Shown here: piece after piece, positions 1 through 64,000 of the stretch
Layout of the letters: each line of letters starts with the position of its first letter
How positions within the stretch are numbered: position 1 is the stretch's first letter
DNA from: Hylemonella gracilis ATCC 19624
Lineage (GTDB): Bacteria > Pseudomonadota > Gammaproteobacteria > Burkholderiales > Burkholderiaceae_C
NCBI RefSeq assembly: GCF_000211835.1
Contig: NZ_AEGR01000024.1
Coordinates: 1 to 64,000 of the forward strand
DNA: 64,000 nt
Direction of reading: 5' to 3'
Position numbers and translations under genes: made by a program
Notes under the pieces: model-generated
Seen by the model: the letters and a program-made list of their open reading frames with translations, nothing else
Databases searched by the model: none
What the model was told of the DNA's origin: nothing

Positions 1-2
1 TG

Positions 3-746
3 GCCTTGCTGGGTGGCCTGGCCGCAGGCTTGGGCTTGGCCTGGCTGGCCAGCAGTCTGGGTCTTGGCCCGGCTTTTGGTCAGTTTCTGCTGATCGCGCT
101 CGTCGTCTTGCTGGCCGTCGTCGTGTTGCGCTGGCTGCTGCGTCCTCGTGCCCCCGCGACGGCACCTCGCAACAGTTACGCCTTCCAGGGGGCCGGAGGC
201 TCCGGCGTGGCCACGATTCCTTCCGCCTATTTTCCCGAGAACGTGGGCAATGACGCTTCCGCGCGCCCCTGGGAACAAGGCGCAAGCACGACCGCCGCTG
301 GCGCTGCGCAAGGCGTCGTGATTGGATCGGCCTTGAATGGCAAGCCAGGGGATTGGAGCGTGCCTGCCGGCTTTGACGTCGAGAGTTTCCTCAAGGTCGC
401 CAAGAGCAACTTCATCCACCTCCAAGCGGCCTGGGACAAGGCTGACATGGTCACGCTGCGTTCCATGATGACCGACGAGATGCTCGCCGAAATCAGCGCG
501 CAGTTGGCTGAGCGCGAGCGCCTGTCCAGCGGCGAGCCGAACCTGACCGAGGTGCAGATGCTGCAGGCCCAGTTGCTGGGCATCGAGGACCTCGGTGGCG
601 AATACATGGCCAGCGTGGAGTTCTCCGGCATGGTGCGCGAAGACCGCCACAGCGGCCCCAGCCCCTTCCGCGAGGTCTGGAACATGACCAAGCCGCGTGA
701 TGGTAGCCGTGGCTGGTTGGTTGCGGGCGTGCAGGCCCTGCAGTAA
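3..746 (+). CDS. Tim44-like domain protein, 5' end outside window
   Basis: The frame is open from the left edge, so the true start and any signal peptide are missing. The visible part begins in two hydrophobic stretches (about residues 1-18 and 25-45, ending VVVLRWLLRP). A low-complexity linker follows, then a C-terminal Tim44/MpA-like domain from about residue 120 that contains FLKVAKSNFIHLQAAWDKAD and ends WNMTKP..GWLVAGVQ. Proteins of this family in Burkholderiales are membrane-anchored, their role is poorly defined, and they commonly precede ubiJ-ubiB, as here. About 230 bp without a recognisable gene separate it from ubiJ. Family call is firm; function is unknown. Confidence 0.85.
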   Translation, partial: ALLGGLAAGLGLAWLASSLGLGPAFGQFLLIALVVLLAVVVLRWLLRPRAPATAPRNSYAFQGAGGSGVATIPSAYFPENVGNDASARPWEQGASTTAAGAAQGVVIGSALNGKPGDWSVPAGFDVESFLKVAKSNFIHLQAAWDKADMVTLRSMMTDEMLAEISAQLAERERLSSGEPNLTEVQMLQAQLLGIEDLGGEYMASVEFSGMVREDRHSGPSPFREVWNMTKPRDGSRGWLVAGVQALQ

Positions 747-978
747 TCAGCCGCTGTTCTCGGCGGCATCGCTACGCCTGGGTGTGCTGTGCCTTGGAGC
801 CCGGGCGCCAGCCCTGGCTGCTTGGTTTTCGCAAGCTGAGCGGCGTGGCCGAGGGCCGGAGTTCTTGGACCTTCAGGGCTACCCCGACGGCATACCGAGG
901 CCTGCACCATGAGTGCCTTGCTTGAATTGTGAGCGGCGCGGGCGGGCTGAGGGCAGAACCGGGAATAATCGGAGGCTT

Positions 979-1605
979 ATGCAGTCGTCCCCTTTGTCCA
1001 TGCTTGAAGGCATCGCGCAAAAGCTGTTCGGTGTCTTGCCGAAGCCGTCTTTTCCCCCGCCACTTCCTCTTCCCTCACTGGATCGTCTGCCCCAGCCCCC
1101 GGCTTGGGCGGTCCGGGAGGTGCAGCGGAGGGTGGTGCTGCTGCTCAACCACGTCCTGATGCAGGAGCCCGAGGCCATGACGCGCCTGGCACGTCAGCAG
1201 GGACGGGCGGTGTTGTTCCAGTGGCGTGATTTCAGTTTCATGCTCCGTTGCACGCCTGCGGGGCTGTTTGACTTGTCAGATCCCAAGCCCGCCGTGGATG
1301 CCCCTGCGCCGGACCTGACGCTGACGGTCACCGAGACCTCACCCGTGACCGTGGCGCAGAACTTGTTCGCGGGGGAGCAGCCCCCCGTGCGCATCGAAGG
1401 GCATGTGGCTTTGGCCTCCGAGCTGAACTGGCTGGCCGAGCACTTGCGCTGGGACATCGAAGAAGATCTGGCCCGTTTGATCGGTGATGCGCCCGCCCAC
1501 GGTCTGGTCCAGGCCGCGCGGCGTGCGGGGCAGGCCTTGCGCGCCTGGTTGCCCGCCCGTTCGGGCGCAGCCGGACATTCCGCCGGGTCTGGAGCGCCGG
1601 CATGA
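979..1605 (+). CDS. ubiJ: Ubiquinone biosynthesis accessory factor UbiJ (SCP2 domain)
   Basis: A 208-residue protein with an SCP2-type lipid-binding domain in its first half (around [20 protein letters not shown]) and a helical C-terminus ([19 protein letters not shown]). UbiJ binds ubiquinone intermediates and supports the soluble Ubi metabolon. The ATG at 979 is chosen because GGAGG lies 3 bases upstream; the frame extends further upstream only through non-family sequence. The stop overlaps the ubiB start (ATGA at 1602-1605), so the two are translationally coupled. That matches the usual ubiE-ubiJ-ubiB order, although ubiE would lie outside the window. Confidence 0.88.
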
Positions 1606-3233
1606 CCGGGGTGGTCAGCCGTTTCCTGCGCGGCGCCTACATCCTATGGATCGTGTTGCGTTATGGCTTGGACGAGCTGGTGCTCTCCAGCTTTCGCAAG
1701 CCCTGGCTGCGGGTGGCCGCGCGCATCGTGGCCTTTGGCCGGCCCCTGAACAAGCCGCGTGGTGTCCGCCTGCGCGAGGCCCTGGAGCGTCTGGGGCCGA
1801 TCTTCGTCAAATTCGGGCAGGTGCTGTCCACGCGGCGTGATCTGCTGCCGCCCGACATCGCGGAAGAGCTGGCCAAGCTACAGGACCGCGTGCCGCCCTT
1901 CAGTTCGGAGGTGGCGGTGGCGACCATTGAGCGCTCTTTCCGTCAGCCGTTGGACAGCATCTTCAGCGAGTTCCAGCGCGAACCCGTGGCCAGTGCCTCG
2001 ATTGCTCAAGTGCATTTCGCTCGCCTGCGCGGCAAGGATGGACGACATGTCGGGCGCGAAGTGGCCGTCAAGGTGCTGCGCCCCAACATGCTGCCGGTCA
2101 TCGAGAAAGATTTGGCGCTGATGCGCTGGATGGCCGCGTGGGTGGAGAACCTGTCCGCCGATGGCCGGCGCCTCAAGCCCCGGGAGGTGGTGGCCGAGTT
2201 CGACAGTTACCTGCACGATGAGCTGGACCTGGTGCGCGAGGCCGCCAGCGCCGCGCAGCTGCGGCGCAACATGGCCGGGCTGAACCTGGTGCTGATCCCC
2301 GAGATGTTCTGGGATTACTGCCACAACGATGTGATCGTGATGGAGCGCATGCACGGCATCCCGATCAGCCAGACGCAGCGGCTGCGCGAGGCCGGCGTGG
2401 ACCTGAAGAAACTGGCCCGTGACGGGGTGACGATCTTCTTCACCCAGGTGTTCCGTGACGGCTTCTTCCACGCGGACATGCATCCGGGCAACATCTTCGT
2501 GAGCACGGACCCGGCCACTTTCGGGCGCTACATCTCACTGGATTTCGGCATCGTCGGCACGCTGACGGAATTCGACAAGGAATACCTGGCGCAAAACTTC
2601 ACGGCCTTTTTCCGGCGGGATTACAAGCGCGTGGCCGAGCTCCACATCGAAAGCGGCTGGGTACCGCCTGAGACCCGCGTCAACGAGCTGGAGGCGGCGG
2701 TGCGCTCCGTCTGCGAGCCGTATTTCGACCGTCCGCTGAAGGAAATCTCCCTGGGCATGGTGTTGCTGCGCCTGTTCCAGACTTCCCGCCGTTTCAACGT
2801 CGAAATCCAGCCTCAGCTGGTGCTGCTGCAAAAAACCCTGCTGAACATCGAGGGGCTGGGACGCGACTTGGACCCGGATCTGGACCTCTGGAGCACGGCC
2901 AAGCCTTTCCTGGAGAAATGGATGGCCGATCAGATCGGCCCCAAGCGCCTCTGGGCGGAGCTGAAGAACCAGGCGCCGCGTTATGCCAAGTTGCTGCCGG
3001 AGTTGCCGCGTCTGCTGCACGACTTCCTTCGGGAACGGCAGGGGCCCGCGGCGATGGGGGGCGGGCGGCGGACCCTGGAGGCCTTGCTCGTCGAGCAGCG
3101 CGCCACCCGCCGGCTGCTGCAGATGCTGCTGGCAGCGGGCATCGGTTTTGCAACAGGGGTGCTGCTGATGCAGGTCCTCTGGAACTGGTCAGCCATGGCC
3201 AACGCCTTCAGCGGTTTTTTCCAGGGCCGCTAG
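1602..3233 (+). CDS. ubiB: Ubiquinone biosynthesis kinase-like protein UbiB
   Basis: A 543-residue member of the UbiB/ABC1/ADCK atypical kinase family, needed for ubiquinone synthesis and probably acting as an ATPase on membrane-bound intermediates. The family hallmarks are visible: the KxGQ motif (KFGQ, residues 70-73), the alanine-rich loop in place of a glycine loop ([10 protein letters not shown], about residue 130), a catalytic-loop-like [10 protein letters not shown], and DFGIVG. The C-terminus has one or two transmembrane helices ([20 protein letters not shown]), as expected for an inner-membrane protein. Length and overlap with ubiJ are typical. Confidence 0.95.
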
Positions 3234-3254
3234 GTTTTCACCGGATAATCCCGG

Positions 3255-3270
3255 GGTTTCACCTGAAACC
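3255..3270. promoter_or_regulatory. 16-bp perfect palindrome between ubiB and the putrescine-binding protein gene
   Basis: GGTTTCACCTGAAACC reads the same on both strands. It lies about 20 bases after ubiB and 58 bases before the next start codon. It could be an operator for the binding-protein gene or the stem of a weak terminator, since a T-rich stretch follows at about 3278-3300. The sequence alone does not decide. Confidence 0.35.
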
Positions 3271-3327
3271 GCTCGCCGTTTTCAGTATTCCGTTTTTTCA
3301 CAGCCTGCTCGTTCCTCGAAAGGATTG

Positions 3328-4467
3328 ATGGACATGAAGACTTTGACCCCTCGGTTCCGCGGATTCGTCGCGGCCATGGCACTGGCAGTCACCGGTTTCA
3401 CAGGTGTGGTCTCCAGCGTGGAGGCTGCCGAGGAGCCGGTGCTCAACATCTACAACTGGGCTGACTACATCGCCGAGGACACGATCGCCAATTTCCAGAA
3501 GGAAACGGGCATCAAGGTCAATTACGACAACTTCGACAGCAACGAAGCCCTGCACGCCAAGCTGATGGCGGGCATGTCGGGCTACGACATCGTGGTGCCG
3601 GGTTCGCACTTCGCCAAGCTGCAAATCCAGGGCGGCCTGCTGATGAAGCTGGACAAGTCCAAGATCCCCAACCTGAAGAACCTGGACCCTGCCATCCAGG
3701 CCCAACTGGCCAAGGTGGACCCAGGCAATGAACACCTGGTCGATTGGCTCTGGGGGTACACCACGGTGGGCATCAACGCCGACCAAGTCAAGAAAGCCCT
3801 GGGCAGCACGCCCATGCCCGCGAATCCCTGGGATCTGGTGTTCAAGCCCGAGTACGCCGCGAAGCTGCAGAAATGCGGCATTTCCTTCATGGACACCGCC
3901 TCCGAGATCCTGCCGATCGCGCTCAAGTACATCGGCAAGGACCCGCGCAGCAAGAACGCCGCGGACTACGCCGAAGCCGGCAAGATGCTGAAGGCGGTCC
4001 GCCCCTACGTGGGCCGATTCGCCGGTTCGGGCTCTGACTACATCGACCAGATGGCCAGCGGCCAGCTTTGCGCCGTGGTTGGCTGGTCTGGCGACATCAT
4101 GATCGCCAAGGACAAGTCCAACGAGGCCGGCAAGCCCCAAAACCTGCAAGTGATGCTGCCCAAGATGGGCGGTCTGCTGTTCTTCGACACCATGGCCATC
4201 CCGAAGGACGCCAAGCACCCGGAGAACGCGCACAAGTTCATCAACTACATCTTGCGTCCGGAGGTGCATGCCTCCTTGACCAATGCCGTCTTCTACGCCA
4301 ACCCCAACAAGGCGAGCATGAAGTTCGTCAATCCGCTGCTGGCCAAGGATCCTGCGGTGTTCCCGGACGCCGCGGGACTGGCCTCCATGATCGCGCCGGA
4401 CACTCCCGACGCGGCCACCATGCGCCTGATCACCCGCACCTTCACCAATTTCAAGGTGGACCGCTGA
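3328..4467 (+). CDS. Periplasmic putrescine/spermidine-binding protein (PotF-like)
   Basis: About 379 residues: a Sec signal peptide (GFVAAMALAVTGFTGVVSSVEAA) followed by a PotF/PotD-type solute-binding domain starting LNIYNWADYIAEDTIANFQK. Typical family segments are visible, such as YDIVVPGSHFAKLQ and GSDYIDQMASGQLCAVVGWSGD. The protein should capture polyamines for an ABC importer, but no potGHI genes follow. AAGGA at 3320-3324 fits either ATG 3328 or ATG 3334 (spacing 3 or 9), so the start is uncertain by two codons. Downstream is an unrelated zinc-ribbon gene. Confidence 0.88.
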   Translation: MDMKTLTPRFRGFVAAMALAVTGFTGVVSSVEAAEEPVLNIYNWADYIAEDTIANFQKETGIKVNYDNFDSNEALHAKLMAGMSGYDIVVPGSHFAKLQIQGGLLMKLDKSKIPNLKNLDPAIQAQLAKVDPGNEHLVDWLWGYTTVGINADQVKKALGSTPMPANPWDLVFKPEYAAKLQKCGISFMDTASEILPIALKYIGKDPRSKNAADYAEAGKMLKAVRPYVGRFAGSGSDYIDQMASGQLCAVVGWSGDIMIAKDKSNEAGKPQNLQVMLPKMGGLLFFDTMAIPKDAKHPENAHKFINYILRPEVHASLTNAVFYANPNKASMKFVNPLLAKDPAVFPDAAGLASMIAPDTPDAATMRLITRTFTNFKVDR

Positions 4468-4514
4468 TCGTCAGTTCCGATTTCCTCGTTACCGTTTCAG
4501 AGCTACATCACACC

Positions 4515-4874
4515 ATGCCCATCTACGCCTACAAGTGCAGCGCCTGCGGCCTTGCCAAGGACGTGCTGCAAAAGATTTCCGATCAGCCACTGACGGTTTG
4601 CCCGAACTGCGGCAAGGCCAGTTTCAGCAAGCAGGTGACCGCGGCGGGCTTCCAGCTCAAGGGCAGTGGCTGGTACGTCACTGACTTCCGCGGTGGTTCG
4701 GGGGGCGGGGGTTCCGAATCCTCCGGCAGCGGCTCCGGCGGTGCATCCGGGGACTCCGGAGGCAGTAGTGGTAGTGGGGGTGGGGGTGGCTCAAGTTCAT
4801 CGGAGGGCGGTGGCACGAGCACGGCAGCCGCAGCCTCGGGGCACAGCTGTGGAACGGGGTGCGGTTGCGCCTGA
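4515..4874 (+). CDS. FmdB-family zinc-ribbon protein
   Basis: A 119-residue protein whose first 50 residues form the FmdB/CxxC zinc ribbon: MPIYAYKCSACGLAKDVLQK, then TVCPNCGKASFSKQVTAAGF. Two CxxC pairs supply the zinc ligands. The remainder is an extended Gly/Ser-rich tail ending in a second cysteine cluster, HSCGTGCGC. FmdB proteins are conserved but have no settled function. The start is the ATG that gives the invariant MPIYAY N-terminus. It precedes the DUF502 gene by 27 bp, and this FmdB-DUF502-aspS order recurs in betaproteobacteria. Confidence 0.9.
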   Translation: MPIYAYKCSACGLAKDVLQKISDQPLTVCPNCGKASFSKQVTAAGFQLKGSGWYVTDFRGGSGGGGSESSGSGSGGASGDSGGSSGSGGGGGSSSSEGGGTSTAAAASGHSCGTGCGCA

Positions 4875-4901
4875 GCCTGATGACAGGGTCCGGCAGCTGA
4901 C

Positions 4902-5576
4902 ATGACCAAAGACATTCAAGATCAAGATGGCAGGAGTGCTTCCGTGATGGCGAAATTTCGCAAATGGCTGCTCGCGGGCCTGCTGGTCCTGGTGCCGCTG
5001 ATCATCACCCTGTGGGTGCTGAATTGGGTCGTCGGCACGCTGGATCAGACCCTGCGCATCCTGCCCAGGGCCTGGCATCCGGACACCCTGCTGGGCTTGC
5101 ACATTCCCGGCTTGGGGGTCATCTTCGCCGTGGTGGTGGTGCTCGTCATCGGTGCGTTGGCGTCCAACTTCATCGGAAACCAATTGATTGCCTGGGGCAA
5201 TGCGCTGTTGCAGCGCATCCCCGTGGTGCGCTCGATTTACTCCGGCGTCAAGCAGGTCTCGGACACCTTGTTTTCCGAGAAAGGCAATGCCTTCCGGCAA
5301 GCCGTGCTGGTGCAGTGGCCCCGTCCTGGCATGTGGACCATCGGTTTCGTCACCGGCACGCCCGGGGGCGACTTGGTCAATCACCTGCAGGGTGATTACC
5401 TGAGTGTCTTCGTTCCCACCACGCCCAACCCCACCGGCGGGTATTTCGTCATGCTGCCTCGCGCCGACTGCGTGGTGCTGGCGATGAACGTGGACGAAGC
5501 CCTGACTTACGTGATTTCCATGGGGGTGATCGCGCCCGGCTCCAAGCTGCAGATCGGCCCTTCCGATCCCGCCTGA
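4902..5576 (+). CDS. DUF502 family integral membrane protein
   Basis: A 224-residue inner-membrane protein with two predicted N-terminal helices (WLLAGLLVLVPLIITLWVLN and GVIFAVVVVLVIGALASNFI) and a soluble C-terminal region. Family-typical segments are RIPVVRSIYSGVKQVSDTLF, GFVTGTPGGD and VFVPTTPNPTGGYFVMLPR. DUF502 proteins are widespread but functionally uncharacterised. The gene sits 69 bp upstream of aspS and may be cotranscribed with it. Confidence 0.9.
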   Translation: MTKDIQDQDGRSASVMAKFRKWLLAGLLVLVPLIITLWVLNWVVGTLDQTLRILPRAWHPDTLLGLHIPGLGVIFAVVVVLVIGALASNFIGNQLIAWGNALLQRIPVVRSIYSGVKQVSDTLFSEKGNAFRQAVLVQWPRPGMWTIGFVTGTPGGDLVNHLQGDYLSVFVPTTPNPTGGYFVMLPRADCVVLAMNVDEALTYVISMGVIAPGSKLQIGPSDPA

Positions 5577-5645
5577 GCTCGTGCACGGCCCCTCCCGATC
5601 CCCGATCCATCCCTTATCAGAACAAGCCAGAAAGAGAAAAATTCC

Positions 5646-7439
5646 ATGTCCATGCGCTCCCATTACTGCGGTCTGGTGACCGAAGCCCTGCTGGGCCAGA
5701 CTGTCACCCTGTGTGGCTGGGTCAACCGTAGGCGTGACCATGGCGGCGTGATCTTCGTGGACCTGCGCGACCGTGAAGGTTATGTCCAGGTGGTCTGCGA
5801 CCCGGATCGCCCCGAGATGTTCAAGGTCGCCGAGGATCTGCGCAACGAGTTCTGCGTGCAGGTCAAGGGGCTGGTGCGCGCGCGTCCCGCTGGCACGACC
5901 AACGACGGCCTCAAGAGCGGCAAGATCGAAGTGCTGTGCCACGAGCTGACCGTGCTCAATCCCTCGGTGACGCCGCCGTTCCAACTGGACGACGAGAACC
6001 TGTCCGAAACCACGCGCCTCACGCACCGCGTGCTGGACCTGCGCCGGCCCTACATGCAGAACAACCTGATGCTGCGCTACCGCGTGGCGATGGAAGTTCG
6101 CAAGTTCCTCGACGCGAACGGCTTCATCGACGTCGAGACGCCCATGCTGACCAAGAGCACCCCTGAGGGTGCGCGCGATTACCTGGTACCCAGCCGCGTG
6201 CACGATGGCATGTTCTTCGCCTTGCCGCAATCGCCCCAGCTATTCAAGCAGCTGCTGATGGTGGCCGGCTTCGACCGCTACTACCAGATCACGAAGTGCT
6301 TCCGTGACGAAGACCTGCGCGCTGACCGTCAGCCCGAGTTCACGCAGATCGATATCGAGACCTCCTTCCTGACCGAGCAGGACATCCGCGACATGTTCCA
6401 GGGCATGATCAAGACGGTGTTCCAGAACGTGTTGGGCATCGACCTGGGCGAGTTCCCGGTCATGGCGTATTCCGAGGCCATGCACCGTTTCGGTTCCGAC
6501 AAGCCTGACTTGCGCGTCAAGCTCGAATTCACCGAGCTGACCGACGTGATGAAGGATGTGGACTTCAAGGTCTTCTCCACACCGGCGCAGGCCAAAGGCG
6601 GTCGCGTGGTCGCACTGCGCGTGCCGGGCGGCGGCGAGATGAGCCGTGGGGAAATCGACGGCTACACCGAGTTCGTCAAGATTTATGGCGCCAAGGGCCT
6701 GGCCTGGATCAAGGTCAATGAGGTGGCCAAGGGTCGCGACGGTCTGCAGTCCCCCATCGTCAAGAACCTGCACGACGCCGCGATCGCCGAGATCCTGAAG
6801 CGCACGGGTGCGAAGGATGGCGACCTGATTTTCTTCGGCGCGGACAAAGCCAAGATCGTCAACGACAGCATTGGCGCGCTGCGCATCAAGATCGGCCACA
6901 GCGAGTTCGGCAAGAAGAGCGGCTTGTTCGAGGCCCGCTGGGCGCCGATGTGGGTGGTGGACTTCCCCATGTTCGAGTACGACGAGGACGAGCAGCGCTG
7001 GAGCGCCGTGCACCACCCGTTCACGGCCCCCAAGGATGGCCACGAGGATTGGATGGTCACCGATCCCGAAAAGTGCATCGCCAAGGGCTATGACATGGTG
7101 CTCAACGGCTGGGAAATCGGTGGCGGATCGGTGCGTATTCACCGCGCCGATGTGCAGGCCAAGGTTTTTGATGCGCTCAAGATCGGCCCCGACGAGCAGC
7201 GTCTGAAGTTCGGCTTCCTGCTGGACGCGCTCCAATATGGTGCGCCTCCGCACGGCGGCTTGGCCTTTGGCTTGGACCGGATCGTGACCTTGATGACCGG
7301 CGCCGAATCCATCCGTGACGTGATCGCCTTCCCCAAGACCCAGCGTGCACAATGTTTGTTGACTCAGGCACCTAGCCCGGTGGACGAGAAACAGCTGCGC
7401 GAACTTCACATCCGCTTGCGCAATCAGCAAGCGGCCTGA
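5646..7439 (+). CDS. aspS: Aspartyl-tRNA synthetase
   Basis: A 597-residue bacterial-type class II synthetase that charges tRNA-Asp. It has an N-terminal OB-fold anticodon-binding domain ([20 protein letters not shown]), class II motif 1 and 2 regions ([39 protein letters not shown]), the bacterial insertion domain at about residues 290-420, and motif 3 ([11 protein letters not shown]). Length is normal. AAAGAG lies about 10 bases upstream of the ATG. Whether the enzyme also charges tRNA-Asn cannot be told from this window. Confidence 0.97.
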
Positions 7440-7799
7440 ACCTGTTCACTTTGACGCTCGTAGGGGTGTTGGCTCGCTCCGATCGTCCCTCCCGGGGGGA
7501 TGAGGGGTGAGGAGGTGCTTGCACGTAAAAGTGACAAATGCATGGCAAAAAGGCGTCTTCGGACGCCTTTTTTCTTGGTGTGTCGACATTGCCTGAGTGG
7601 GCATGGCTTGTGCATGCGTGGCGTGGTGCATGAGCGGATCTGTTGCTGATCTTGGTCGCTGAGGTGGGCAGCTCTGCTGGAGTACGCGCGCATCCGGGCT
7701 GCGAAGGCATGGATGCCCCCGTCAGTTCACGGTATTGGACGGAGCCTCTCATCACAATTAGCATGCTGAATCACTTAAGAAAACCCAGGGAGGGGTTTC
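7440..7799. other. 360-bp intergenic region
   Basis: The region contains the aspS terminator and then about 225 bp without a convincing gene. The downstream gene has a good ribosome binding site, AGGGAGGGG at 7787-7795. I see no strong promoter; TTGGAC at 7735-7740 lacks a matching -10 box at the right spacing. Confidence 0.6.
7547..7574 (+). terminator. Rho-independent terminator of aspS
   Basis: GGCGTC and GACGCC pair around a TTCG tetraloop, preceded by A5 and followed by T7. It ends about 135 bp after the aspS stop and should terminate plus-strand transcripts before the next gene. Confidence 0.9.
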
Positions 7800-10649
7800 A
7801 TGTCATCCACCCACACCTTGCCCGCGCCGGAGCAATGGTTGCGCTACATGCCGGGCGTCGAGCGCCAGCGACAGGAGTTGCGCCTCGTCGAAAACGCCTG
7901 GGATCATCTGTCCCTGCTGTCGTCGCTGTCGCTGCTCTCATCGAATGCGTCGTCCGGCAGTGATCTGGCCCGCGCGCGGCAGGACTTTTCCTCACTCTCC
8001 ATCGAGTTGATGCATGGCCTGGCTGCGGAGGCCGTGCACAACTGCGTGGACGATCTCCACAGCAGGGCGCAGATTTGCATTGATGTGCTGGTGCGCAACC
8101 TTTTCGAGCGCACCGCCGACATCGGTTTTTTTTCGACCGACATTGTCCTGGCTGATTTTCTTCGCATGCCGGCGTCGGAGCGCCAGCCCGAGGTGATCGC
8201 CAGTCGCATGCGGCAGTACGCCAGCAAGTACACCGTGTACGACAACATCTACCTGTTCGATGCGCAGTGCCGGCTCGCGGCGGTCTTGCGCGAGGGCGGT
8301 GGCCTGTCGCCTGGCGAGGAGGCGAGGGGCGATGACGCGGACTTCCTGCGGCAGGTCATGGCCAGCGAGGCGGCCCACACTGAAGACTACGCCGTCCGTG
8401 CATACACCGGGCAGCACCATGCCGCCCTGTCCTACGCCCATCGGGTCGAGTCACAAGGCCGCGTGGTCGGCGTTGTCGTGCTGGTCTTCAAGTTGTCGGA
8501 CGAAATGCCGGCCCTGTTCCAGTCCATCCAAGGCAACGACCGTGAGCATGGCGGGGACGTGGTGCTCGCCTTGGTGGACGCACAGGGGAGCGTGCTGGCG
8601 TCCAGTGACACGCACCAGTTGCCCTTGAGCTGGACCGTGCGCTGGGATCTGCCGCCGGGGCAGGCCTCGGGCGCATTCATGCTGCAACATTTCAGCCGCA
8701 GGTACCTTGCCGTCGTGCGTGAGGCGCGCAGTTTCCAAGGCTATGCCGGCCCCGGTTGGCGCGGTCTGGCCTTGTTGCCTCTGGACGTCGCTTTTGACGA
8801 TGCCGCCGCTTCCGAACACAGCGCGCTGACCCAGGAGTTGGCCGGCAACGCGGATTTCCTGTCCGACGAGCTGCGTGAAATTCCGCGGCGCTCGGTGGCC
8901 ATCCAGTCGGCGCTGGAGCGCTCCGTGTGGAATGGCCTGCTTGAGCTCAACCAGATGCAGGAGGCGGCGCTGGGTCGCAGCGAGGTGGCTGCGCCGCGTG
9001 ACCTGCTGTTCGCCAAAACCTTGCTGTCGGAGATCGGTGCCACGGCGCGCAAGACCGCGCGTGCGTTTTCCAGCGCGCTCGAGGATCTCTATGGCGTGGT
9101 GACCCGCTCGATCCTGCGCGACGGACAGAGCCGCGCTGATCTGGCCATGCAGATCCTGGACCGCAACCTTTACGAGCGCGCGAATGATTGCCGCTGGTGG
9201 GCGCTGACTCCGCAATTCAGCGAGACCCTGGCCGCGGGGAGGGTGGGTTGCGAGCAAGCGACCGGGGTGCTGAGTGACATCAACGCGCTCTACACGGTGT
9301 ACAGCAGCCTGGTTCTGTTCGATCGCCAGGGGCGAGTGATGGCGGTGTCCAACCCCGCACAGCAAGCCCTGATCGGCACCGTCCTGGACGAGGAGTGGGT
9401 GGCGCGTTGCCTGCGCCTGTCCAGCGCGCAGGAGTATGTGGTCAGCGCCTTTGCTCCCAGCCGCTTCTACGACCACGGTCCCACCTTCATCTACGCGGCC
9501 GCCGTGCGTGACGCCACGGCCGCCAGCAGCCACAATGCCGGCATGAATCTAGGAGGCATTGCCATCGTCTGGGACGCGGCGCAGCAACTTCAGTCGATCC
9601 TCAAGGATTGTGCCGAGGGTGGCGGCGAGCGTGACCTGCTGGCGTTCATCGACAGCCGAGACCAGCTGGTGCTGGCCCATGGCCGACAGGATGTCCAAGC
9701 CTTGTTGCACGGAGATGGCGCGATCGAGTCCTGCCGCACGGGCGGGCGCATGGTCAGCCTGGCGGGGCATCTCCATGGTGTGGGAGTAGCGCGGGGTGCG
9801 GGCTACCGCGAATTTCGCGCCCAGGACGGTTATGACCATGGGCTCAGCTGTTTGGCATTGCGACACCTGTGCGAGCGCAGGCCAGCACGCGCGACGGTGC
9901 CCACGGCACAGACCCAGGGCGCGCGCGTGGACATGGCGCAGAGGGTGCAGATGGCGACTTTCATGCTGGGCTCGTACTGGCTGGGCATCGACGCGGCGCA
10001 AGTCGTCGCCGCCGCGCCCGATGTCACCGCGCGCGGGGCGGGGCCAGCACGTCCGCCTTTCCTGGGGCTCGCGCCCATCGGCAACCGAGTGTGTCCCCTG
10101 TTGGATCTGCGCTCCATCGTGCGCAATGATGCCTCGCTGGCGTCGACGAATGGTGTGGGTTCCGCCCCGGAGCATGCCGGTGACGCCTTGGAAGCATTGC
10201 AGGGCCGTGCCTTGCAGATGCAACGGGAGGCCGATCCGGACAGGCAATTGATCATCGTGAAGGTGGTGCTGGACGACGGCGGTGAGCGCGAGTTGGCGCT
10301 GCGTGTTGACGCACTGGGCCCGATGCTCGACCTCGACCGGCGTCAATTCCAGCCCGTGGGTTTTGGCGGGCAGACTGCGCTGATTGACGCGGTCATCGGC
10401 GTGCCGGTGGCTGCGCCCCAAGGCTCTTCGAGGACGTCCGGCATGCTGTGCCGACTGTCGTCCACTTGGCTCCAACAGTGCGCAGCGGGCGCACTGGAGA
10501 CCTCCGCTCAACCCCAAGACCTTGACGCCTTGCTGAAGGGGCATCAAGGCGATCCTCATGGCAAGCTGGGTGCTCAGGTGCAGCATGCCAGAGTCGCGGC
10601 TTCGGTCACTCCGGCGTCGCGATCGGGCCTGAATCTGCAGGTCGGCTGA
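7800..10649 (+). CDS. Putative soluble sensor with two related cache-like modules and a C-terminal CheW-like domain
   Basis: A 949-residue protein without signal peptide or clear membrane helix. From about residue 712 it resembles a CheW docking domain: VQMATFMLGSYWLGIDAAQV, then PPFLGLAPIGNRVCPLLDLR. The first 690 residues hold two related modules. SRAQICIDVLVRNLFERTAD (from residue 88) corresponds to SRADLAMQILDRNLYERAND (from 444), and YTVYDNIYLFDAQCRL (144) to YTVYSSLVLFDRQGRV (498), an offset of about 355 residues. The YTVY..LFD..G pattern resembles cache/PAS-like ligand-sensing folds. It may link a cytosolic signal to CheA, but no che genes are nearby. Domain assignments are inference from pattern; the repeat is directly visible. 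Confidence 0.6.
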   Translation: MSSTHTLPAPEQWLRYMPGVERQRQELRLVENAWDHLSLLSSLSLLSSNASSGSDLARARQDFSSLSIELMHGLAAEAVHNCVDDLHSRAQICIDVLVRNLFERTADIGFFSTDIVLADFLRMPASERQPEVIASRMRQYASKYTVYDNIYLFDAQCRLAAVLREGGGLSPGEEARGDDADFLRQVMASEAAHTEDYAVRAYTGQHHAALSYAHRVESQGRVVGVVVLVFKLSDEMPALFQSIQGNDREHGGDVVLALVDAQGSVLASSDTHQLPLSWTVRWDLPPGQASGAFMLQHFSRRYLAVVREARSFQGYAGPGWRGLALLPLDVAFDDAAASEHSALTQELAGNADFLSDELREIPRRSVAIQSALERSVWNGLLELNQMQEAALGRSEVAAPRDLLFAKTLLSEIGATARKTARAFSSALEDLYGVVTRSILRDGQSRADLAMQILDRNLYERANDCRWWALTPQFSETLAAGRVGCEQATGVLSDINALYTVYSSLVLFDRQGRVMAVSNPAQQALIGTVLDEEWVARCLRLSSAQEYVVSAFAPSRFYDHGPTFIYAAAVRDATAASSHNAGMNLGGIAIVWDAAQQLQSILKDCAEGGGERDLLAFIDSRDQLVLAHGRQDVQALLHGDGAIESCRTGGRMVSLAGHLHGVGVARGAGYREFRAQDGYDHGLSCLALRHLCERRPARATVPTAQTQGARVDMAQRVQMATFMLGSYWLGIDAAQVVAAAPDVTARGAGPARPPFLGLAPIGNRVCPLLDLRSIVRNDASLASTNGVGSAPEHAGDALEALQGRALQMQREADPDRQLIIVKVVLDDGGERELALRVDALGPMLDLDRRQFQPVGFGGQTALIDAVIGVPVAAPQGSSRTSGMLCRLSSTWLQQCAAGALETSAQPQDLDALLKGHQGDPHGKLGAQVQHARVAASVTPASRSGLNLQVG

Positions 10650-10692
10650 GACGCGGCCGCGCCTTGCACGCAGGAAGAGGGAGCGCGCGGTC

Positions 10693-11199
10693 ATGGATCA
10701 GCTGACGAGTGGCGGATACAAGATTCCACAATCCGTCCTGGTCGTCATCCATACCCCGGCCCTGGAGGTGTTGCTGATCCAGCGCGCGGACACGCCTCCG
10801 ACCTGGCCAGACTATTGGCAATCGGTCACGGGCTCCAAGGACCATGTGGACGAGTCGTACGCGGAGACCGCCTGGCGCGAGGTGCAGGAGGAAACGGGCA
10901 TCGACGCCCGTCTATGGCCCCAGGGGCTGAGGGACTGGGGGCTGGAGAATGTCTACGAAATCTATCCCTGGTGGCGCAAGCGTTACGCACCGGAAGTGAC
11001 GCACAACACCGAACACCTGTTCAGCCTGTGCGTGCCCGCCGGAACGCCGGTCAGGCTCTCGCCCCGCGAGCATCGAGCCTACCGATGGCTGCCTTGGCGA
11101 GAAGCTGCCCAGGTGTGCGCTTCACCCAGCAACGCCGAGGCGTGCCTGCTTTTGCCGCGCTTTGCGGAGTCCGTTGGCGGCCTCGGGCAGAAGTCGTGA
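10693..11199 (+). CDS. nudB: Dihydroneopterin triphosphate diphosphatase (Nudix)
   Basis: A 168-residue Nudix hydrolase with an intact Nudix box, GSKDHVDESYAETAWREVQE followed by ETGI. The N-terminus (YKIPQSVLVVIHTPALEVLL) and the middle segment ENVYEIYPWWRKRYAPEVTH match NudB, which removes pyrophosphate from dihydroneopterin triphosphate in folate synthesis. folE, the enzyme making that substrate, lies 2.2 kb downstream on the same strand. A gene for this protein next to aspS is common in proteobacteria; here the sensor gene intervenes. Confidence 0.92.
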   Translation: MDQLTSGGYKIPQSVLVVIHTPALEVLLIQRADTPPTWPDYWQSVTGSKDHVDESYAETAWREVQEETGIDARLWPQGLRDWGLENVYEIYPWWRKRYAPEVTHNTEHLFSLCVPAGTPVRLSPREHRAYRWLPWREAAQVCASPSNAEACLLLPRFAESVGGLGQKS

Positions 11200-11203
11200 A
11201 AAA

Positions 11204-11998
11204 ATGCGGGCCATGCCGCCCGCCATACGTCCAGATTCCGCCGAGCCGATGGCCGGTCACCAGGCCGCGACCTTGCGGGTGGCCACTTACAACATTCACA
11301 AGGGAGTGCTGGGCCTGGGCCCTAGGCGGCGCCTGGAGATTCACAACCTGAGCCTGGCCGTTGAACAGCTCGACGCAGACATCGTCTGTCTGCAAGAAGT
11401 GCGCAAGCTCAATCACCGCGAGGCCGCGCATTTCAGCCGTTGGCCCGAGTTGCCGCAAGCCGATTACCTCGCTCCCGAGGGGTATGAAGCCATCTATCGC
11501 ACCAATGCTTACACCCGGCATGGTGAACATGGCAACGCCATGCTGTCACGCTGGCCGGTGTTGAGCGCTGGGCACGAAGACATGTCGGACCATCGTTTCG
11601 AGCAGCGTGGCCTGCTGCACGGCGTGGTGTCCGTGCACGGACAGAGCGTGCACGTGCTGGTCGTGCATCTGGGGTTGATCCGGGCCAGCCGCGTGCGTCA
11701 GGCCGCGCAACTGGACCAATACATCCGTCGCGAGATTCCAACCGAGGCGCCGCTCATCGTGGCCGGTGACTTCAACGACTGGGGCGAGCGAGTCCATCGG
11801 CATTTCGAGCGCATGGGCTTGCAGACCTGCGAACCCGCGGCGCACCCCACCTTTCCCGCGCGGCTGCCGCTGGTGCAATTGGACTATGTCTATGTGCGCG
11901 GTCTGACGCCCTTGCGCGTGGTGGTGCCGCGTGGACGCGCGTGGTGGCGCATGTCTGACCATCTGCCGTTGATCGCCGAATTCACCCTGCCGCAATGA
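11204..11998 (+). CDS. Endonuclease/exonuclease/phosphatase family protein (YbhP-like)
   Basis: About 264 residues of EEP fold. The motifs are all present: ATYNIHKGV, CLQEVRKLNH (metal-binding Glu), DHRFEQRG, VVHLGLIRASR, VAGDFNDWGERVH and SDHLPLIAEF (catalytic Asp-His). The start is uncertain: ATG 11204 is 4 bases after the nudB stop and ATG 11213 also fits, neither with a strong ribosome binding site. The next gene, 10 bp away, is a ClsB-like phospholipase D enzyme. This mirrors the Escherichia coli ybhP-clsB pair and suggests a role in phospholipid metabolism or the envelope rather than DNA. Substrate is unknown. Confidence 0.85.
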   Translation: MRAMPPAIRPDSAEPMAGHQAATLRVATYNIHKGVLGLGPRRRLEIHNLSLAVEQLDADIVCLQEVRKLNHREAAHFSRWPELPQADYLAPEGYEAIYRTNAYTRHGEHGNAMLSRWPVLSAGHEDMSDHRFEQRGLLHGVVSVHGQSVHVLVVHLGLIRASRVRQAAQLDQYIRREIPTEAPLIVAGDFNDWGERVHRHFERMGLQTCEPAAHPTFPARLPLVQLDYVYVRGLTPLRVVVPRGRAWWRMSDHLPLIAEFTLPQ

Positions 11999-12008
11999 GG
12001 TCGCAGCC

Positions 12009-13370
12009 GTGTCTCCCGTGACGCCATCGAGGCGGGGCCTGCGGCCGCTGCGTGAATGGGCCATCCGCCGCCGCGCGACCCAGCGTGCCTTGCGCCGCCT
12101 GGTGCGCCGCGCGGCCCGTCTGGTGACCACTCGGCCAGGTCATCGGGTGCACTTGCTGCAAGGCGGTGCGGAACTGTTCCCCGCCATGGTGGAAGCCATG
12201 GATGGGGCTCGGCGCGAAGTCCGGCTTGAAACCTACATCTTTTGGCAAGACGAGGCCGCGCGCCTGATCGTGGACGCCTTGGTGCGTGCCGCAGAGCGAG
12301 GGGTGTCGGTCTCGCTGCTGGCCGATGGCGTCGGTACGCCCCAACTGCCCGCGGCCTGGGCAAACCGCTTGAGCGCTGCGGGAGTGCGTTGGCGCTTGTA
12401 CAAGCCCGGTGGGGCCTGGCTGCGCTGGCTGTCCTTGCTGCGTCCCAGCCGCTGGCGGCGGCTTCATCGCAAGCTTTGTTTGATCGATGGGGAAATTGTC
12501 TTCTGCGGCGGCATCAACATCCTCGACGACCGGATGGATCCCAACCACGGCCCCCTCGATGCGCCGCGTTTTGACTTTGCTGTGCGCGTGCAAGGTCCCT
12601 TGGTGACCGTGGCGCGCGAAGCCATGATGCAGATCTGGTGGCGTTGGCAGCCTGAAGACGGGTTGCGCGATGAACGCAGCCACCGGCATCTGACAAGGCG
12701 TTTGGAGTCGGACGCGAAAACCACGGCGCAGCGGGGGGGGAGCGCGCTACGTCCCGTGGAGGACGCCAGCTCAGCGCGCGCGGCGCTGCTGCTGCGCGAC
12801 AACCTCTTGCACCGCAGGCACATTGAGCACGCCTACCGCCGGGCGATCCGTGCCGCGCGGGAGGAAATCATCATCGCCAACGCCTACTTCCTGCCGGGGC
12901 GCAAGCTGCGGCAAGCGCTGATCGAGGCGGCGCGTCGCGGTGTGCATGTGCGCCTGCTCTTGCAGGGGCGCTACGAATACTTCATGCAGTACCACGCCGT
13001 GCGCACCGTGTATGGCTCGCTGCTGGCGGCTGGTGTGGAAATCCACGAGTATTCGGCGAGTTTTCTGCATGCCAAGGTGGCGGTCATCGACGGCGCCTGT
13101 CTGCAAGAGGGCGTGACTCCCTGGGCGACCGTGGGATCGTCCAATCTGGACCCGCTGAGCCTGCTGTTGGCGCGCGAGGCGAATGTGGTGGTGGTGGATG
13201 CGGCCTTTGCCACGGAGCTGCGGGAGCGCCTTTTGGAGGCCATGCGCAAAGGGGGGCGAGTGGTCGTGACCGATGACTTCGCGCGCCGTCCATGGCGCCA
13301 GCGCTTCCTTGACAGACTGGCACTGGGGGCGGTTCGTGTGGCTTTGTTCCTACTCGGGCAGAAGTATTGA
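12009..13370 (+). CDS. clsB: Cardiolipin synthase B-like phospholipase D enzyme
   Basis: A 453-residue protein with two HKD motifs: HRKLCLIDGEIVFCGGINIL in the first half and HAKVAVIDG followed by TVGSSNLDPLS in the second. It has no N-terminal membrane helices, unlike ClsA, which points to the ClsB subfamily. ClsB makes cardiolipin or phosphatidylglycerol by transphosphatidylation. The start is GTG at 12009. The upstream EEP gene is probably cotranscribed. An Arg-rich N-terminus (RRRATQRALRRLVRRAARL) may bind anionic membrane lipids; that is inference. Confidence 0.88.
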   Translation: MSPVTPSRRGLRPLREWAIRRRATQRALRRLVRRAARLVTTRPGHRVHLLQGGAELFPAMVEAMDGARREVRLETYIFWQDEAARLIVDALVRAAERGVSVSLLADGVGTPQLPAAWANRLSAAGVRWRLYKPGGAWLRWLSLLRPSRWRRLHRKLCLIDGEIVFCGGINILDDRMDPNHGPLDAPRFDFAVRVQGPLVTVAREAMMQIWWRWQPEDGLRDERSHRHLTRRLESDAKTTAQRGGSALRPVEDASSARAALLLRDNLLHRRHIEHAYRRAIRAAREEIIIANAYFLPGRKLRQALIEAARRGVHVRLLLQGRYEYFMQYHAVRTVYGSLLAAGVEIHEYSASFLHAKVAVIDGACLQEGVTPWATVGSSNLDPLSLLLAREANVVVVDAAFATELRERLLEAMRKGGRVVVTDDFARRPWRQRFLDRLALGAVRVALFLLGQKY

Positions 13371-13390
13371 GCCCCTGATAGGATAGTCGC

Positions 13391-14125
13391 ATGACCTCCT
13401 CCCTCATCTCCGCAGGCTTGTCCACGACCCGCCCCAGCACCGACGAAGGCGTGCCGGTGTCCGTCAAGATTCGCGAGCGCGTGAAAGCTGCCAAGCAGCG
13501 CTTCCATGCCAATGACAACATTGCCGATTTCATCCAACCGGGTGAGTTGGAGGCTTTGCTGGATGAGGTGGAAACCAAGATGCAAGGGGTGCTCGACAGC
13601 CTCGTGATTGACACGGTCAATGATCACAACACCGAGAGCACGGCGCGCCGCGTCGCCAAGATGTACCTCAACGAGGTCTTCAAGGGACGCTACATGCCCA
13701 CCCCGCGCATCACAGAGTTCCCCAATGCGGAGCATCTGAACGAGCTGATGATCGTTGGGCCGATCACGGTGCGCAGCGCCTGCAGCCATCACTTCGTTCC
13801 GGTGATCGGTCGACTGTGGATCGGTGTCATGCCTAATCAGTCCACCAACGTGATTGGTCTGTCGAAATACGCGCGCCTGGCTGAATGGGTGATGAGCCGG
13901 CCGCAGATTCAGGAAGAGGCCGTGGTGCAACTCGCCGACCTGATCATGAAGAAGACCCGCCCCGACGGCCTGGCGCTGGTGATGGAGGCCAATCACTATT
14001 GCATGTCCTGGCGCGGGGTGCGTGACATGGACAGCAAGATGCTCAATTCCGTGATGCGCGGCGTCTTCCTCAAGGACGCTGTCTTGCGGCAGGAATTCCT
14101 GTCCTTGATTCCCCGCCAGAAGTAG
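13391..14125 (+). CDS. folE: GTP cyclohydrolase I
   Basis: A 244-residue type IA GTP cyclohydrolase, which converts GTP to dihydroneopterin triphosphate as the first step of folate synthesis. Diagnostic segments are SACSHHFVPVIGRLWIGVMP (zinc-binding Cys and His), NVIGLSKYARLAEW and MSWRGVRDMDSKM. The first 25 residues look like an unstructured extension. Only 20 bp separate it from clsB. nudB, the next pathway step, is upstream in the same run of genes. Confidence 0.96.
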   Translation: MTSSLISAGLSTTRPSTDEGVPVSVKIRERVKAAKQRFHANDNIADFIQPGELEALLDEVETKMQGVLDSLVIDTVNDHNTESTARRVAKMYLNEVFKGRYMPTPRITEFPNAEHLNELMIVGPITVRSACSHHFVPVIGRLWIGVMPNQSTNVIGLSKYARLAEWVMSRPQIQEEAVVQLADLIMKKTRPDGLALVMEANHYCMSWRGVRDMDSKMLNSVMRGVFLKDAVLRQEFLSLIPRQK

Positions 14126-14156
14126 AGGCGGACAGACGGTTCGATTTGGGGCTGTC

Positions 14157-15341
14157 TTGAGGTTCCCAGTCCAGGCCGTTCTCCCGTTTCTGGCCCTCCC
14201 CCTGCTGCTGGCGGGCTGCGGCACGCCACAGCTTTTCTACGACAGAACCGAGCTGCGCCACGAGCCCTTGCCAGAAAAGCAGGTGCGTGAACTCCCCGAG
14301 GAAATTCTGCGCCGCCTCGACGGGCGGCGCGCTGTCTGGGTGGATGTCGACGGTAAGGAAACGCCGCTGAATTCGGCAACCCTGCCGCTGTTGCCCACGG
14401 CCGAGTTAGGTGCCTTATGGGCTGCCGTGTTGCTGGGCCGCACCGGTGGCGAATACGACATGCGCATCCACGTCGCTGGCAAGGGGGCCGCGCCTGTTTC
14501 GGTGCTGATCGGCGGTAACGACAGCCTGCGCATCCTCTCATCGCGCGGTGACGCACCTCGCGAGGCGGCCCTGACGGAAACGAAAATCCGCGAACGCTTC
14601 GGCTTGCACAAGACCTTTCGAGGCGAGTGGAGCGAGGCCGAGCGCCAGTCGTTGGCCGAGTCTCTCGCGCTGCTGTTGCCGGACGAACTGGCCGTGCTGC
14701 GCACGGTGCGCTTTGAGCGCAGTCAACGCGATCTGGGGCGCGACAAGGCCGCGCGGTATGAGCTCGATGGCTGTCTGGCACGGATCACCCTGTATCCCGC
14801 GGGCGCTGGCTTCAACCGCTTTCTGTTCGTGGGCGACATTGCCGCGCCGCGGGACGCCGTGCTCTTTCCCTTGCTCCATGAAATCGGCCATGCGGTGGAG
14901 CGCGCTCCCGCGCGACACGCCCTGTGCACCGCGGAAAGCCTTCGGGCCGCGGCTGAGAAGTACCGCAGCGATGCTTGGCGGCTGCGGGATCAGCCAGCGC
15001 GCTACAACGCGCTCATCCGCCGGCATGATGAACTGGTCCGCCGCTACGATGAACTGATCGCCGAAGCCGAACTGCTGCGCAATCCAGGGCCGGTCATCAC
15101 GGCCTATCTGCGCGCGCTGGCGGGTTTGCCGCCGCCGACGGACTATGGCCGTGAATCCCTGCAGGAGTCCTTTGCCGAGTCCTTCGCGCTGTTCCATGCC
15201 GATCCCCAAGCGCTGTTGCGGGCTCGTCCCGCCTTGTACCGCTGGTTTGCCACCGGGGGGCATGTGCAGGCGATGAACGCGGCCATCCCGCGCGGCGCTT
15301 CGGAAGCCGAAGACGAGGGCGGCGAAGACTCGCCGTGGTAA
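14157..15341 (+). CDS. Putative lipoprotein zinc metallopeptidase
   Basis: A 394-residue protein starting at TTG with a type II signal peptide: hydrophobic FLALPLLLAGC, where LAGC is the lipobox and the Cys is about residue 21. A zinc-peptidase motif HEIGH lies at residues 241-245 in FPLLHEIGHAVERA. A downstream QESFAESFALFHADP (about 336-350) offers Glu candidates for the third ligand, as in gluzincins. The N-terminal 200 residues resemble nothing I recognise. It is probably membrane-anchored and periplasm-facing; its substrate is unknown. No partner gene is evident, since folE is upstream and the minus-strand ATPase gene converges on it. Confidence 0.7.
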   Translation: MRFPVQAVLPFLALPLLLAGCGTPQLFYDRTELRHEPLPEKQVRELPEEILRRLDGRRAVWVDVDGKETPLNSATLPLLPTAELGALWAAVLLGRTGGEYDMRIHVAGKGAAPVSVLIGGNDSLRILSSRGDAPREAALTETKIRERFGLHKTFRGEWSEAERQSLAESLALLLPDELAVLRTVRFERSQRDLGRDKAARYELDGCLARITLYPAGAGFNRFLFVGDIAAPRDAVLFPLLHEIGHAVERAPARHALCTAESLRAAAEKYRSDAWRLRDQPARYNALIRRHDELVRRYDELIAEAELLRNPGPVITAYLRALAGLPPPTDYGRESLQESFAESFALFHADPQALLRARPALYRWFATGGHVQAMNAAIPRGASEAEDEGGEDSPW

Positions 15342-15408
15342 GCCCGCAGTGCCGCGCTGGCGACCGAGGCCGCTTGCTTGGCAGGCGTTTGCGAGATCCC
15401 TGATGGGA

Positions 15409-16365
15409 TCAATCCCCCGAGCCAGAACGCAGGGCCGTATCTTGCAGCTTGCTGGCCACCTGGACCATGGCGAGTGCTGCGGGAGCGCCGGGCATGGTCT
15501 GCATCAGCAATTGACGACGCATCACAGCCTGTCTCACGGCCGGGTCACTGGGAATGTCGCCCAGATGGATCAAGCGGCCGGCCTCCGCCCCAGGAGCGGA
15601 GCCTATGGCCCCCTCGGCACCTTCCTGCACCACGAAGCGCCCCACCACCTGCTGCAGCTGCATGGTGATGGCTCGGCCATCGCCAGGGCGGCTGGCTTGG
15701 TTGACGATCATGTGGATGCGGGGGCGCCGTTGCTGATTGACCAACACCTTGATCGTGGCGTAGGCATCTGTCAGAGAGGTTGGCTCTGGCGTGGCGACCA
15801 GCACCACTTCGGAGGCCAGCGAGATCGCGAACAACACGGCGTCGGAAATGCCCGCGCCGGTGTCCAGCAGCACCACGTCATAGCGCGGTGTGAGTGAGTT
15901 CAATACCTGGGTGAATTTCTCGCGCATGTCCGGGGTCAAGCGGGCGTATTCGGCCATGCCCGAGCCTCCCATGAGCACCGAGAAACCGCCTGGCGCGGGC
16001 ACGATGGCCTGCTCCAGCTTGGCCTTGCCCGTCAGCACATCGTGCAAGGTGGTGCGGGCGTAGAGGTTGAGCACCACATCCAGGTTGGCCAGCCCCAGGT
16101 CGGCGTCCAGCACCAATACTCTCAGGCCGCGCCGGGCGAGGGCGGCCGCCAGATTGGCGGAGACGAAGGTTTTGCCCACGCCGCCCTTGCCGCTGGTCAC
16201 GGCCAACACCCTGCCGTGCCCCTGTCCTTGGGCCGGCAAAGGCCGTGACAGTGGCTTGGTTGACGAAGCGGTGGGCGCCGCAGGCGCGCGTGATGTAGAC
16301 ACCAGCAAGGAATGGACAGGGTTGGGGTACTTTAAGGAACGGTAAAGTCTATCGACCCCGCGCAA
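15409..16365 (-). CDS. MinD/ParA-family ATPase (FleN-like)
   Basis: About 318 residues with a deviant Walker A motif, SGKGGVGKT, near residue 58. The MinD/FleN signatures VLVLDADLGLANLDVVLN and YDVVLLDTGAGISDAVLFAI follow, with TPEPTSLTDAYATIKVL. The N-terminal 50 residues are poorly conserved, so the start is uncertain, and no clear ribosome binding site is visible. FleN-type proteins set flagellar number in polarly flagellated bacteria, but here there is no flhF, fliA or che gene beside it. A more general positioning role is equally possible. It is 115 bp downstream of moeB on the same strand. Confidence 0.8.
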   Translation of the reverse strand: MRGVDRLYRSLKYPNPVHSLLVSTSRAPAAPTASSTKPLSRPLPAQGQGHGRVLAVTSGKGGVGKTFVSANLAAALARRGLRVLVLDADLGLANLDVVLNLYARTTLHDVLTGKAKLEQAIVPAPGGFSVLMGGSGMAEYARLTPDMREKFTQVLNSLTPRYDVVLLDTGAGISDAVLFAISLASEVVLVATPEPTSLTDAYATIKVLVNQQRRPRIHMIVNQASRPGDGRAITMQLQQVVGRFVVQEGAEGAIGSAPGAEAGRLIHLGDIPSDPAVRQAVMRRQLLMQTMPGAPAALAMVQVASKLQDTALRSGSGD

Positions 16366-16480
16366 ATGCCGGGCCGGGAAATACCGAGGAGTAAAGCCCG
16401 TAAATCAGGCTTTCAGATGCAGTTCCCGCCCTCAAGACCTGAAAAGGTGGCTTCGGCGTGTACCGGCCGTGTGGCGATGC

Positions 16481-17272
16481 TCATGCATGCGGGTGACCGC
16501 AGACCGGGCAAGCGGGGTTGCGAGGCACTTGCACCTCGTTCCAGCGCATGCGCAGGCCATCCAGCATCAGCAAGCGGCCGGTCAAGGGGGATGGCGCCTG
16601 CAAATGCGCGGTGGTCGATGGAGCCATGAGCAGCCGCAAGGCTTCCGCGGCCTGCATGGCACCGATGACACCTACGAGCGGCGCGAAGACGCCCATGGTG
16701 GAGCACAACACTTCCTCGAATGCCTCGTGGGGGTCAAACAGGCAGGCATAACAAGGCGCAGCCGTTTGGCGTGGGTCAAAGACCGCGATCTGTCCGTCGA
16801 AACGGATAACCGCGCCGGAAACCAAAGGTTTACGGGCTCGCACGCAAGCGGCATTCACGGCCTGCCGGGTGGCGTAGTTGTCACTGCAATCCAGAACCAC
16901 GTCCGCCTCGGCCACCAGGGTGGTCAGCAGCTCGGGGTCAGCGCGCCGCGCGATGGTTCGTACGTGCACACCTGGGTTGAGCGAGGCCATGGCGGCGGCG
17001 GCGGATGTGACTTTGGGTGAACCCACGCGCTCGGTGTCGTGCGCGATCTGCCGCTGCAGATTGGTGAGGTCCACCTCGTCGGGGTCCACCAGCGTGATGT
17101 GTCCTGCGCCAGCACCAACGCCCGCGGCGGCCAAGTACAGCGCTGCCGGAGAGCCCAGGCCACCCGCGCCAATCAGCACGGCTTTGCCGTTCAGGATGCG
17201 CTCCTGGCCCTCGACGCCGATTTCGTCCAGCAGGATATGCCGCGAATAACGCAGCAGCTCGTCATCGGTCAT
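16481..17272 (-). CDS. moeB: MoeB/ThiF-family adenylyltransferase
   Basis: A 263-residue E1-like enzyme that adenylates the C-terminus of a sulfur-carrier protein (MoaD or ThiS). It shows the nucleotide-binding GAGGLGSPAALYLAAAGVG, the magnesium and ATP region DPDEVDLTNLQRQIAH, DCSDNYATR, and the zinc pairs CYAC and CPVCGH. No rhodanese domain is attached. The gene starts 13 bp after ctpA and is probably part of a gpmA-ctpA-moeB transcript. Sequence alone does not tell molybdopterin from thiamine service. Confidence 0.88.
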   Translation of the reverse strand: MTDDELLRYSRHILLDEIGVEGQERILNGKAVLIGAGGLGSPAALYLAAAGVGAGAGHITLVDPDEVDLTNLQRQIAHDTERVGSPKVTSAAAAMASLNPGVHVRTIARRADPELLTTLVAEADVVLDCSDNYATRQAVNAACVRARKPLVSGAVIRFDGQIAVFDPRQTAAPCYACLFDPHEAFEEVLCSTMGVFAPLVGVIGAMQAAEALRLLMAPSTTAHLQAPSPLTGRLLMLDGLRMRWNEVQVPRNPACPVCGHPHA

Positions 17273-17285
17273 GAACTGAGCCGAA

Positions 17286-18728
17286 TCAGTTTTCTTTCGG
17301 CTCTTCCTTGCGTTCGGCCAGCGTCTTGCTGACCATCACCGGGCGGCCCTTGAGCTGGTTCAACGCCTGCATGAGCTGGAAGTCTTCCGCGCTGCCGTAT
17401 TCGGGCAGTTTGCGCTCGGCCGGCGGTTTCTTGGCTTCTTCCTCGAGGCGCTTCAGGGCTGCGTCGCGCGCCTTGGCGCGTTCGTCCTGCTGGCGTTTCT
17501 CTTCCTTGCCGTCTCCATTGGACAAGTGTTTGTCCAAATCCGCTTCGCGGGTGCGCAACGCGGCGAAAAGATCACCCTCGGGGGTTTCATCCACCAGCAC
17601 GTCCGGCAGGATGCCCTTGGCTTGAATGGAGCGGCCCGAAGGCGTGTAGTAACGCGCGGTGGTGATCTTCAGCCCCGTATCTGGACCCAGGGGGCGCACG
17701 GTCTGGACCGAACCCTTGCCAAAGGTTTGGCTGCCCATGAGCGTGGCGCGTTTGTGGTCTTGCAAGGCGCCGGCCACGATCTCGCTGGCCGAGGCGGAGC
17801 CTTCGTTGACGAGCACCACCAGGGGCACCTTTTTGAGCGCCTCGGGCAGGCGCTTGAGCGGATCCGCACCGCTGCGGCGCAGATAATGCTCGGGCGAGGC
17901 CTTGAAGGTGTACTTGCTTTCCGCCAATTGCCCGTCAGTCGACACGACGGTCACGTTCTCCGGCAGGAAGGCCGCGGAGATCGCGACCGCTGCGTCCAGC
18001 AAGCCGCCCGGATCGTTGCGCAGGTCCAGCACCAGCCCCTTGAGGTTGGGCTCTTGCTTGTAGATGTCACCAATTTTCTTGACGAAATCCTCGACGGAGC
18101 GCTCCTGGAACTGCGACAAGCGAACCCAGGCATAACCCGGCTCCACCACCTTGCCCTTGACGGACTGGGTCTTGATCTCCTCGCGCACGATGGTCACGGG
18201 GAAGGACCGGTTTTCGTCCTTGCGGAAGATGGTCAGAATGACCTTCGTGTTGGGCTCGCCGCGCATGCGCTTGACGGCTTCGTTCAGCGTCAGGCCCTTC
18301 ACGGCGGTGTCGTCAATGCGGGTGATCAGGTCATTGGTCTTGAGGCCAGCGCGATCGGCGGGTGAACCTTCGATGGGTGAGACGACCTTGACCAGCCCGT
18401 CTTCTTGGCTGATCTCGATGCCCACGCCCACGAAACGGCCCGAGGTGCCTTCGCGGAATTCCTTGTAGCTCTTCTTGTCGAAGTACTGGGAATGCGGGTC
18501 CAGGCTGGACACCATGCCCGAGATCGCGTCAGTGATCAGCTTTTTCTCGTCAACGGGTTCGACGTAGTCGGTCTTGATCAGGCTGAAGACAGCGGCCAGT
18601 TGTTGCAGCTCTTCCAGCGGCAGTGGCGCTGCGGCGTTGCGCGCGACGGTTTGCAGCGACACCGTGGTGAGTGCGCCCGCGAGCACGCCCAGTGAAACCC
18701 AGCCTGCGATTTTCAGTTTTTGCCCCAT
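17286..18728 (-). CDS. ctpA: Carboxy-terminal processing protease (S41)
   Basis: A 480-residue periplasmic serine protease. An N-terminal signal/anchor helix (KIAGWVSLGVLAGALTTVSL) is followed by a PDZ domain (about residues 85-170, GIEISQEDGLVKVVSPIEGS) and the S41 catalytic domain. The nucleophile lies in NEGSASASEIVAG and the general-base Lys in SQTFGKGSVQTVRPLG. The C-terminus is long, charged and probably coiled (KEEKRQQDERAKARDAALKR). The ATG at 18728 is chosen because it places the anchor helix at the N-terminus. The usual order downstream of gpmA in this lineage is kept. Confidence 0.93.
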   Translation of the reverse strand: MGQKLKIAGWVSLGVLAGALTTVSLQTVARNAAAPLPLEELQQLAAVFSLIKTDYVEPVDEKKLITDAISGMVSSLDPHSQYFDKKSYKEFREGTSGRFVGVGIEISQEDGLVKVVSPIEGSPADRAGLKTNDLITRIDDTAVKGLTLNEAVKRMRGEPNTKVILTIFRKDENRSFPVTIVREEIKTQSVKGKVVEPGYAWVRLSQFQERSVEDFVKKIGDIYKQEPNLKGLVLDLRNDPGGLLDAAVAISAAFLPENVTVVSTDGQLAESKYTFKASPEHYLRRSGADPLKRLPEALKKVPLVVLVNEGSASASEIVAGALQDHKRATLMGSQTFGKGSVQTVRPLGPDTGLKITTARYYTPSGRSIQAKGILPDVLVDETPEGDLFAALRTREADLDKHLSNGDGKEEKRQQDERAKARDAALKRLEEEAKKPPAERKLPEYGSAEDFQLMQALNQLKGRPVMVSKTLAERKEEPKEN

Positions 18729-18902
18729 GGTATGTGCCCGAGGAATAAGGAGGCTCGAATGAAGAGGCCTAAGTGTTGTTTTTGCCGCCCGCGCGAGGCG
18801 GGCGGAATCTGTAGCCAATATACACGCTCGCGGCTTTCTTGGGGCCAGCCAGGGGCATGGACGTGGCAATCTCCTGCGCCGCGAAAGGGGTCTGAGTGCT
18901 GT

Positions 18903-19643
18903 TCAGGTGCCCTGCCGCGCCACCGCGGCGGCGGCCTGCGCAGCGGCTTGCGCGTCGCCCAGGTAGTAGTGGCGGATGGGCCGCAGGTTGGCATCCAACT
19001 CGTAGACCAATGGTATGCCGTTGGGAATATTCAGGCCCACGATATCGGTGTCTGAAATTCCGTCCAGATGCTTGAGCAATGCCCGGATGGAATTGCCATG
19101 TGCAGCCACGACCAGGCGCTTGCCCGCCTTGATGGCTGGAGCCATGCTGTCGTTCCAGAAGGGGATGACCCGCGCAACCGTGTCCTTGAGGCACTCGGTC
19201 AGCGGAATGTCGGTGGGGGTCAGTTGGGCGTAGCGCCGATCGCCGCGCTCGCTGCGCGGATCGGTGGCCTCCAGCGCTGGCGGGGGCGTGTCGTAGCTGC
19301 GCCGCCAGACCAGGACCTGGGCTTCGCCGTATTGCCGCGTCATGTCGGCTTTGTTGAGGCCTTGGAGCGCCCCGTAGTGGCGCTCGTTCAGACGCCAATG
19401 CTTGACCACGGGCAGCCAGGCACGGTCCATGCCATCCAGCACGTGCCAGAGGGTGTGGATGGCGCGCCTGAGCACGCTGGTGTAAGCCACGTCGAAGTCA
19501 TAGCCTTCGGCTTTCAGCAGCTGGCCCGCGGCCATGGCCTGGGCCACGCCGGTGGGGGTGAGATCCACATCCGTCCAGCCGGTGAAGCGGTTTTCCAGGT
19601 TCCAGGTCGATTCACCATGGCGAATGAGCACAAGTTTGTACAT
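18903..19643 (-). CDS. gpmA: 2,3-bisphosphoglycerate-dependent phosphoglycerate mutase
   Basis: A 246-residue histidine-phosphatase-fold enzyme interconverting 3- and 2-phosphoglycerate. The N-terminus [20 protein letters not shown] contains the catalytic His in RHGE; other family segments are [28 protein letters not shown] and [20 protein letters not shown]. The start at 19643 gives the family N-terminus. The frame extends upstream over 250 codons antisense to rhodanese and grxC, which is not coding. A 174-bp gap precedes ctpA on the same strand. Confidence 0.96.
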
Positions 19644-19736
19644 GGGGCTTGAATATGGGTAAGAAAGGAGTTTTGCGCGGGGGAAAGCCCGCCATTTTAA
19701 AATCCCATTCTTTCTAGAACCGGTGCAAGGATTTCC

Positions 19737-20171
19737 GTGGATTTCATTCTTCATAACTGGGCCCTGATTCTTGTGGTCCTCGTCTCCGGCTTGCTGCTCT
19801 TGCGTCCAGCCTTGAGCGGTGCAGGTGCCTTGGCTCCTGCCGAGGCTGTGCAACTCATCAATCGTGAAAAAGCGGTGCTGGTCGACGTCAGCTCGGCCGA
19901 CGAGTACGCCGCGGCGCATGCCAATGGCGCGAAAAACGTGCCCTTGGCGCAACTGAAGGAGCAACTGCCTCAGGCGGTGAAGAACAAGGCCTTGCCCGTG
20001 ATCTTCATGTGCGCCAGCGGTTCGCGTGCCGCCACCGCGGCTCGCATGGCCAAGGGCCTGGGGTATGACCGTGCCTTGGCCCTGGCGGGCGGATTGAAGG
20101 GCTGGCGTGCGGCCAACCTGCCAGTGGCTTCCTCCGCCCAGCCCCAGGACAACAAAACCTCCAAGGCCTGA
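19737..20171 (+). CDS. Membrane-anchored rhodanese-like protein
   Basis: A 144-residue protein with one N-terminal transmembrane helix ([19 protein letters not shown]) and a rhodanese domain. The active-site loop is [12 protein letters not shown], whose Cys would carry persulfide sulfur. The start is GTG at 19737, preceded by AAGGA at 19727-19731. The gene is 3 bp from grxC and heads the conserved rhodanese-grxC-secB run. The physiological sulfur acceptor is unknown. gpmA is divergent across a 93-bp gap. Confidence 0.9.
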
Positions 20172-20174
20172 GCC

Positions 20175-20441
20175 ATGCAGCCCGTCAAGATGTACACCAC
20201 CGCAGTCTGCCCCTATTGCATCCGCGCCAAGCAGCTGCTCAAGGCCCGGGGCGTTGAGCAGATCGAGGAGATTCGCATCGATGCCGATCCGTCTCAACGT
20301 GATCAGATGATGTCCCTCACCGGCCGCCGCACGGTGCCGCAGATTTTCATTGGTGAGACCCATGTCGGCGGCTGCGATGATCTGATGGCCTTGGACGCCC
20401 AAGGCGGGCTGATGCCCTTGCTAGGTCATACTCCCGCCTGA
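20175..20441 (+). CDS. grxC: Glutaredoxin 3
   Basis: An 88-residue dithiol glutaredoxin with active site CPYC in [17 protein letters not shown]. The cis-proline and glutathione-binding segments [20 protein letters not shown] follow. It reduces protein disulfides and glutathione mixed disulfides. It starts 3 bp after the rhodanese gene and sits 99 bp before secB, as in many beta- and gammaproteobacteria. Confidence 0.96.
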
Positions 20442-20540
20442 CGCGTCGGCTGCATCGCGCGCGATTCGTTCAAGCCCCCTGGCGAATGAGGTCGGGCGGG
20501 CAGAGCCTCCATTCCAATTCCAGACCACAGAGACCACACC

Positions 20541-21005
20541 ATGGCCGAACCACAGCCCGTCTTCCAGATTCAGCGCGTCTACCTCAAGGAAGCCTCGCTG
20601 GAGCAACCCAATTCCCCGGCCATCTTTTTGCAAAACGAGCAGCCCTCGGTGGACATCCAGCTCAACGTCGCGGGCGAGCCGGTGGCGGATGGCATGTTCG
20701 AGGTCAGCGTGACCGCGACGGTCACCACCAAGATCGCGGACAAGACCGTGTTCCTGGTCGAGGCCAAGCAGGCTGGCATCTTCGAGATCCGCAACGTCCC
20801 CGCGACCCAGATGGGCCCCGTCTTGGGCGTGGTCTGCCCGCAGATCGTGTTTCCCTACCTGCGCGGCAACGTCGCGGACTTGGTGCAGCGCGCTGGTTTC
20901 CCGCCGGTGCACTTGCAAGAGATCAATTTCCAGGCCCTGTATGAACAGCAGCAGGCGTCCGCCAACGGTGCCCCGAACGGTGCGGCGGGGCAGCAGATCC
21001 AGTAA
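20541..21005 (+). CDS. secB: Protein-export chaperone SecB
   Basis: A 154-residue protein matching SecB, the tetrameric cytosolic chaperone that keeps preproteins unfolded and delivers them to SecA. Characteristic segments are [50 protein letters not shown] and [19 protein letters not shown]. Length is normal. It lies between grxC and gpsA, its usual neighbours. Confidence 0.97.
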
Positions 21006-21026
21006 AGCTGGCTGGGGCATTCCGGC

Positions 21027-22061
21027 ATGAACATCCTGGTCCTGGGCGCGGGGGCATGGGGCACCGCACTGGCGGTCAGCGCCAGCGCGAACCCGCGTCA
21101 GGCCCACCAAGTCACCCTGTGGGCGCGCGACGCGTCGCAGGCGCGCGCCATGCGCGCCGACCACGTGAATGCGCGGTATCTGCCAGGCTTGCATCTGCCC
21201 GAGGGGCTGCGCATCGTGGACGGCACGGATGTCGCCCGTTTCTGCGGCGGGCAGGACTTGGTCATTCTCGGCGCTCCCATGGCCGGCCTGCGGGAATTGC
21301 TGCAGGAACTGCGCGATTGCCGGGTGCCCGTGGCCTGGATCTGCAAGGGCTTGGAGCGCAGCCGGTCTGCTGCCGGTGAGACGCAGCCAGCGCAGTCCGT
21401 GGGATTGATGGCGCACGAGGTCCAGGCCGAGGTGGCTCCGCAACTGCTGTCCGGTGTCCTGAGTGGCCCGAGCTTCGCGCAGGAAGTCGCTTTGGGCCGC
21501 CCGACTGCGCTGGTCGCGGCCAGCGCACACGCTCTGGTGCGCGAACGCCTGGTGCAGGCCTTCCACAGCCCACGCCTGCGGGTCTACGAAAACGACGATC
21601 TGGTGGGCGTGGAAGTGGGCGGCGCGGTCAAGAACATCCTGGCCATTGCCACCGGCCTGTGCGATGGCCTGAACCTGGGTTTGAATGCCCGCGCCGCGCT
21701 GATCACCCGCGGCCTGGCCGAAATGATGCGGTTTGGCCTTGCCTTGGGGGCTCGCGCCGAGACCTTCATGGGCTTGTCCGGCCTGGGGGATCTGGTGCTG
21801 ACAGCCACCGGCGACCTCAGCCGCAACCGCAAAGTGGGCCTGTTACTGGCTCAGGGCAAAACCTTGAACGAGGCCGTGACTTCACTCGGGCATGTGGCCG
21901 AAGGGGTCTACTGCGCCCGCACGGTCGCGCAAAGAGCGCGGCATCTGGGCGTGGACATGCCCATCACCGAGGCCGTCGTGGCCCTGCTGGATGGCGAGAT
22001 GCAGCCGCAGCAGGCCGTGCAGGCCCTGATGGAGCGCGAGCCCAGTTCTGAAATCCGTTGA
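21027..22061 (+). CDS. gpsA: Glycerol-3-phosphate dehydrogenase [NAD(P)+]
   Basis: A 344-residue enzyme that reduces dihydroxyacetone phosphate to sn-glycerol 3-phosphate for phospholipid synthesis. It has an N-terminal Rossmann motif, [14 protein letters not shown], and the family segments [38 protein letters not shown] (with the catalytic Lys) and [20 protein letters not shown]. It is slightly longer than the E. coli protein because of a loop near residue 115 ([15 protein letters not shown]). Confidence 0.96.
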
Positions 22062-22071
22062 TGGGAATGCC

Positions 22072-22977
22072 ATGTCCGTGACGACTTCTCCCGTGCTTGA
22101 ATACACCGCCGACATGCTGCGGGACCTGGCGCAGGCCGACGTGGCGCGCGCGCTGATGGAAGACGTGGGCGACGGTGATCTGACGGCGGCCTTGGTGCCC
22201 GCCAGCAAAACCGCGCGCGCCCGAATCCTCGCGCGTGAAGCCGCAATCATTTGTGGTGTTCCTTGGGCCGAGGCCGCCTTGCGGCAGGCAGCGCCCGGCT
22301 CGCAATGGAACTGGCGGGTGGCCGAAGGTCAGCGCTGCCAGCCAGACCAGACCGTGCTGGAGCTGACGGGGCCCGCGCGCGGCTTGCTGACGGCCGAGCG
22401 CACCGTGCTGAACTTTCTGCAGTTGCTCAGCGCCGTGGCCACCCGCACCGCAGACTACGTCGCAGCGATCGCCGAGGTGTCTGGCACCCGCGGCAACGTG
22501 CGCGCCCGCATCGTCGACACCCGCAAGACCTTGCCCGGCCTTCGGCTGGCGCAGAAATACGCGGTGCACTGCGGCGGGGGCTGGAACCACCGCATCGGGC
22601 TGTACGACGCGGTGCTGATCAAGGAAAACCACATCGCCGCCGCGGGCGGCGTGACCGAGGTTCTGGCCCAGGTGCGCGCCACTGCCTCCATTGCGGGCGC
22701 GGCCAAGTTCGTCGAAATCGAAGTCGAGACACTGACCCAGCTCGAAGAGGCCCTACTGGCCGGTGCCACCATGGTGCTGCTGGACAATATGGACTTGCCG
22801 ACGCTGCGCGAGGCCGTGCGCATCAACGCGGGTCGGGCGATCCTCGAGGTCTCCGGCGGCGTGAACATGGGCACGGTGCGCGAGATCGCGGCCACGGGCG
22901 TGGATCGCATCTCGATTGGCGCCTTGACGAAAGACGTGAAAGCCATCGATTTCTCGATGCGTTTCACGGACCTGTGA
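22072..22977 (+). CDS. nadC: Quinolinate phosphoribosyltransferase (decarboxylating)
   Basis: A 301-residue enzyme converting quinolinate and PRPP to nicotinate mononucleotide. It shows [60 protein letters not shown] and [20 protein letters not shown], with binding Arg, His and Lys residues in place. It is 10 bp after gpsA and 26 bp before nadA. nadB, the other quinolinate gene, is not in the window. Confidence 0.95.
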
Positions 22978-23003
22978 CGGTCGGTTGGAATGATGGAGCA
23001 ATG

Positions 23004-24125
23004 ATGGGCAGCGCAGTCATCGACGTCGAATACGAGCAACCCGAAAACCTGAGCGCAGGCGCGGCGTGTTCCACGCACCATGCCTGGGCTCGCGTGCCGG
23101 CCGAGCCCGCGCCCGCCGAGCGTGTCGCGCTCAAGGACAAGATTCGCCGCCTGCTCAAGGAAAAGAACGCCGTCATGGTGTCGCACTACTACGTGCACCC
23201 CGACCTGCAGGACCTGGCCGAGGAAACCGGTGGCATCGTCAGCGACTCGCTGGAAATGGCCCGCTTTGGGCGCGATCACGCGGCGCAGACCCTGGTGGTG
23301 TCCGGCGTGCGTTTCATGGGCGAGACGGCCAAGATTCTCAGCCCCGAAAAGACCATCCTGATGCCCGACCTGGACGCGACCTGCTCGCTGGACCTGGGCT
23401 GTCCGGTGGACGAATTCAGCGCCTTCTGCGACGCGCACCCAGACCGCACCGTGGTTGTCTACGCCAACACCAGCGCGGCGGTGAAGGCGCGTTCGGACTG
23501 GCTGGTCACCTCCAGCTGCGCGCTGGACATCGTGCGTGCCTTGAAAGACCAGGGTCACAAGATTCTCTGGGCACCCGACCGCCACCTGGGCGCCTACATC
23601 GAACGCGAGACTGGCGCCGACATGCTGATGTGGAACGGCGCCTGCATCGTGCATGACGAGTTCAAGGCCTTTGAGCTGGAGGAACTCAAGAAGGAACACC
23701 CGAAAGCCAAGGTGCTGGTGCACCCGGAGTCGCCCAGTGGCGTGGTGGCGCTGGCGGACGCCGTGGGTTCGACCTCGGGCATTTTGAAGGCGGCGAAGGA
23801 GCTCGACGCACAAGAGTTCATCGTCGCCACCGACAAGGGCATGATGCACAAGCTGCGCACGCTCAACCCGGGCAAGACCTTCATCGAGGCCCCCACGGCG
23901 GGCAACAGCGCCACCTGCAAGAGCTGCGCGCACTGCCCCTGGATGGCCATGAACGGCCTGGCGGGCGTGGCCCATGTGCTCGAGACGGGCCTGAACGAAG
24001 TCCACGTCGATCCCACCCTGATTCCCCGCGCGCGCCAGCCCATTGACCGCATGCTGGCCTTCACGGCCGCGCAGAAGGCGGGCCAGCCGGTGACTGGCCT
24101 GGTGCCCCACCTCGGCGCGGCCTGA
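23004..24125 (+). CDS. nadA: Quinolinate synthase A
   Basis: About 373 residues. NadA condenses iminoaspartate with dihydroxyacetone phosphate on a 4Fe-4S cluster. Three cluster cysteines are in [28 protein letters not shown] and [13 protein letters not shown]. Substrate-binding parts include [20 protein letters not shown] and [14 protein letters not shown]. The start is ambiguous between ATG 23001 and 23004; GGAG at 22995-22998 favours 23004. The first 45 residues are not conserved. Confidence 0.94.
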
Positions 24126-24230
24126 AGGCGTGGTCGGCCAGGTTGCGGAGTGTTTTGTTCCGGCCCCTCATAATCGCTGACCGCCCATCCGAGACGCATC
24201 TGAGCATCTGAGTCTGGAGACGCCGCCGCC

Positions 24231-25003
<773 letters not shown>

Positions 25004-25006
25004 AGT

Positions 25007-25684
25007 TCAGGCCGCAGGTTTGCTGTCCGCCAGATTCTTGTCCACCGTCGCCGGAGTTGTTGGCGTGTCCGGGGCCTCTGATTTTTGCGGCTTCGGTGGT
25101 TTCGGCCGTGGCGGCTTGCTCGTGTGGATGTGCATGGTGGCCTTGTCCATGGCGCCGCTGAGCAGATCCGGCAGGGCCTGGAGGGTGCGGATCATGGCGT
25201 CCTCGATGGCAGCGCGGTGGTCGAGCGATGGCTTCTTGAGCACCCAGCTCACGACCTCGGACTTCACGCCGGGATGGCCCACGCCGATGCGCAATCGCCA
25301 ATAGTCGTCGCTCCCCAGTTGCGCGTGCAGGCTGCGCAGGCCGTTGTGTCCGGCATGGCCGCCGCCGCGCTTGAGCTTGACTTCACCCGGCACGATGTCC
25401 ATCTCGTCATGGGCGACCAGGATTTCATCGGGCTGGATCTTGAAGAAGCGCGCCAGTGCCGCGACCGATCTGCCGGATTCGTTCATGAACGTCATGGGCT
25501 CCAGCAGCCAGAGCGTCTGCCCTTTGTACGTGGTGCGAGCCACGAGGCCTTGGTAGCCTCTGTCAAGGGTCAGCCCGGCCTTCAGTTCACGGGCTACAGC
25601 ATCGATCCACCAGAAGCCGGCGTTGTGGCGTGTGGCTTCGTATTCAGGGCCAGGGTTACCCAAGCCGACGAGGAGTTTGAGCAT
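25007..25684 (-). CDS. pth: Peptidyl-tRNA hydrolase
   Basis: About 225 residues. It releases tRNA from stalled peptidyl-tRNA. Signature segments are [20 protein letters not shown] (catalytic His), [35 protein letters not shown] and [13 protein letters not shown]. After about residue 190 there is a Pro/Lys-rich tail ([13 protein letters not shown]) beyond the usual enzyme length. The start at 25684 gives the family N-terminus [10 protein letters not shown]; an ATG 33 bases upstream is also in frame and neither has a clear ribosome binding site. Confidence 0.95.
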
Positions 25685-25732
25685 GGCGGGATTATCGGGG
25701 ACCGCGAGTGACGGCATGCAGAGGCTGGAATG

Positions 25733-25760
25733 AAAACGGCCCGCCGAGGCGGGCCGTTTT
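25733..25760 (-). terminator. Bidirectional rho-independent terminator after rplY
   Basis: AAAACGGCCCGCC and GGCGGGCCGTTTT-type arms form a 12-bp GC-rich stem with a very short loop, with A4 on one side and T4 on the other. It lies between rplY and pth. It could end the prs-rplY transcript and leave pth to its own promoter. Confidence 0.8.
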
Positions 25761-25810
25761 GGGAGCAGGGACCGGGCAGTCGCGCCCGGACCTTGTCACA
25801 ACCAAGAGGA

Positions 25811-26467
25811 TTACTTCTTGGCGGGGGCCTTGGCCGGAGCTGCTTTTGCCGGAGCGGCCTTGGCATCGGCGGCCGGAGCGGCTTCGGCGGCGGGGGCTGC
25901 TTCTTCCTCGCCCGCGGGCGCCACTGCGGCAACCAGCACCGGGTTGGTCTTGCCGTGGGTCACGGCCGTCACGCCCTTGGGCAGGGTGATGTCCTTGAGG
26001 TGCAGGGATGCGCCCTTGGTCAGCTTGCTCAGGTCCACGGCGATGAATTCGGGCAGATCCTTGGGCAGGCAGGAGATTTCCAGCTCGGTGACGATGTGGT
26101 TCACCAGTGACTTGTCCTTGATGGCGGGCGAGTTTTCCTCGCCGCTGTAGTGCAGCGGCACCTTCATGTGCAGCTTGGTGTTGGCGTCCACGCGCTGGAA
26201 GTCAATGTGCAGCACCAGGGGCTTGTAGGGGTGCATCTGCACGTCGCGCAGCAGCACCTGATTGCTCTTGCCGTTCAGTTCCATGTCGAGGATGGACGAA
26301 TGGAAGGCTTCCTTCTTCAGGGCATGCCACAGGGCATTGTGGTCCAGCTCGATCAGCGAGGGTTCAACGGTGCCACCGTAGACGATGCCGGGCGTGCGGC
26401 CCGTGTGACGCAGGCGGCGGCTCGCACCCGTACCTTGCTTGGCGCGCTCAAAAGCGACGAATTTCAT
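25811..26467 (-). CDS. rplY: 50S ribosomal protein L25 (Ctc form)
   Basis: A 218-residue long-form L25/Ctc protein that binds 5S rRNA. The N-terminal domain ([30 protein letters not shown]) and the TL5-like C-terminal domain ([20 protein letters not shown]) are present. An Ala/Lys/Pro-rich tail follows ([14 protein letters not shown]). It lies 135 bp downstream of prs and is followed by pth, the standard order. Confidence 0.96.
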
Positions 26468-26548
26468 GGTTCACTCCTTGTGGAAGATTGATGCATCAAT
26501 GCTTCCTTCGGAACCCACCGCGACCAGTGTGGTTCCGGTTTCAACAAT

Positions 26549-26570
26549 GCCCGCGTCTTTCGATGCGGGC
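26549..26570 (-). promoter_or_regulatory. Hairpin in the rplY leader
   Basis: On the minus strand GCCCGC and GCGGGC pair around the 10-base loop ATCGAAAGAC, about 80 bases upstream of the rplY start and 33 bases after prs. It is either the weak end of the prs message or a leader structure controlling L25. Confidence 0.4.
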
Positions 26571-26602
26571 GGCTTTTGGTCTCGCAGCTGGGCGGTTGCT
26601 GC

Positions 26603-27586
26603 TCACAGCAGCGGCGCGTCCTGCTCCGAGAACAAACTCAGGACCGACTCGCCTCGGGCGATGCGGTGGATGGTCTCCGCGAACAGCGGGGCCACGGACA
26701 ATTGGCGGATCTTGTCGCAGGCGCGGGCCAGTTCGGCTAGCGGGATGGTGTTGGTCACCACCACCTCGTCCAGCGCGGTGCTCTTGGAAATGCGCTCGAT
26801 GGCGGGGCCAGACAGAATGGGGTGGGTGCAGTAGGCGTAGACGCTTTTCGCGCCGCGCTCCTTCAGCACCTCGGCGGCCTTCACCAACGTGCCAGCGGTG
26901 TCGATCATGTCGTCCATGATCACGCAGTTGCGGCCTTCGATGTCGCCGATCACGTTCATCACTTCGCTGACGTTGGCCTTGGGACGGCGCTTGTCGATGA
27001 TGGCGAGGTCGCAATTGAGCTGTTTGGCCAGCGCGCGGGCGCGCACCACACCGCCCACGTCGGGGCTGACGACGATCAGGTCCTCGTAATTTTGCTGACG
27101 CAGGTCACCCAGCAGCACCGGCGAGGCGTAGATGTTGTCCACCGGGATGTTGAAGAAGCCCTGGATCTGGTCGGCATGCAGGTCCATGGTCAGCACGCTG
27201 GAAACACCCACGGTTTGCAGCAGGTTGGCCACCACCTTGGCCGAGATCGGCACGCGGCTGGAGCGCGGGCGCCGATCCTGGCGGGCGTAACCGAAATAGG
27301 GGATGACGGCGCTGATGCGTTCGGCCGACGCGCGCTTGAGCGCATCCACCATGATCAGCAGTTCCATCAGCGAATCATTGGTCGGCGCACAAGTGGACTG
27401 CACCACGAACACGTCGCGGGCGCGCACGTTCTGGTTGATTTCAACCGTGACTTCGCCGTCGGAGAAACGCCCAACGGTTGCCGCGCCAAGACTGATGCCC
27501 AAATGCTTGGCAATGTCCGCCGCCAGGGTGGGGTTGGCATTGCCCGTGAAGAGCATGAAATCCGGGGATGAGGCTGCGATCTGCAT
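26603..27586 (-). CDS. prs: Ribose-phosphate pyrophosphokinase
   Basis: A 327-residue class I PRPP synthetase. It carries the flexible-loop motif [20 protein letters not shown], the PRPP signature [20 protein letters not shown], and the ribose-5-phosphate loop [24 protein letters not shown] feeds nucleotide, NAD and histidine synthesis. The start is placed at 27586 so that the protein begins a few residues before [10 protein letters not shown]; the longer frame would run through the tRNA-Gln gene. Confidence 0.97.
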
Positions 27587-27672
27587 GGAAGAGCCCAGCG
27601 TGGAGACGTCGGAGGTGGAAGGTGGCAACGCGCTTGTTTGAAGCGTGGGTGACTGGTACGAATGCAGGAATT

Positions 27673-27749
27673 TGGCAGGGGAGGAAGGACTCGAACCCTC
27701 GCATGCCGGAATCAAAATCCGGTGCCTTAACCAACTTGGCGACTCCCCT
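27673..27749 (-). tRNA. tRNA-Gln (anticodon TTG)
   Basis: A 77-base cloverleaf with encoded CCA. The acceptor arms AGGGGAG and CTCCCCT pair, with discriminator G. The anticodon stem is CCGGA/TCCGG with loop TTTTGAT, giving anticodon TTG. The T arm contains GGTTCGAGTCC. It lies between ispE and prs, its usual place in betaproteobacteria. Confidence 0.97.
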
Positions 27750-27852
27750 ACACAGGTCGACGGTCAGTCACCACAACCGCCCACCTCAAAACTCGTTCAC
27801 TTCGGACTGAATCCGAACTCCCTGACGTTTTCTTGCGCCGGGCATCCTTCGG

Positions 27853-28848
27853 CTAAGCCCAATGGGCCAGCGGATGGACATCCAGACTGCGACACCAGCG
27901 GCTCTGCATCTGGTCGGGCACGGCGATCGCCGTGCTTGAAAACCTGGCACGCACATGCATCTCAGGCGCAACCCATGCAAAAACCGCGCTGCCCGAGCCC
28001 GTCATCCGCCCCGACAAACCCAGGGAATTCAACCATTCCAGGGCCTGCGTGACACCAGGGCAAAGCCGCTGGGCGACGGGCTGCAAGTCGTTGCGTGAAT
28101 CCTCAAGCAGGAATTTCCTGAAACTTTGAGCACCTCGATCCCGATTGTGCTCAACGTCGTTCGGTTTTTCCTCGCTTGCCGATCCCACGCCGGGGTCAGC
28201 AGCAAAGCCTGTGATTGTAGCAGCAAAACTGTCGCGTTTCAAAGCGGGGTCACGGAAAATCGCCGCAGTCTCCAGGCCTGCGTCAGGCTTGACGACCAGC
28301 AGAGCATGGCCGGGCAGCAGGCGAGCCGGTTCCAGGTTTGCCGGCAAGGGGGTGATGCGTTCGCCCACGCCTTCCACCCAGGCCGTCGCCTGCTTCGCAT
28401 GTGCCGAGTGCAGGAAATACGGCACGTCCGCGCCCAGGGTGAGACCGATTGCGGCCAATTGCTCCAGGCTGAGCTTGAGCTTCCACAGGCGATTGAGCGC
28501 CAGCAGAGTCGATGCGGCGTCGGAGGAGCCTCCACCGAGCCCGGCTTGCGCGGGAATGTGCTTGGCAATCGCGATGTGGGCCCCACCAGCATGGCCTGTC
28601 GCGGCCTGCAAGGCGCGAGCGGCTCGCAATACCAGATCATCCGCGGGCAAGGGCGTGGTCAGGTCCTCACGACTCAAGCCCCCATCATGTTGTCGATGTG
28701 CACGGGTTTCGAAATGCAGCGTGTCAGCCCAATCGATCAGGGTGAAGACCGATTGCAGCAGGTGGTACCCGTCGGCGCGTCGACCCGTGACATGGAGGAA
28801 AAGATTCAGCTTCGCTGGCGCTGAGACATCATGCAGGGAGGTCGGCAT
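27853..28848 (-). CDS. ispE: 4-diphosphocytidyl-2-C-methyl-D-erythritol kinase
   Basis: About 331 residues; GHMP kinase of the MEP isoprenoid pathway. Motifs are APAKLNLFLHVTGRRADGYH, PAQAGLGGGSSDAASTLLAL (ATP-binding glycine loop) and LGLSGRMTGSGSAVFAW. It is some 40 residues longer than typical IspE. The excess is a polar insertion at roughly residues 215-240 (GVGSASEEKPNDVEHNRDRG) just before the conserved NDLQPVAQ. The start at 28848 gives MPTSLHDVSAPAKLN and has no clear ribosome binding site. Confidence 0.93.
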   Translation of the reverse strand: MPTSLHDVSAPAKLNLFLHVTGRRADGYHLLQSVFTLIDWADTLHFETRAHRQHDGGLSREDLTTPLPADDLVLRAARALQAATGHAGGAHIAIAKHIPAQAGLGGGSSDAASTLLALNRLWKLKLSLEQLAAIGLTLGADVPYFLHSAHAKQATAWVEGVGERITPLPANLEPARLLPGHALLVVKPDAGLETAAIFRDPALKRDSFAATITGFAADPGVGSASEEKPNDVEHNRDRGAQSFRKFLLEDSRNDLQPVAQRLCPGVTQALEWLNSLGLSGRMTGSGSAVFAWVAPEMHVRARFSSTAIAVPDQMQSRWCRSLDVHPLAHWA

Positions 28849-28968
28849 GGCGGGCGAGTTTAGCGGTCTTCGGCGCTCCCTCGCAGGGCTCACGTACGCG
28901 CTCCATCCGCGCATCACCGTGGCCCGTGACCCGAAGCCGCAGCGCAGGCTGCTTGGCGACGGGCCCGA

Positions 28969-30915
28969 TCAGGGCTTATTGACGCCCAGTCGCCGCAGTG
29001 TTTCCAGCAGCGTTTCATTGCTGGCGTTCAGTTCCAAGCCCTCGCGCCAGATCTTGCGCGCATCGTCGCGCTGCCCGAGGCTCCAGAGCACCTCGCCCAA
29101 GTGGGCGGCGATCTCGGCGTCAGGTCGGTCCGTGTAGGCTTGCTTCAAGAGGCGCAGCGCTTCCTCTTTGTTGCCCTCCCGGAAAGTCACCCAGGCCAGG
29201 CTGTCGGTGATGAACGGGTCGCCAGGGGCTGCGTCCAGGGCTTTCTGAATGAGTGTGCGGGCCTCGGCCAGACGCATGTTGCGGTCGGCGAAAAAGTACC
29301 CCAGCGCGTTGTAGGCATGGTGGTAGTCCGGCTTCTCCGCCATGATCTTGCGCAGCAGCCGCTCCATTTCCTCCGCTCGGCCCAGCTTCTCGGCGATCAT
29401 GGACTGCTCATACAGCAGGTCATAGTCCTGCGGGTTGCGCAGGGTCGCCTCTTCAAGCAGCGCATAGGCTTGGGCATAGCGCTTGTTGTCCCGCAGCAGT
29501 TGCAGCTCCGCGTAAAACTTTTCGCGCGCTTGCTCTGACGTGTTGTCTGGCAGGTCGCGAATCAAAGCCAGCGCATCGTCCATCCGGTTTTGCCGGGCCA
29601 ACAAGCTCGCACGTTGCCGCTGAACGCGCAACTGTTCCGCAGCGTTGCCGCTGGTGTCAATGCGCGCGAGCCAGGCTTCCGCACCTTTGTAGTCCTTGCG
29701 CTGCTCGGCGATCTGAGCAAGTCCAAGGCAGGCTTGCGCCACCGCGCGATGGATGGCTTGCTGACCATCCTGGCTGTGGATGATCTGGCCGCCATCCTGG
29801 GCTGCATCGGCTTCGTCGTCGTCCTCCTCGTCTGCGCTCGTTGAGCCCATGGCTTGCTTGCGCTGGGTTTCGATCAATGCGAGAAAGCGTGTCAGAGATT
29901 TTTCTGCGTTTGCCAGGCGCTTGTCTTGCAGTTCCAGCATGCCTTGCAGCAGCCAGGCGTCGGCGAGATCGGGCTGAGCCTGGAGGATGATCTTCAGCTG
30001 AGCTTGAGCTTCGGCATACCGCTGAATGTCAACCAAGGCACGTGCGTAGTACAAGCGCAAGTTCGGCGTCGCCGAGGAGGTCGTGGCGAAATGACGCGTC
30101 AGGAGTTCGCCTGCTTCCTCTCGTTGTGCTGCGTAACGCGCGGGCAACTGCGGTGACAGCAGCGCCATGGCCAGCAGCAGGGGCTCGGGCGCGCGCGGGT
30201 CGAGCGCCACGCCTCGCCGGGCGGCCTCCAGCACGCCTGCCGGGTTGTCTGCTGCCAAACGCATGCGCCCCACGGCGCTCCAGGCGGCTGCGCCCGTTGT
30301 CTTGTCGATGGGCATCACTTGAGCAGGAAGCCGGGCGGGATCCAGCAACTGAGCCTGCAGGGCCTGCTCCAGCACGGACGCCGCCATCGCTTTGTCGCTG
30401 CTGCGGGAGAAGTAGAGGGGCAAGGTGGCAATCAGCAGCGGACGCTCCGCAGGCGCTGTCAGCGCAAGGGCTCGTTGCAGCGGCCCCACGGTGTCGTCCA
30501 AGCGGTTCAGGCCGAGCAGGATCTGCAGCACATAGCGGTTGGCCTCCGCGGATTCGGGCTGCGCCTTGGTCCAGTCCCGTGCGGCTTGCAAGGCGGAATC
30601 GCCGGCCCGCGCGCGCAAGGCGATGTCGATCGCACGCATGTAGAGCCGACCATCGTTTGTCTTGCGCGCCGCGTTCAGCAGCAGCGAGTAGGCCGCCCCT
30701 GTTTCGCCCTGTTGTGCGCTCAACTCACCCAGCAGCAACTGGTAAAAAAGCTCACCGTTGAGGACGGAGTTCTCCACGGGTGCGGGAGTTGCGATGTCCG
30801 CGGCTGCGGTGGCGCCCTTGGTGGGCGTCGCCGGCGCGGCCTGGGTCGGGGGAAGAAGAAGCGCCAGCAGGGCAGGCAAGATCAGGGCGGGCAGGCGCGG
30901 GCGTAGAGCTGACAT
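28969..30915 (-). CDS. Tetratricopeptide-repeat protein, probably exported
   Basis: A 648-residue protein with an N-terminal signal peptide ([19 protein letters not shown]) and TPR repeats over most of its length, for example [40 protein letters not shown] and [20 protein letters not shown]. An acidic low-complexity insert ([19 protein letters not shown]) interrupts the array near residue 315. This type of TPR protein is common beside ispE and mutM in Burkholderiales. It probably assembles an envelope complex, but no client is known. The start at 30915 is chosen because the signal peptide follows directly. Confidence 0.85.
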
Positions 30916-31014
30916 AAGGCGATCCGAATCGGGTCGGGCCATGATAAGCCAAGGCGTGCGCACCTCTGGTTCCTCTCCATAATGTCCGTTTTTCCAGCGA
31001 CTTTTCACCGTTTC

Positions 31015-31842
31015 ATGCCCGAGTTGCCCGAAGTCGAAGCCACCCGCCTGAGCTTCGCGGACCACATCGCCGACGCTCGCATCGTGTCCGCCTGGCAAGG
31101 TTTGCCCTTGCGTTGGCCTCTGGGCATCGCCCCCGCGCAACTTGTCGGCCGGCGGGTGCGTGGTGTGCGGCGTCGCGGCAAGTACCTCTTGCTGGATTTG
31201 GACGAAGGCATGCTGCTCTTGCACTTGGGCATGTCCGGCAGCCTGAGCTTCACCGACGTCGCGGTGCACGGCACACGACCACGGGGCGCGCACGACCATT
31301 TCGACCTACAGACCGACCGGGGACTGCTGCGCTTGAATGACCCGCGCCGTTTCGGCGCCGTGGTCTGGGCCGAAAGCGAACAGGCGCCCATCGCGCGCAA
31401 GCTGCTGGATGGCCTGGGCGTGGAGCCTCTGGACGAAAGCTTCGAGGCCGATGCGTTCCATGCCGCGCTGAAAAAACGCAGAAGCGCCATCAAGCAGGTG
31501 TTGCTCGCCGGCGATGTGGTGGTGGGCGTGGGCAATATCTACGCTTCCGAGGCGCTGTTCATCGCCGGCATTCGTCCCAGCTTGTCCGCGGCGCGCATCA
31601 GCAAACCGCGCGCGGAGAGGCTGCACGCTGCGATACGCGACGTGTTGGGCCGGGCCCTGGCTGCGGGAGGTACCACCTTGCGCAACTACAGCAACGCGGT
31701 GGGCGAACGCGGCAACTTCCAGTTCGAGGCCAAGGTCTATGGACGCGAGGGCCTGCCCTGCACGGTGTGTGGTCACCCCATCAAACTGATGCGGCAAGGC
31801 CAGCGGGCCACTTACTACTGTGTCCATTGCCAGAAAGCGTAA
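31015..31842 (+). CDS. mutM: Formamidopyrimidine-DNA glycosylase
   Basis: A 275-residue Fpg that removes 8-oxoguanine and nicks the abasic site. The start is fixed by the N-terminal catalytic [14 protein letters not shown], where Pro2 becomes the nucleophile. The zinc finger is [15 protein letters not shown] at the C-terminus. Other segments are [25 protein letters not shown] and [16 protein letters not shown]. An in-frame start 33 bases upstream would hide Pro2 and is rejected. mutY of the same GO repair system follows after 30 bp. Confidence 0.96.
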
Positions 31843-31872
31843 GAAGGCGTGAGAAAGCCTGATCCACAGACC

Positions 31873-32976
31873 ATGACCTCCGCCAAGTTGACGCCGGCCA
31901 CAGAATTCGCGCAATGGCCCGATCGTCTGCTGCGATGGCAAGCCGTGCATGGTCGTCATGATTTGCCCTGGCAGAACACGCGTGATCCTTACCGGGTCTG
32001 GCTCTCGGAGATCATGCTGCAGCAGACCCAGGTCACGACGGTGCGCGATTACTACGCTCGTTTCCTACAACGCTTTCCTGACGTGGCGACCTTGGCTGCG
32101 GCGCCGCTGGACGACGTGCTCGCGCTCTGGAGCGGCCTGGGCTACTACACCCGCGCGCGCAACCTGCACGCCTGCGCGCAGCAAGTGATGGCGCTGCACG
32201 CAGGCGCCTTCCCGCGCGACGCGGTCACATTGCAGACCTTGCCGGGCATTGGCCGTTCAACAGCGGCAGCCATCGCCTCCATCTGCTTCGGCGAACGCGT
32301 GGCGATCTTGGACGGCAATGTCAAACGCGTGCTGACGCGTGCCCTGGGCTTTGACGGTGATCTGGCGCAGGCCGCGCAGGAAAAGACCTTGTGGAAGCTG
32401 GCCGACGAACTGTTGCCCCGCGACGACCTGGATCAACACATGCCCCGCTACACCCAGGCGGTGATGGACATGGGCGCCACGGTCTGCCTGCCGCGCAAGC
32501 CGAGCTGCCTTATGACCCCTGAGGCTTGCCCTGTGGCTGACCTCTGCGTGGCCCGTCGCGAGGGGCGTACCGAGGCCTATCCCGTCAAGACCCGCAAGCT
32601 CAAGCGCACGGCACAGTCACTGTGGCTCTTGTGGGCGCAGACCAACCAAGGCGCGGTCTGGCTGCGCCAGCGGCCTGCGTCCGGAGGTGGGCAAGATGCC
32701 CTGAAGAGCGTCTGGGCAGGCTTGCATTGCCTGGAACTGTTCGACAGTTTTGAGTCTTTGCAAGCGGCTGTGCCGGCCAGGCGGCGCGATGGTCTGCAGG
32801 AACTGCCGGTCTTCAAGCATGTGCTGACGCACAAGGATCTGCACCTGCATCCCGTGCGCGTGGTCTTGCCTGCTTCAGTGAAGTTGTCCGAGCAAGGCCT
32901 CTGGCACGCCGCAGATGCTTGGCCTGCATTGGGCCTCCCAGCGCCGATCAAAAAACTGCTGAAACAGCAGGGTTAG
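31873..32976 (+). CDS. mutY: A/G-specific adenine glycosylase
   Basis: About 367 residues. MutY excises adenine mispaired with 8-oxoguanine. It has the catalytic region [20 protein letters not shown], the helix-hairpin-helix [15 protein letters not shown], and a C-terminal NUDT1-like domain ([19 protein letters not shown]). The 4Fe-4S cysteines are in [21 protein letters not shown], where the middle spacing is six residues instead of the usual two. GTG 31849 is an alternative start. The stop overlaps the convergent rapZ stop by 4 bp. Confidence 0.95.
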
Positions 32977-33890
32977 GCGATTTCCCGGTGACGCTTGAGC
33001 GTGGCCCATCGCGTCGCGAACCGCTGCGTCAGCTCCTCGACCAGGTAGACCGAGCGATGCTGCCCGCCCGTGCAGCCGATGGCGACCGTGACGTAGCTGC
33101 GATGGTTGTGCAGCAGGGCGGCCAGCCACTGGTTGAGGAAACGCTCGATGTGCTGGCGCATCAGGTCGACCTCCGGCTGGGCACGCAGGTAGTCGATGAC
33201 CGGCTGGTCGCGTCCGGTTAGTTCGCGCAAGGCCGGTTCGTAGTGCGGGTTGGGCAGCATGCGCACGTCGAACACATAGTCCGCGTCCACGGGGATGCCG
33301 CGCTTGAAGGCGAAGGATTCGAACACCAAGGTGAGCGAGTTGCCCGGCAGGCGGATGGCCTCCTTGATGTAGCTTTGCAACTGCGCCGCGCGCAACACGC
33401 TGGTATCGATGACCTGGGCTTGGTCGCGCAGGTCGGCCAGCAGCTCGCGTTCGAGTTCGATGGCTTCAATCAGGGCGCGGTTGGGATCGGTGGCTTCCCC
33501 CACGCCGCCGTCCTTGTCGGATGCGCCCAAGACGGGTGCACCCGCGAGCGGGATGGCGGTAGGCGTGCTGGAGAGTGGATGCTTGCGCCGTGTCTCGGAA
33601 TACCTGCGTACCAGGGTGTCGGTCGACGCATCCAGGAACAGTGATTTGATCGCGTGGCCTTGCTCGCGCAATGTGACCAGCAGGGCCGGCAGCTGCGGCA
33701 GCGAGATGGCACTGCGCACATCCACGGCAATGGCCACGTGACGTGCACGCTGTTTTTGTTCCAGTGCGACAAAAGGTTCCAGCAGTTCGGGCGGCAGGTT
33801 GTCCACGCAGTAATAACCTGCGTCTTCGAGCGCATGCAGCGCCACCGACTTGCCAGAGCCGGACATGCCGGTGATGAGGATGATTTCCAT
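32973..33890 (-). CDS. rapZ: RNase adapter protein RapZ
   Basis: A 305-residue protein: N-terminal P-loop ([20 protein letters not shown]) and C-terminal domain ending in [20 protein letters not shown]. RapZ binds small RNAs or nucleotides and links RNase E to glucosamine-6-phosphate control in enterobacteria; the role here is less certain. It is about 20 residues longer than E. coli RapZ because of a loop at about residues 115-135 ([20 protein letters not shown]). recN ends 35 bp upstream on the same strand. Confidence 0.93.
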
Positions 33891-33924
33891 GGCAAGGATT
33901 CTGCGCGAGCTGAGCCGGTTCTGC

Positions 33925-35613
33925 TCAGATCAGGCCCGGTTGCCCCTGGTCTTGCAGCATTTCCTTGGCATGTGCAAGGGTGGCGCCGGTCAGGCGTTCA
34001 CCGCCCAGCATGCGCGCGATTTCCTGCACGCGTGCCTCGCCCTGCACGCGCGCCACGTTGCTCAGCGTGGCGCTGCCCTCGCGCTGCTTGGAGACTTGCA
34101 AGTGGTTGTCCGCGCAGGAAGCGACTTGCGGCAAGTGCGTGACCGCCAACACCTGGCGATCGCGGCCCAGGCGTTGCATCAGGCGTCCCACGGTCTCGGC
34201 CACCGCGCCACCCACGCCCGAATCCACTTCGTCGAAGATCAGGGTCTGCGCCGCGCCCAGTTGGCTGGTGGTCACGGCGATGGCCAGCGCGATGCGCGAC
34301 AGTTCGCCGCCTGACGCCACTTTGCCGATGGGCCGCGGCGTGCTGCCCGCATGCCCGGCCACGAGGAACTGCACCTCCTCCAAGCCGTGAGCCTGCGGCG
34401 AATCCACTGTTTGTAGAGCGACGTCGAAACGGCCGCCTTCCATGCCCAGCCCTTGCATGGCTTGGGTGATGGCCTGGGCCAGGCGAGGCGCGGCGGCCGC
34501 GCGGGATTGCGAGACGGCCTGCGCCGCTTGCATGTAAGACGCACGCGTATCTTGCTCTGTTTTTTGTAGCGTCTCCAGGTCGGCCGCGGCGTCCAGCCGT
34601 GCCAGCTCTTCGCGCCAGCCCGCGAGCGCGGCGGCCAGTTCCTCTGGCGCGCGCTTGTAACGGCGTGCCACGGCCATCCATTGGGTGAGACGCGCGTCGA
34701 GTTCGGCCAGGCGATCCGGGTCCAGGTCGGTGCGACGCAGGTAGGAGCGCAGGCTGTGCGCGCTGTCTTCCACCTGGGCCAGGCTGGAGGCCAGAATCTC
34801 GGCCAGGGCTTTGAACTCGGGCTCCAGATGCTCCTGATTTTGTAGCGATTGACGCGCGGCGCCCAGCGCGTGCCGAGCGCTGCCATCCGTGCCATCGTCC
34901 CCGCCATCAAGGGCGTTCAGCGCGGTCTGCGCGGCGTCCAGCAGGGCTTGCGCGTGGGCTAGACGGCCATGGTCGGTGTTGAGCGTTTCCCATTCACCGG
35001 GCTGGGGATCGAGCTTCTCCACTTCGCCGATCTGCCAACTCAGGCGTTCGCGCTCGCTTTGCAGTTTGTCTTGCGCCGCGCGGGCGTCGTCCAGTGTCTT
35101 GCCCGCTTGCCGCCAATGCGTCCAGGCGCGGGTCAGCGCCTCAGTGTCGATGCGGCCGTAGGCATCGAGCAGCCCGCGAACGGCCTCGGAGCGGGTCAGA
35201 CTTTGCCAGGCATGCTGGCCGTGGATGTCGAACAGCTGTTCACCGAGCTCGCGCAATTGCGTGGCGGTGGCGGGGCTGCCGTTGATCCATGCGCGGCTTT
35301 TGCCTTGGGTGTCCACCGTGCGGCGCAGCAGCAAGGTGGCACCGGGGTCGAAGCCGGTGTCGAAGCCCGCGGCTTCCAGCCAGCCGTTGTACAGCTGGCA
35401 CTGATCGAATTCAACGCTCACGTCGGTGCGTGTCGCACCTTCGCGGATGAGCCCCGTGTCTGCCCTCGCGCCGGTGACAAGCTGCAAGGCGTCAATCAGG
35501 ATGGACTTGCCGGCGCCGGTTTCGCCGGTCAGCACAGTGAAGCCGGGGGCGAATTCGAGGTCGAGCTCGCTGATGATGACGAAATCCCGCAGGACGATTC
35601 TTTTAAGTGCCAT
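33925..35613 (-). CDS. recN: DNA repair protein RecN
   Basis: A 562-residue SMC-like ATPase acting in double-strand-break repair. It has an N-terminal Walker A ([20 protein letters not shown]), coiled-coil arms in the middle, an ABC-type signature [17 protein letters not shown], and Walker B ([20 protein letters not shown]). The start at 35613 ([13 protein letters not shown]) has GAGGAG about 10 bases upstream. It is downstream of nadK on the same strand, so the LexA-like box in front of nadK could make it SOS-inducible. Two copies of a 19-base repeat lie inside the coding sequence (34553-34571 and 34829-34847). Confidence 0.95.
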
Positions 35614-35696
35614 TTGCGTGACGCTCCTCAAACGGTGACTTGCCGATCAACCCAGGCGAGGGCTCCCGCAGGACCGGCTTGGCCGGGCTGCTGGGA

Positions 35697-35726
35697 GCGC
35701 CCCCTGCAAGGGGGGGCGCAGCGCCC
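35697..35726. repeat. Nested GC-rich palindromes between nadK and recN
   Basis: GCGCCCC (35697-35703) pairs with GGGGCGC (35713-35719), and GGGCGC-A-GCGCCC (35714-35726) overlaps it. The surrounding 126 bp look like the short palindromic intergenic elements common in Comamonadaceae genomes. On the minus strand the structure sits in the nadK-recN message and could act as a partial terminator or RNA-stability element. Confidence 0.5.
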
Positions 35727-35757
35727 AACGAGGCGCGAAGCCTGGGGTGAGTCAGAT

Positions 35758-36690
35758 CTAGGTTTCATTCCAGTGCAATTTCTTGCGCAAGGTATCGAAA
35801 TAGCTCCAGCCGCGCGGGTGCAGGAAGCGCGCGGTGCGGGCTGAGCGCCGGACCAAGATGAGGTCACCCTGTTGCAGCGCGGTCAAGGTCTGCATGTCGA
35901 AATTGACCATGGCCTCGCGCTCGGAAACGATCTGCAGGGAGACTTCAGAATCCGAAGGCAGCACCACGGGGCGGTTCGACAGTGAATGCGGCGCGATTGG
36001 CGCGAGCACCCAGCCCGCGATGGCGGGGTGCAGGATGGGGCCGCCCGCCGACAGCGAGTAGGCGGTGGAGCCGGTGGGCGTGGCGAGGATCAGGCCATCG
36101 GCCCGGTGGTTGGCCACGAAACGGCCATCCACTTCCACGTGCAGTTCCACCATGCCGGAGGAGTTGCCGCGGTGCACCACCACATCGTTCATGGCCAGGG
36201 CATCGAAGACGCAGCGGTCGCCGTCCGGCCCGGGGCGGATCACCCGCGCCTGCATCAGCGCGCGTCCTTCCGCCTCATACTCACCATGCAGCATCGGGGG
36301 CAATACGCTGGCGTAACTCTCCAGCGAGATGTCGGTGATGAAGCCGAGCCGACCGCTGTTGATGCCGATCAGCGGCAGACCCTCGCCTGTGTCGGGATGG
36401 AAGAGTACCCGTCCCGCGCCGAGCATGGTGCCGTCCCCACCCACAACCAGGGCGAGGTCACAACGGCTGGCAATGTCTTCCAGCGCGAGCGTCGGCAGGC
36501 CATCGAGGCCATCGGCGGCCAAGGCCGTTTGCGCTTCCACCACCACGGCGCAACCTTGTGCTTGGAGCAGTGCCGCGATGCCGCCCAGCGCGGGGCGTGC
36601 CCGCAGGCTGGCCGCCCCCGGGTTGCCGCCGGGCTGCGGGGCGAGTGGGTAGCGGCCAATCAGGGCAACTTGGCGGAATTGGAGGTTCAT
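35758..36690 (-). CDS. nadK: NAD kinase
   Basis: A 310-residue enzyme phosphorylating NAD to NADP. The GGDG motif is in [19 protein letters not shown]; other conserved parts are [33 protein letters not shown] and [20 protein letters not shown]. It is the first gene of a nadK-recN pair and divergent from hrcA, the usual betaproteobacterial layout. The start codon follows GGAGGTT on the coding strand only loosely; [14 protein letters not shown] is the family N-terminus. Confidence 0.95.
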
Positions 36691-36706
36691 GGGTAAAACC
36701 GTGGAT

Positions 36707-36722
36707 ATGTATCAATATACAG
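36707..36722 (-). promoter_or_regulatory. LexA-like (SOS) box upstream of nadK-recN
   Basis: On the minus strand CTGTATATTGATACAT matches the proteobacterial LexA consensus CTGT-N8-ACAG with one mismatch in the core, within an AT-rich palindromic setting. It is 17-32 bp upstream of the nadK start, where promoter occlusion would be effective. recN is a classic SOS gene. Confidence 0.65.
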
Positions 36723-36810
36723 TATTGGTGCTGATTTTCAATCTTGCGAAGGCCTTGTTTTGCAAGAATGGCTCGGGTGCGCGCAGGGCTCGTCGTTAGA
36801 ATGATTTTCT

Positions 36811-37830
36811 ATGCTGGATGACCGTGCCAAGTTGCTGTTGAAGACGCTGGTGGAGCGTTACATCGCCGACGGGCAGCCGGTGGGCTCGCGCACGCTGTCG
36901 CGCGCCTCGGGCCTGGAACTGTCTCCCGCGACCATCCGCAATGTGATGTCTGACCTGGAGGAACTGGGTCTGATCGCCAGTCCCCACACCAGCGCCGGAC
37001 GGGTGCCCACGGCCCGCGGCTACCGCCTGTTCGTGGACACCATGCTGACCGTTCAGCGTGAGCAGATGGCCTCGCCGGAGTTCGCGCCCCATCAGCTGGT
37101 GCCCGATCAGCCTCAGAAGGTGATCAGCAACGCGGCCAATCTGCTGTCTTCCTTGTCGCAATTCGTCGGGGTGGTCGTGGCCCCTCGCCGTTCCTCGGTG
37201 TTCCGTCACATCGAATTCCTGCGCCTGGGCGAGCGGCGCATCTTGGTCATCCTGGTCTCGCCCGAGGGCGATGTGCAGAACCGTGTGATCTTCACTGGGG
37301 CCGATTACTCCACGTCCCAACTCACCGAGGCCGCCAACTACCTCAATGCCCATTACCTCGGCCTCACACTGGAACAGGTGAAGGAGCGTTTGCAGGGTGA
37401 GGTCGAGAAGCTGCGGGGCGAGATCGCCGCGCTGATGCAGGCCGCCGTCACCGTCGGCACCGAGGCCATGAGCCAGCCTCAGGAGGAAGTGGTGATCGCC
37501 GGCGAGCGAAATCTGCTGGCGGTCAGCGATTTCTCCAGCGACATGAGCCATCTGCGCCGCGCCTTCGATCTTTTCGAGCAGAAGGCGCAATTGATGCGGC
37601 TGCTCGACAGCGCGGGCCAGGCCGAGGGCGTGCGCATCTTCATCGGCGGCGAAAGCCACGTCGTGCCCTACGAGGAGCTGTCGGTGGTCAGCGCCCCCTA
37701 CGAGGTGGACGGCCAGATCGTCGGCACCCTCGGCGTCATTGGCCCCACGCGCATGGCCTACGACCGCATGATCCAGATCGTTGACGTCACGTCCAAGCTG
37801 CTGGGCAATGCCCTGAGCCACGGCAAATAA
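36811..37830 (+). CDS. hrcA: Heat-inducible transcription repressor HrcA
   Basis: A 339-residue repressor of groE/dnaK-type operons in bacteria that use the CIRCE operator. It has an N-terminal winged helix ([20 protein letters not shown], then [20 protein letters not shown]) and a C-terminal domain with [20 protein letters not shown] and [20 protein letters not shown] see no CIRCE inverted repeat (TTAGCACTC-N9-GAGTGCTAA) in the 120-bp upstream gap, so self-regulation by CIRCE is not supported. Confidence 0.95.
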
Positions 37831-37911
37831 GCACGGCCCAAGGTCGGCGGGGCCGTGCCGCCTCTTACAATCTCCCACTTCGCAGGCAAAGCAATCGCAG
37901 CGCATGCTTGG

Positions 37912-37988
<77 letters not shown>

Positions 37989-38049
37989 CCCCCACAGCCC
38001 ACAGTCCTGCTGAGCGTTGCACGGCCCAGGTCACCGGCACAATGCGGCG

Positions 38050-39060
38050 ATGGACCCCATCCTCGACCGTCTCGCCACATCCGTCGCCACGGCCCGTTCC
38101 GTCGAAGAGCTGACCCGTCCCTTGCTGGAGCTGTTGCAGGCCGCCACCGGCTTGGAGTCCACCTACCTCACGCGCGTGGATCTGCAACAAGGGGTGCAGA
38201 ACATCCTCTATTCCAGGAACACCGGCCGACTCGACATGCCGGAAGGCCTAGCTGTGCCCTGGGACGACACGCTGTGCAAGCAGGCATTGGAGTCCGGTGA
38301 TTTCTTCGTGGACGATGCGGACGTGCGCTGGTCGCAAACCGGTGCCGTGCGCAGTCTTGGCCTGCGGACCTACATGAGCACGCCCGTGTACCTGGGCGAT
38401 GGGGTGATGTACGGCACCTTGTGCGCTGCGAGCGCGGACCGGCGCGCTCAGCCTCCCCAAGCGCAGCGTTTGTTGCAGTTGTTTGCCTCCTTGATTGCTC
38501 ACCAGATTGAACGCGAACAGTTGGTGGCCCAACTGTTGCAGGCCAATGCGCGGCTGACAGCCTATGCCAGCACGGACCCACTGACAACGCTGCCCAACCG
38601 TCGTGCCTTGCTGCAGGAATTGGCGCGCCAACTCGCTCAGGGCAAGCGCCAAAAATTCTGGGTGTTGGTCGCGTTCATCGACCTCGATGGGTTCAAGGCG
38701 ATCAATGACCAGCATGGCCACGGGGTGGGAGACCTATTCCTCGTTGAAATCGCCAACCGTTTGAGGGCCGCGCTGCGCGCGGGCGACTTCGCGGCGCGAC
38801 TCGGGGGCGACGAATTCGTCGTGGTGGGCCAAGGCCCCGCCGATGCCCAAGTGGTTGAAGATGCCAAACAGGCTCTGCAGGCCCGCGTGTCAGGCGCCAC
38901 CGTCGGCCAAATCCACCTGGGTGAGGTCACGATGGACTATGCGGGTGCGAGTGCCGGGGTGTTGGCCGTTGAACCGGGTGAGCATGATCCGGAAGAGGTG
39001 CTTCAACGCGCAGACCTGCTGATGTACCAGGTCAAGGCGACAAGGCGCGCCCGAGGTTGA
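38050..39060 (+). CDS. GAF-GGDEF diguanylate cyclase
   Basis: A 336-residue cytosolic protein. An N-terminal GAF domain (about residues 10-160, with YMSTPVYLGDGVMYGTLCAA) is followed by a short helix and a GGDEF domain (about 170-330). The catalytic motif is intact in ARLGGDEFVVVG, and an RxxD inhibitory site lies exactly five residues before it (RAGD-FAARL-GGDEF). It should make cyclic di-GMP from two GTP, with product inhibition and GAF-sensed control. It stands alone between the tRNA and the iron-uptake genes; its signal and target are unknown. ATG 38050 is used because the conserved region starts there. Confidence 0.9.
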   Translation: MDPILDRLATSVATARSVEELTRPLLELLQAATGLESTYLTRVDLQQGVQNILYSRNTGRLDMPEGLAVPWDDTLCKQALESGDFFVDDADVRWSQTGAVRSLGLRTYMSTPVYLGDGVMYGTLCAASADRRAQPPQAQRLLQLFASLIAHQIEREQLVAQLLQANARLTAYASTDPLTTLPNRRALLQELARQLAQGKRQKFWVLVAFIDLDGFKAINDQHGHGVGDLFLVEIANRLRAALRAGDFAARLGGDEFVVVGQGPADAQVVEDAKQALQARVSGATVGQIHLGEVTMDYAGASAGVLAVEPGEHDPEEVLQRADLLMYQVKATRRARG

Positions 39061-39220
39061 TCTCGGTCTTTGAGTGAGTGGTTGCTTTCTTAGGTCGCCC
39101 GCTTCTGCCGTATCTCAATGACCTGGGTTTTCGGGGCGGAGGGCGTGCCCCTGCACAACGTGTCTTGTTTCAACCGTAGGACAGCCTAGGCGATGCCTCT
39201 GCCGTTGGGTTCGCACTACA

Positions 39221-39249
39221 TTGGGGCAAGAGGACGTTGTATTTATAAT
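39221..39249 (+). promoter_or_regulatory. Putative sigma-70 promoter of the TonB receptor gene
   Basis: A perfect -10 box TATAAT (39244-39249) is preceded after 17 bp by TTGGGG (39221-39226), a half match to -35. It lies about 110 bp before the receptor start codon and is overlapped by a Fur-like box. Confidence 0.6.
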
Positions 39250-39262
39250 AGGAGTAATTATC
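39244..39262. promoter_or_regulatory. Fur-like box overlapping the -10 element
   Basis: On the minus strand GATAATTACTCCTATTATA has both outer hexamers of the 19-bp Fur consensus (GATAAT...ATTATC) matching at 11 of 12 positions, but a poorly matching middle (12 of 19 overall by my count). Iron-bound Fur here would block RNA polymerase at the receptor promoter. Confidence 0.55.
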
Positions 39263-39357
39263 ATTGCTAGTCGCCTTTGTTTTCTATTCAGGTGAGTATG
39301 AGTTGGGCCATGTGAGGCATCGGCCTCCTGAACATTGATTTGGATGAGCAAAAGAAA

Positions 39358-41520
39358 ATGAAAAAAGCACGCACAAGAATTGAAGCAGCGAGTAAGAACG
39401 TCCATTCTGGATTTGACAGAAAGCCGGTTGCACAAGCGGTCCTGGTCGCCTTCTTGGGGGCGGCTTGCGTGATGCCTGCCGTGGCGCAGTCCGACTCTGC
39501 GGCCTCTGCGGCTTCTGGTGCCAAAACCTTGGAGGCGGTGACGATCGTCAGCCAGCGCGAGGCGCGGGTGAGCACCGGCGCGACTGGCCTGAATCTAGAG
39601 ATCAAGGAAACGCCGCAGTCCATCAGCGTGGTGACGGCCCAGCAGATGCAGGATTTCGGCGCGACCAATCTCAACGACGCCTTGCGCTTGTCAACGGGTA
39701 TTCAGGTTGAAGAGTGGGAAACCAATCGCACCAACTACATGTCGCGCGGCTTTGAAATCAAGAGCACGCAGATCGATGGCGTTGGCATGCCCAACGATTG
39801 GGGCATCGTGACCGGTGCCATGGATTCATTTGGCTACGAAAAAGTCGAGGTCATCCGTGGTGCGAACGGTCTATTGACTGGCGTGGGTAATTCCTCGGGC
39901 ACCATCAACTATGTGCGCAAGCGGCCTACCAATGTGGAACAAGGATCGGTCGGCGTGAGCTATGGGTCTTGGGGCACTACCCGGGCCGAGGTCGACTACT
40001 CGAAACCGTTGAGTGATGATGGCCGTTGGGCTGGACGGGTTGTTGCCGTGCGAGAAGAGGGGGGTTCTTATTTGCGTGACCTGGAAAACGAGCGCACCTA
40101 CATCTATGGCGTTGTGGATGGTCAAGTGGGTGACAACGGCACCTTGGCACTTGGCTACTCCTATCAACAGGCCAATACCGACGGAAACATGTGGGGTGCG
40201 TTGACGTTCAGCAACAACGACGGCAGCCAGGCTAAGTGGTCGCGCAGCGCCTCAACGACTCAGGATTGGACCTACTGGAATACGAATAACCAAACGGCTT
40301 TCGTTGAGTACATCCACCAGCTCGCTGCGGACTGGCAGCTGAAGACGTCTTACAACTTCCGAAGCAGCAGAAACGACGATCAATTGTTCTATGTTTACAG
40401 CTCAACCGGGCTGGATCCGAACACCGGTTCGGGAGCGACAGGCTGGCCGGGCAAATATGTGGACGAGAGTGAAACCCACCTTTTTGACGTCAATGCCAGC
40501 GGCAGCTTTGGACTGTTTGGCCGTCAGCACGAATTGATTGTGGGCGCCAGTCACGGCCGCAGCAAACAGACCTATTGGAACCATACCCCTGCGTCTGGAT
40601 TCGATCCTGTCAGCTTCCCGCTGAACGGGAATGAGGTGGATGAGCCAGATTGGGGACCGAAGACGTTCTACAGTGAACTCAATCTGCGCCTCACGCGCAT
40701 GTATGGCACGACTCGTCTGCAGGTGAGTGACAAGCTGAAAGTGATTGGTGGCTTCAACTTTGCCGAGTTTCACCGTGATGGCAACGACTCGGGCACTCTC
40801 TTTGACCAGACTGAGCGTGAAATCAGTCCTTACGCAGGCGTGACGTACGACTTCACTGACCGTTTGATGGGCTACGCAAGTTATTCGGACATTTACCAGC
40901 CGCAGGATCAACAGGACATCAATGGCGACTATCTGGATCCTTCGAAGGGGGTCAATTACGAGGCAGGCGTGAAGATGGACTGGCTGAATAAGCGGCTGCT
41001 CACGAGCCTGGCTTGGTTCCGCGCTGAGCAAAAAGGACTCTCCGTTTATGCCGGCACAAACGCGACCACGCAGCAGTACTACTACACCGGCATGGATGTC
41101 GAGTCCCAGGGCTTGGAGTTCGAAGTCAGCGGCAAGCTCGACAACAACCTGGATGTCGTCCTGGGTTACACCACCATGGAAATGACCGACACGGAGTCTG
41201 GTGATCCCGTTCTGTGGGCGCCGCGCCAGACCGCCAATTTGGCGATCAGCGGCCGCGTACCCAGCACTCCGGTGACCCTGGGCGCGAATGGCCGTTGGCA
41301 GAGCAAGACCTCCAACGTCGATGGTTCGAGTGGCTACACCGTGCGCCAAGACAGCTATGCGGTGCTCAACGCTTTCGCGGCGTATCAGGTCACACCTAAG
41401 ACTACCTTGCGCTTCAATGTCAAGAACCTGACCGATGAGAAGTACATCAATAGTCTTTACCAAATTGGTTACTACGGGGCACCTCGCAGCTACCAAGCCT
41501 CTTTGAACTATAAGTTCTGA
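39358..41520 (+). CDS. TonB-dependent siderophore receptor
   Basis: About 720 residues: signal peptide (AVLVAFLGAACVMPAVAQS), plug domain (KETPQSISVVTAQQMQDFGA, GANGLLTGVGNSSGTINYVR) and a 22-strand-type barrel ending in NLTDEKYINSLYQIGYYGAP and a C-terminal Phe (NYKF) used by the Bam machinery. The plug sequence matches the FhuE/FpvA-like ferric-siderophore receptors; the ligand cannot be named. ATG 39358 is preferred over TTG 39340 because it begins the basic signal-peptide head. Base composition is somewhat lower in GC than neighbouring genes. The Fur-like box upstream and the PepSY gene downstream fit iron-starvation control. Confidence 0.93.
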   Translation: MKKARTRIEAASKNVHSGFDRKPVAQAVLVAFLGAACVMPAVAQSDSAASAASGAKTLEAVTIVSQREARVSTGATGLNLEIKETPQSISVVTAQQMQDFGATNLNDALRLSTGIQVEEWETNRTNYMSRGFEIKSTQIDGVGMPNDWGIVTGAMDSFGYEKVEVIRGANGLLTGVGNSSGTINYVRKRPTNVEQGSVGVSYGSWGTTRAEVDYSKPLSDDGRWAGRVVAVREEGGSYLRDLENERTYIYGVVDGQVGDNGTLALGYSYQQANTDGNMWGALTFSNNDGSQAKWSRSASTTQDWTYWNTNNQTAFVEYIHQLAADWQLKTSYNFRSSRNDDQLFYVYSSTGLDPNTGSGATGWPGKYVDESETHLFDVNASGSFGLFGRQHELIVGASHGRSKQTYWNHTPASGFDPVSFPLNGNEVDEPDWGPKTFYSELNLRLTRMYGTTRLQVSDKLKVIGGFNFAEFHRDGNDSGTLFDQTEREISPYAGVTYDFTDRLMGYASYSDIYQPQDQQDINGDYLDPSKGVNYEAGVKMDWLNKRLLTSLAWFRAEQKGLSVYAGTNATTQQYYYTGMDVESQGLEFEVSGKLDNNLDVVLGYTTMEMTDTESGDPVLWAPRQTANLAISGRVPSTPVTLGANGRWQSKTSNVDGSSGYTVRQDSYAVLNAFAAYQVTPKTTLRFNVKNLTDEKYINSLYQIGYYGAPRSYQASLNYKF

Positions 41521-41556
41521 GTCGCTGCCAGTACCAATGATCATCTGAGGAAAAGT

Positions 41557-41576
41557 AAGACGCCCTTGGGCGTCTT
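41557..41576 (+). terminator. Hairpin after the TonB receptor gene
   Basis: AAGACGCCC and GGGCGTCTT form a 9-bp perfect inverted repeat with a 2-base centre, 37 bp after the receptor stop and 15 bp before the PepSY gene. No strong T tract follows, so it may attenuate rather than stop transcription into the next genes. Confidence 0.6.
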
Positions 41577-41590
41577 CCCCATTGATACCC

Positions 41591-42745
41591 ATGCAAAACA
41601 AAACCATCAAAACCTGGTCCTGGGTGCACAAATGGAGCAGCCTGGTTTGCACGGTCTTCATGCTGCTGCTGTGCCTCACTGGCTTGCCCTTGATCTTCCA
41701 CCACGAGATCGGCCATCTGCTGGGCACGGAGGTCGAGTCGCCGGAGATGCCCGCTGACACGCCGCGTGTGAGCGTGGACAAGGTCATCGAGGTGGCGAAG
41801 GCGCAGCATCCGGACCGGGTGGTGCAGTTCCTGTTTCCCGACGAGGACGACGCGAACATCTGGTTCGCGACCATGACGCCCACCCCCGCGCCGACGGACG
41901 ATTTCCGCTCGGTGGCCATCGACGCCCGCACGGGCGCTCTGCTGGCGCAGCCTAGGTTCGACGAGGGTTTCATGTGGGTGATGTTCAAGCTGCACGTGGA
42001 CCTGTTCGCGGGCCTGCCTGGAATGCTTTTCCTGGGCTTCATGGGCTTGTTGCTGCTCGTGGCCATCGTCAGCGGCGTGGTGCTCTACAGCCCTTTCATG
42101 CGCAAGCTGGAGTTCGGCGCGGTGCGACGTGAAAACAGTCCTCGCATCAAGTGGCTGGACCTGCATAACCTGCTGGGCATCGTGACCCTGGTCTGGTTGT
42201 TCGTGGTGGGGGCCACCGGGGTCATCAACACCTTGGCGGACCCGCTCATCAAGTATTGGCAATACGACCAACTCAGCTCGGTGCTGCAGCCTTACCAGGG
42301 CAAACCGCCCGTGCCTGAGGCCGAGCGTGCGTCGGTGCAGGGCTCCCTGGACGCAGCCTTGCGTCACGTGCCGGGCAGGGCGTTGTCCTTCATCGCTTTC
42401 CCAGGCACGGCTTTCTCCAGCCCGCACCACAACACCGTGTTCCTCAAGGGCAATGAGCCCTTTACCGCACGCCTGATTCAGCCCGTGCTGGTGGACGCCA
42501 AGACCAATGAAGTGACGGCAGCCCCGCCCTCGCCGTGGTACATCGATACGCTGCGGGTGTCTCAACCGCTGCACTTCGGTGACTACGGCGGGCGGCCCAT
42601 GCAAATCGTCTGGGCCGTGCTGGACATCGCGACCATCATCGTGCTGGGCAGCGGCCTTTACCTTTGGCTGGCCAAGCCCCAGGGCGCCACGCGCCGCCGC
42701 CGTGATGAATCGACTCGGCCGGACGAAAGCGCGGTGGTGTCATGA
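41591..42745 (+). CDS. PepSY-associated transmembrane protein (iron-uptake linked)
   Basis: A 384-residue inner-membrane protein with about four helices, for example LVCTVFMLLLCLTGLPLIFH, FLGFMGLLLLVAIVSGVVLY, NLLGIVTLVWLFVVGATGVI and AVLDIATIIVLGSGLYLWLA. Conserved histidines lie near membrane edges (KWSSLVCT..FHHEIGH, FKLHVDLFAG). PepSY-TM proteins are found beside TonB siderophore receptors and some act as ferric-siderophore reductases; that role is inferred here. ATG 41591 is preferred to TTG 41582. Its stop overlaps the start of a 22-codon ORF (ATGA). Confidence 0.88.
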   Translation: MQNKTIKTWSWVHKWSSLVCTVFMLLLCLTGLPLIFHHEIGHLLGTEVESPEMPADTPRVSVDKVIEVAKAQHPDRVVQFLFPDEDDANIWFATMTPTPAPTDDFRSVAIDARTGALLAQPRFDEGFMWVMFKLHVDLFAGLPGMLFLGFMGLLLLVAIVSGVVLYSPFMRKLEFGAVRRENSPRIKWLDLHNLLGIVTLVWLFVVGATGVINTLADPLIKYWQYDQLSSVLQPYQGKPPVPEAERASVQGSLDAALRHVPGRALSFIAFPGTAFSSPHHNTVFLKGNEPFTARLIQPVLVDAKTNEVTAAPPSPWYIDTLRVSQPLHFGDYGGRPMQIVWAVLDIATIIVLGSGLYLWLAKPQGATRRRRDESTRPDESAVVS

Positions 42746-42810
42746 GCATGGCTTCGCATCGCAAAAACCGTCGCAGCCATCTGCGCGGCATGGGGGGATT
42801 GCATGAGTGA
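42742..42810 (+). CDS. 22-codon ORF bridging the PepSY gene and the small membrane gene
   Basis: ATG 42742 overlaps the PepSY stop (ATGA), and its own stop at 42808-42810 lies 3 bases past the ATG of the next gene (ATGAGTGA). It would encode a basic 22-residue peptide (MSMASHRKNRRSHLRGMGG then LHE). Its length and position suggest a translational coupler or a decayed gene. Production of a functional peptide is unproven. Confidence 0.35.
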   Translation: MSMASHRKNRRSHLRGMGGLHE

Positions 42811-43003
42811 ACCGCAGCGAGAACTGAGCGAACCTGCCATCTGGACTTGGCCGATCGTGCTGGGTGTGCTGACGGCGGTGGGGCTGGTTGCCGCCTTGTT
42901 CAGCGAGGGTGGCTTCGGCGACATGCTGGCAGGACTGTGCCTGTGGGTGCCAGCGCTGGTGGGCATTTGGTACGGCTGGCTGCGTCGCCGCCGCGCGAAC
43001 TGA
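42803..43003 (+). CDS. Small two-helix membrane protein of the iron-uptake unit
   Basis: A 66-residue protein with two hydrophobic helices (WPIVLGVLTAVGLVAALFS and MLAGLCLWVPALVGIWYGW) and a basic RRRRAN end. Similar tiny membrane proteins often follow PepSY-TM genes in Burkholderiales siderophore-uptake operons, and none has an established function. The start is ATG 42803 within the coupling overlap with the 22-codon ORF. Confidence 0.75.
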   Translation: MSEPQRELSEPAIWTWPIVLGVLTAVGLVAALFSEGGFGDMLAGLCLWVPALVGIWYGWLRRRRAN

Positions 43004-43058
43004 GCCGAAAACCTGCCTGCGAGGGTTTCCCGGGGCCTGCGCATGGCATGGTTCCTGA

Positions 43059-46000
43059 ATGTCAGGGAGCATGGATGCCCCGGCCCGCTTTCCGTCTGAA
43101 TCCGCCGACACCGCTGTATCGGACGCGGTGGATGCTGCCGGTGCGCCTGTGCAGACCATCGTCAAGGTCCGGCGCGACTACAACGCCTGGGTGGCCAGCG
43201 AGACGCTCGAAGATTACGCGCTGCGCTACACCCCGCAGCGCTTTCGCAAGTGGAGCGCCTGGAACGTGGCCAACACGGCCGCGGGCGGTGCGGCTTCCTT
43301 CCTGATCCTGGAGGCGGTTGGCGCCACGCTGCTGGTGCAGTACGGCTGGGCCAACGCCGCGCTCGCCATCCTGGCGACCGGCCTCATCATCTTCCTGGCT
43401 GGCTTGCCCATCAGCGTCTACGCGGCCCGCTACGGCGTGGACATGGACCTGCTCACGCGCGGCGCGGGTTTCGGCTACATCGGCTCGACCATCACGTCGC
43501 TGATCTACGCCAGCTTCACGTTCATCTTCTTTGCGCTGGAGGCCGCTGTCATGGCCTACGCGCTGGAACTGGCCTTGGACATCCCGCCGCGCTGGGGCTA
43601 TTTGGTCTGCGCGCTGGTGGTCATCCCTCTCGTGACGCATGGGGTGTCGGTCATCAGCCGCCTGCAGGTGTGGACCATGCCGCTGTGGCTGCTGATGCTG
43701 GTCGTGCCCTTTGTCACGGTCCTGGTGCTCGATCCGCACGCTTTTGATGGAGTTCTGCACTACGCTGGGGATCGCAGTGGCACGGCCAGTCTAAGTGCGC
43801 TCCATTTTGGTGCCGCCTTGACCGTGGGGGTGGCCCTGATGACGCAGATGGGTGAGCAGGCCGATTACCTGCGCTTCATGCCCGCGCGTACCTCCACCAA
43901 TCGCCTGCGCTGGTGGGCGGGGGTGCTGGCCGGCGGGCCGGGCTGGGTGCTGCCGGGCGTGCTCAAGATGCTGGGCGGTGCCTTGCTGGCCTACCTGGCC
44001 TTGAGCCAAGCCGTGCCGGCGGACCGGGCGGTGGACCCCAACCAGATGTACCTGGCGGCCTACGGCTACGTTTTCCCGCATTACGGCTGGGCCGTGGCCG
44101 CGACGGCACTCTTCGTCGTGATCTCGCAGCTCAAGATCAATGTGACGAACGCCTACGCCGGTTCCCTGGCCTGGAGCAATTTCTTCTCGCGCCTCACGCA
44201 CAGCCACCCGGGGCGCGTGGTGTGGGTGGTGTTCAACACCCTGATCGCCTTCCTGCTGATGGAGATGGATGTGTTCCAGGCCCTGGGCGACGTGCTGGGT
44301 TTGTACAGCAATATCGCGATCGCTTGGATGATGGCCGTGGTGGCGGACCTGGTCATCAACAAGCCGCTGGGTCTTTCGCCCAAGGGCATCGAGTTCAAGC
44401 GGGCGCATCTGTACGACATCAACCCGGTGGGTGTGGGGGCGATGGCCCTGGCGTCCCTGGTCTCGGTCACGGCGCACCTGGGTGTGTTCGGGCCCATGGC
44501 CCAGGCCTACTCGGCCTTGATCGCCTTGGGCGTGGCCTTCGTCACGGCGCCGCTGATCGCCTGGGCCACGCGAGGGCGTTATTACCTGGCTCGCCAAGCC
44601 GATGCCCCGAGCCATGCGCAGCGTGTCTCGTCCGCCCCGGTCGCGGGGACGCGGCCGTCCTGGCGCGGCCCGGTGGTGGTGGCGGTTGGTGCAGCGCAAG
44701 CAGGGAACTACCTGGGCGTGAAGCTCCAGCGCTGCGTGATCTGCGAGCGTGAATACGAAGGGCCGGACATGGCGCATTGCCCGGCGTACCAGGGGGCGAT
44801 TTGTTCGCTGTGTTGCACCCTGGACGCGCGCTGCGGTGACCTGTGCAAGCCGGGCGCCAGTTTCTCCGCGCAATGGAACAGCGTGCTGCAGCGTCTGCTG
44901 CCGCGTACCCTTTGGCCCTACCTGGATCGAGGGCTCGCGCACTTCCTGTTGCTGATGCTGTTCACCGCGCCCTTGCTGGCCGGCGTTTTCGCTCTGTTTT
45001 ACCAACAGGAGCTACAGGGTTTGATGCACCGGGGCTTGGGCTCCGCAGTCGAATTGGAGGCCGCCGAATCGGCCCTGCGCTCGGCCTTCCTCAAGGCCTA
45101 CGTCGCCCTGCTGCTGGTGGCGGGTACCGTGGCCTGGTGGGTGGTGCTGGCGCACAAGAGCCGCCAGGTGGCGCAAGAAGAGTCCAACCGGCAGACCGCC
45201 CTGCTGCGCCGTGAAATCGATCTGCACCAGCAAACCGATGCCGCCTTGCAGGAGGCACGCCGCGTGGCCGAGGAGGCGCAGGGCATCGCCGAGCACGCGC
45301 GCAGGCAGGCCGAGCAGGCCAACCAGGCCAAGAGCCGCTACATCAGCGCCATCAGCCATGAGCTGCGCACGCCGCTCAACAGCATCCTGGGTTACGCGCA
45401 ACTGATGGGCGAGGACCCGCAAGTACCCGCGCACCGCAAGCACGCGGTGCAGGTGATCCGCCGTGGCGGTGAGCACCTGCTGTCGCTGATCGAAGGCACC
45501 CTGGACCTGGCGCGCATCGAGTCGGGCAAGCTCACGCTCGACGTCAAGCCCATGGCCTTTGCCGACGTCGTGCATGAACTGGCCGCGATGTTCGAGTTGC
45601 AGGCCGCGGCCAAGGGGCTGGCTTTCCGTTTCGCGCCCCTGTCCACGCTGCCCGAGCGGGTGCGCGCCGACGAAAAGCGCGTGCGCCAGATTCTGATCAA
45701 TCTGTTGGGCAACGCCATCAAGTTCACCGCCCAGGGTGAGGTGACGTTCCAGGTGCGTCACGCCCGCGAAATGGCTTACATCGACATCCGCGACACCGGC
45801 CCCGGCATGGCGCTGGACGAGATGGAGCGCCTGTTCGAACCCTTCGCCCGCACAGCCTCTGCCCAGGGCACGCCGGGTGCCGGGTTGGGCTTGACCATCG
45901 CCAAGATGCTGACCGACCTCATGGGCGGCGAGCTCACGGTGCAAAGCACGCCGGGCCTGGGCTCGGTCTTCCAAGTCAAGCTCTTCCTGCCCGAGGCGCA

Positions 46001-46691
46001 CGCCGCCTTGCCCTCGGCGCGACCGGCCGTGCCCAAGCCGCCCCGCCGTGGCTACCTCGGCGCGCGCCGCCATGTGCTGGTGGTGGACAACGAAGAGCCC
46101 GACCGCGAGATGCTCACGCAGCTGCTGGTCCCCCTGGGCTTCGTGCTGCGCACCGCGTCCAGCGGCCATGACGCGTTGGACCTGCTGGCGGCGGGCTACG
46201 TGCCGGACGCCATCTTCATGGACCTGGCCATGCCCGGCATCGATGGCTGGGAAACCATCCGCCGCTTGCGCCGCATGCCGGGGCTGGCCCAACTCCCTGT
46301 GGCCGTGGTGTCCGCCAATGCCTTCGACAAGGGCTTGGAGAACGACGCGGGCATCGCGGTATCGGATTTCATCACCAAGCCCATCCGCCACAGCGAGTTG
46401 CTGGATTGGCTGGAGCAGCGACTGCAACTGCGTTGGACCGAGCTCACGCCGCCCCAGTCCCCGGCACCTGCCGCGCCTGGGCCGGTGACTCCGCCCTCGG
46501 ACGAGCGCGTGGCCGAGCTGCGTGAACTCGCGGGGCTGGGTTACTACCGTGGCATCGTGCGCCTGCTCGACGACGTCGAGGCGCAGAATCCCGCTCACCA
46601 AAGCTGGGTGGCGCAGGTGCGGGCGCTGGCGCGCGCCTACCGCTTCGACGCCATCCTGGCGCTGATCGAACCCTCTGCCCCGAAGACATGA
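43059..46691 (+). CDS. NCS1-type permease fused to a hybrid histidine kinase
   Basis: A 1210-residue protein. Residues about 45-515 are an NCS1 (purine/cytosine permease) transporter with roughly 12 helices (FRKWSAWNVANTAAGGAASF near the start; LKINVTNAYAGSLAWSNFF). Residues 559-596 form an eight-cysteine cluster: CVIC, then C574, CSLCC (582-586), C592 and C596. Two further helices (about 627-650 and 679-702) flank a short loop. A coiled coil leads to HisKA with phospho-His767 (ISHELRTPLNS) and HATPase (NLLGNAIKFT; DTGPGM; GAGLGLTIAK). A receiver follows (IFMDLAMPGIDGWE, Asp1055; TKP), then a 90-residue tail. By analogy with CbrA, where a solute symporter is fused to a kinase, it may sense or carry a nucleobase-like ligand. 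The start may also be ATG 43071. Confidence 0.85.
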   Translation: MSGSMDAPARFPSESADTAVSDAVDAAGAPVQTIVKVRRDYNAWVASETLEDYALRYTPQRFRKWSAWNVANTAAGGAASFLILEAVGATLLVQYGWANAALAILATGLIIFLAGLPISVYAARYGVDMDLLTRGAGFGYIGSTITSLIYASFTFIFFALEAAVMAYALELALDIPPRWGYLVCALVVIPLVTHGVSVISRLQVWTMPLWLLMLVVPFVTVLVLDPHAFDGVLHYAGDRSGTASLSALHFGAALTVGVALMTQMGEQADYLRFMPARTSTNRLRWWAGVLAGGPGWVLPGVLKMLGGALLAYLALSQAVPADRAVDPNQMYLAAYGYVFPHYGWAVAATALFVVISQLKINVTNAYAGSLAWSNFFSRLTHSHPGRVVWVVFNTLIAFLLMEMDVFQALGDVLGLYSNIAIAWMMAVVADLVINKPLGLSPKGIEFKRAHLYDINPVGVGAMALASLVSVTAHLGVFGPMAQAYSALIALGVAFVTAPLIAWATRGRYYLARQADAPSHAQRVSSAPVAGTRPSWRGPVVVAVGAAQAGNYLGVKLQRCVICEREYEGPDMAHCPAYQGAICSLCCTLDARCGDLCKPGASFSAQWNSVLQRLLPRTLWPYLDRGLAHFLLLMLFTAPLLAGVFALFYQQELQGLMHRGLGSAVELEAAESALRSAFLKAYVALLLVAGTVAWWVVLAHKSRQVAQEESNRQTALLRREIDLHQQTDAALQEARRVAEEAQGIAEHARRQAEQANQAKSRYISAISHELRTPLNSILGYAQLMGEDPQVPAHRKHAVQVIRRGGEHLLSLIEGTLDLARIESGKLTLDVKPMAFADVVHELAAMFELQAAAKGLAFRFAPLSTLPERVRADEKRVRQILINLLGNAIKFTAQGEVTFQVRHAREMAYIDIRDTGPGMALDEMERLFEPFARTASAQGTPGAGLGLTIAKMLTDLMGGELTVQSTPGLGSVFQVKLFLPEAHAALPSARPAVPKPPRRGYLGARRHVLVVDNEEPDREMLTQLLVPLGFVLRTASSGHDALDLLAAGYVPDAIFMDLAMPGIDGWETIRRLRRMPGLAQLPVAVVSANAFDKGLENDAGIAVSDFITKPIRHSELLDWLEQRLQLRWTELTPPQSPAPAAPGPVTPPSDERVAELRELAGLGYYRGIVRLLDDVEAQNPAHQSWVAQVRALARAYRFDAILALIEPSAPKT

Positions 46692-47698
46692 GCGATACCC
46701 TGGCCCAGGCCCTCAACCGCGCGCACAGCGACGTGGTGCTGATCGTCGACGACGTGCCCGACAACCTGTCGCTGCTGCACGACGCGCTGGACGAATCGGG
46801 CTGCACCGTGCTGGTCGCCTTGGACGGTGCCTCGGCATTGCAGCGGGCTGCGCAGGCCCGTCCGGACATCGTGCTGCTCGACGCCATGATGCCCGGCATG
46901 GATGGATTCGAGGTTGCGCGGCGTTTGAAGGCCGACGCGACCACGGCCCACATTCCCATCATCTTCATGACGGGGCTGACTGAGACTGAGCACTTGGTGG
47001 CCGCGCTGGAGGCGGGGGGCACCGACTACGTGACCAAGCCCATCCGCCCCAAGGAGGTGTTGGCCCGCATGCACGTGCACCTGCAGGGCGCGCGTGAGCG
47101 GCGCCAGGCGCGCAACGCGCTGGATGCCTTCGGCTACGCCAGTGTCACCGTGCGCGCCAGCGACGGCCGACTGATGTGGCAGACCCCGCTCGCACGTGAG
47201 CTGCTGGCGCGTTATTACGGCGAGCCAGTGCCTGGACCGGCGCATGTGCCTGAGCCAGTGCTGACCTGGTTGCGTCTCAGCGTGGAGCATGTGCTGGAAG
47301 CCCAAGCCCGCGGTGAACCCCTGGCCGAGCCGCCGCGCTTGAGCGTGGAGCAGGGCGCGCGCCGCCTCACCTTGCGGCTGCACCAGCGCAATGACGATGG
47401 CGCGACCTCCGCGGCCGCGGGCGACTGGATGCTGATCATGCAGGAGGCTTCAGACGAAAGCGTCATCGAAGCGATTTCCTTGAGCTTCCGATTGACGGCC
47501 AAAGAGGCCGAGGTGCTCTACTGGGTCATCAAGGGCAAGATCAACCGCGACATCGGCGACATCCTGGGCAGCAGCCCCATGACGGTCAAGAAGCACCTGG
47601 AGCGGGTCTACGCCAAGCTCGGCGTGGAGACTCGCACGGCCGCCGCGGCACTGGCGATGAACCGCATCAAGCAGTTGCATCCGCAGTTCGAGGGGTGA
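46688..47698 (+). CDS. REC-LuxR response regulator, probable partner of the permease-kinase
   Basis: A 336-residue regulator. The N-terminal receiver (VVLIVDDVPDNLSLLHDALD) has phospho-acceptor Asp65 in IVLLDAMMPGMDGFE and the conserved Lys in DYVTKPIRPKEVL. Residues about 140-255 are a PAS-like or unassigned linker. The C-terminus is a LuxR/GerE helix-turn-helix (LTAKEAEVLYWVIKGKINRD, then SPMTVKKHLERVYAKLGVET). The start overlaps the kinase stop (ATGA), which strongly suggests a cognate pair. Its target promoters are unknown. Confidence 0.92.
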   Translation: MSDTLAQALNRAHSDVVLIVDDVPDNLSLLHDALDESGCTVLVALDGASALQRAAQARPDIVLLDAMMPGMDGFEVARRLKADATTAHIPIIFMTGLTETEHLVAALEAGGTDYVTKPIRPKEVLARMHVHLQGARERRQARNALDAFGYASVTVRASDGRLMWQTPLARELLARYYGEPVPGPAHVPEPVLTWLRLSVEHVLEAQARGEPLAEPPRLSVEQGARRLTLRLHQRNDDGATSAAAGDWMLIMQEASDESVIEAISLSFRLTAKEAEVLYWVIKGKINRDIGDILGSSPMTVKKHLERVYAKLGVETRTAAAALAMNRIKQLHPQFEG

Positions 47699-47937
47699 AG
47701 GGTGAGGGTTGCAGTGATCCTCTTGGGACTAGAGTGAACGCTCCTGGCCAACCCGAGAGTCAGTGGAACTGGCGACGCTGCGATGGGGGTCCTGTTTCAA
47801 CCATCATCGGCTGCTCGGAGCCATTGGGGACATACCGTCTGCAGAAGCTGAGGCAAACTACTGTTGGCAACTAGCCTGTCAGACCACCCATGGGGCGGCC
47901 TGACTTGAGTCAACCCGCCTCCACGAGAGCCGAGGCA

Positions 47938-47970
47938 GTTCAGATGTTTTGTCTGAACGTATTTTTATTT
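47938..47970 (+). terminator. Rho-independent terminator-like hairpin just before a small gene
   Basis: GTTCAGA and TCTGAAC form a perfect 7-bp stem around TGTTTTG, followed by GTATTTTTATTT. It lies 240 bp after the response regulator and 24 bp before the next start codon, so it may end the two-component transcript or attenuate the small gene. The 295 bp from 47699 to 47993 hold no recognisable gene otherwise. Confidence 0.75.
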
Positions 47971-47993
47971 ATTGGTTTGAACGGAGTGATCAA

Positions 47994-48191
47994 ATGTTCG
48001 AAGAGCAGATTCCCTGGGGCGACATCATTGTGTTTTTCATTCTGTCAGTTGCTTTCTTCTACTGGGCTGTTGCTGCCGAAAATTTTCCTCACTCGATGAA
48101 AGAGAAGCTTCCTGCATTTCTTCTCAATCGGAAGTTGATGGTAGGTTGCGGAGTTATTGCCATGGCCATTGCGCTTTTGAAGTTTTTCTAG
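47994..48191 (+). CDS. Small two-helix membrane protein, unrecognised
   Basis: A 65-residue protein: MFEEQIPWGDIIVFFILSVA opens a first helix running through FFYWAVAAENF, and LMVGCGVIAMAIALLKFF is a second helix at the very C-terminus. ACGGAG lies about 8 bases before the ATG, a good ribosome binding site. Its DNA is clearly richer in A and T than the genes on both sides, which hints at recent acquisition. I recognise no family. It sits between the two-component pair and amn, with a terminator-like hairpin directly upstream. Confidence 0.6.
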   Translation: MFEEQIPWGDIIVFFILSVAFFYWAVAAENFPHSMKEKLPAFLLNRKLMVGCGVIAMAIALLKFF

Positions 48192-48229
48192 CCTATGGTC
48201 GCTGAGGACCGCAGGCACAATCGTTTCGT

Positions 48230-49723
48230 ATGCACCACCTTCCGCCCTTCATCTCCCCGCAACCCTTTGACGATGCCGCCGCGGCCCTGGCCCAGGTGCA
48301 ATTGATTTATGACGCCAGCATCGCTCATCTGCGCGAAGGCATGCGGCGTTTCGTGGCGGGGGATGACGGCGCCGGACCCGTGAGAGCCTATTACCCGCTG
48401 GTGCGCATCCGCACGGAGACCGTGCTGCGTCAGCAGGCGGGTGTGCAGGAGCGTCTGAGCTACGGTTTCGTCGCCGGCCCGGGGGTGTATGAAACCACGC
48501 TCACCCGGCCCGATCTGTTCAGCACCTACTATCTGGAGCAGTTCCGCCTGCTGCTGCGCAACCATGGCGTCACGCTGGAGGTCGCGACCAGCCGCCAGCC
48601 CATCCCCGTGCATTTCTCCTTTGCCGAGCATGACCACATCGAGGGCAGCCTCAGCGCGGAGCGGCGCCAGAAAATGCGCGATTGGTTCGACCTGCCCGAC
48701 TTGGAGGCCATGGACGACGGCATCGCCAACGGCACCCACGAAGCCCAGGCGGGGCAGCCACAGCCCTTGTCGCTGTTCACCGCGCCCCGCGTGGACTATT
48801 CCCTGCACCGGCTGCGTCACTACACCGGCACGGGGCCCGGGCACTTTCAGAATTTCGTGCTCTACACGAACTACCAGTTCTACATCGATGAGTTCATCCG
48901 CCTCGGGCGTGAGCTGATGCGGGATGCAAAGAGCGAGTACATCGCCTTCGTCGAGCCGGGCAATGTGGTCACGCGCCGCGCGGGTGAACCGGCCCGTGAC
49001 GAAGACGCCCTCGGCAAGGCGCCGCCGCGCCTGCCGCAGATGCCCGCCTACCACCTGGTCTTGCCCGATGGGAATGGCATCACCATGGTCAACATTGGCG
49101 TCGGTCCGGCCAATGCCAAGAACATCACCGACCACGTGGCCGTGCTGCGCCCGCACGCTTGGATCATGCTCGGCCATTGCGCGGGCCTGCGCAATGGCCA
49201 ACAGCTCGGGGACTACGTGTTGGCCCACGCCTATGTGCGCGAGGACCATGTGCTGGACGAGGAGTTGCCGCTGTGGGTGCCGATTCCGGCGCTGGCCGAG
49301 GTGCAGCTGGCGCTCGAGCAGGCCGTCGCCGACGTGACCGAGTTGCATGGCGCGCAGCTCAAGCGCATCTTGCGCACGGGCACGGTGGCCACCACCGACA
49401 ACCGCAACTGGGAACTGCTGCCCGAGAACCGGCCGCAGCGCCGCTTCAGCCAGAGCCGCGCCGTGGCCCTGGACATGGAGAGCGCGACCATCGCCGCGAA
49501 TGGTTTCCGCTTCCGCGTGCCTTACGGCACTTTGCTGTGCGTGAGCGACAAGCCCTTGCACGGCGAAATCAAGCTGCCGGGCATGGCCGACCACTTCTAC
49601 CGCGAGCGCGTGGACCAGCACCTGCGCATCGGCATTCGCGCGCTGGAGCTGCTGCGCCAGGGCGGTGTCAACCAATTGCACAGCCGCAAGCTCAGGAGCT
49701 TCGCGGAGGTGGCGTTCCAATAA
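48230..49723 (+). CDS. amn: AMP nucleosidase
   Basis: A 497-residue enzyme hydrolysing AMP to adenine and ribose 5-phosphate, controlling the adenylate pool. The N-terminal half holds the AMP nucleosidase-specific domain (LRHYTGTGPGHFQNFVLYTN). The C-terminal half is the phosphorylase-like catalytic fold (NGITMVNIGVGPANAKNITD, AWIMLGHCAGLRNGQQLGDY, ALDMESATIAANGFRFRVPY). Length is close to that of the E. coli protein. It lies 0.5 kb downstream of the permease-kinase/regulator pair on the same strand; a shared purine theme is inference. Confidence 0.95.
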   Translation: MHHLPPFISPQPFDDAAAALAQVQLIYDASIAHLREGMRRFVAGDDGAGPVRAYYPLVRIRTETVLRQQAGVQERLSYGFVAGPGVYETTLTRPDLFSTYYLEQFRLLLRNHGVTLEVATSRQPIPVHFSFAEHDHIEGSLSAERRQKMRDWFDLPDLEAMDDGIANGTHEAQAGQPQPLSLFTAPRVDYSLHRLRHYTGTGPGHFQNFVLYTNYQFYIDEFIRLGRELMRDAKSEYIAFVEPGNVVTRRAGEPARDEDALGKAPPRLPQMPAYHLVLPDGNGITMVNIGVGPANAKNITDHVAVLRPHAWIMLGHCAGLRNGQQLGDYVLAHAYVREDHVLDEELPLWVPIPALAEVQLALEQAVADVTELHGAQLKRILRTGTVATTDNRNWELLPENRPQRRFSQSRAVALDMESATIAANGFRFRVPYGTLLCVSDKPLHGEIKLPGMADHFYRERVDQHLRIGIRALELLRQGGVNQLHSRKLRSFAEVAFQ

Positions 49724-49745
49724 GTCTGCGTTGGGCGCAAACAAT

Positions 49746-49765
49746 AACGGCGCCCGGGCGCCGTT
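49746..49765. terminator. Palindromic hairpin between convergent amn and tctC-like genes
   Basis: AACGGCGCCCGGGCGCCGTT is a perfect 20-bp palindrome 22 bp after the amn stop, followed by GTTG rather than a long T tract. It could serve both convergent transcripts. Confidence 0.6.
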
Positions 49766-49889
49766 GTTGCGCGCGACTCCAAGAAGTCGTTACCGCAGAC
49801 CGCGCGTAACTGCCAAAACCCCGAGTCTTAGCCGGCTCGCGCTCGCCGAGCCAGCACCCTGATGTCGACGAAGATCGGCGTGGGCTCGC

Positions 49890-50861
49890 TCACTCCGGCT
49901 TGTAGCCGCTGCTCTTGAGCAAGGCCGCGCTCTCGGACACGTAGCGCTGGCTGTATTTCTTGAAGTCATCAATGGTTTCGATGACGGGGTCAATCCCCAG
50001 CGGCGCATAGGCGCCGGATTTGATCAATTGCCGCGTGGCTTCGTTGATCGCCTTGTTCAGCATTTGCTGCCGTTGCACCGACAAGCCCTTGGGACCCCAG
50101 ACGCCATACCAGGATTCCGCGACGAAGTTGGGGAACCCGCTCTCCGCGGCCGTGGGCACCTCCGGCATCAGCGCGCTGCGCTTGGCCGACGTCACGGCGA
50201 TGGGCTTGACCTTGCCCGCCTTGGCCAGCGATTGCAAGGAGATGATGGAGTCGATCAGGATCTGGGTCGTGCCACCGGCGACATCGGTCAGGGCGGGCGC
50301 GGTGCCCCGGTACACCACCGTCGCGAGATTGAGCTGCCCTTCCTTGGCCAGCATCAGGGTGGCCAGGTGACTGGGGGCGCCCAGCGCGGGCAGACCGGCA
50401 TACCATTTGTCCGGTTCACTGCGCGCGGCTTGCATGACATCCTTGATCTGCGTCTGCGGCAGATTGGGGGCGATCACCATCAGCAGGGGCGCGCTTGCGG
50501 TCCGGGCGATGAAGCTGAAGTCGGTCAAGGGATCATAGGGCGGCTTGGCCATGGCCTCCTTGGTCAGCACCTGCGTGGCGGCGGAGAACAGCAGTGTCAG
50601 GCCGTCGGCGGGCGCGGTCTGCACGGCCTTGCCCCCAATGGCGCCACTGGCTCCGGGGCGGTTGTCAACGATGACCGGCACACCCAAGTCCGTTTGCAAC
50701 TGCTTGGCCAGCAAGCGCGCCGCATTGTCGACACCTCCGCCCGCGGCGAAAGGAACAATGATCTTGACGGGCCCTTCCGGGAATTTGTCTTGCGCAGCGA
50801 CGATGCCGGTCATGAGCAAACCCAGCAGCAAGCCGAGCAGTTTGGGGATACGGATGTTCAT
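49890..50861 (-). CDS. Bug/TctC-family periplasmic solute-binding protein
   Basis: A 323-residue extracytoplasmic binding protein. The signal peptide (LLGLLLGLLMTGIVAAQ) is followed by a Bug fold: GPVKIIVPFAAGGGVDNAAR, VIVDNRPGASGAIGGKAV and PEVPTAAESGFPNFVAESWY. The start at 50861 has AGGAGA 6 bases upstream. No tctA/tctB membrane genes are adjacent, which is common because Bug proteins are often orphans. It is the last gene of the hydantoinase-type operon, so it may bind that operon's substrate or act as a sensor. Confidence 0.92.
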   Translation of the reverse strand: MNIRIPKLLGLLLGLLMTGIVAAQDKFPEGPVKIIVPFAAGGGVDNAARLLAKQLQTDLGVPVIVDNRPGASGAIGGKAVQTAPADGLTLLFSAATQVLTKEAMAKPPYDPLTDFSFIARTASAPLLMVIAPNLPQTQIKDVMQAARSEPDKWYAGLPALGAPSHLATLMLAKEGQLNLATVVYRGTAPALTDVAGGTTQILIDSIISLQSLAKAGKVKPIAVTSAKRSALMPEVPTAAESGFPNFVAESWYGVWGPKGLSVQRQQMLNKAINEATRQLIKSGAYAPLGIDPVIETIDDFKKYSQRYVSESAALLKSSGYKPE

Positions 50862-50889
50862 GGTTGTCTCCTGAAGAAAATTGAAATGC

Positions 50890-51303
50890 TCAAACCTCGC
50901 CTCGGTATGCGCCTCGCCAGGCTTTGGAACCACCCAGCAAGGGTGCGGCCAGGGCGGGGCCGTGCAGTTCCGCGTAGGACTGCAGCGTTCTGCTCATGCG
51001 CGGCAGCAGCCAGTCCGCGACGGCGGAGCTTGCCTCTCCGTCACTCAGGCGCTGAAGGATGTCGCGCACGGGCTGCGGCTGGATCGCCAAGGGGCCCCGC
51101 AGCAGCAGGAAATCGATGACCTCGGTCATGCCTTCGCGCTCGCTTCGCTCCAGGAAATGGTCGGCGATGTCACGCTCGAAGTCTTCGAGGGTGACGGTCA
51201 CGCCACTCATGGCGCAGGCACAGCCCAGCGCGATGTGCTGCGCCGCCAGCCGATGCCAGAGCATCGAGAGGTAGGCGGCTTGATCACAGGGCTGCATGTC
51301 CAT
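50890..51303 (-). CDS. Unrecognised small protein in the hydantoinase-type operon
   Basis: A 137-residue protein, mostly helical in appearance (YLSMLWHRLAAQHIALGCAC; VTLEDFERDIADHFLERSER; AVADWLLPRMSRTLQSYAEL). It has no signal peptide or membrane segment and no recognisable zinc motif, only scattered cysteines (PCDQ, GCAC). The start at 51303 is preceded by GAGAGGGGACCCCG, a plausible ribosome binding site; ATG 51297 is an alternative. It begins 22 bp after the B subunit and ends 28 bp before the binding-protein gene. Acetone and acetophenone carboxylases have a small third subunit in this position, but I see no similarity. Confidence 0.75.
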   Translation of the reverse strand: MDMQPCDQAAYLSMLWHRLAAQHIALGCACAMSGVTVTLEDFERDIADHFLERSEREGMTEVIDFLLLRGPLAIQPQPVRDILQRLSDGEASSAVADWLLPRMSRTLQSYAELHGPALAAPLLGGSKAWRGAYRGEV

Positions 51304-51325
51304 CGGGGTCCCCTCTCCGCTTGAG

Positions 51326-53068
51326 CTAGGCGCGGCGTCGCGCGGTTTCCTCGGCGTTGACCTCGAAGCGCTCGTCGAGCACGACGCCATACAAGGTCTC
51401 GGCTTGTTCGCGGCTCACGTAGCCTTCGCGCACGTCCTCGGCCACCCGTTCGGCGTCGCGCTCCATGGGGTTGCCGAAGCCGCCACCGCCACCCGACAGC
51501 ATTCTGTAGGCGTCACCCCGCTCCAGGCGCACGTTGAAGATTTTGGCGTTCGGATGGTCCGTCTTCCATTCACCCTGGTGTCGCACCGCCAGGCCGTTGC
51601 CCATGGCATCTCCGCCACCTTCCAGCCCCCAGGGTTTGCAATGAACGCGGTCGATGCGGGTCGTGACGGTGAAGGGCGAGAGCGCCTGCACCACCATTTC
51701 GGCCCCCAAGCCACCGCGATGTCGGCCCGCGCCGCCCGAGTCCTGGCGGATTTCGTATTTCTCCACCAACACCGGGTACTTGGCCTCCAGTTGCTCGGTC
51801 GGGCTGTTGTGGGTGTCTCCGTCGTTGATGCAGACCGTGACGGACACCCCGTCCTCGCTGCTCTTGGCGCCCCAGCCTCCGCCCAGAGGACCGATGCCCA
51901 CGATGAACAGCCGCCCGTCCTCGGGTGAAATGCCATGGATGTTGGGGAAGACCAAGTCGGCGTGGTGACCCGCGATCGACCGGTGCGGGATGGCCGGCGC
52001 CAGCGCCTTGAAGATGGTGTCGATCACCGTCATGGGGAAGGTCATCCAGACGCGCATGGGGTAGGGCCGTTCCGCGCTGATCACCGTGCCCATGGGCATG
52101 ATCACCTTGAGAGGTCGGAAGCTGCCGTCGTTCACCGGGTAGTCGGTGGGCGTGGTCAGACATTTGTAGGCCACCTGCGCGCAGGCGATGCCGGTGGTGA
52201 AGCCGGAGTTGTAGAAGCCCTTGACCTGTCGGCTCACATCCGAGAGGTCGATGGTCATTTCGTCGCCGCTGACGGTCACCTTCACCCGGATCGGAATGCG
52301 CTTGCCGATCTCCAGACCATCGTCGTCCATGAAGGATTCGGCTTCATAGGTGCCGTCGGGGATGGACAGGGTGTTCTCGCGCGCCACGGCCTCGGACGAA
52401 TCCATGATCTGCTGGATCGCGCCGTGCACCGCTTCGGCGCCGTAGCGCCGCAGCAGTTCGACGTAACGGCGCTCGCCCGTGGTGATGGCGGTGATCTGGG
52501 CGCGCAGATCACCCATGGCACGTTCAGAGAGCCGCACATTCATCGCGATGATGTCGATGAGGTCCTGGTTGACCACGCCCTCGCGCTGGTACTTCACGAT
52601 GGGAATCTGGATGCCCTCGCTGTAGATGTCGGTGGTCACGTTGCCCAGCGTGCCGCCCACGTCCAGCCAGTGCGCCATGCAGCAGGTGAAGCCCTGCAGC
52701 TGTCCTTCGTGAAAGACCGGCATCGTGAAGGTGAAGTGGTTCAGGTGACTGCCCGTGGTGTAGGCGTCGTTGGTCACCAGGATGTCACCCGGCTTGATGT
52801 TGTCATAGCCAAAGTGCCGGATCTTGGCTTTCACGGTCTCGGACATGCCGCGGATGAACATCGGCAATCCGAGGCCGATGGAGACGGTGTCCCCTTCCTT
52901 GGTGAAGAGGCCGACGGTGAAGTCCAGCGCTTCATAGATGATGAGGTTGTAGGCCGTGCGCGTGAGGTTGGTCTTCATCTCCTCCGTCACGGCATACAGG
53001 CCATTGCGGATGATTTCGACGGTGACCGGATCTATCCCGGACGTCTTGGGGGTGGCTGTCGTGCTCAT
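51326..53068 (-). CDS. Hydantoinase B / oxoprolinase-type subunit
   Basis: A 580-residue HyuB-family subunit, with segments DPVTVEIIRNGLYAVTEEMK, NDAYTTGSHLNHFTFTMPVF, GGTLGNVTTDIYSEGIQIPI and EKYEIRQDSGGAGRHRGGLG. HyuA/HyuB enzymes use ATP to open cyclic amides (N-methylhydantoin, 5-oxoproline, caprolactam) or carboxylate ketones; the substrate here cannot be assigned. The start overlaps the A-subunit stop (ATGA), which supports an AB complex. Confidence 0.9.
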   Translation of the reverse strand: MSTTATPKTSGIDPVTVEIIRNGLYAVTEEMKTNLTRTAYNLIIYEALDFTVGLFTKEGDTVSIGLGLPMFIRGMSETVKAKIRHFGYDNIKPGDILVTNDAYTTGSHLNHFTFTMPVFHEGQLQGFTCCMAHWLDVGGTLGNVTTDIYSEGIQIPIVKYQREGVVNQDLIDIIAMNVRLSERAMGDLRAQITAITTGERRYVELLRRYGAEAVHGAIQQIMDSSEAVARENTLSIPDGTYEAESFMDDDGLEIGKRIPIRVKVTVSGDEMTIDLSDVSRQVKGFYNSGFTTGIACAQVAYKCLTTPTDYPVNDGSFRPLKVIMPMGTVISAERPYPMRVWMTFPMTVIDTIFKALAPAIPHRSIAGHHADLVFPNIHGISPEDGRLFIVGIGPLGGGWGAKSSEDGVSVTVCINDGDTHNSPTEQLEAKYPVLVEKYEIRQDSGGAGRHRGGLGAEMVVQALSPFTVTTRIDRVHCKPWGLEGGGDAMGNGLAVRHQGEWKTDHPNAKIFNVRLERGDAYRMLSGGGGGFGNPMERDAERVAEDVREGYVSREQAETLYGVVLDERFEVNAEETARRRA

Positions 53069-55152
53069 GGTGTTTCGTTCCCGATGACGATTTGCAGATT
53101 GCCGAGTTCGTCGACGGACAGGGTGTCGCCAGGTTGAACGACCGTGGTGGAGGCATGTTCTTCGATCAACGCCGGGCCCACGACGACGTTGCCCGCCAGC
53201 AGTTGCTCGCGCACGTACACGGGGGTGTTGACCCATCCTGTCGCGCGGAAGTACACCGGTTTGTTCGCGCGCATCGCCGCGGGCGCGGCTTGGGCCGTGC
53301 CCCGTGCCACGCTGTGCCGAGGCGGCTTTTTCATCGTGCCCAGGACCGTGACGCGCAGGCTGACCAGATCGGCCGGTTCCTTGGGCGCGGACGTGCCGTA
53401 GCGCACCTTGTGCAGCTCGTCGAATTGCTGCTTGATCGCGGCGCGGTCCTTGGCCGCGAAGAAGGCCTGCGGCAGGTCGACGGTCACCGCGTGCTCCTGG
53501 CCGACGTAACGCATGTCGGCGGCGCGCTCGATGACCACGCCTTCCGGCTTCACACCCGACTGAGCCAGGGCCGCGCGGCCTTCGTCCTCCATGGACTGGT
53601 AGGCGGCCTCGATCTCCTCGAAGGAGACCTCATTGAGCTTGCGAAAGACCGAACGCACGTAGTCATAACGCAGATCGGAGAACAGCATGCCGTAGGCCGA
53701 GAAATAACCCGGCGCATAGGGAATCAGCACCTTGCGGATGCCGAGCTCCCGCGCAATCGCGGATGCGTGCAAGGGGCCGGCTCCACCGTAGACCACCATG
53801 GTGAAGTTGCCCGCGTCCAGGCCCCGTTCCGTGGTCACGGCCTTGACGGCGTGCGACATCTGCGTCACCGCGATGCGCAAGATGCCATCGGCGGCCTCGG
53901 TCGGGTCCAGGCCCAGCGGGCTGGCCACCCGTTCCAGCATCTGACGCTGGCTTCCTTCAAGGTCCAGCTTGAGTTCGCCGCCCAGGAAGTGGTCGGCGTC
54001 CAGGCGGCCGAGCAGCAAGTTGGCGTCCGTGACCGTGGGGTCTTGCCCGCCGCGGCCATAGGCCACGGGCCCAGGAATCGAGCCCGCGCTTTGCGGTCCG
54101 ACGCGCAGCGCCTTGCCGGTCTCGACGCGTGCAATCGAGCCGCCCCCCGTGCCGACTTCATGGATGTCCATCATCGGAATCTGGATGGGCAGCGCGCGCT
54201 CGTAACCTCCGATCAGCGCCGAACCCGTGGTGAGTGGCCGCCCCTCGCTGATCACCCCGGCCTTGGCCGTGGTCCCGCCCATGTCGAAGGCGATGGCGTC
54301 GCCCATGCCCAGTTGCGCGCAGATGGCCTGCGCGCCGATCACGCCAGCCGCGGGGCCGGATTCCAGCATGCGCACGCAACCCACCTTGGCATGCGCCACC
54401 GGAAACAAGCCGCCCGTGGACTGAACGATGTAGAAATCGCCCTCGAAATGCTGGCCGCTCAGGTGCTGTTCCAACTGACCGAGGTAGGCACTCACGCGGG
54501 GACCGACGTAGGCGTTGGCCACGGCCGTGGACACACGCTCGAACTCGCGGTATTCCTGCGAAAGCTCATGGGAGGCACAGACAAAGGCCCCCGGCAGTTC
54601 TTCCTGCAGGATCTGCTTGACCCGCTGTTCGTGTGCTGGGTTGCGGTAGGAGTGCAGCAGCAACACGGCCACGGCCTCGATGTCCTGGCCCTTGAGCTCG
54701 CGTGCGAGTTCGCGCACGGCGGCTTCGTCCAGCGGCTTGTGGATGCCGCCGTCGGCGCGCAAGCGCTCCGAGACTTCGTGACGCAGCGAGCGCTTGACCA
54801 AGGGCTGGTGCTTGTTGAAGAAGAGGTTGTAGGCGTCGGGCCGGTTCACGCGGCCGATTTCGTAGATGTCACGAAATCCCTCGGTGATCAGCAAGGCGGT
54901 CTTGGCCCCGTTGCGTTCCAGCAGGGTGTTGATGGCGATGGTCGAGCCGTGCAGGAACAGGCGTCCGTCACGCCAGTCGATCTTGGCGCTGTTGATGGTG
55001 TCCTGGATGCCCTTGACGAGTTCGCCATGGGTGGAAAGCGCCTTGCCGAACAGCAGTGTGCCGCTGGTCTCGTCAAACGCGGCCATGTCGGTGAAGGTGC
55101 CGCCGATATCGACGGCGATGCGCAGCGACTTCTGGGAAGAGGGGGCGTTCAT
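53065..55152 (-). CDS. Hydantoinase A / oxoprolinase-type subunit
   Basis: A 695-residue HyuA-family ATP-dependent subunit. The ASKHA-type phosphate motifs are visible: IAVDIGGTFTDMAAFDETSG at the N-terminus, DAIAFDMGGTTAKAGVISEG in the middle, and VVYGGAGPLHASAIARELGI. The PHxGTGGG-like adenosine region reads IHEVGTGGGSIARVETGKA. It is the larger partner of the B subunit and begins 7 bp after the FAH-family gene in transcription order. Confidence 0.92.
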   Translation of the reverse strand: MNAPSSQKSLRIAVDIGGTFTDMAAFDETSGTLLFGKALSTHGELVKGIQDTINSAKIDWRDGRLFLHGSTIAINTLLERNGAKTALLITEGFRDIYEIGRVNRPDAYNLFFNKHQPLVKRSLRHEVSERLRADGGIHKPLDEAAVRELARELKGQDIEAVAVLLLHSYRNPAHEQRVKQILQEELPGAFVCASHELSQEYREFERVSTAVANAYVGPRVSAYLGQLEQHLSGQHFEGDFYIVQSTGGLFPVAHAKVGCVRMLESGPAAGVIGAQAICAQLGMGDAIAFDMGGTTAKAGVISEGRPLTTGSALIGGYERALPIQIPMMDIHEVGTGGGSIARVETGKALRVGPQSAGSIPGPVAYGRGGQDPTVTDANLLLGRLDADHFLGGELKLDLEGSQRQMLERVASPLGLDPTEAADGILRIAVTQMSHAVKAVTTERGLDAGNFTMVVYGGAGPLHASAIARELGIRKVLIPYAPGYFSAYGMLFSDLRYDYVRSVFRKLNEVSFEEIEAAYQSMEDEGRAALAQSGVKPEGVVIERAADMRYVGQEHAVTVDLPQAFFAAKDRAAIKQQFDELHKVRYGTSAPKEPADLVSLRVTVLGTMKKPPRHSVARGTAQAAPAAMRANKPVYFRATGWVNTPVYVREQLLAGNVVVGPALIEEHASTTVVQPGDTLSVDELGNLQIVIGNETP

Positions 55153-55159
55153 GGCGTCT

Positions 55160-56014
55160 TCAGGCCTCGTCGGTGATGACGTTGCGCAGAACGCCCAATC
55201 CGGTGATCTCGATTTCGATCACGTCCCCGGCCACCATGTAAACCGGTGGGTCGCGGCGGTCGCCCACACCGCCAGGCGTGCCGGTGGCGATCACGTCACC
55301 GGGCGACAGCGTCGTGAAGCCCGACAGGTATTCGATGATGACGGGCAGGGTATAGATGAGATCGGCCAGGGAGGCTTGCTGCATCACCTGTCCATTCAGT
55401 CGCGAGGCGATCGTCAGTCGGTTGACGTCGGGGATCTCGCGTGGCGTGGCCATGTAGGGGCCGAAAGGCCCGGTGGCCGGGAAGTTCTTGCCCGGTGTCC
55501 ATTGATGGGTGTGGCGTTGCCAGTCGCGCGCGGTGCCGTCGTTGAAGCAGGCATAACCGGCGATGTGCTCAAACGCCCGTGCCTGGGGGATGGCGCGCCC
55601 CCCGTTGCCGATGATGACGGCCAGTTCCGCTTCGAAGTCAAAGCGCTGGGTCGCCTTGGGTTTGGGCATCGGGGCGTCGTGCGCGAGCAGACTGTCGGCA
55701 AAACGCGTGAAGATCGCCGGGTACTCGCTGTCCGCGCGCTTGGTCTCGGCGACGTGCGACTTGTAGTTCAGTCCCACGCACAGAATCTTGCCGGGGTTCG
55801 GGATGACGGGCAGCAAGCGGGCTTGACCCGCTGACACGGTGCGGCCCAACGTGCGCGCCACGCGGTCCAGTTCATCCAGCCGATCGGCGGCAATCACGGA
55901 CTTGAGGTCGGGATACCGGGCTTCAAATTCCGACGGTGCCTGGATCCAGGTCTGTTGATCCTTCCACACGCCGTAGCTCGCACGGCCCTCGATGTCAAAA
56001 CTCACGAAACTCAT
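55160..56014 (-). CDS. Fumarylacetoacetate hydrolase-family protein
   Basis: A 284-residue FAH-fold enzyme. Metal-binding residues are in DFEAELAVIIGNGGRAIPQA and in the FNDGTARDWQ and KNFPATGPFGPYM segments; KILCVGLNYKSHVAET is the family entry motif and SPGDVIATGTPGGVGDRR the end. Members hydrolyse or decarboxylate 2-keto acid-type intermediates. It is the promoter-proximal gene of the operon and would act on the ring-opened product of the hydantoinase-type enzyme, an inference from position. Confidence 0.92.
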   Translation of the reverse strand: MSFVSFDIEGRASYGVWKDQQTWIQAPSEFEARYPDLKSVIAADRLDELDRVARTLGRTVSAGQARLLPVIPNPGKILCVGLNYKSHVAETKRADSEYPAIFTRFADSLLAHDAPMPKPKATQRFDFEAELAVIIGNGGRAIPQARAFEHIAGYACFNDGTARDWQRHTHQWTPGKNFPATGPFGPYMATPREIPDVNRLTIASRLNGQVMQQASLADLIYTLPVIIEYLSGFTTLSPGDVIATGTPGGVGDRRDPPVYMVAGDVIEIEITGLGVLRNVITDEA

Positions 56015-56090
56015 GTTCTGTTTTCCTGGTGGTCACCTTGCGGTGGCTGGGTTGTCCATGGAGGGGCAGTCTAGGAACGCGCGAGTCATC

Positions 56091-56103
56091 TGCATAGAAT
56101 GCA
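56091..56103. promoter_or_regulatory. LysR-type operator (T-N11-A inverted repeat)
   Basis: TGCAT-AGA-ATGCA is a perfect inverted repeat with the T-N11-A spacing of LysR-family binding sites. It lies 47 bp before the LysR gene and 77 bp before the FAH-family gene, in the divergent promoter region. Confidence 0.65.
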
Positions 56104-56119
56104 CTCGAAGATTTCAGAC

Positions 56120-56135
56120 ATGCCTGATTTGGCAT
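56120..56135. promoter_or_regulatory. Second inverted repeat in the divergent promoter region
   Basis: ATGCC-TGATTT-GGCAT is a 5-bp-arm inverted repeat 14 bp before the LysR start. LysR regulators often use a strong recognition site and a weaker activation site; this may be the second, or an autoregulatory site. Confidence 0.4.
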
Positions 56136-56149
56136 AGCGGGGCGTACAG

Positions 56150-57100
56150 ATGCAGATGCAGTTTCAGATTCAGGATTTCCGTCTGTTCCTTGAAGTCGCC
56201 GAGCTGGGCAGTTTCACCAAAGTCGCCGCACGGCGCCAGACGGTTCAGTCACACATCAGCCGACAGATCAGCGCGCTTGAGAAGGAATGCGGCAGCCCTT
56301 TGTTCCGGCGCACCGGCCGGGGCGTGGCCCTGACCGAGTTCGGACAACATGTCGAACGACGGGTCAGACTCTGGCTGAACGGCTGTGACGAGCTGTTCGC
56401 GGAGATCCGGCAAGCGTCCACCGTGCCCATGGGGGAGGTGCGCATCGGCGTCCTGCCCTCGGTGGCGCACCCCTTGATGAGCCATGTGTTCAGCCGCTTG
56501 CGGCAGGACTATCCCAGGATCGTGCTCAACGTGCGCGAGGGGCAGGGCGGTGAGCTGGACGCCATGCTCGACACGGGCGGCGTGGACATGGCGGTCCTGT
56601 TTCGGTTCGACCCGCCTCGCGGTCAGGACGAAGTCCTGCTGGCGACGGTGGACACCTATCTGGTGTCCAGCCCAGGCGCGGCCCGCACGCGCGGCGAGAC
56701 CGTGGGCTTCAAGATGCTCGAAGACCTGCCGCTGGTGCTGCCCAGACGGCCCGCGCATTGGCGGGCCATCCTGGACGAGACGGCCCGCAGCCAGGGCTTC
56801 CACCTGCAGGCGGTGATCGATGCGGATTCCCTGCGTCTCCAGAAGCAAGTTCTGCTGGATCAACCGAATCTGTATGCATTGCTCGGGCCGTTTTCAATTG
56901 ACGAGGAGTTGCGTCAGGGCAAGCTGCGGGCGGCCAAGCTGGTCACGCCCGAGCTCAAACGGTATGTGACCTTGGCGCATCCGAAATGGGGTCAGCTGAC
57001 CCAGGCCAGTCGCATCGTTTCACGCCTGATACGGGAGACCGTGCAGTCCTGGGGTGGTCAGCTCAAGCCCTCCGTCCCAGGCGAGCCCGCCCTCTTTTGA
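56150..57100 (+). CDS. LysR-family transcriptional regulator
   Basis: A 316-residue regulator with an N-terminal winged helix (FRLFLEVAELGSFTKVAARR, then QTVQSHISRQISALEKECGS) and a periplasmic-binding-type effector domain (VRIGVLPSVAHPLMSHVFSR; VDMAVLFRFDPPRGQDEVLL). It is divergent from the FAH-hydantoinase operon, so it very probably controls that operon, with the effector being the operon's substrate or an intermediate. ATG 56150 and 56156 are both possible starts. Confidence 0.92.
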   Translation: MQMQFQIQDFRLFLEVAELGSFTKVAARRQTVQSHISRQISALEKECGSPLFRRTGRGVALTEFGQHVERRVRLWLNGCDELFAEIRQASTVPMGEVRIGVLPSVAHPLMSHVFSRLRQDYPRIVLNVREGQGGELDAMLDTGGVDMAVLFRFDPPRGQDEVLLATVDTYLVSSPGAARTRGETVGFKMLEDLPLVLPRRPAHWRAILDETARSQGFHLQAVIDADSLRLQKQVLLDQPNLYALLGPFSIDEELRQGKLRAAKLVTPELKRYVTLAHPKWGQLTQASRIVSRLIRETVQSWGGQLKPSVPGEPALF

Positions 57101-57165
57101 CGTTCTGGATTTGGGGAGGGAAGGCTCCACGCCAGCCCACGCATGGACATGGACATCGACGTGAC

Positions 57166-57195
57166 GTGGGCGTGGGCGTGGGCGTGGGCGTGGGC
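57166..57195 (+). repeat. Five tandem copies of GTGGGC
   Basis: Five perfect hexamers run between the convergent LysR and chemoreceptor genes, immediately before the chemoreceptor stop. A partial GTGACG precedes them. Such short tandem repeats can change copy number by slippage; here no reading frame of a known gene crosses them. Confidence 0.9.
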
Positions 57196-57218
57196 AAAGG
57201 CCCGCGTTGAGACTCTGC

Positions 57219-59096
57219 TCAGAAGGTTTCCCAGTCGCCCTCGCCCCCGCGGCCGCTGGGCGCGGCGTCTGGCAAGGCTTTGCTGGGTGTCGCGGCCGAT
57301 GGCAGCGCGGTCTGGGAGGGAGCGCTGCGGGCTGCGGGTGGGGTGACGGGCTTGGCGGTGGCCGTGGGCGCGGGGCGCGCTAGGCGGCTCACAGCGGGCC
57401 GCTGGCTGTCCCCTGCGGCTGGCTTGGCGGCGGGGGATGCCACGGCCGGCGCGGCATGTGACGCCGCCGTGGCGCCATGGGTGCCCAAGCCGCTGGGGGC
57501 CGCAGCCCGGGCGCCGCCATGCCCTCCATGCCCGTCCAGCAGCTTGAAGATGGCCACGGCTTGCACCAGCTCATTGGCCTGGCTCTTGAGGCTGTTGGCC
57601 GCGGCCGACATTTCCTCCACCAGGGCCGCGTTCTGCTGCGTCACCTGGTCCATCTGTTGCACCGCTTCGCCCACCTGGGCGACGCCTTGGCTTTGTTCGG
57701 TGCTGGCCGCGCTGATGTCGCCCACCAGATCCGTCACGCGCTTGATGCCCTGAACGATTTCCGACATCTTGTTGCCCGCTTGGTCCACCAAGGTGGTTCC
57801 CGCCTCGACCCGGTGCACGCTGTCCGTGATCAGGGTCTTGATCTCCTTGGCGGCTTCGGCGCTGCGCTGGGCCAGATTGCGCACCTCGCCCGCCACCACG
57901 GCGAAGCCCCGGCCCTGTTCGCCCGCGCGTGCCGCTTCCACCGCCGCGTTCAAGGCCAGGATGTTCGTCTGGAAGGCGATACCGTCGATCACGCTGATGA
58001 TGTCGGCGATCTTCTTGCTCGAGTCGCTGATGCCCCTCATCGTCTCGATCACTTGCGAAACCACCTCGCCGCCCTCCACCGCGACGGACGATGCGCTTTG
58101 AGCGAGTTGGTTGGCTTGGCGCGCGTTGTCCGCGTTTTGGGTGACGGTGGAGGACAGTTGCTCCATGGACGCGGCCGTCTCCTCCAAGGAACTGGCCTGG
58201 GTCTCGGTGCGGGCGCTGAGGTCCTGGTTGCCCTGGGCGATCTCGGCGCTGGCCGTGGCCACCGACTCGGACCCCACACGCACCGTGCTCACCACCCGCG
58301 ACAGGCTTTCTTGCATGTGGGCCAGTGAACGCAGCAACTGGGCGGTTTCGTCCTGACCCTCCACCATGACCCGGCTTGAAAGATCGCCGGCGGCCACGGT
58401 TTCGGCCAGCGTCACGGCACGCCCGACGGGGGCCGTGATGGAACGCGTGATCACGTAGGCGACGAAGACACCAATGGCGATCGCGATGACGGTCAACGTG
58501 ATGATGGAGGCCATGGCCGTCTCGTAAACCCCCTTGGCCCGCACTTCCGCGTCGTCGCTGGCCTTGTATTCGAAGTCGGCCAATTCATCCATGGCCGCCT
58601 GCCACTCCCGCTGGGCGGGCACCATGTCGCGCGTCAGCATCTGCGTGGCTTCTGCATTTCGGTTCGCCAAGCCGAGTTCGACGACCTTGTCCGTGATGGC
58701 GTCGGCACGGGCGCGGATGGTCTTGGTTTTGGCGAGCGTGTCTTTTTCGGCTTGGCTCGTGCTCGCCAGACTTTCCAGCATCTTGGCGAGGTCAGCTTCC
58801 AACTTGGAGTAACCGCTTCGGGTCTCGAGCAGGCTCTTGTGCGCGGCACGTATGCCGGCTTCCTCAGTCTGGAGCACCACGTCACGCGCCAGCGCACCGA
58901 TATGGGTGATGGTTTCACTCATGTTCTCGGTCAGCTTCACTTTCTCGTTGTTCTCATCGGTGATGGCTTGCAGCTCCTTGTAGACCTGTGCCATGCGGCT
59001 GATGCCCAGCAATGAGACCACCGCAAGCAGAACCAGGATCACGCCGAATCCCAGGCCCAGCCTGGCGCCAATGCGCATGTTCTTCAGATAGTTCAC
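57219..59096 (-). CDS. Methyl-accepting chemotaxis protein
   Basis: A 625-residue chemoreceptor. TM1 is at about residues 10-30 (LGLGFGVILVLLAVVSLLGI), followed by a four-helix-bundle-type periplasmic domain, TM2 near 190-212 (ASIITLTVIAIAIGVFVAYV), HAMP, and a signalling domain whose hairpin tip reads IDGIAFQTNILALNAAVEAA. A Pro/Ala-rich linker leads to the C-terminal pentapeptide DWETF, close to the NWETF tether for CheR and CheB. The start is GTG at 59096 with GAGGAA 8 bases upstream. It lies between two catabolic loci; its ligand is unknown. Confidence 0.94.
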   Translation of the reverse strand: MNYLKNMRIGARLGLGFGVILVLLAVVSLLGISRMAQVYKELQAITDENNEKVKLTENMSETITHIGALARDVVLQTEEAGIRAAHKSLLETRSGYSKLEADLAKMLESLASTSQAEKDTLAKTKTIRARADAITDKVVELGLANRNAEATQMLTRDMVPAQREWQAAMDELADFEYKASDDAEVRAKGVYETAMASIITLTVIAIAIGVFVAYVITRSITAPVGRAVTLAETVAAGDLSSRVMVEGQDETAQLLRSLAHMQESLSRVVSTVRVGSESVATASAEIAQGNQDLSARTETQASSLEETAASMEQLSSTVTQNADNARQANQLAQSASSVAVEGGEVVSQVIETMRGISDSSKKIADIISVIDGIAFQTNILALNAAVEAARAGEQGRGFAVVAGEVRNLAQRSAEAAKEIKTLITDSVHRVEAGTTLVDQAGNKMSEIVQGIKRVTDLVGDISAASTEQSQGVAQVGEAVQQMDQVTQQNAALVEEMSAAANSLKSQANELVQAVAIFKLLDGHGGHGGARAAAPSGLGTHGATAASHAAPAVASPAAKPAAGDSQRPAVSRLARPAPTATAKPVTPPAARSAPSQTALPSAATPSKALPDAAPSGRGGEGDWETF

Positions 59097-59400
59097 GATG
59101 TTTCCTCAGAGTGGTTTTTAGAAAGATGCTGCTCAAGAAAGGGGCGCAGCGCAGGCGCGAGCGCAAAGGTATCCATAACAAGGGTCGAACCCAGGCCAGT
59201 GCGACTCAGCGTGCCCTGACAACCTCTTGCGCGCTTTTCCGGTCATGGACTCGGGTCCGGGCCGCGTCCGCAAACCCCCAACTGAGCCGGGCAGGGAAGT
59301 AAAACGCAGGCGTATTCAAGACGCAAGGGGTAATTTAGCCATTCACGGCCCGTCTGCGAGGCCCCGGTTCCAGTTTTGTAGGCGCGTGCGGGGGCCTATC

Positions 59401-59413
59401 GTGAAAAATTCAC
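59401..59413. promoter_or_regulatory. 13-bp perfect inverted repeat, possible enhancer site
   Basis: GTGAA-AAA-TTCAC lies about 105 bp upstream of the predicted sigma-54 start, the usual distance for an enhancer-binding activator. It does not match the NtrC consensus. Confidence 0.4.
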
Positions 59414-59485
59414 CGCAAACGCGCAAGCAAAACGGTGGCCGCCCAGTCGCTTTGTCCGCGCAGCCGCTTCGGGTCGCATGGGATC

Positions 59486-59501
59486 TGGCACGCATGTTGC
59501 A
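59486..59501 (+). promoter_or_regulatory. Sigma-54 promoter of the allophanate hydrolase operon
   Basis: TGGCACG-CATG-TTGCA matches the -24/-12 consensus TGGCACG-N4-TTGCW at every position, with the required 10 bases between the GG and GC elements. Transcription should start near 59511-59513, just before the gene. This places the operon under RpoN, consistent with nitrogen-source use. Confidence 0.85.
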
Positions 59502-59509
59502 TGTTTTCA

Positions 59510-59517
59510 TGTATACA
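59510..59517. promoter_or_regulatory. TGTATACA palindrome at the predicted transcription start
   Basis: An 8-bp palindrome in the setting TTTCATGTATACAAGAT, similar to GntR-family half sites (TNGTNNNACNA). It overlaps the start site predicted from the sigma-54 promoter, so a bound repressor would block initiation. Confidence 0.35.
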
Positions 59518-59534
59518 AGATGACTTGCGGCCCC

Positions 59535-61289
59535 ATGGTGCACTTACCTTCTCCTGACCCAGCTCTCACCCCGTCTTCTGCGTCGGAAGGCGCCCGCGCC
59601 TGGATACGCCACCGAGAATCACCACTGCAAGGCGCGGTCACGGGGTCTTTGACAGGCTTGCACTTCGCGGTGAAAGACAACATCGACGCGGCGGGCCTGC
59701 CCACGACGGCAGCCTGCGCCGCCTTCGCGTACTCGCCGCAGGCCCACGCAACGGTGGTGCAAAAGCTGCTCGATGCCGGTGCGTCCTTGGCGGGCAAGAC
59801 CAATCTTGATCAATTCGCCTGCGGCTTGAACGGCACACGCTCGCCCTGGGGCGCGGTGCCCAATGCCTTTGATCCGGCGTATGTGTCCGGTGGATCCAGT
59901 TCCGGCTCGGCTCATGTGGTGGCCAAGGGGCAGGTGGATTTCGCCCTGGGCACGGACACGGCGGGCTCGGGCCGGGTGCCTGCCGGCCTGAACAACATCG
60001 TCGGGCTCAAGCCGTCCAAGGGCCTGATCAGTGCGCGCGGCGTGGTGCCGGCCGCGCAGAGTGTGGACTGCGTCTCCATCTTTGCGCGCAGCGTGGGGCT
60101 GGCTGCGCAGGTGTTGGCCGCGGCGCGGGGCTATGACCCCGCAGACCCGTATTCACGCACGCTGACCCTGGCGGACCGGCCTTTCCCCAAGACCTTCCGC
60201 TTCGGTGTGCCCGATGCGCTGGCCTTCTTCGGCGACAGACTGGCTGAGGCCGAATTCGAGCGTGCGCGTGCCGGCCTGCGTGAATTGGGTGGCGTGGAGG
60301 TGCGTTTCGCCTATCAGCCTTTCGCCGAAGCGGCGGCGCTGCTGTATGAAAGCGCCCTGGTGGCGGAACGCTACGCCGCCATCCGCGACTTCTTCGACGC
60401 GCATGAGGCGGCCGTGATGGAGCCCGTGCGGGGCATCATCGCCCAAGGGCGCTCGTATGACGCTGCGGACCTTTGCATCGCACAGACGCGTTTGCGCGCT
60501 TTGGGTCAGCAGGCTGCGGCGCAATGGCGAGAAGCGGGTGGACAGGGCATGGACGTGATGCTCGTGCCCACGGCCCCCACCCACTACACCATCGCCCAAA
60601 TGCAGGCCGACCCGGTGGCGCTCAACCGCAACCTGGGTGCTTACACCAACTTCGTCAATCTGCTGGATTACGCGGCCCTGTCCGTGCCCAGCAGCATCCG
60701 GCCCGATGGCCTGCCCTTTGGCATCACCCTGATCGGCCCCTGCGGCAGCGATTGGCAGCTGGCCGAATTGGGCCAGCGTTACCACCACGCCACGGGTTTG
60801 ACGCAAGGAGCGACGGGCGAGCCCTTGCCCGCGCCGGTGCCCATCCCTGGCATCAGGTCCTCATCGGAGGCCCCGTCCACCGTGCGCGTTGCGGTGGTGG
60901 GTGCCCACCTCTCGGGCATGCCCCTCAACACACAACTCACCGAGCGTGGTGCCCGCTTGCTTGCGCAGACCACGACCGCGCCGCACTACCGGCTCTACGC
61001 CTTGCCCGGCACGATGCCGCCCAAGCCCGGCCTGCAGCGCGTGGCCGAAGGGCAGGGCGCGCGCATCGCGGTCGAGGTCTGGGAGATGCCGATCGAGCAC
61101 TACGGCTCCTTCGTCGCGCTCGTGCCCGCGCCCTTGGGCATTGGCACGCTGTCGCTGGACGACGGCGGCAATGTGCAGGGTTTTCTGTGCGAGGCGCTGG
61201 CGCTCAACGGCGCCCTGGACATCACGGCCCATGGCGGTTGGCGGGCCTACCTCGCGGCGCAAGCCGTGCCGACCCCACCGCAGGCCTGA
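59535..61289 (+). CDS. atzF: Allophanate hydrolase
   Basis: About 584 residues: an amidase-signature domain plus the C-terminal domain specific to AtzF/DUR1,2-type allophanate hydrolases. The catalytic Lys is in HFAVKDNIDAAGLPT, the cis-Ser in VSGGSSSGSA and the nucleophile Ser in GTDTAGSGRVPAGLNNI. The C-terminal part starts near TVRVAVVGAHLSGMPLN. It converts allophanate to two CO2 and two NH3, the last step of urea, biuret or guanidine degradation. The predicted start of transcription makes ATG 59535 likelier than 59520; neither has a clear ribosome binding site. No urea carboxylase is in the window. Confidence 0.93.
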   Translation: MVHLPSPDPALTPSSASEGARAWIRHRESPLQGAVTGSLTGLHFAVKDNIDAAGLPTTAACAAFAYSPQAHATVVQKLLDAGASLAGKTNLDQFACGLNGTRSPWGAVPNAFDPAYVSGGSSSGSAHVVAKGQVDFALGTDTAGSGRVPAGLNNIVGLKPSKGLISARGVVPAAQSVDCVSIFARSVGLAAQVLAAARGYDPADPYSRTLTLADRPFPKTFRFGVPDALAFFGDRLAEAEFERARAGLRELGGVEVRFAYQPFAEAAALLYESALVAERYAAIRDFFDAHEAAVMEPVRGIIAQGRSYDAADLCIAQTRLRALGQQAAAQWREAGGQGMDVMLVPTAPTHYTIAQMQADPVALNRNLGAYTNFVNLLDYAALSVPSSIRPDGLPFGITLIGPCGSDWQLAELGQRYHHATGLTQGATGEPLPAPVPIPGIRSSSEAPSTVRVAVVGAHLSGMPLNTQLTERGARLLAQTTTAPHYRLYALPGTMPPKPGLQRVAEGQGARIAVEVWEMPIEHYGSFVALVPAPLGIGTLSLDDGGNVQGFLCEALALNGALDITAHGGWRAYLAAQAVPTPPQA

Positions 61290-61331
61290 AACCTGCGTGC
61301 CTCTCTTCAACCCACTGTGCAGGAGCTTTCC

Positions 61332-62354
61332 ATGAAAGACAGCCAACGTTCCTTCCTTCCCTCCTCCGTCGCGACCACGCGCCGCAAGCTCGTGCAGGCC
61401 GGGGGCGCGGCCGCCATGCTGGGCGTGCTGGGAGCACCGGCTTTGGTGCGCGCGCAAAGCGGCCCCAAGATCCGCATTGGCTACTGGCCCATCGCGGCGG
61501 GTCTGCCTTTTTATGCGGCCATCGAACGCGGCTTCTTCAAGGAAGCCGGTTTGGACGTGGAGGCCTTGCGCTTCGCCGGGGCCCAGCAAGTGATGGAGGC
61601 CGTGTTGTCCGACCGCGCCGACGGCACGGCCAACGGCACCGGTTCGGCCAACATCGCCATCGGCGAGCTGGCTCAGCCGGGTACGTTCAAGATCTTCTGC
61701 TCCAACCCCAGCAACGCCAAGAACGTGCTGGACCAAGTGCTGGTGCCCAAGGACAGCCCGGCCAAGACCATCGCCGACCTCAAGGGCAAGCGCGTGGCCT
61801 CCGGCCCCGGCATCCAGAACGTGACGCTGGCCAAGACGGTGTTCGAGCGCGGCGGCGCCACCGGCGTGACGGTCGTGGAGCTGCCCATCGGCCAGCACGT
61901 GGCGGCGCTCGCCGCAGGCCAGGTCGACGGCTGCTACACGCTGGAGCCCACGGGCACCATCGGCCGCATGAACGGCACCACCCGCATGCTCGAAGCCGGC
62001 GTGATCGCCAAGTACGTGCTGGGTGACCCGATGGCGCCGTGGTTCGGCGGCTCGGCGTCGCTGTCCTCGGCCTTCATCAAGAAATACCCGGCCGAGGCCA
62101 AGAAGTTCATCGCCGCCTACGGCAAGGGCGTGCAGTTCGTGCGCAGCCAGGCCGTCGAGGCGCGCCAGTACCTCAAGGGCTACACGGCCATCGAAGGCGC
62201 GTTGACCGGCGAGGTGCCCCTGGCCGCTTACACGATGTACAACGAGTTCACGCCGGCCGACGTGGCGCACTTCCAGAAGTTCTTCGACCTGTTCGCCGAG
62301 AAGGGCATCTTCTCCTCGCGCCTGATGGTCGACACCATGCTCTACAAGGGCTGA
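61332..62354 (+). CDS. ABC transporter substrate-binding protein (NMT1/TauA type)
   Basis: A 340-residue periplasmic binding protein with a Tat-like signal: TTRRKLVQAGG followed by a hydrophobic stretch and APALVRAQS. The mature part begins KIRIGYWPIAAGLPFYAAIE and shows GFFKEAGLDVEALRFAGAQQ and KGKRVASGPGIQNVTLAKTV. AGGAG lies about 8 bases before the ATG. It resembles the binding proteins of ABC importers encoded beside urea or guanidine carboxylase genes. The ligand is therefore probably a small nitrogen compound, an inference from position. Confidence 0.9.
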   Translation: MKDSQRSFLPSSVATTRRKLVQAGGAAAMLGVLGAPALVRAQSGPKIRIGYWPIAAGLPFYAAIERGFFKEAGLDVEALRFAGAQQVMEAVLSDRADGTANGTGSANIAIGELAQPGTFKIFCSNPSNAKNVLDQVLVPKDSPAKTIADLKGKRVASGPGIQNVTLAKTVFERGGATGVTVVELPIGQHVAALAAGQVDGCYTLEPTGTIGRMNGTTRMLEAGVIAKYVLGDPMAPWFGGSASLSSAFIKKYPAEAKKFIAAYGKGVQFVRSQAVEARQYLKGYTAIEGALTGEVPLAAYTMYNEFTPADVAHFQKFFDLFAEKGIFSSRLMVDTMLYKG

Positions 62355-62359
62355 AGACC

Positions 62360-63199
62360 ATGACGGACTCCACCTCCGCTGGTGGCCAGCGGTCTGCCAG
62401 CCCTTGGGCCCAGGCCGTTGGCGGGGCGCCTGCCGTGCCGCGCAAACGAAACTGGGCCAAGGCCTTGCCCTTCATCGGCCCGGCCTTGCTCTTCATCGTC
62501 TGGGACTTGGTCGTGCGCTTGGGCATGGTCAAGCCCATCCTGCTGCCGCCGCCGGCTGCCACCGTCAGCACCTTGCTCAACGGCCTGGCCGGGGGGCCGT
62601 TGCTGACGGACTTCGTCGTCACGTTGTGGCGGACCGCGCAGGCCTTCCTGATCGCGGCGGTGGTCGGGGTGCCCCTGGGCGTGGTGCTGGGCAGCGCCGA
62701 GAAGGCCTACCGCAGCGTGGAGTTCCTGATCGACTTCTTCCGTTCCACGCCGTCCTCGGCGCTGATCCCGCTCTTCCTGATGATCTTCGGCGTGTCCGAC
62801 ATCAACAAGGTGGCGATCGCGGCCTTTGGTGCCCTGCTGATCGTGGTGTTCAACAGCGCCTACGGTGTGATCAACGCGCGCAAGCAGCGCGTGATGGCGG
62901 CCAAGGTCATGGGCGCCTCGCGGTGGCAGATCTTCAAGGACGTGCTGATCTGGGAAAGCCTCCAGCCCAGCTTCGTGGGCCTGCGCTCGGCCGTGTCCAT
63001 GGCCCTGGTGATCGTGATCGTGGCCGAGATGTTCATCGGTTCCGACAGCGGCCTGGGCAACCGCATCATCAACGCGCAGCAGGTGATGAATGTGAAGGAC
63101 ATGTACGCCGCCATCCTGTCGGCCGGCATCCTGGGTTATGTGCTGAACATCCTGTTCCTCGTCGCCGAGCGTCGAATTGTTCACTGGAGTGGAAGATGA
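62360..63199 (+). CDS. ABC transporter permease
   Basis: A 279-residue inner-membrane permease of the SsuC/TauC type, with about six helices (LPFIGPALLFIVWDLVVRLG; AFLIAAVVGVPLGVVLGSAE; LGYVLNILFLVAERRIVHWS). The cytoplasmic EAA loop that contacts the ATPase reads MAAKVMGASRWQIFKDVLIW. It begins 5 bp after the binding-protein gene. Its stop overlaps the start of a 32-codon ORF. Confidence 0.93.
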   Translation: MTDSTSAGGQRSASPWAQAVGGAPAVPRKRNWAKALPFIGPALLFIVWDLVVRLGMVKPILLPPPAATVSTLLNGLAGGPLLTDFVVTLWRTAQAFLIAAVVGVPLGVVLGSAEKAYRSVEFLIDFFRSTPSSALIPLFLMIFGVSDINKVAIAAFGALLIVVFNSAYGVINARKQRVMAAKVMGASRWQIFKDVLIWESLQPSFVGLRSAVSMALVIVIVAEMFIGSDSGLGNRIINAQQVMNVKDMYAAILSAGILGYVLNILFLVAERRIVHWSGR

Positions 63200-63294
63200 A
63201 CGCAGCGCGGAATCGCTTCAAGCCAGCGAACGCCCTCTTTTCATTGGGGGGCGGCGACAACATGTCGCGCGCAGCGTGGGAGAAAACATCATGA
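63196..63294 (+). CDS. 32-codon ORF coupled at both ends between permease and ATPase genes
   Basis: ATG 63196 overlaps the permease stop (ATGA), and its stop at 63292-63294 overlaps the ATPase start (ATGA). GGAGTGGAAG lies directly upstream as a ribosome binding site. It would encode a 32-residue basic peptide (MNAARNRFKPANALFSLGGG, then DNMSRAAWEKTS). It may pass ribosomes from one gene to the next across the 91-bp gap; a role for the peptide is unproven. Confidence 0.4.
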   Translation: MNAARNRFKPANALFSLGGGDNMSRAAWEKTS

Positions 63295-64000
63295 GCGAGG
63301 TTCTGAATGCCCCCGTGGTCGCCGACGTGCCGCTGGCACCTTTCCGGCCTGGCCCGGCGGGCACCCACATCACCATCCGCAGCTTGACCAAGTATTTCGC
63401 AGGCTGGCCGCTGTACGAGAACTTCGACCTCGACATTCCCAAGGGCAAGATCGTCTCGGTCTTCGGGCCGAACGGCTGCGGCAAATCCACGCTGATCAAC
63501 ATGATCGCGGGCCTGGTGCCCATCGACAGCGGCGAGATCCTGTTCGACGGCAAGTCGCTCCAGGACACCAAGATCGGTTACGTCTTCCAGAACTACCGCG
63601 AGGCCATGTTTCCCTGGATGCGCACCATCGACAACATCGCCTACCCGCTCAAGCTCGAAGGCCAGAGCAAGGCCGAGGTGGACCGCCGCATGGCCGAGCT
63701 GGTAGCCAGCTTCGACGTCAAGTTCGACCTCAACCGCTATCCCTACGAACTCTCGGGCGGGCAGCAGCAGACCGCGTCCATCATGCGCGCGTTGGCGCCC
63801 AAGCCGGAAGTGCTGTTCCTGGATGAGCCATTCTCGGCGCTGGATTTCGAGATGACACTGTTCATCCGCGAGAAGCTGCAAGAGGTCTTCATGCAGACCG
63901 GCACCACCATGCTGCTGGTCTCGCACGACCTGGAGGAGGCCGTCTACCTGGCCGACCAGGTACTCTTGCTCACCAAGCGCCCGACCCGCGTGGCTGAAAT
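63291..64000 (+). CDS. ABC transporter ATP-binding protein, 3' end outside window
   Basis: The first 236 residues of a nitrate/sulfonate/taurine-type ATPase; the frame stays open to the right edge. It has Walker A (FGPNGCGKSTLINM), Q-loop (YVFQNYREAMFPWMRT), signature (LSGGQQQTASIMRAL), Walker B with D-loop (EVLFLDEPFSALD) and the switch His (LLVSHDLEEAVYLAD). It completes the importer begun by the binding protein and permease upstream. The missing end is probably short. Confidence 0.93.
   Translation, partial: MSEVLNAPVVADVPLAPFRPGPAGTHITIRSLTKYFAGWPLYENFDLDIPKGKIVSVFGPNGCGKSTLINMIAGLVPIDSGEILFDGKSLQDTKIGYVFQNYREAMFPWMRTIDNIAYPLKLEGQSKAEVDRRMAELVASFDVKFDLNRYPYELSGGQQQTASIMRALAPKPEVLFLDEPFSALDFEMTLFIREKLQEVFMQTGTTMLLVSHDLEEAVYLADQVLLLTKRPTRVAE

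Follow-up and report, generated by a model that had tools for sequence, protein, structure and literature searches.

An NCS1-like transporter domain fused to a hybrid histidine kinase in Hylemonella gracilis as a probable sensor of urea and simple amides

Introduction

What does a histidine kinase perceive when its N-terminal half has the fold of a membrane permease? This question is raised by a gene in a 64,000-nucleotide stretch of the Hylemonella gracilis ATCC 19624 genome (contig NZ_AEGR01000024.1, positions 1 to 64,000; hereafter the window), which adds a further variant to transporter-fused kinases such as CbrA, CrbS and Ks-Amt5. The initial annotation proposed a transporter used as a sensor of a purine, a pyrimidine or a related compound. 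Here we argue that the fusion is probably a sensor kinase for urea or short-chain amides built on a transporter (a ‘transceptor’), because many of its relatives adjoin genes for the import and breakdown of urea and amides. Urea is a major source of nitrogen in soils and fertilisers, and if our reading is true, the fused branch would be a direct urea receptor of many Proteobacteria. In the titles and opening lines of the literature that we searched, no dedicated transporter-type urea receptor was described.

A conserved single-frame fusion

The fusion gene lies at 43059..46691 on the forward strand and encodes 1210 amino acids from an ATG; as the first ~30 residues are poorly kept among relatives, the start codon is uncertain, with candidates at 43059, 43071 and 43149. 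The protein comprises an NCS1-like (LeuT-fold) putative sensor domain (residues 34-512; 43158..44594), an eight-cysteine module (residues 559-596; 44733..44846), two further hydrophobic helices (residues 622-702; 44922..45164) and, as identified by Pfam, a HisKA domain (residues 757-823; 45327..45527), a HATPase_c domain (residues 871-977; 45669..45989) and a C-terminal Response_reg receiver (residues 1006-1117; 46074..46409), all on the forward strand. The two helices correspond to hydrophobic stretches at 622-651 and 671-702 in the hydropathy profile and are also helical in the low-confidence first structure model described below. With HisKA, HATPase_c, a receiver and the acceptors H767 and D1055, the C-terminal half is that of a hybrid histidine kinase; the Pfam domains and a residue check agree with the initial placement of both acceptors, and the single uninterrupted frame of transporter domain, cysteine cluster, two helices and kinase was likewise borne out.

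The same fusion was found in all 80 of the relatives kept (the best 80 of 276; some are truncated by contig ends), which rules out a frameshift between the halves, named in the initial annotation as fatal to its reading, or an assembly artefact. Together with the window copy these form a close set of 81 loci, which is biased to Comamonadaceae through the choice of the best 80. The window copy is under strong purifying selection, dN/dS against Hylemonella gracilis being 0.076 for the whole gene (from 43149) and 0.038 for its permease part. A survey across genomes, as the initial annotation had suggested, showed the fusion to be recurrent, with long frames (894-1365 amino acids) at 58 places among 398 sampled Pseudomonadota genomes; no relatives were found in the viral contigs searched. 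We fetched 39 of the 58 places and read them for neighbours, and 38 were counted as the distant set, which includes a second copy from the Hylemonella genome itself and excludes L107, whose frame was merged by the gene finder. Gene models were made with a custom script rather than a published gene finder.

Fold of the N-terminal domain

The designation of this domain as an NCS1-type permease held for its fold but not for Pfam membership. Residues 1-534 of the window protein had no Pfam match up to E 10, and none of 26 aligned members matched PF02133 at E values up to 1; these include the window protein, which falls below the gathering cut-off of this NCS1 family. Sequence profiles also matched nothing in the PDB. 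By contrast, hhalign gave a probability of 83.6 to the NCS1 profile against 1.1 (E 0.05) to the SSF profile, and the PF02133 cut-off is exceeded by three of the five stand-alone homologues (30, 45 and 46% identity); the other two, from Streptomyces and L231, have no hit to this family. A first structure model, of residues 34-760, was poor (pLDDT 56.8, below 50 in the cysteine region) and its best Foldseek match, already Mhp1 (E 7.8e-4), was given no weight. A second model, of the permease domain alone, was better, and its top five Foldseek rows were all NCS1 members, as were the top four VIA rows. The best structural matches in the PDB were CodB and Mhp1, the predicted structure being of the LeuT type and nearest to these NCS1 proteins. 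Both belong to PF02133 and share 13-14% identity with the permease domain of the fusion; they differ from it in that the window protein lies below Pfam detection and the fusion keeps the company of urea and amide genes.

Genomic context and candidate ligands

The family is tied to genes for urea and amide uptake and hydrolysis, NCBIfam identifying the neighbours as UrtA-E, FmdA, amidase and UreABCEG. In the distant set, urt genes occur in the fetched neighbourhood of 37 of 38 loci, with urtA adjacent and divergent in 29, and the remaining locus is near a formamidase. The second Hylemonella copy is itself divergent from urtABCDE-formamidase (fmdA), on a contig that also carries amidase and urease further along. 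Urease genes lie at most eight genes away in 65 of the 81 close loci; for eight of the other 16 the fetched DNA contains no gene upstream, and in the remaining eight, the window copy among them, upstream sequence is available but urease is lacking over that distance. The window copy falls within the urease-linked clade and has itself lost the urease neighbour. In the second gammaproteobacterial sample, the fetched DNA of five of the 14 assessable fused places lacked urea and amide genes. The ligands of amidase-linked and urease-linked members may differ.

These neighbours are the same kind of target genes as those of known short-chain amide and urea (fmd/urt) operons. The fmdCABDEF operon of Methylophilus is induced by formamide and urea and repressed by ammonia, and the review text available to us describes no sensor kinase for it (PMC10781810). 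At an Ectopseudomonas urtABCDE/fmdA locus, a hybrid kinase and a LuxR regulator are noted as gene content, the excerpted account describing neither a permease fusion nor a cysteine module or function (PMC13296017).

Close to the initial proposal, the permease domain might instead sense a nucleobase, a hydantoin or a similar compound, but in this context that appears very unlikely. The NCS1 fold and its match to the solved members Mhp1 and CodB would suit such a ligand, as would two features of the window, an AMP nucleosidase gene that follows the fusion/regulator pair and a hydantoinase/oxoprolinase-like pair at 51326-55152. However, the genes that recur around the family are urtABCDE, formamidase, amidase and urease, and the branch also includes stand-alone permeases encoded in urease operons or beside formamidase. 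The AMP nucleosidase is clustered in just five members of the close set of 81 (the window, L002, L003, L006 and L008) and was rejected as a clue to an adenine ligand, while hydantoinase-like genes occur only in the window and L008 among nine close-set neighbourhoods.

Stand-alone homologues and variant fusions

Stand-alone homologues of the permease domain are found where a transporter would be expected. In a Klebsiella pneumoniae record the homologue (46% identity) is the last gene after ureDABCE-ureG, that of L232 likewise ends a urease operon, and that of L231 replaces urtABCDE: it diverges from the fused kinase, and fmdA, an FmdB-like gene and an amidase come after it. No urea gene lies within 7 kb of the Streptomyces homologue. 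Helix 1 separates the two groups, sensors having L/M84-E85 versus mostly D84-F/Q85 in stand-alone permeases: residue 85 is glutamate in every close row that has a residue at that position (80/80) and in 38/38 distant rows, and phenylalanine or glutamine in all five stand-alone proteins, four of which have D84. We lean, somewhat beyond an even chance, towards a widespread NCS1-type urea/amide permease branch that has become a portable sensor, whose stand-alone members are importers (at the end of urease operons, or replacing urtABCDE beside formamidase) and whose fused members are dedicated receptors on histidine kinases and, once, on GGDEF-EAL, with the residues at 84 (acidic in most stand-alone members) and 85 (Glu in sensors) as the helix-1 mark. 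A urease-operon gene annotated as ‘cytosine permease’ may accordingly be a urea permease. The pairing of stand-alone permeases and fused sensors on one fold makes the change from transporter to receptor testable at named residues.

Two variants were considered as ordinary unlinked members and rejected as such on domain content: L233 has PAS-PAS-HisKA-HATPase-REC, and L234 has PAS-GGDEF-EAL in place of the kinase and is one of the five urea/amide-free places in the second gammaproteobacterial sample. The existence of a PAS-GGDEF-EAL member, together with the difference at residue 85, supports the earlier idea of a transporter used as a sensor. In our view it is unlikely that transport of urea or amide is the domain's main role and that occupancy itself is not the signal, the kinase instead reporting flux or answering to UrtA-E or metabolic partners. 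The positions of the stand-alone homologues fit such a role, and CbrA reportedly joins transport and kinase domains (PMC13022988, in the portion available), but the L/M84-E85 of the sensors looks as if transport had been altered in them, and Ks-Amt5 is described, in the excerpt at hand, as binding without translocating (PMC5764959). Ks-Amt5 resembles the fusion as a transporter fold recruited as a kinase sensor of a nitrogen compound, and differs in its Amt fold, its ligand ammonium and the lack of any mention of a LuxR partner in that excerpt (PMC5764959).

The eight-cysteine module

The cysteine cluster noted initially at residues 559-596 is conserved enough to count as a real part of the protein. 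It has the form CX2C-X11-C-X7-C-X2-CC-X5-C-X3-C in the alignment (residues 559, 562, 574, 582, 585, 586, 592 and 596), and all eight cysteines are invariant in 81/81 close rows, including the window, and 38/38 distant rows. Comparison of the segment with the PDB gave only matches of E 0.8 and 9.5. A scan of 396 genomes found the module confined to the frames of 894-1365 amino acids plus five weak partial matches; exclusivity to fused proteins was nevertheless rejected, as stand-alone permeases carry half of the module and one carries all eight cysteines.

We consider it distinctly unlikely that the module is the input (metal, zinc or redox) and the permease part a mere anchor. The invariant cysteines with their fixed spacing and the linkage to urease, a nickel-requiring enzyme, are consistent with such a role, but formamidase loci that have no urease in the fetched DNA retain all eight cysteines, half of the module is present in the stand-alone permeases of urease operons, another stand-alone permease has it complete, and the permease domain is equally conserved (mean identity 0.62 versus 0.61 for the module, distant set).

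The SLC5/STAC kinases CrbS, RpuS and CbrA likewise join a transporter domain to a (hybrid) kinase. Their transporter domain is SLC5, whereas that of the fusion is NCS1-like, as the SSF value given by hhalign indicates, and the cysteine module and two helices appear to stand where they have a STAC linker; between permease and HisKA of the window protein, a general Pfam scan gave no significant domain (best E 1.8). Their ligands are given in the excerpts available as acetate, pyruvate or histidine, and that of the fusion is proposed to be urea or an amide.

Response regulator and upstream sites

The REC-LuxR gene at 46688..47698 (forward strand) encodes a response regulator of 336 amino acids (Pfam Response_reg and GerE; acceptor D65) and overlaps the kinase gene by ATGA, as initially described. 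Such a regulator adjoins the fusion kinase in 76/81 close and 37/38 distant loci, which supports the proposed coupling. As a urea/amide sensor, the fusion would bind urea (or formamide or acetamide) within the permease fold and relay a change of state through the cysteine module and last two helices to the kinase, which would phosphorylate the REC-LuxR protein directly; the regulator would then switch on urtABCDE, formamidase/amidase or urease. The fused receiver is probably modulatory, since some members of the family have none.

The LuxR-family regulator with which CrbS acts requires an inverted repeat, according to the excerpt available (PMC5715377). In our loci, upstream DNA was counted in 78 of the 81 close loci, three with almost none being excluded. 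A degenerate sigma54-like -24/-12 site (GG-N10-GA) precedes the window gene at 43045..43058 on the forward strand, and GGCAYG-N6-GC occurs in 65/78 close upstream regions, the window not being among the 65. The palindrome TACG-N8-CGTA is present in 21/38 distant upstream regions (shuffle mean 0.1) and is nearly confined to a gap of 8, with one region at gap 4, which counts in favour of the urea/amide reading. In its strict form it occurs in 0/78 close-type regions; relaxed to CG[TC]A it is found in 8/78, and the looser T[ACT]CG[CT]-N7-CG[TC]A in 18/78 (shuffle mean 0.6, maximum 3; 0-2 at other gaps). The sole exact copy of the palindrome in the Hylemonella genome, in its second-locus form, lies at the second locus itself.

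Fused permease kinases and their coupled regulators

The initial annotation had read from the window one unbroken frame with HisKA, HATPase and a receiver, a cluster of eight cysteines followed by two helices, and an overlapping REC-LuxR gene, all of which was borne out. The permease-kinase fusion is a single open frame on the plus strand (43059-46691, 1210 aa), in which Pfam places HisKA at residues 757-823, HATPase_c at 871-977 and a receiver at 1006-1117, while the eight cysteines occupy residues 559-596 and precede two hydrophobic helices. Its start codon is uncertain (candidates at 43059, 43071 and 43149), and the initial ~30 residues are not conserved. The regulator gene (46688-47698, plus strand) overlaps the kinase gene by ATGA and encodes a receiver plus GerE (Pfam). 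Phospho-acceptor residues were found in both proteins, H767 and D1055 in the kinase and D65 in the regulator. The host is a Hylemonella relative, its best match being H. gracilis Niagara R (93% in the best segment). Values of dN/dS against H. gracilis are low for the kinase gene (0.076), its permease part (0.038) and the regulator (0.070), and the window copy is therefore constrained.

The fusion is a real family. Surveying relatives and their neighbours, as the initial annotation had proposed, showed that it recurs: scanning genome contigs yielded 276 relatives, the best 80 of which are all fused, some truncated at contig ends. A permease profile run against 398 Pseudomonadota genomes matched in 53, and 58 of its 61 match rows fall within frames of 894-1365 aa, the remainder being one stand-alone frame of 552 aa (two rows) and a fragment. 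Coupling to a LuxR-type regulator likewise extends beyond the window, since the regulator directly follows the kinase in 76 of 81 close loci (the best 80 and the window) and in 37 of 38 distant loci from Pseudomonadota genomes. The latter derive from 39 fetched fused places, one of which was dropped because the gene finder had merged its frame, and include the host's own second copy. A homologue was also seen in 526 records of a plasmid collection, 342 of them Klebsiella by first word.

Linkage to urea and amide genes

Urea ABC transporter (urt) genes are present in the fetched neighbourhood of 37 of the 38 distant loci, the 38th being near the formamidase gene fmdA, and urtA is the adjacent divergent gene in 29. 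The commonest order is a kinase-regulator pair divergent from urtABCDE, mostly with fmdA next and with fmdB and amidase in some loci; within the stretch counted, formamidase occurs in 29/38, an FmdB-like gene in 15/38 and amidase in 11/38. Among close loci, 65/81 have urease genes at most eight genes away, with ureA as the divergent neighbour in 60; eight of the other 16 have upstream genes in the fetched DNA and eight have none there. Genes were named by NCBIfam (UrtA at 520 bits, cut-off 492.75), which also names UrtB, UrtC, UrtD, UrtE, formamidase FmdA, aliphatic amidase and urease subunits. Annotated records agree, namely B. vietnamiensis pBVIE02, a urease-bearing Mitsuaria plasmid, and a K. 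pneumoniae plasmid in which formamidase-urtEDCBA is divergent from a gene of fused length. A further gammaproteobacterial sample (369 genomes, match in 17; G000 and G019 excluded) provided 16 fused places for inspection, nine of them linked, including one second tandem pair beyond the first; five have no urea or amide gene in the fetched DNA and two are too near a contig end to judge. One genome of this sample (G657) has tandem fused kinase-regulator pairs ~5 kb apart (L239/L240), the first adjoining a urt-fmdA cluster. Excerpts of earlier papers record a urt locus with two-component genes as gene content (PMC13296017), UrtABC/AmiF as the transporter for urea in a Klebsiella lineage (PMC13060141) and a Pseudomonas locus combining urtABCDE with formamidase (PMC13209695).

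From the gene places of stand-alone homologues, permeases of the sensor-domain branch without a kinase, we infer that the substrate is urea or a short-chain amide. A 535-aa 'cytosine permease' of a K. pneumoniae record (L207:6941-8548), 46% identical to the sensor domain over 545 aa and possibly misnamed, follows ureD, ureA, ureB, ureC, ureE and ureG, and the stand-alone permease of L232 is likewise placed after ureG. In L231 (8593-10443) such a permease is divergent from a fused kinase in the usual place of urtABCDE, and has fmdA, an FmdB-like gene and amidase behind it. The L129 permease gene precedes a carbon-nitrogen hydrolase, a periplasmic binding protein and an AmiR-like regulator. No urea gene lies within 7 kb of a Streptomyces homologue that carries the annotation 'allantoin permease'.

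A putative sensor module and its exchangeable outputs

The cysteine spacing CX2C-X11-C-X7-C-X2-CC-X5-C-X3-C is identical in all 38 distant proteins. The two urease-operon permeases retain CX2C-X19-CX2C alone, which has the look of a zinc ribbon, and the stand-alone permease of L231 has the full set of eight. The module is likely to bind metal; searches of Pfam and of PDB sequences found no relative. In one gammaproteobacterium the same N-terminus with eight cysteines is joined to PAS-PAS-HisKA-HATPase-REC at one locus (L233) and to PAS-GGDEF-EAL at another (L234:6852-10520), which makes the NCS1-like/eight-cysteine part a putative sensor module whose output can be exchanged. The neighbours of the latter gene resemble RuBisCO and CbbQ genes, judged from their sequences. 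Two of the 58 frames are of ~900 aa. A receiver is lacking from L138, the one of these two that was scanned, and also from L236, so the fused receiver is dispensable.

Residue 85 in helix 1 (window numbering) is Glu in each of the 80 close rows that cover this position and in 38/38 distant proteins, as against Phe or Gln in all five stand-alone proteins, four of which have Asp at 84. The L231 permease keeps the stand-alone pattern at 84-85 despite its overall nearness to the sensors (49-58% identity to those compared, 46-50% to other stand-alone permeases), and for this reason the helix-1 difference is probably functional.

Excerpts of the literature describe other transporter-fused kinases, including the 'transceptor' CbrA (PMC13022988), the SLC5/STAC kinases (PMC9100948) and Ks-Amt5 (PMC5764959). 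No NCS1-kinase fusion or urea-sensing kinase appeared in titles or opening lines of open-access papers among the matches listed. In the proposed mechanism, ligand would occupy the permease fold and, going by domain order and conservation, the signal would pass through the cysteine module and two helices to a dimeric kinase. Phosphate would then move from H767 to D65 of the coupled regulator, with D1055 modulating, and the regulator of urt/fmd-linked members may bind the palindrome suggested by the motif search.

Candidate promoter motifs

TACG-N8-CGTA occurs in 21/38 distant upstream regions (first-order shuffles: mean 0.1, maximum 1); when gap lengths from 4 to 12 were compared, matches were confined to 8 (21 regions) and 4 (one region), and with its second half relaxed to CG[TC]A the palindrome is found in 28/38. 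This palindrome would fit a LuxR-type operator, comparable to the ACTU repeat given for CrbR in an excerpted report (PMC5715377). The strict form is absent from all 78 close-type upstream regions, where the CG[TC]A variant occurs in eight (shuffle mean 0.1) and a looser palindrome in 18 (shuffle mean 0.6). A sigma54-like GGCAYG-N6-GC is present toward the kinase in 65/78 and toward ureA in 43/78 close-type regions (single-strand shuffle mean 1.8, maximum 5; counts from such related sequences are not independent), which suggests nitrogen control of these loci. The window has a degenerate sigma54-like GG-N10-GA at 43045-43058. Allowing at most three mismatches, a search across the host genome for the site of the second locus returned that site and one three-mismatch match on another contig, with no match in the window.

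Two copies in the host genome

The second copy (C102), whose permease domain is 61% identical, is divergent from urtABCDE-fmdA, and its contig also carries amidase and urease farther along. The window copy falls in a urease-linked clade of 30 rows (support 100/100) in a 70-row permease tree whose bootstrap is not fully settled, and is flanked by a PepSY protein and AMP nucleosidase. Its near relative L006 has urease upstream and AMP nucleosidase downstream, and L002 (1162-12442) carries both paralogous kinase-regulator pairs in the same direction ~2.5 kb apart, with the second copy on the upstream side and allophanate hydrolase farther on downstream; the H. gracilis lineage has therefore probably undergone a rearrangement of the upstream part. 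On the minus strand of the window at 49890-56014 are a TctC receptor, a hydantoinase B and A/oxoprolinase-like pair and an FAA hydrolase; caprolactamase models matched the pair below cut-off. Immediately 5' of the kinase, 39340-42745 holds a TonB-dependent receptor and then a PepSY_TM protein.
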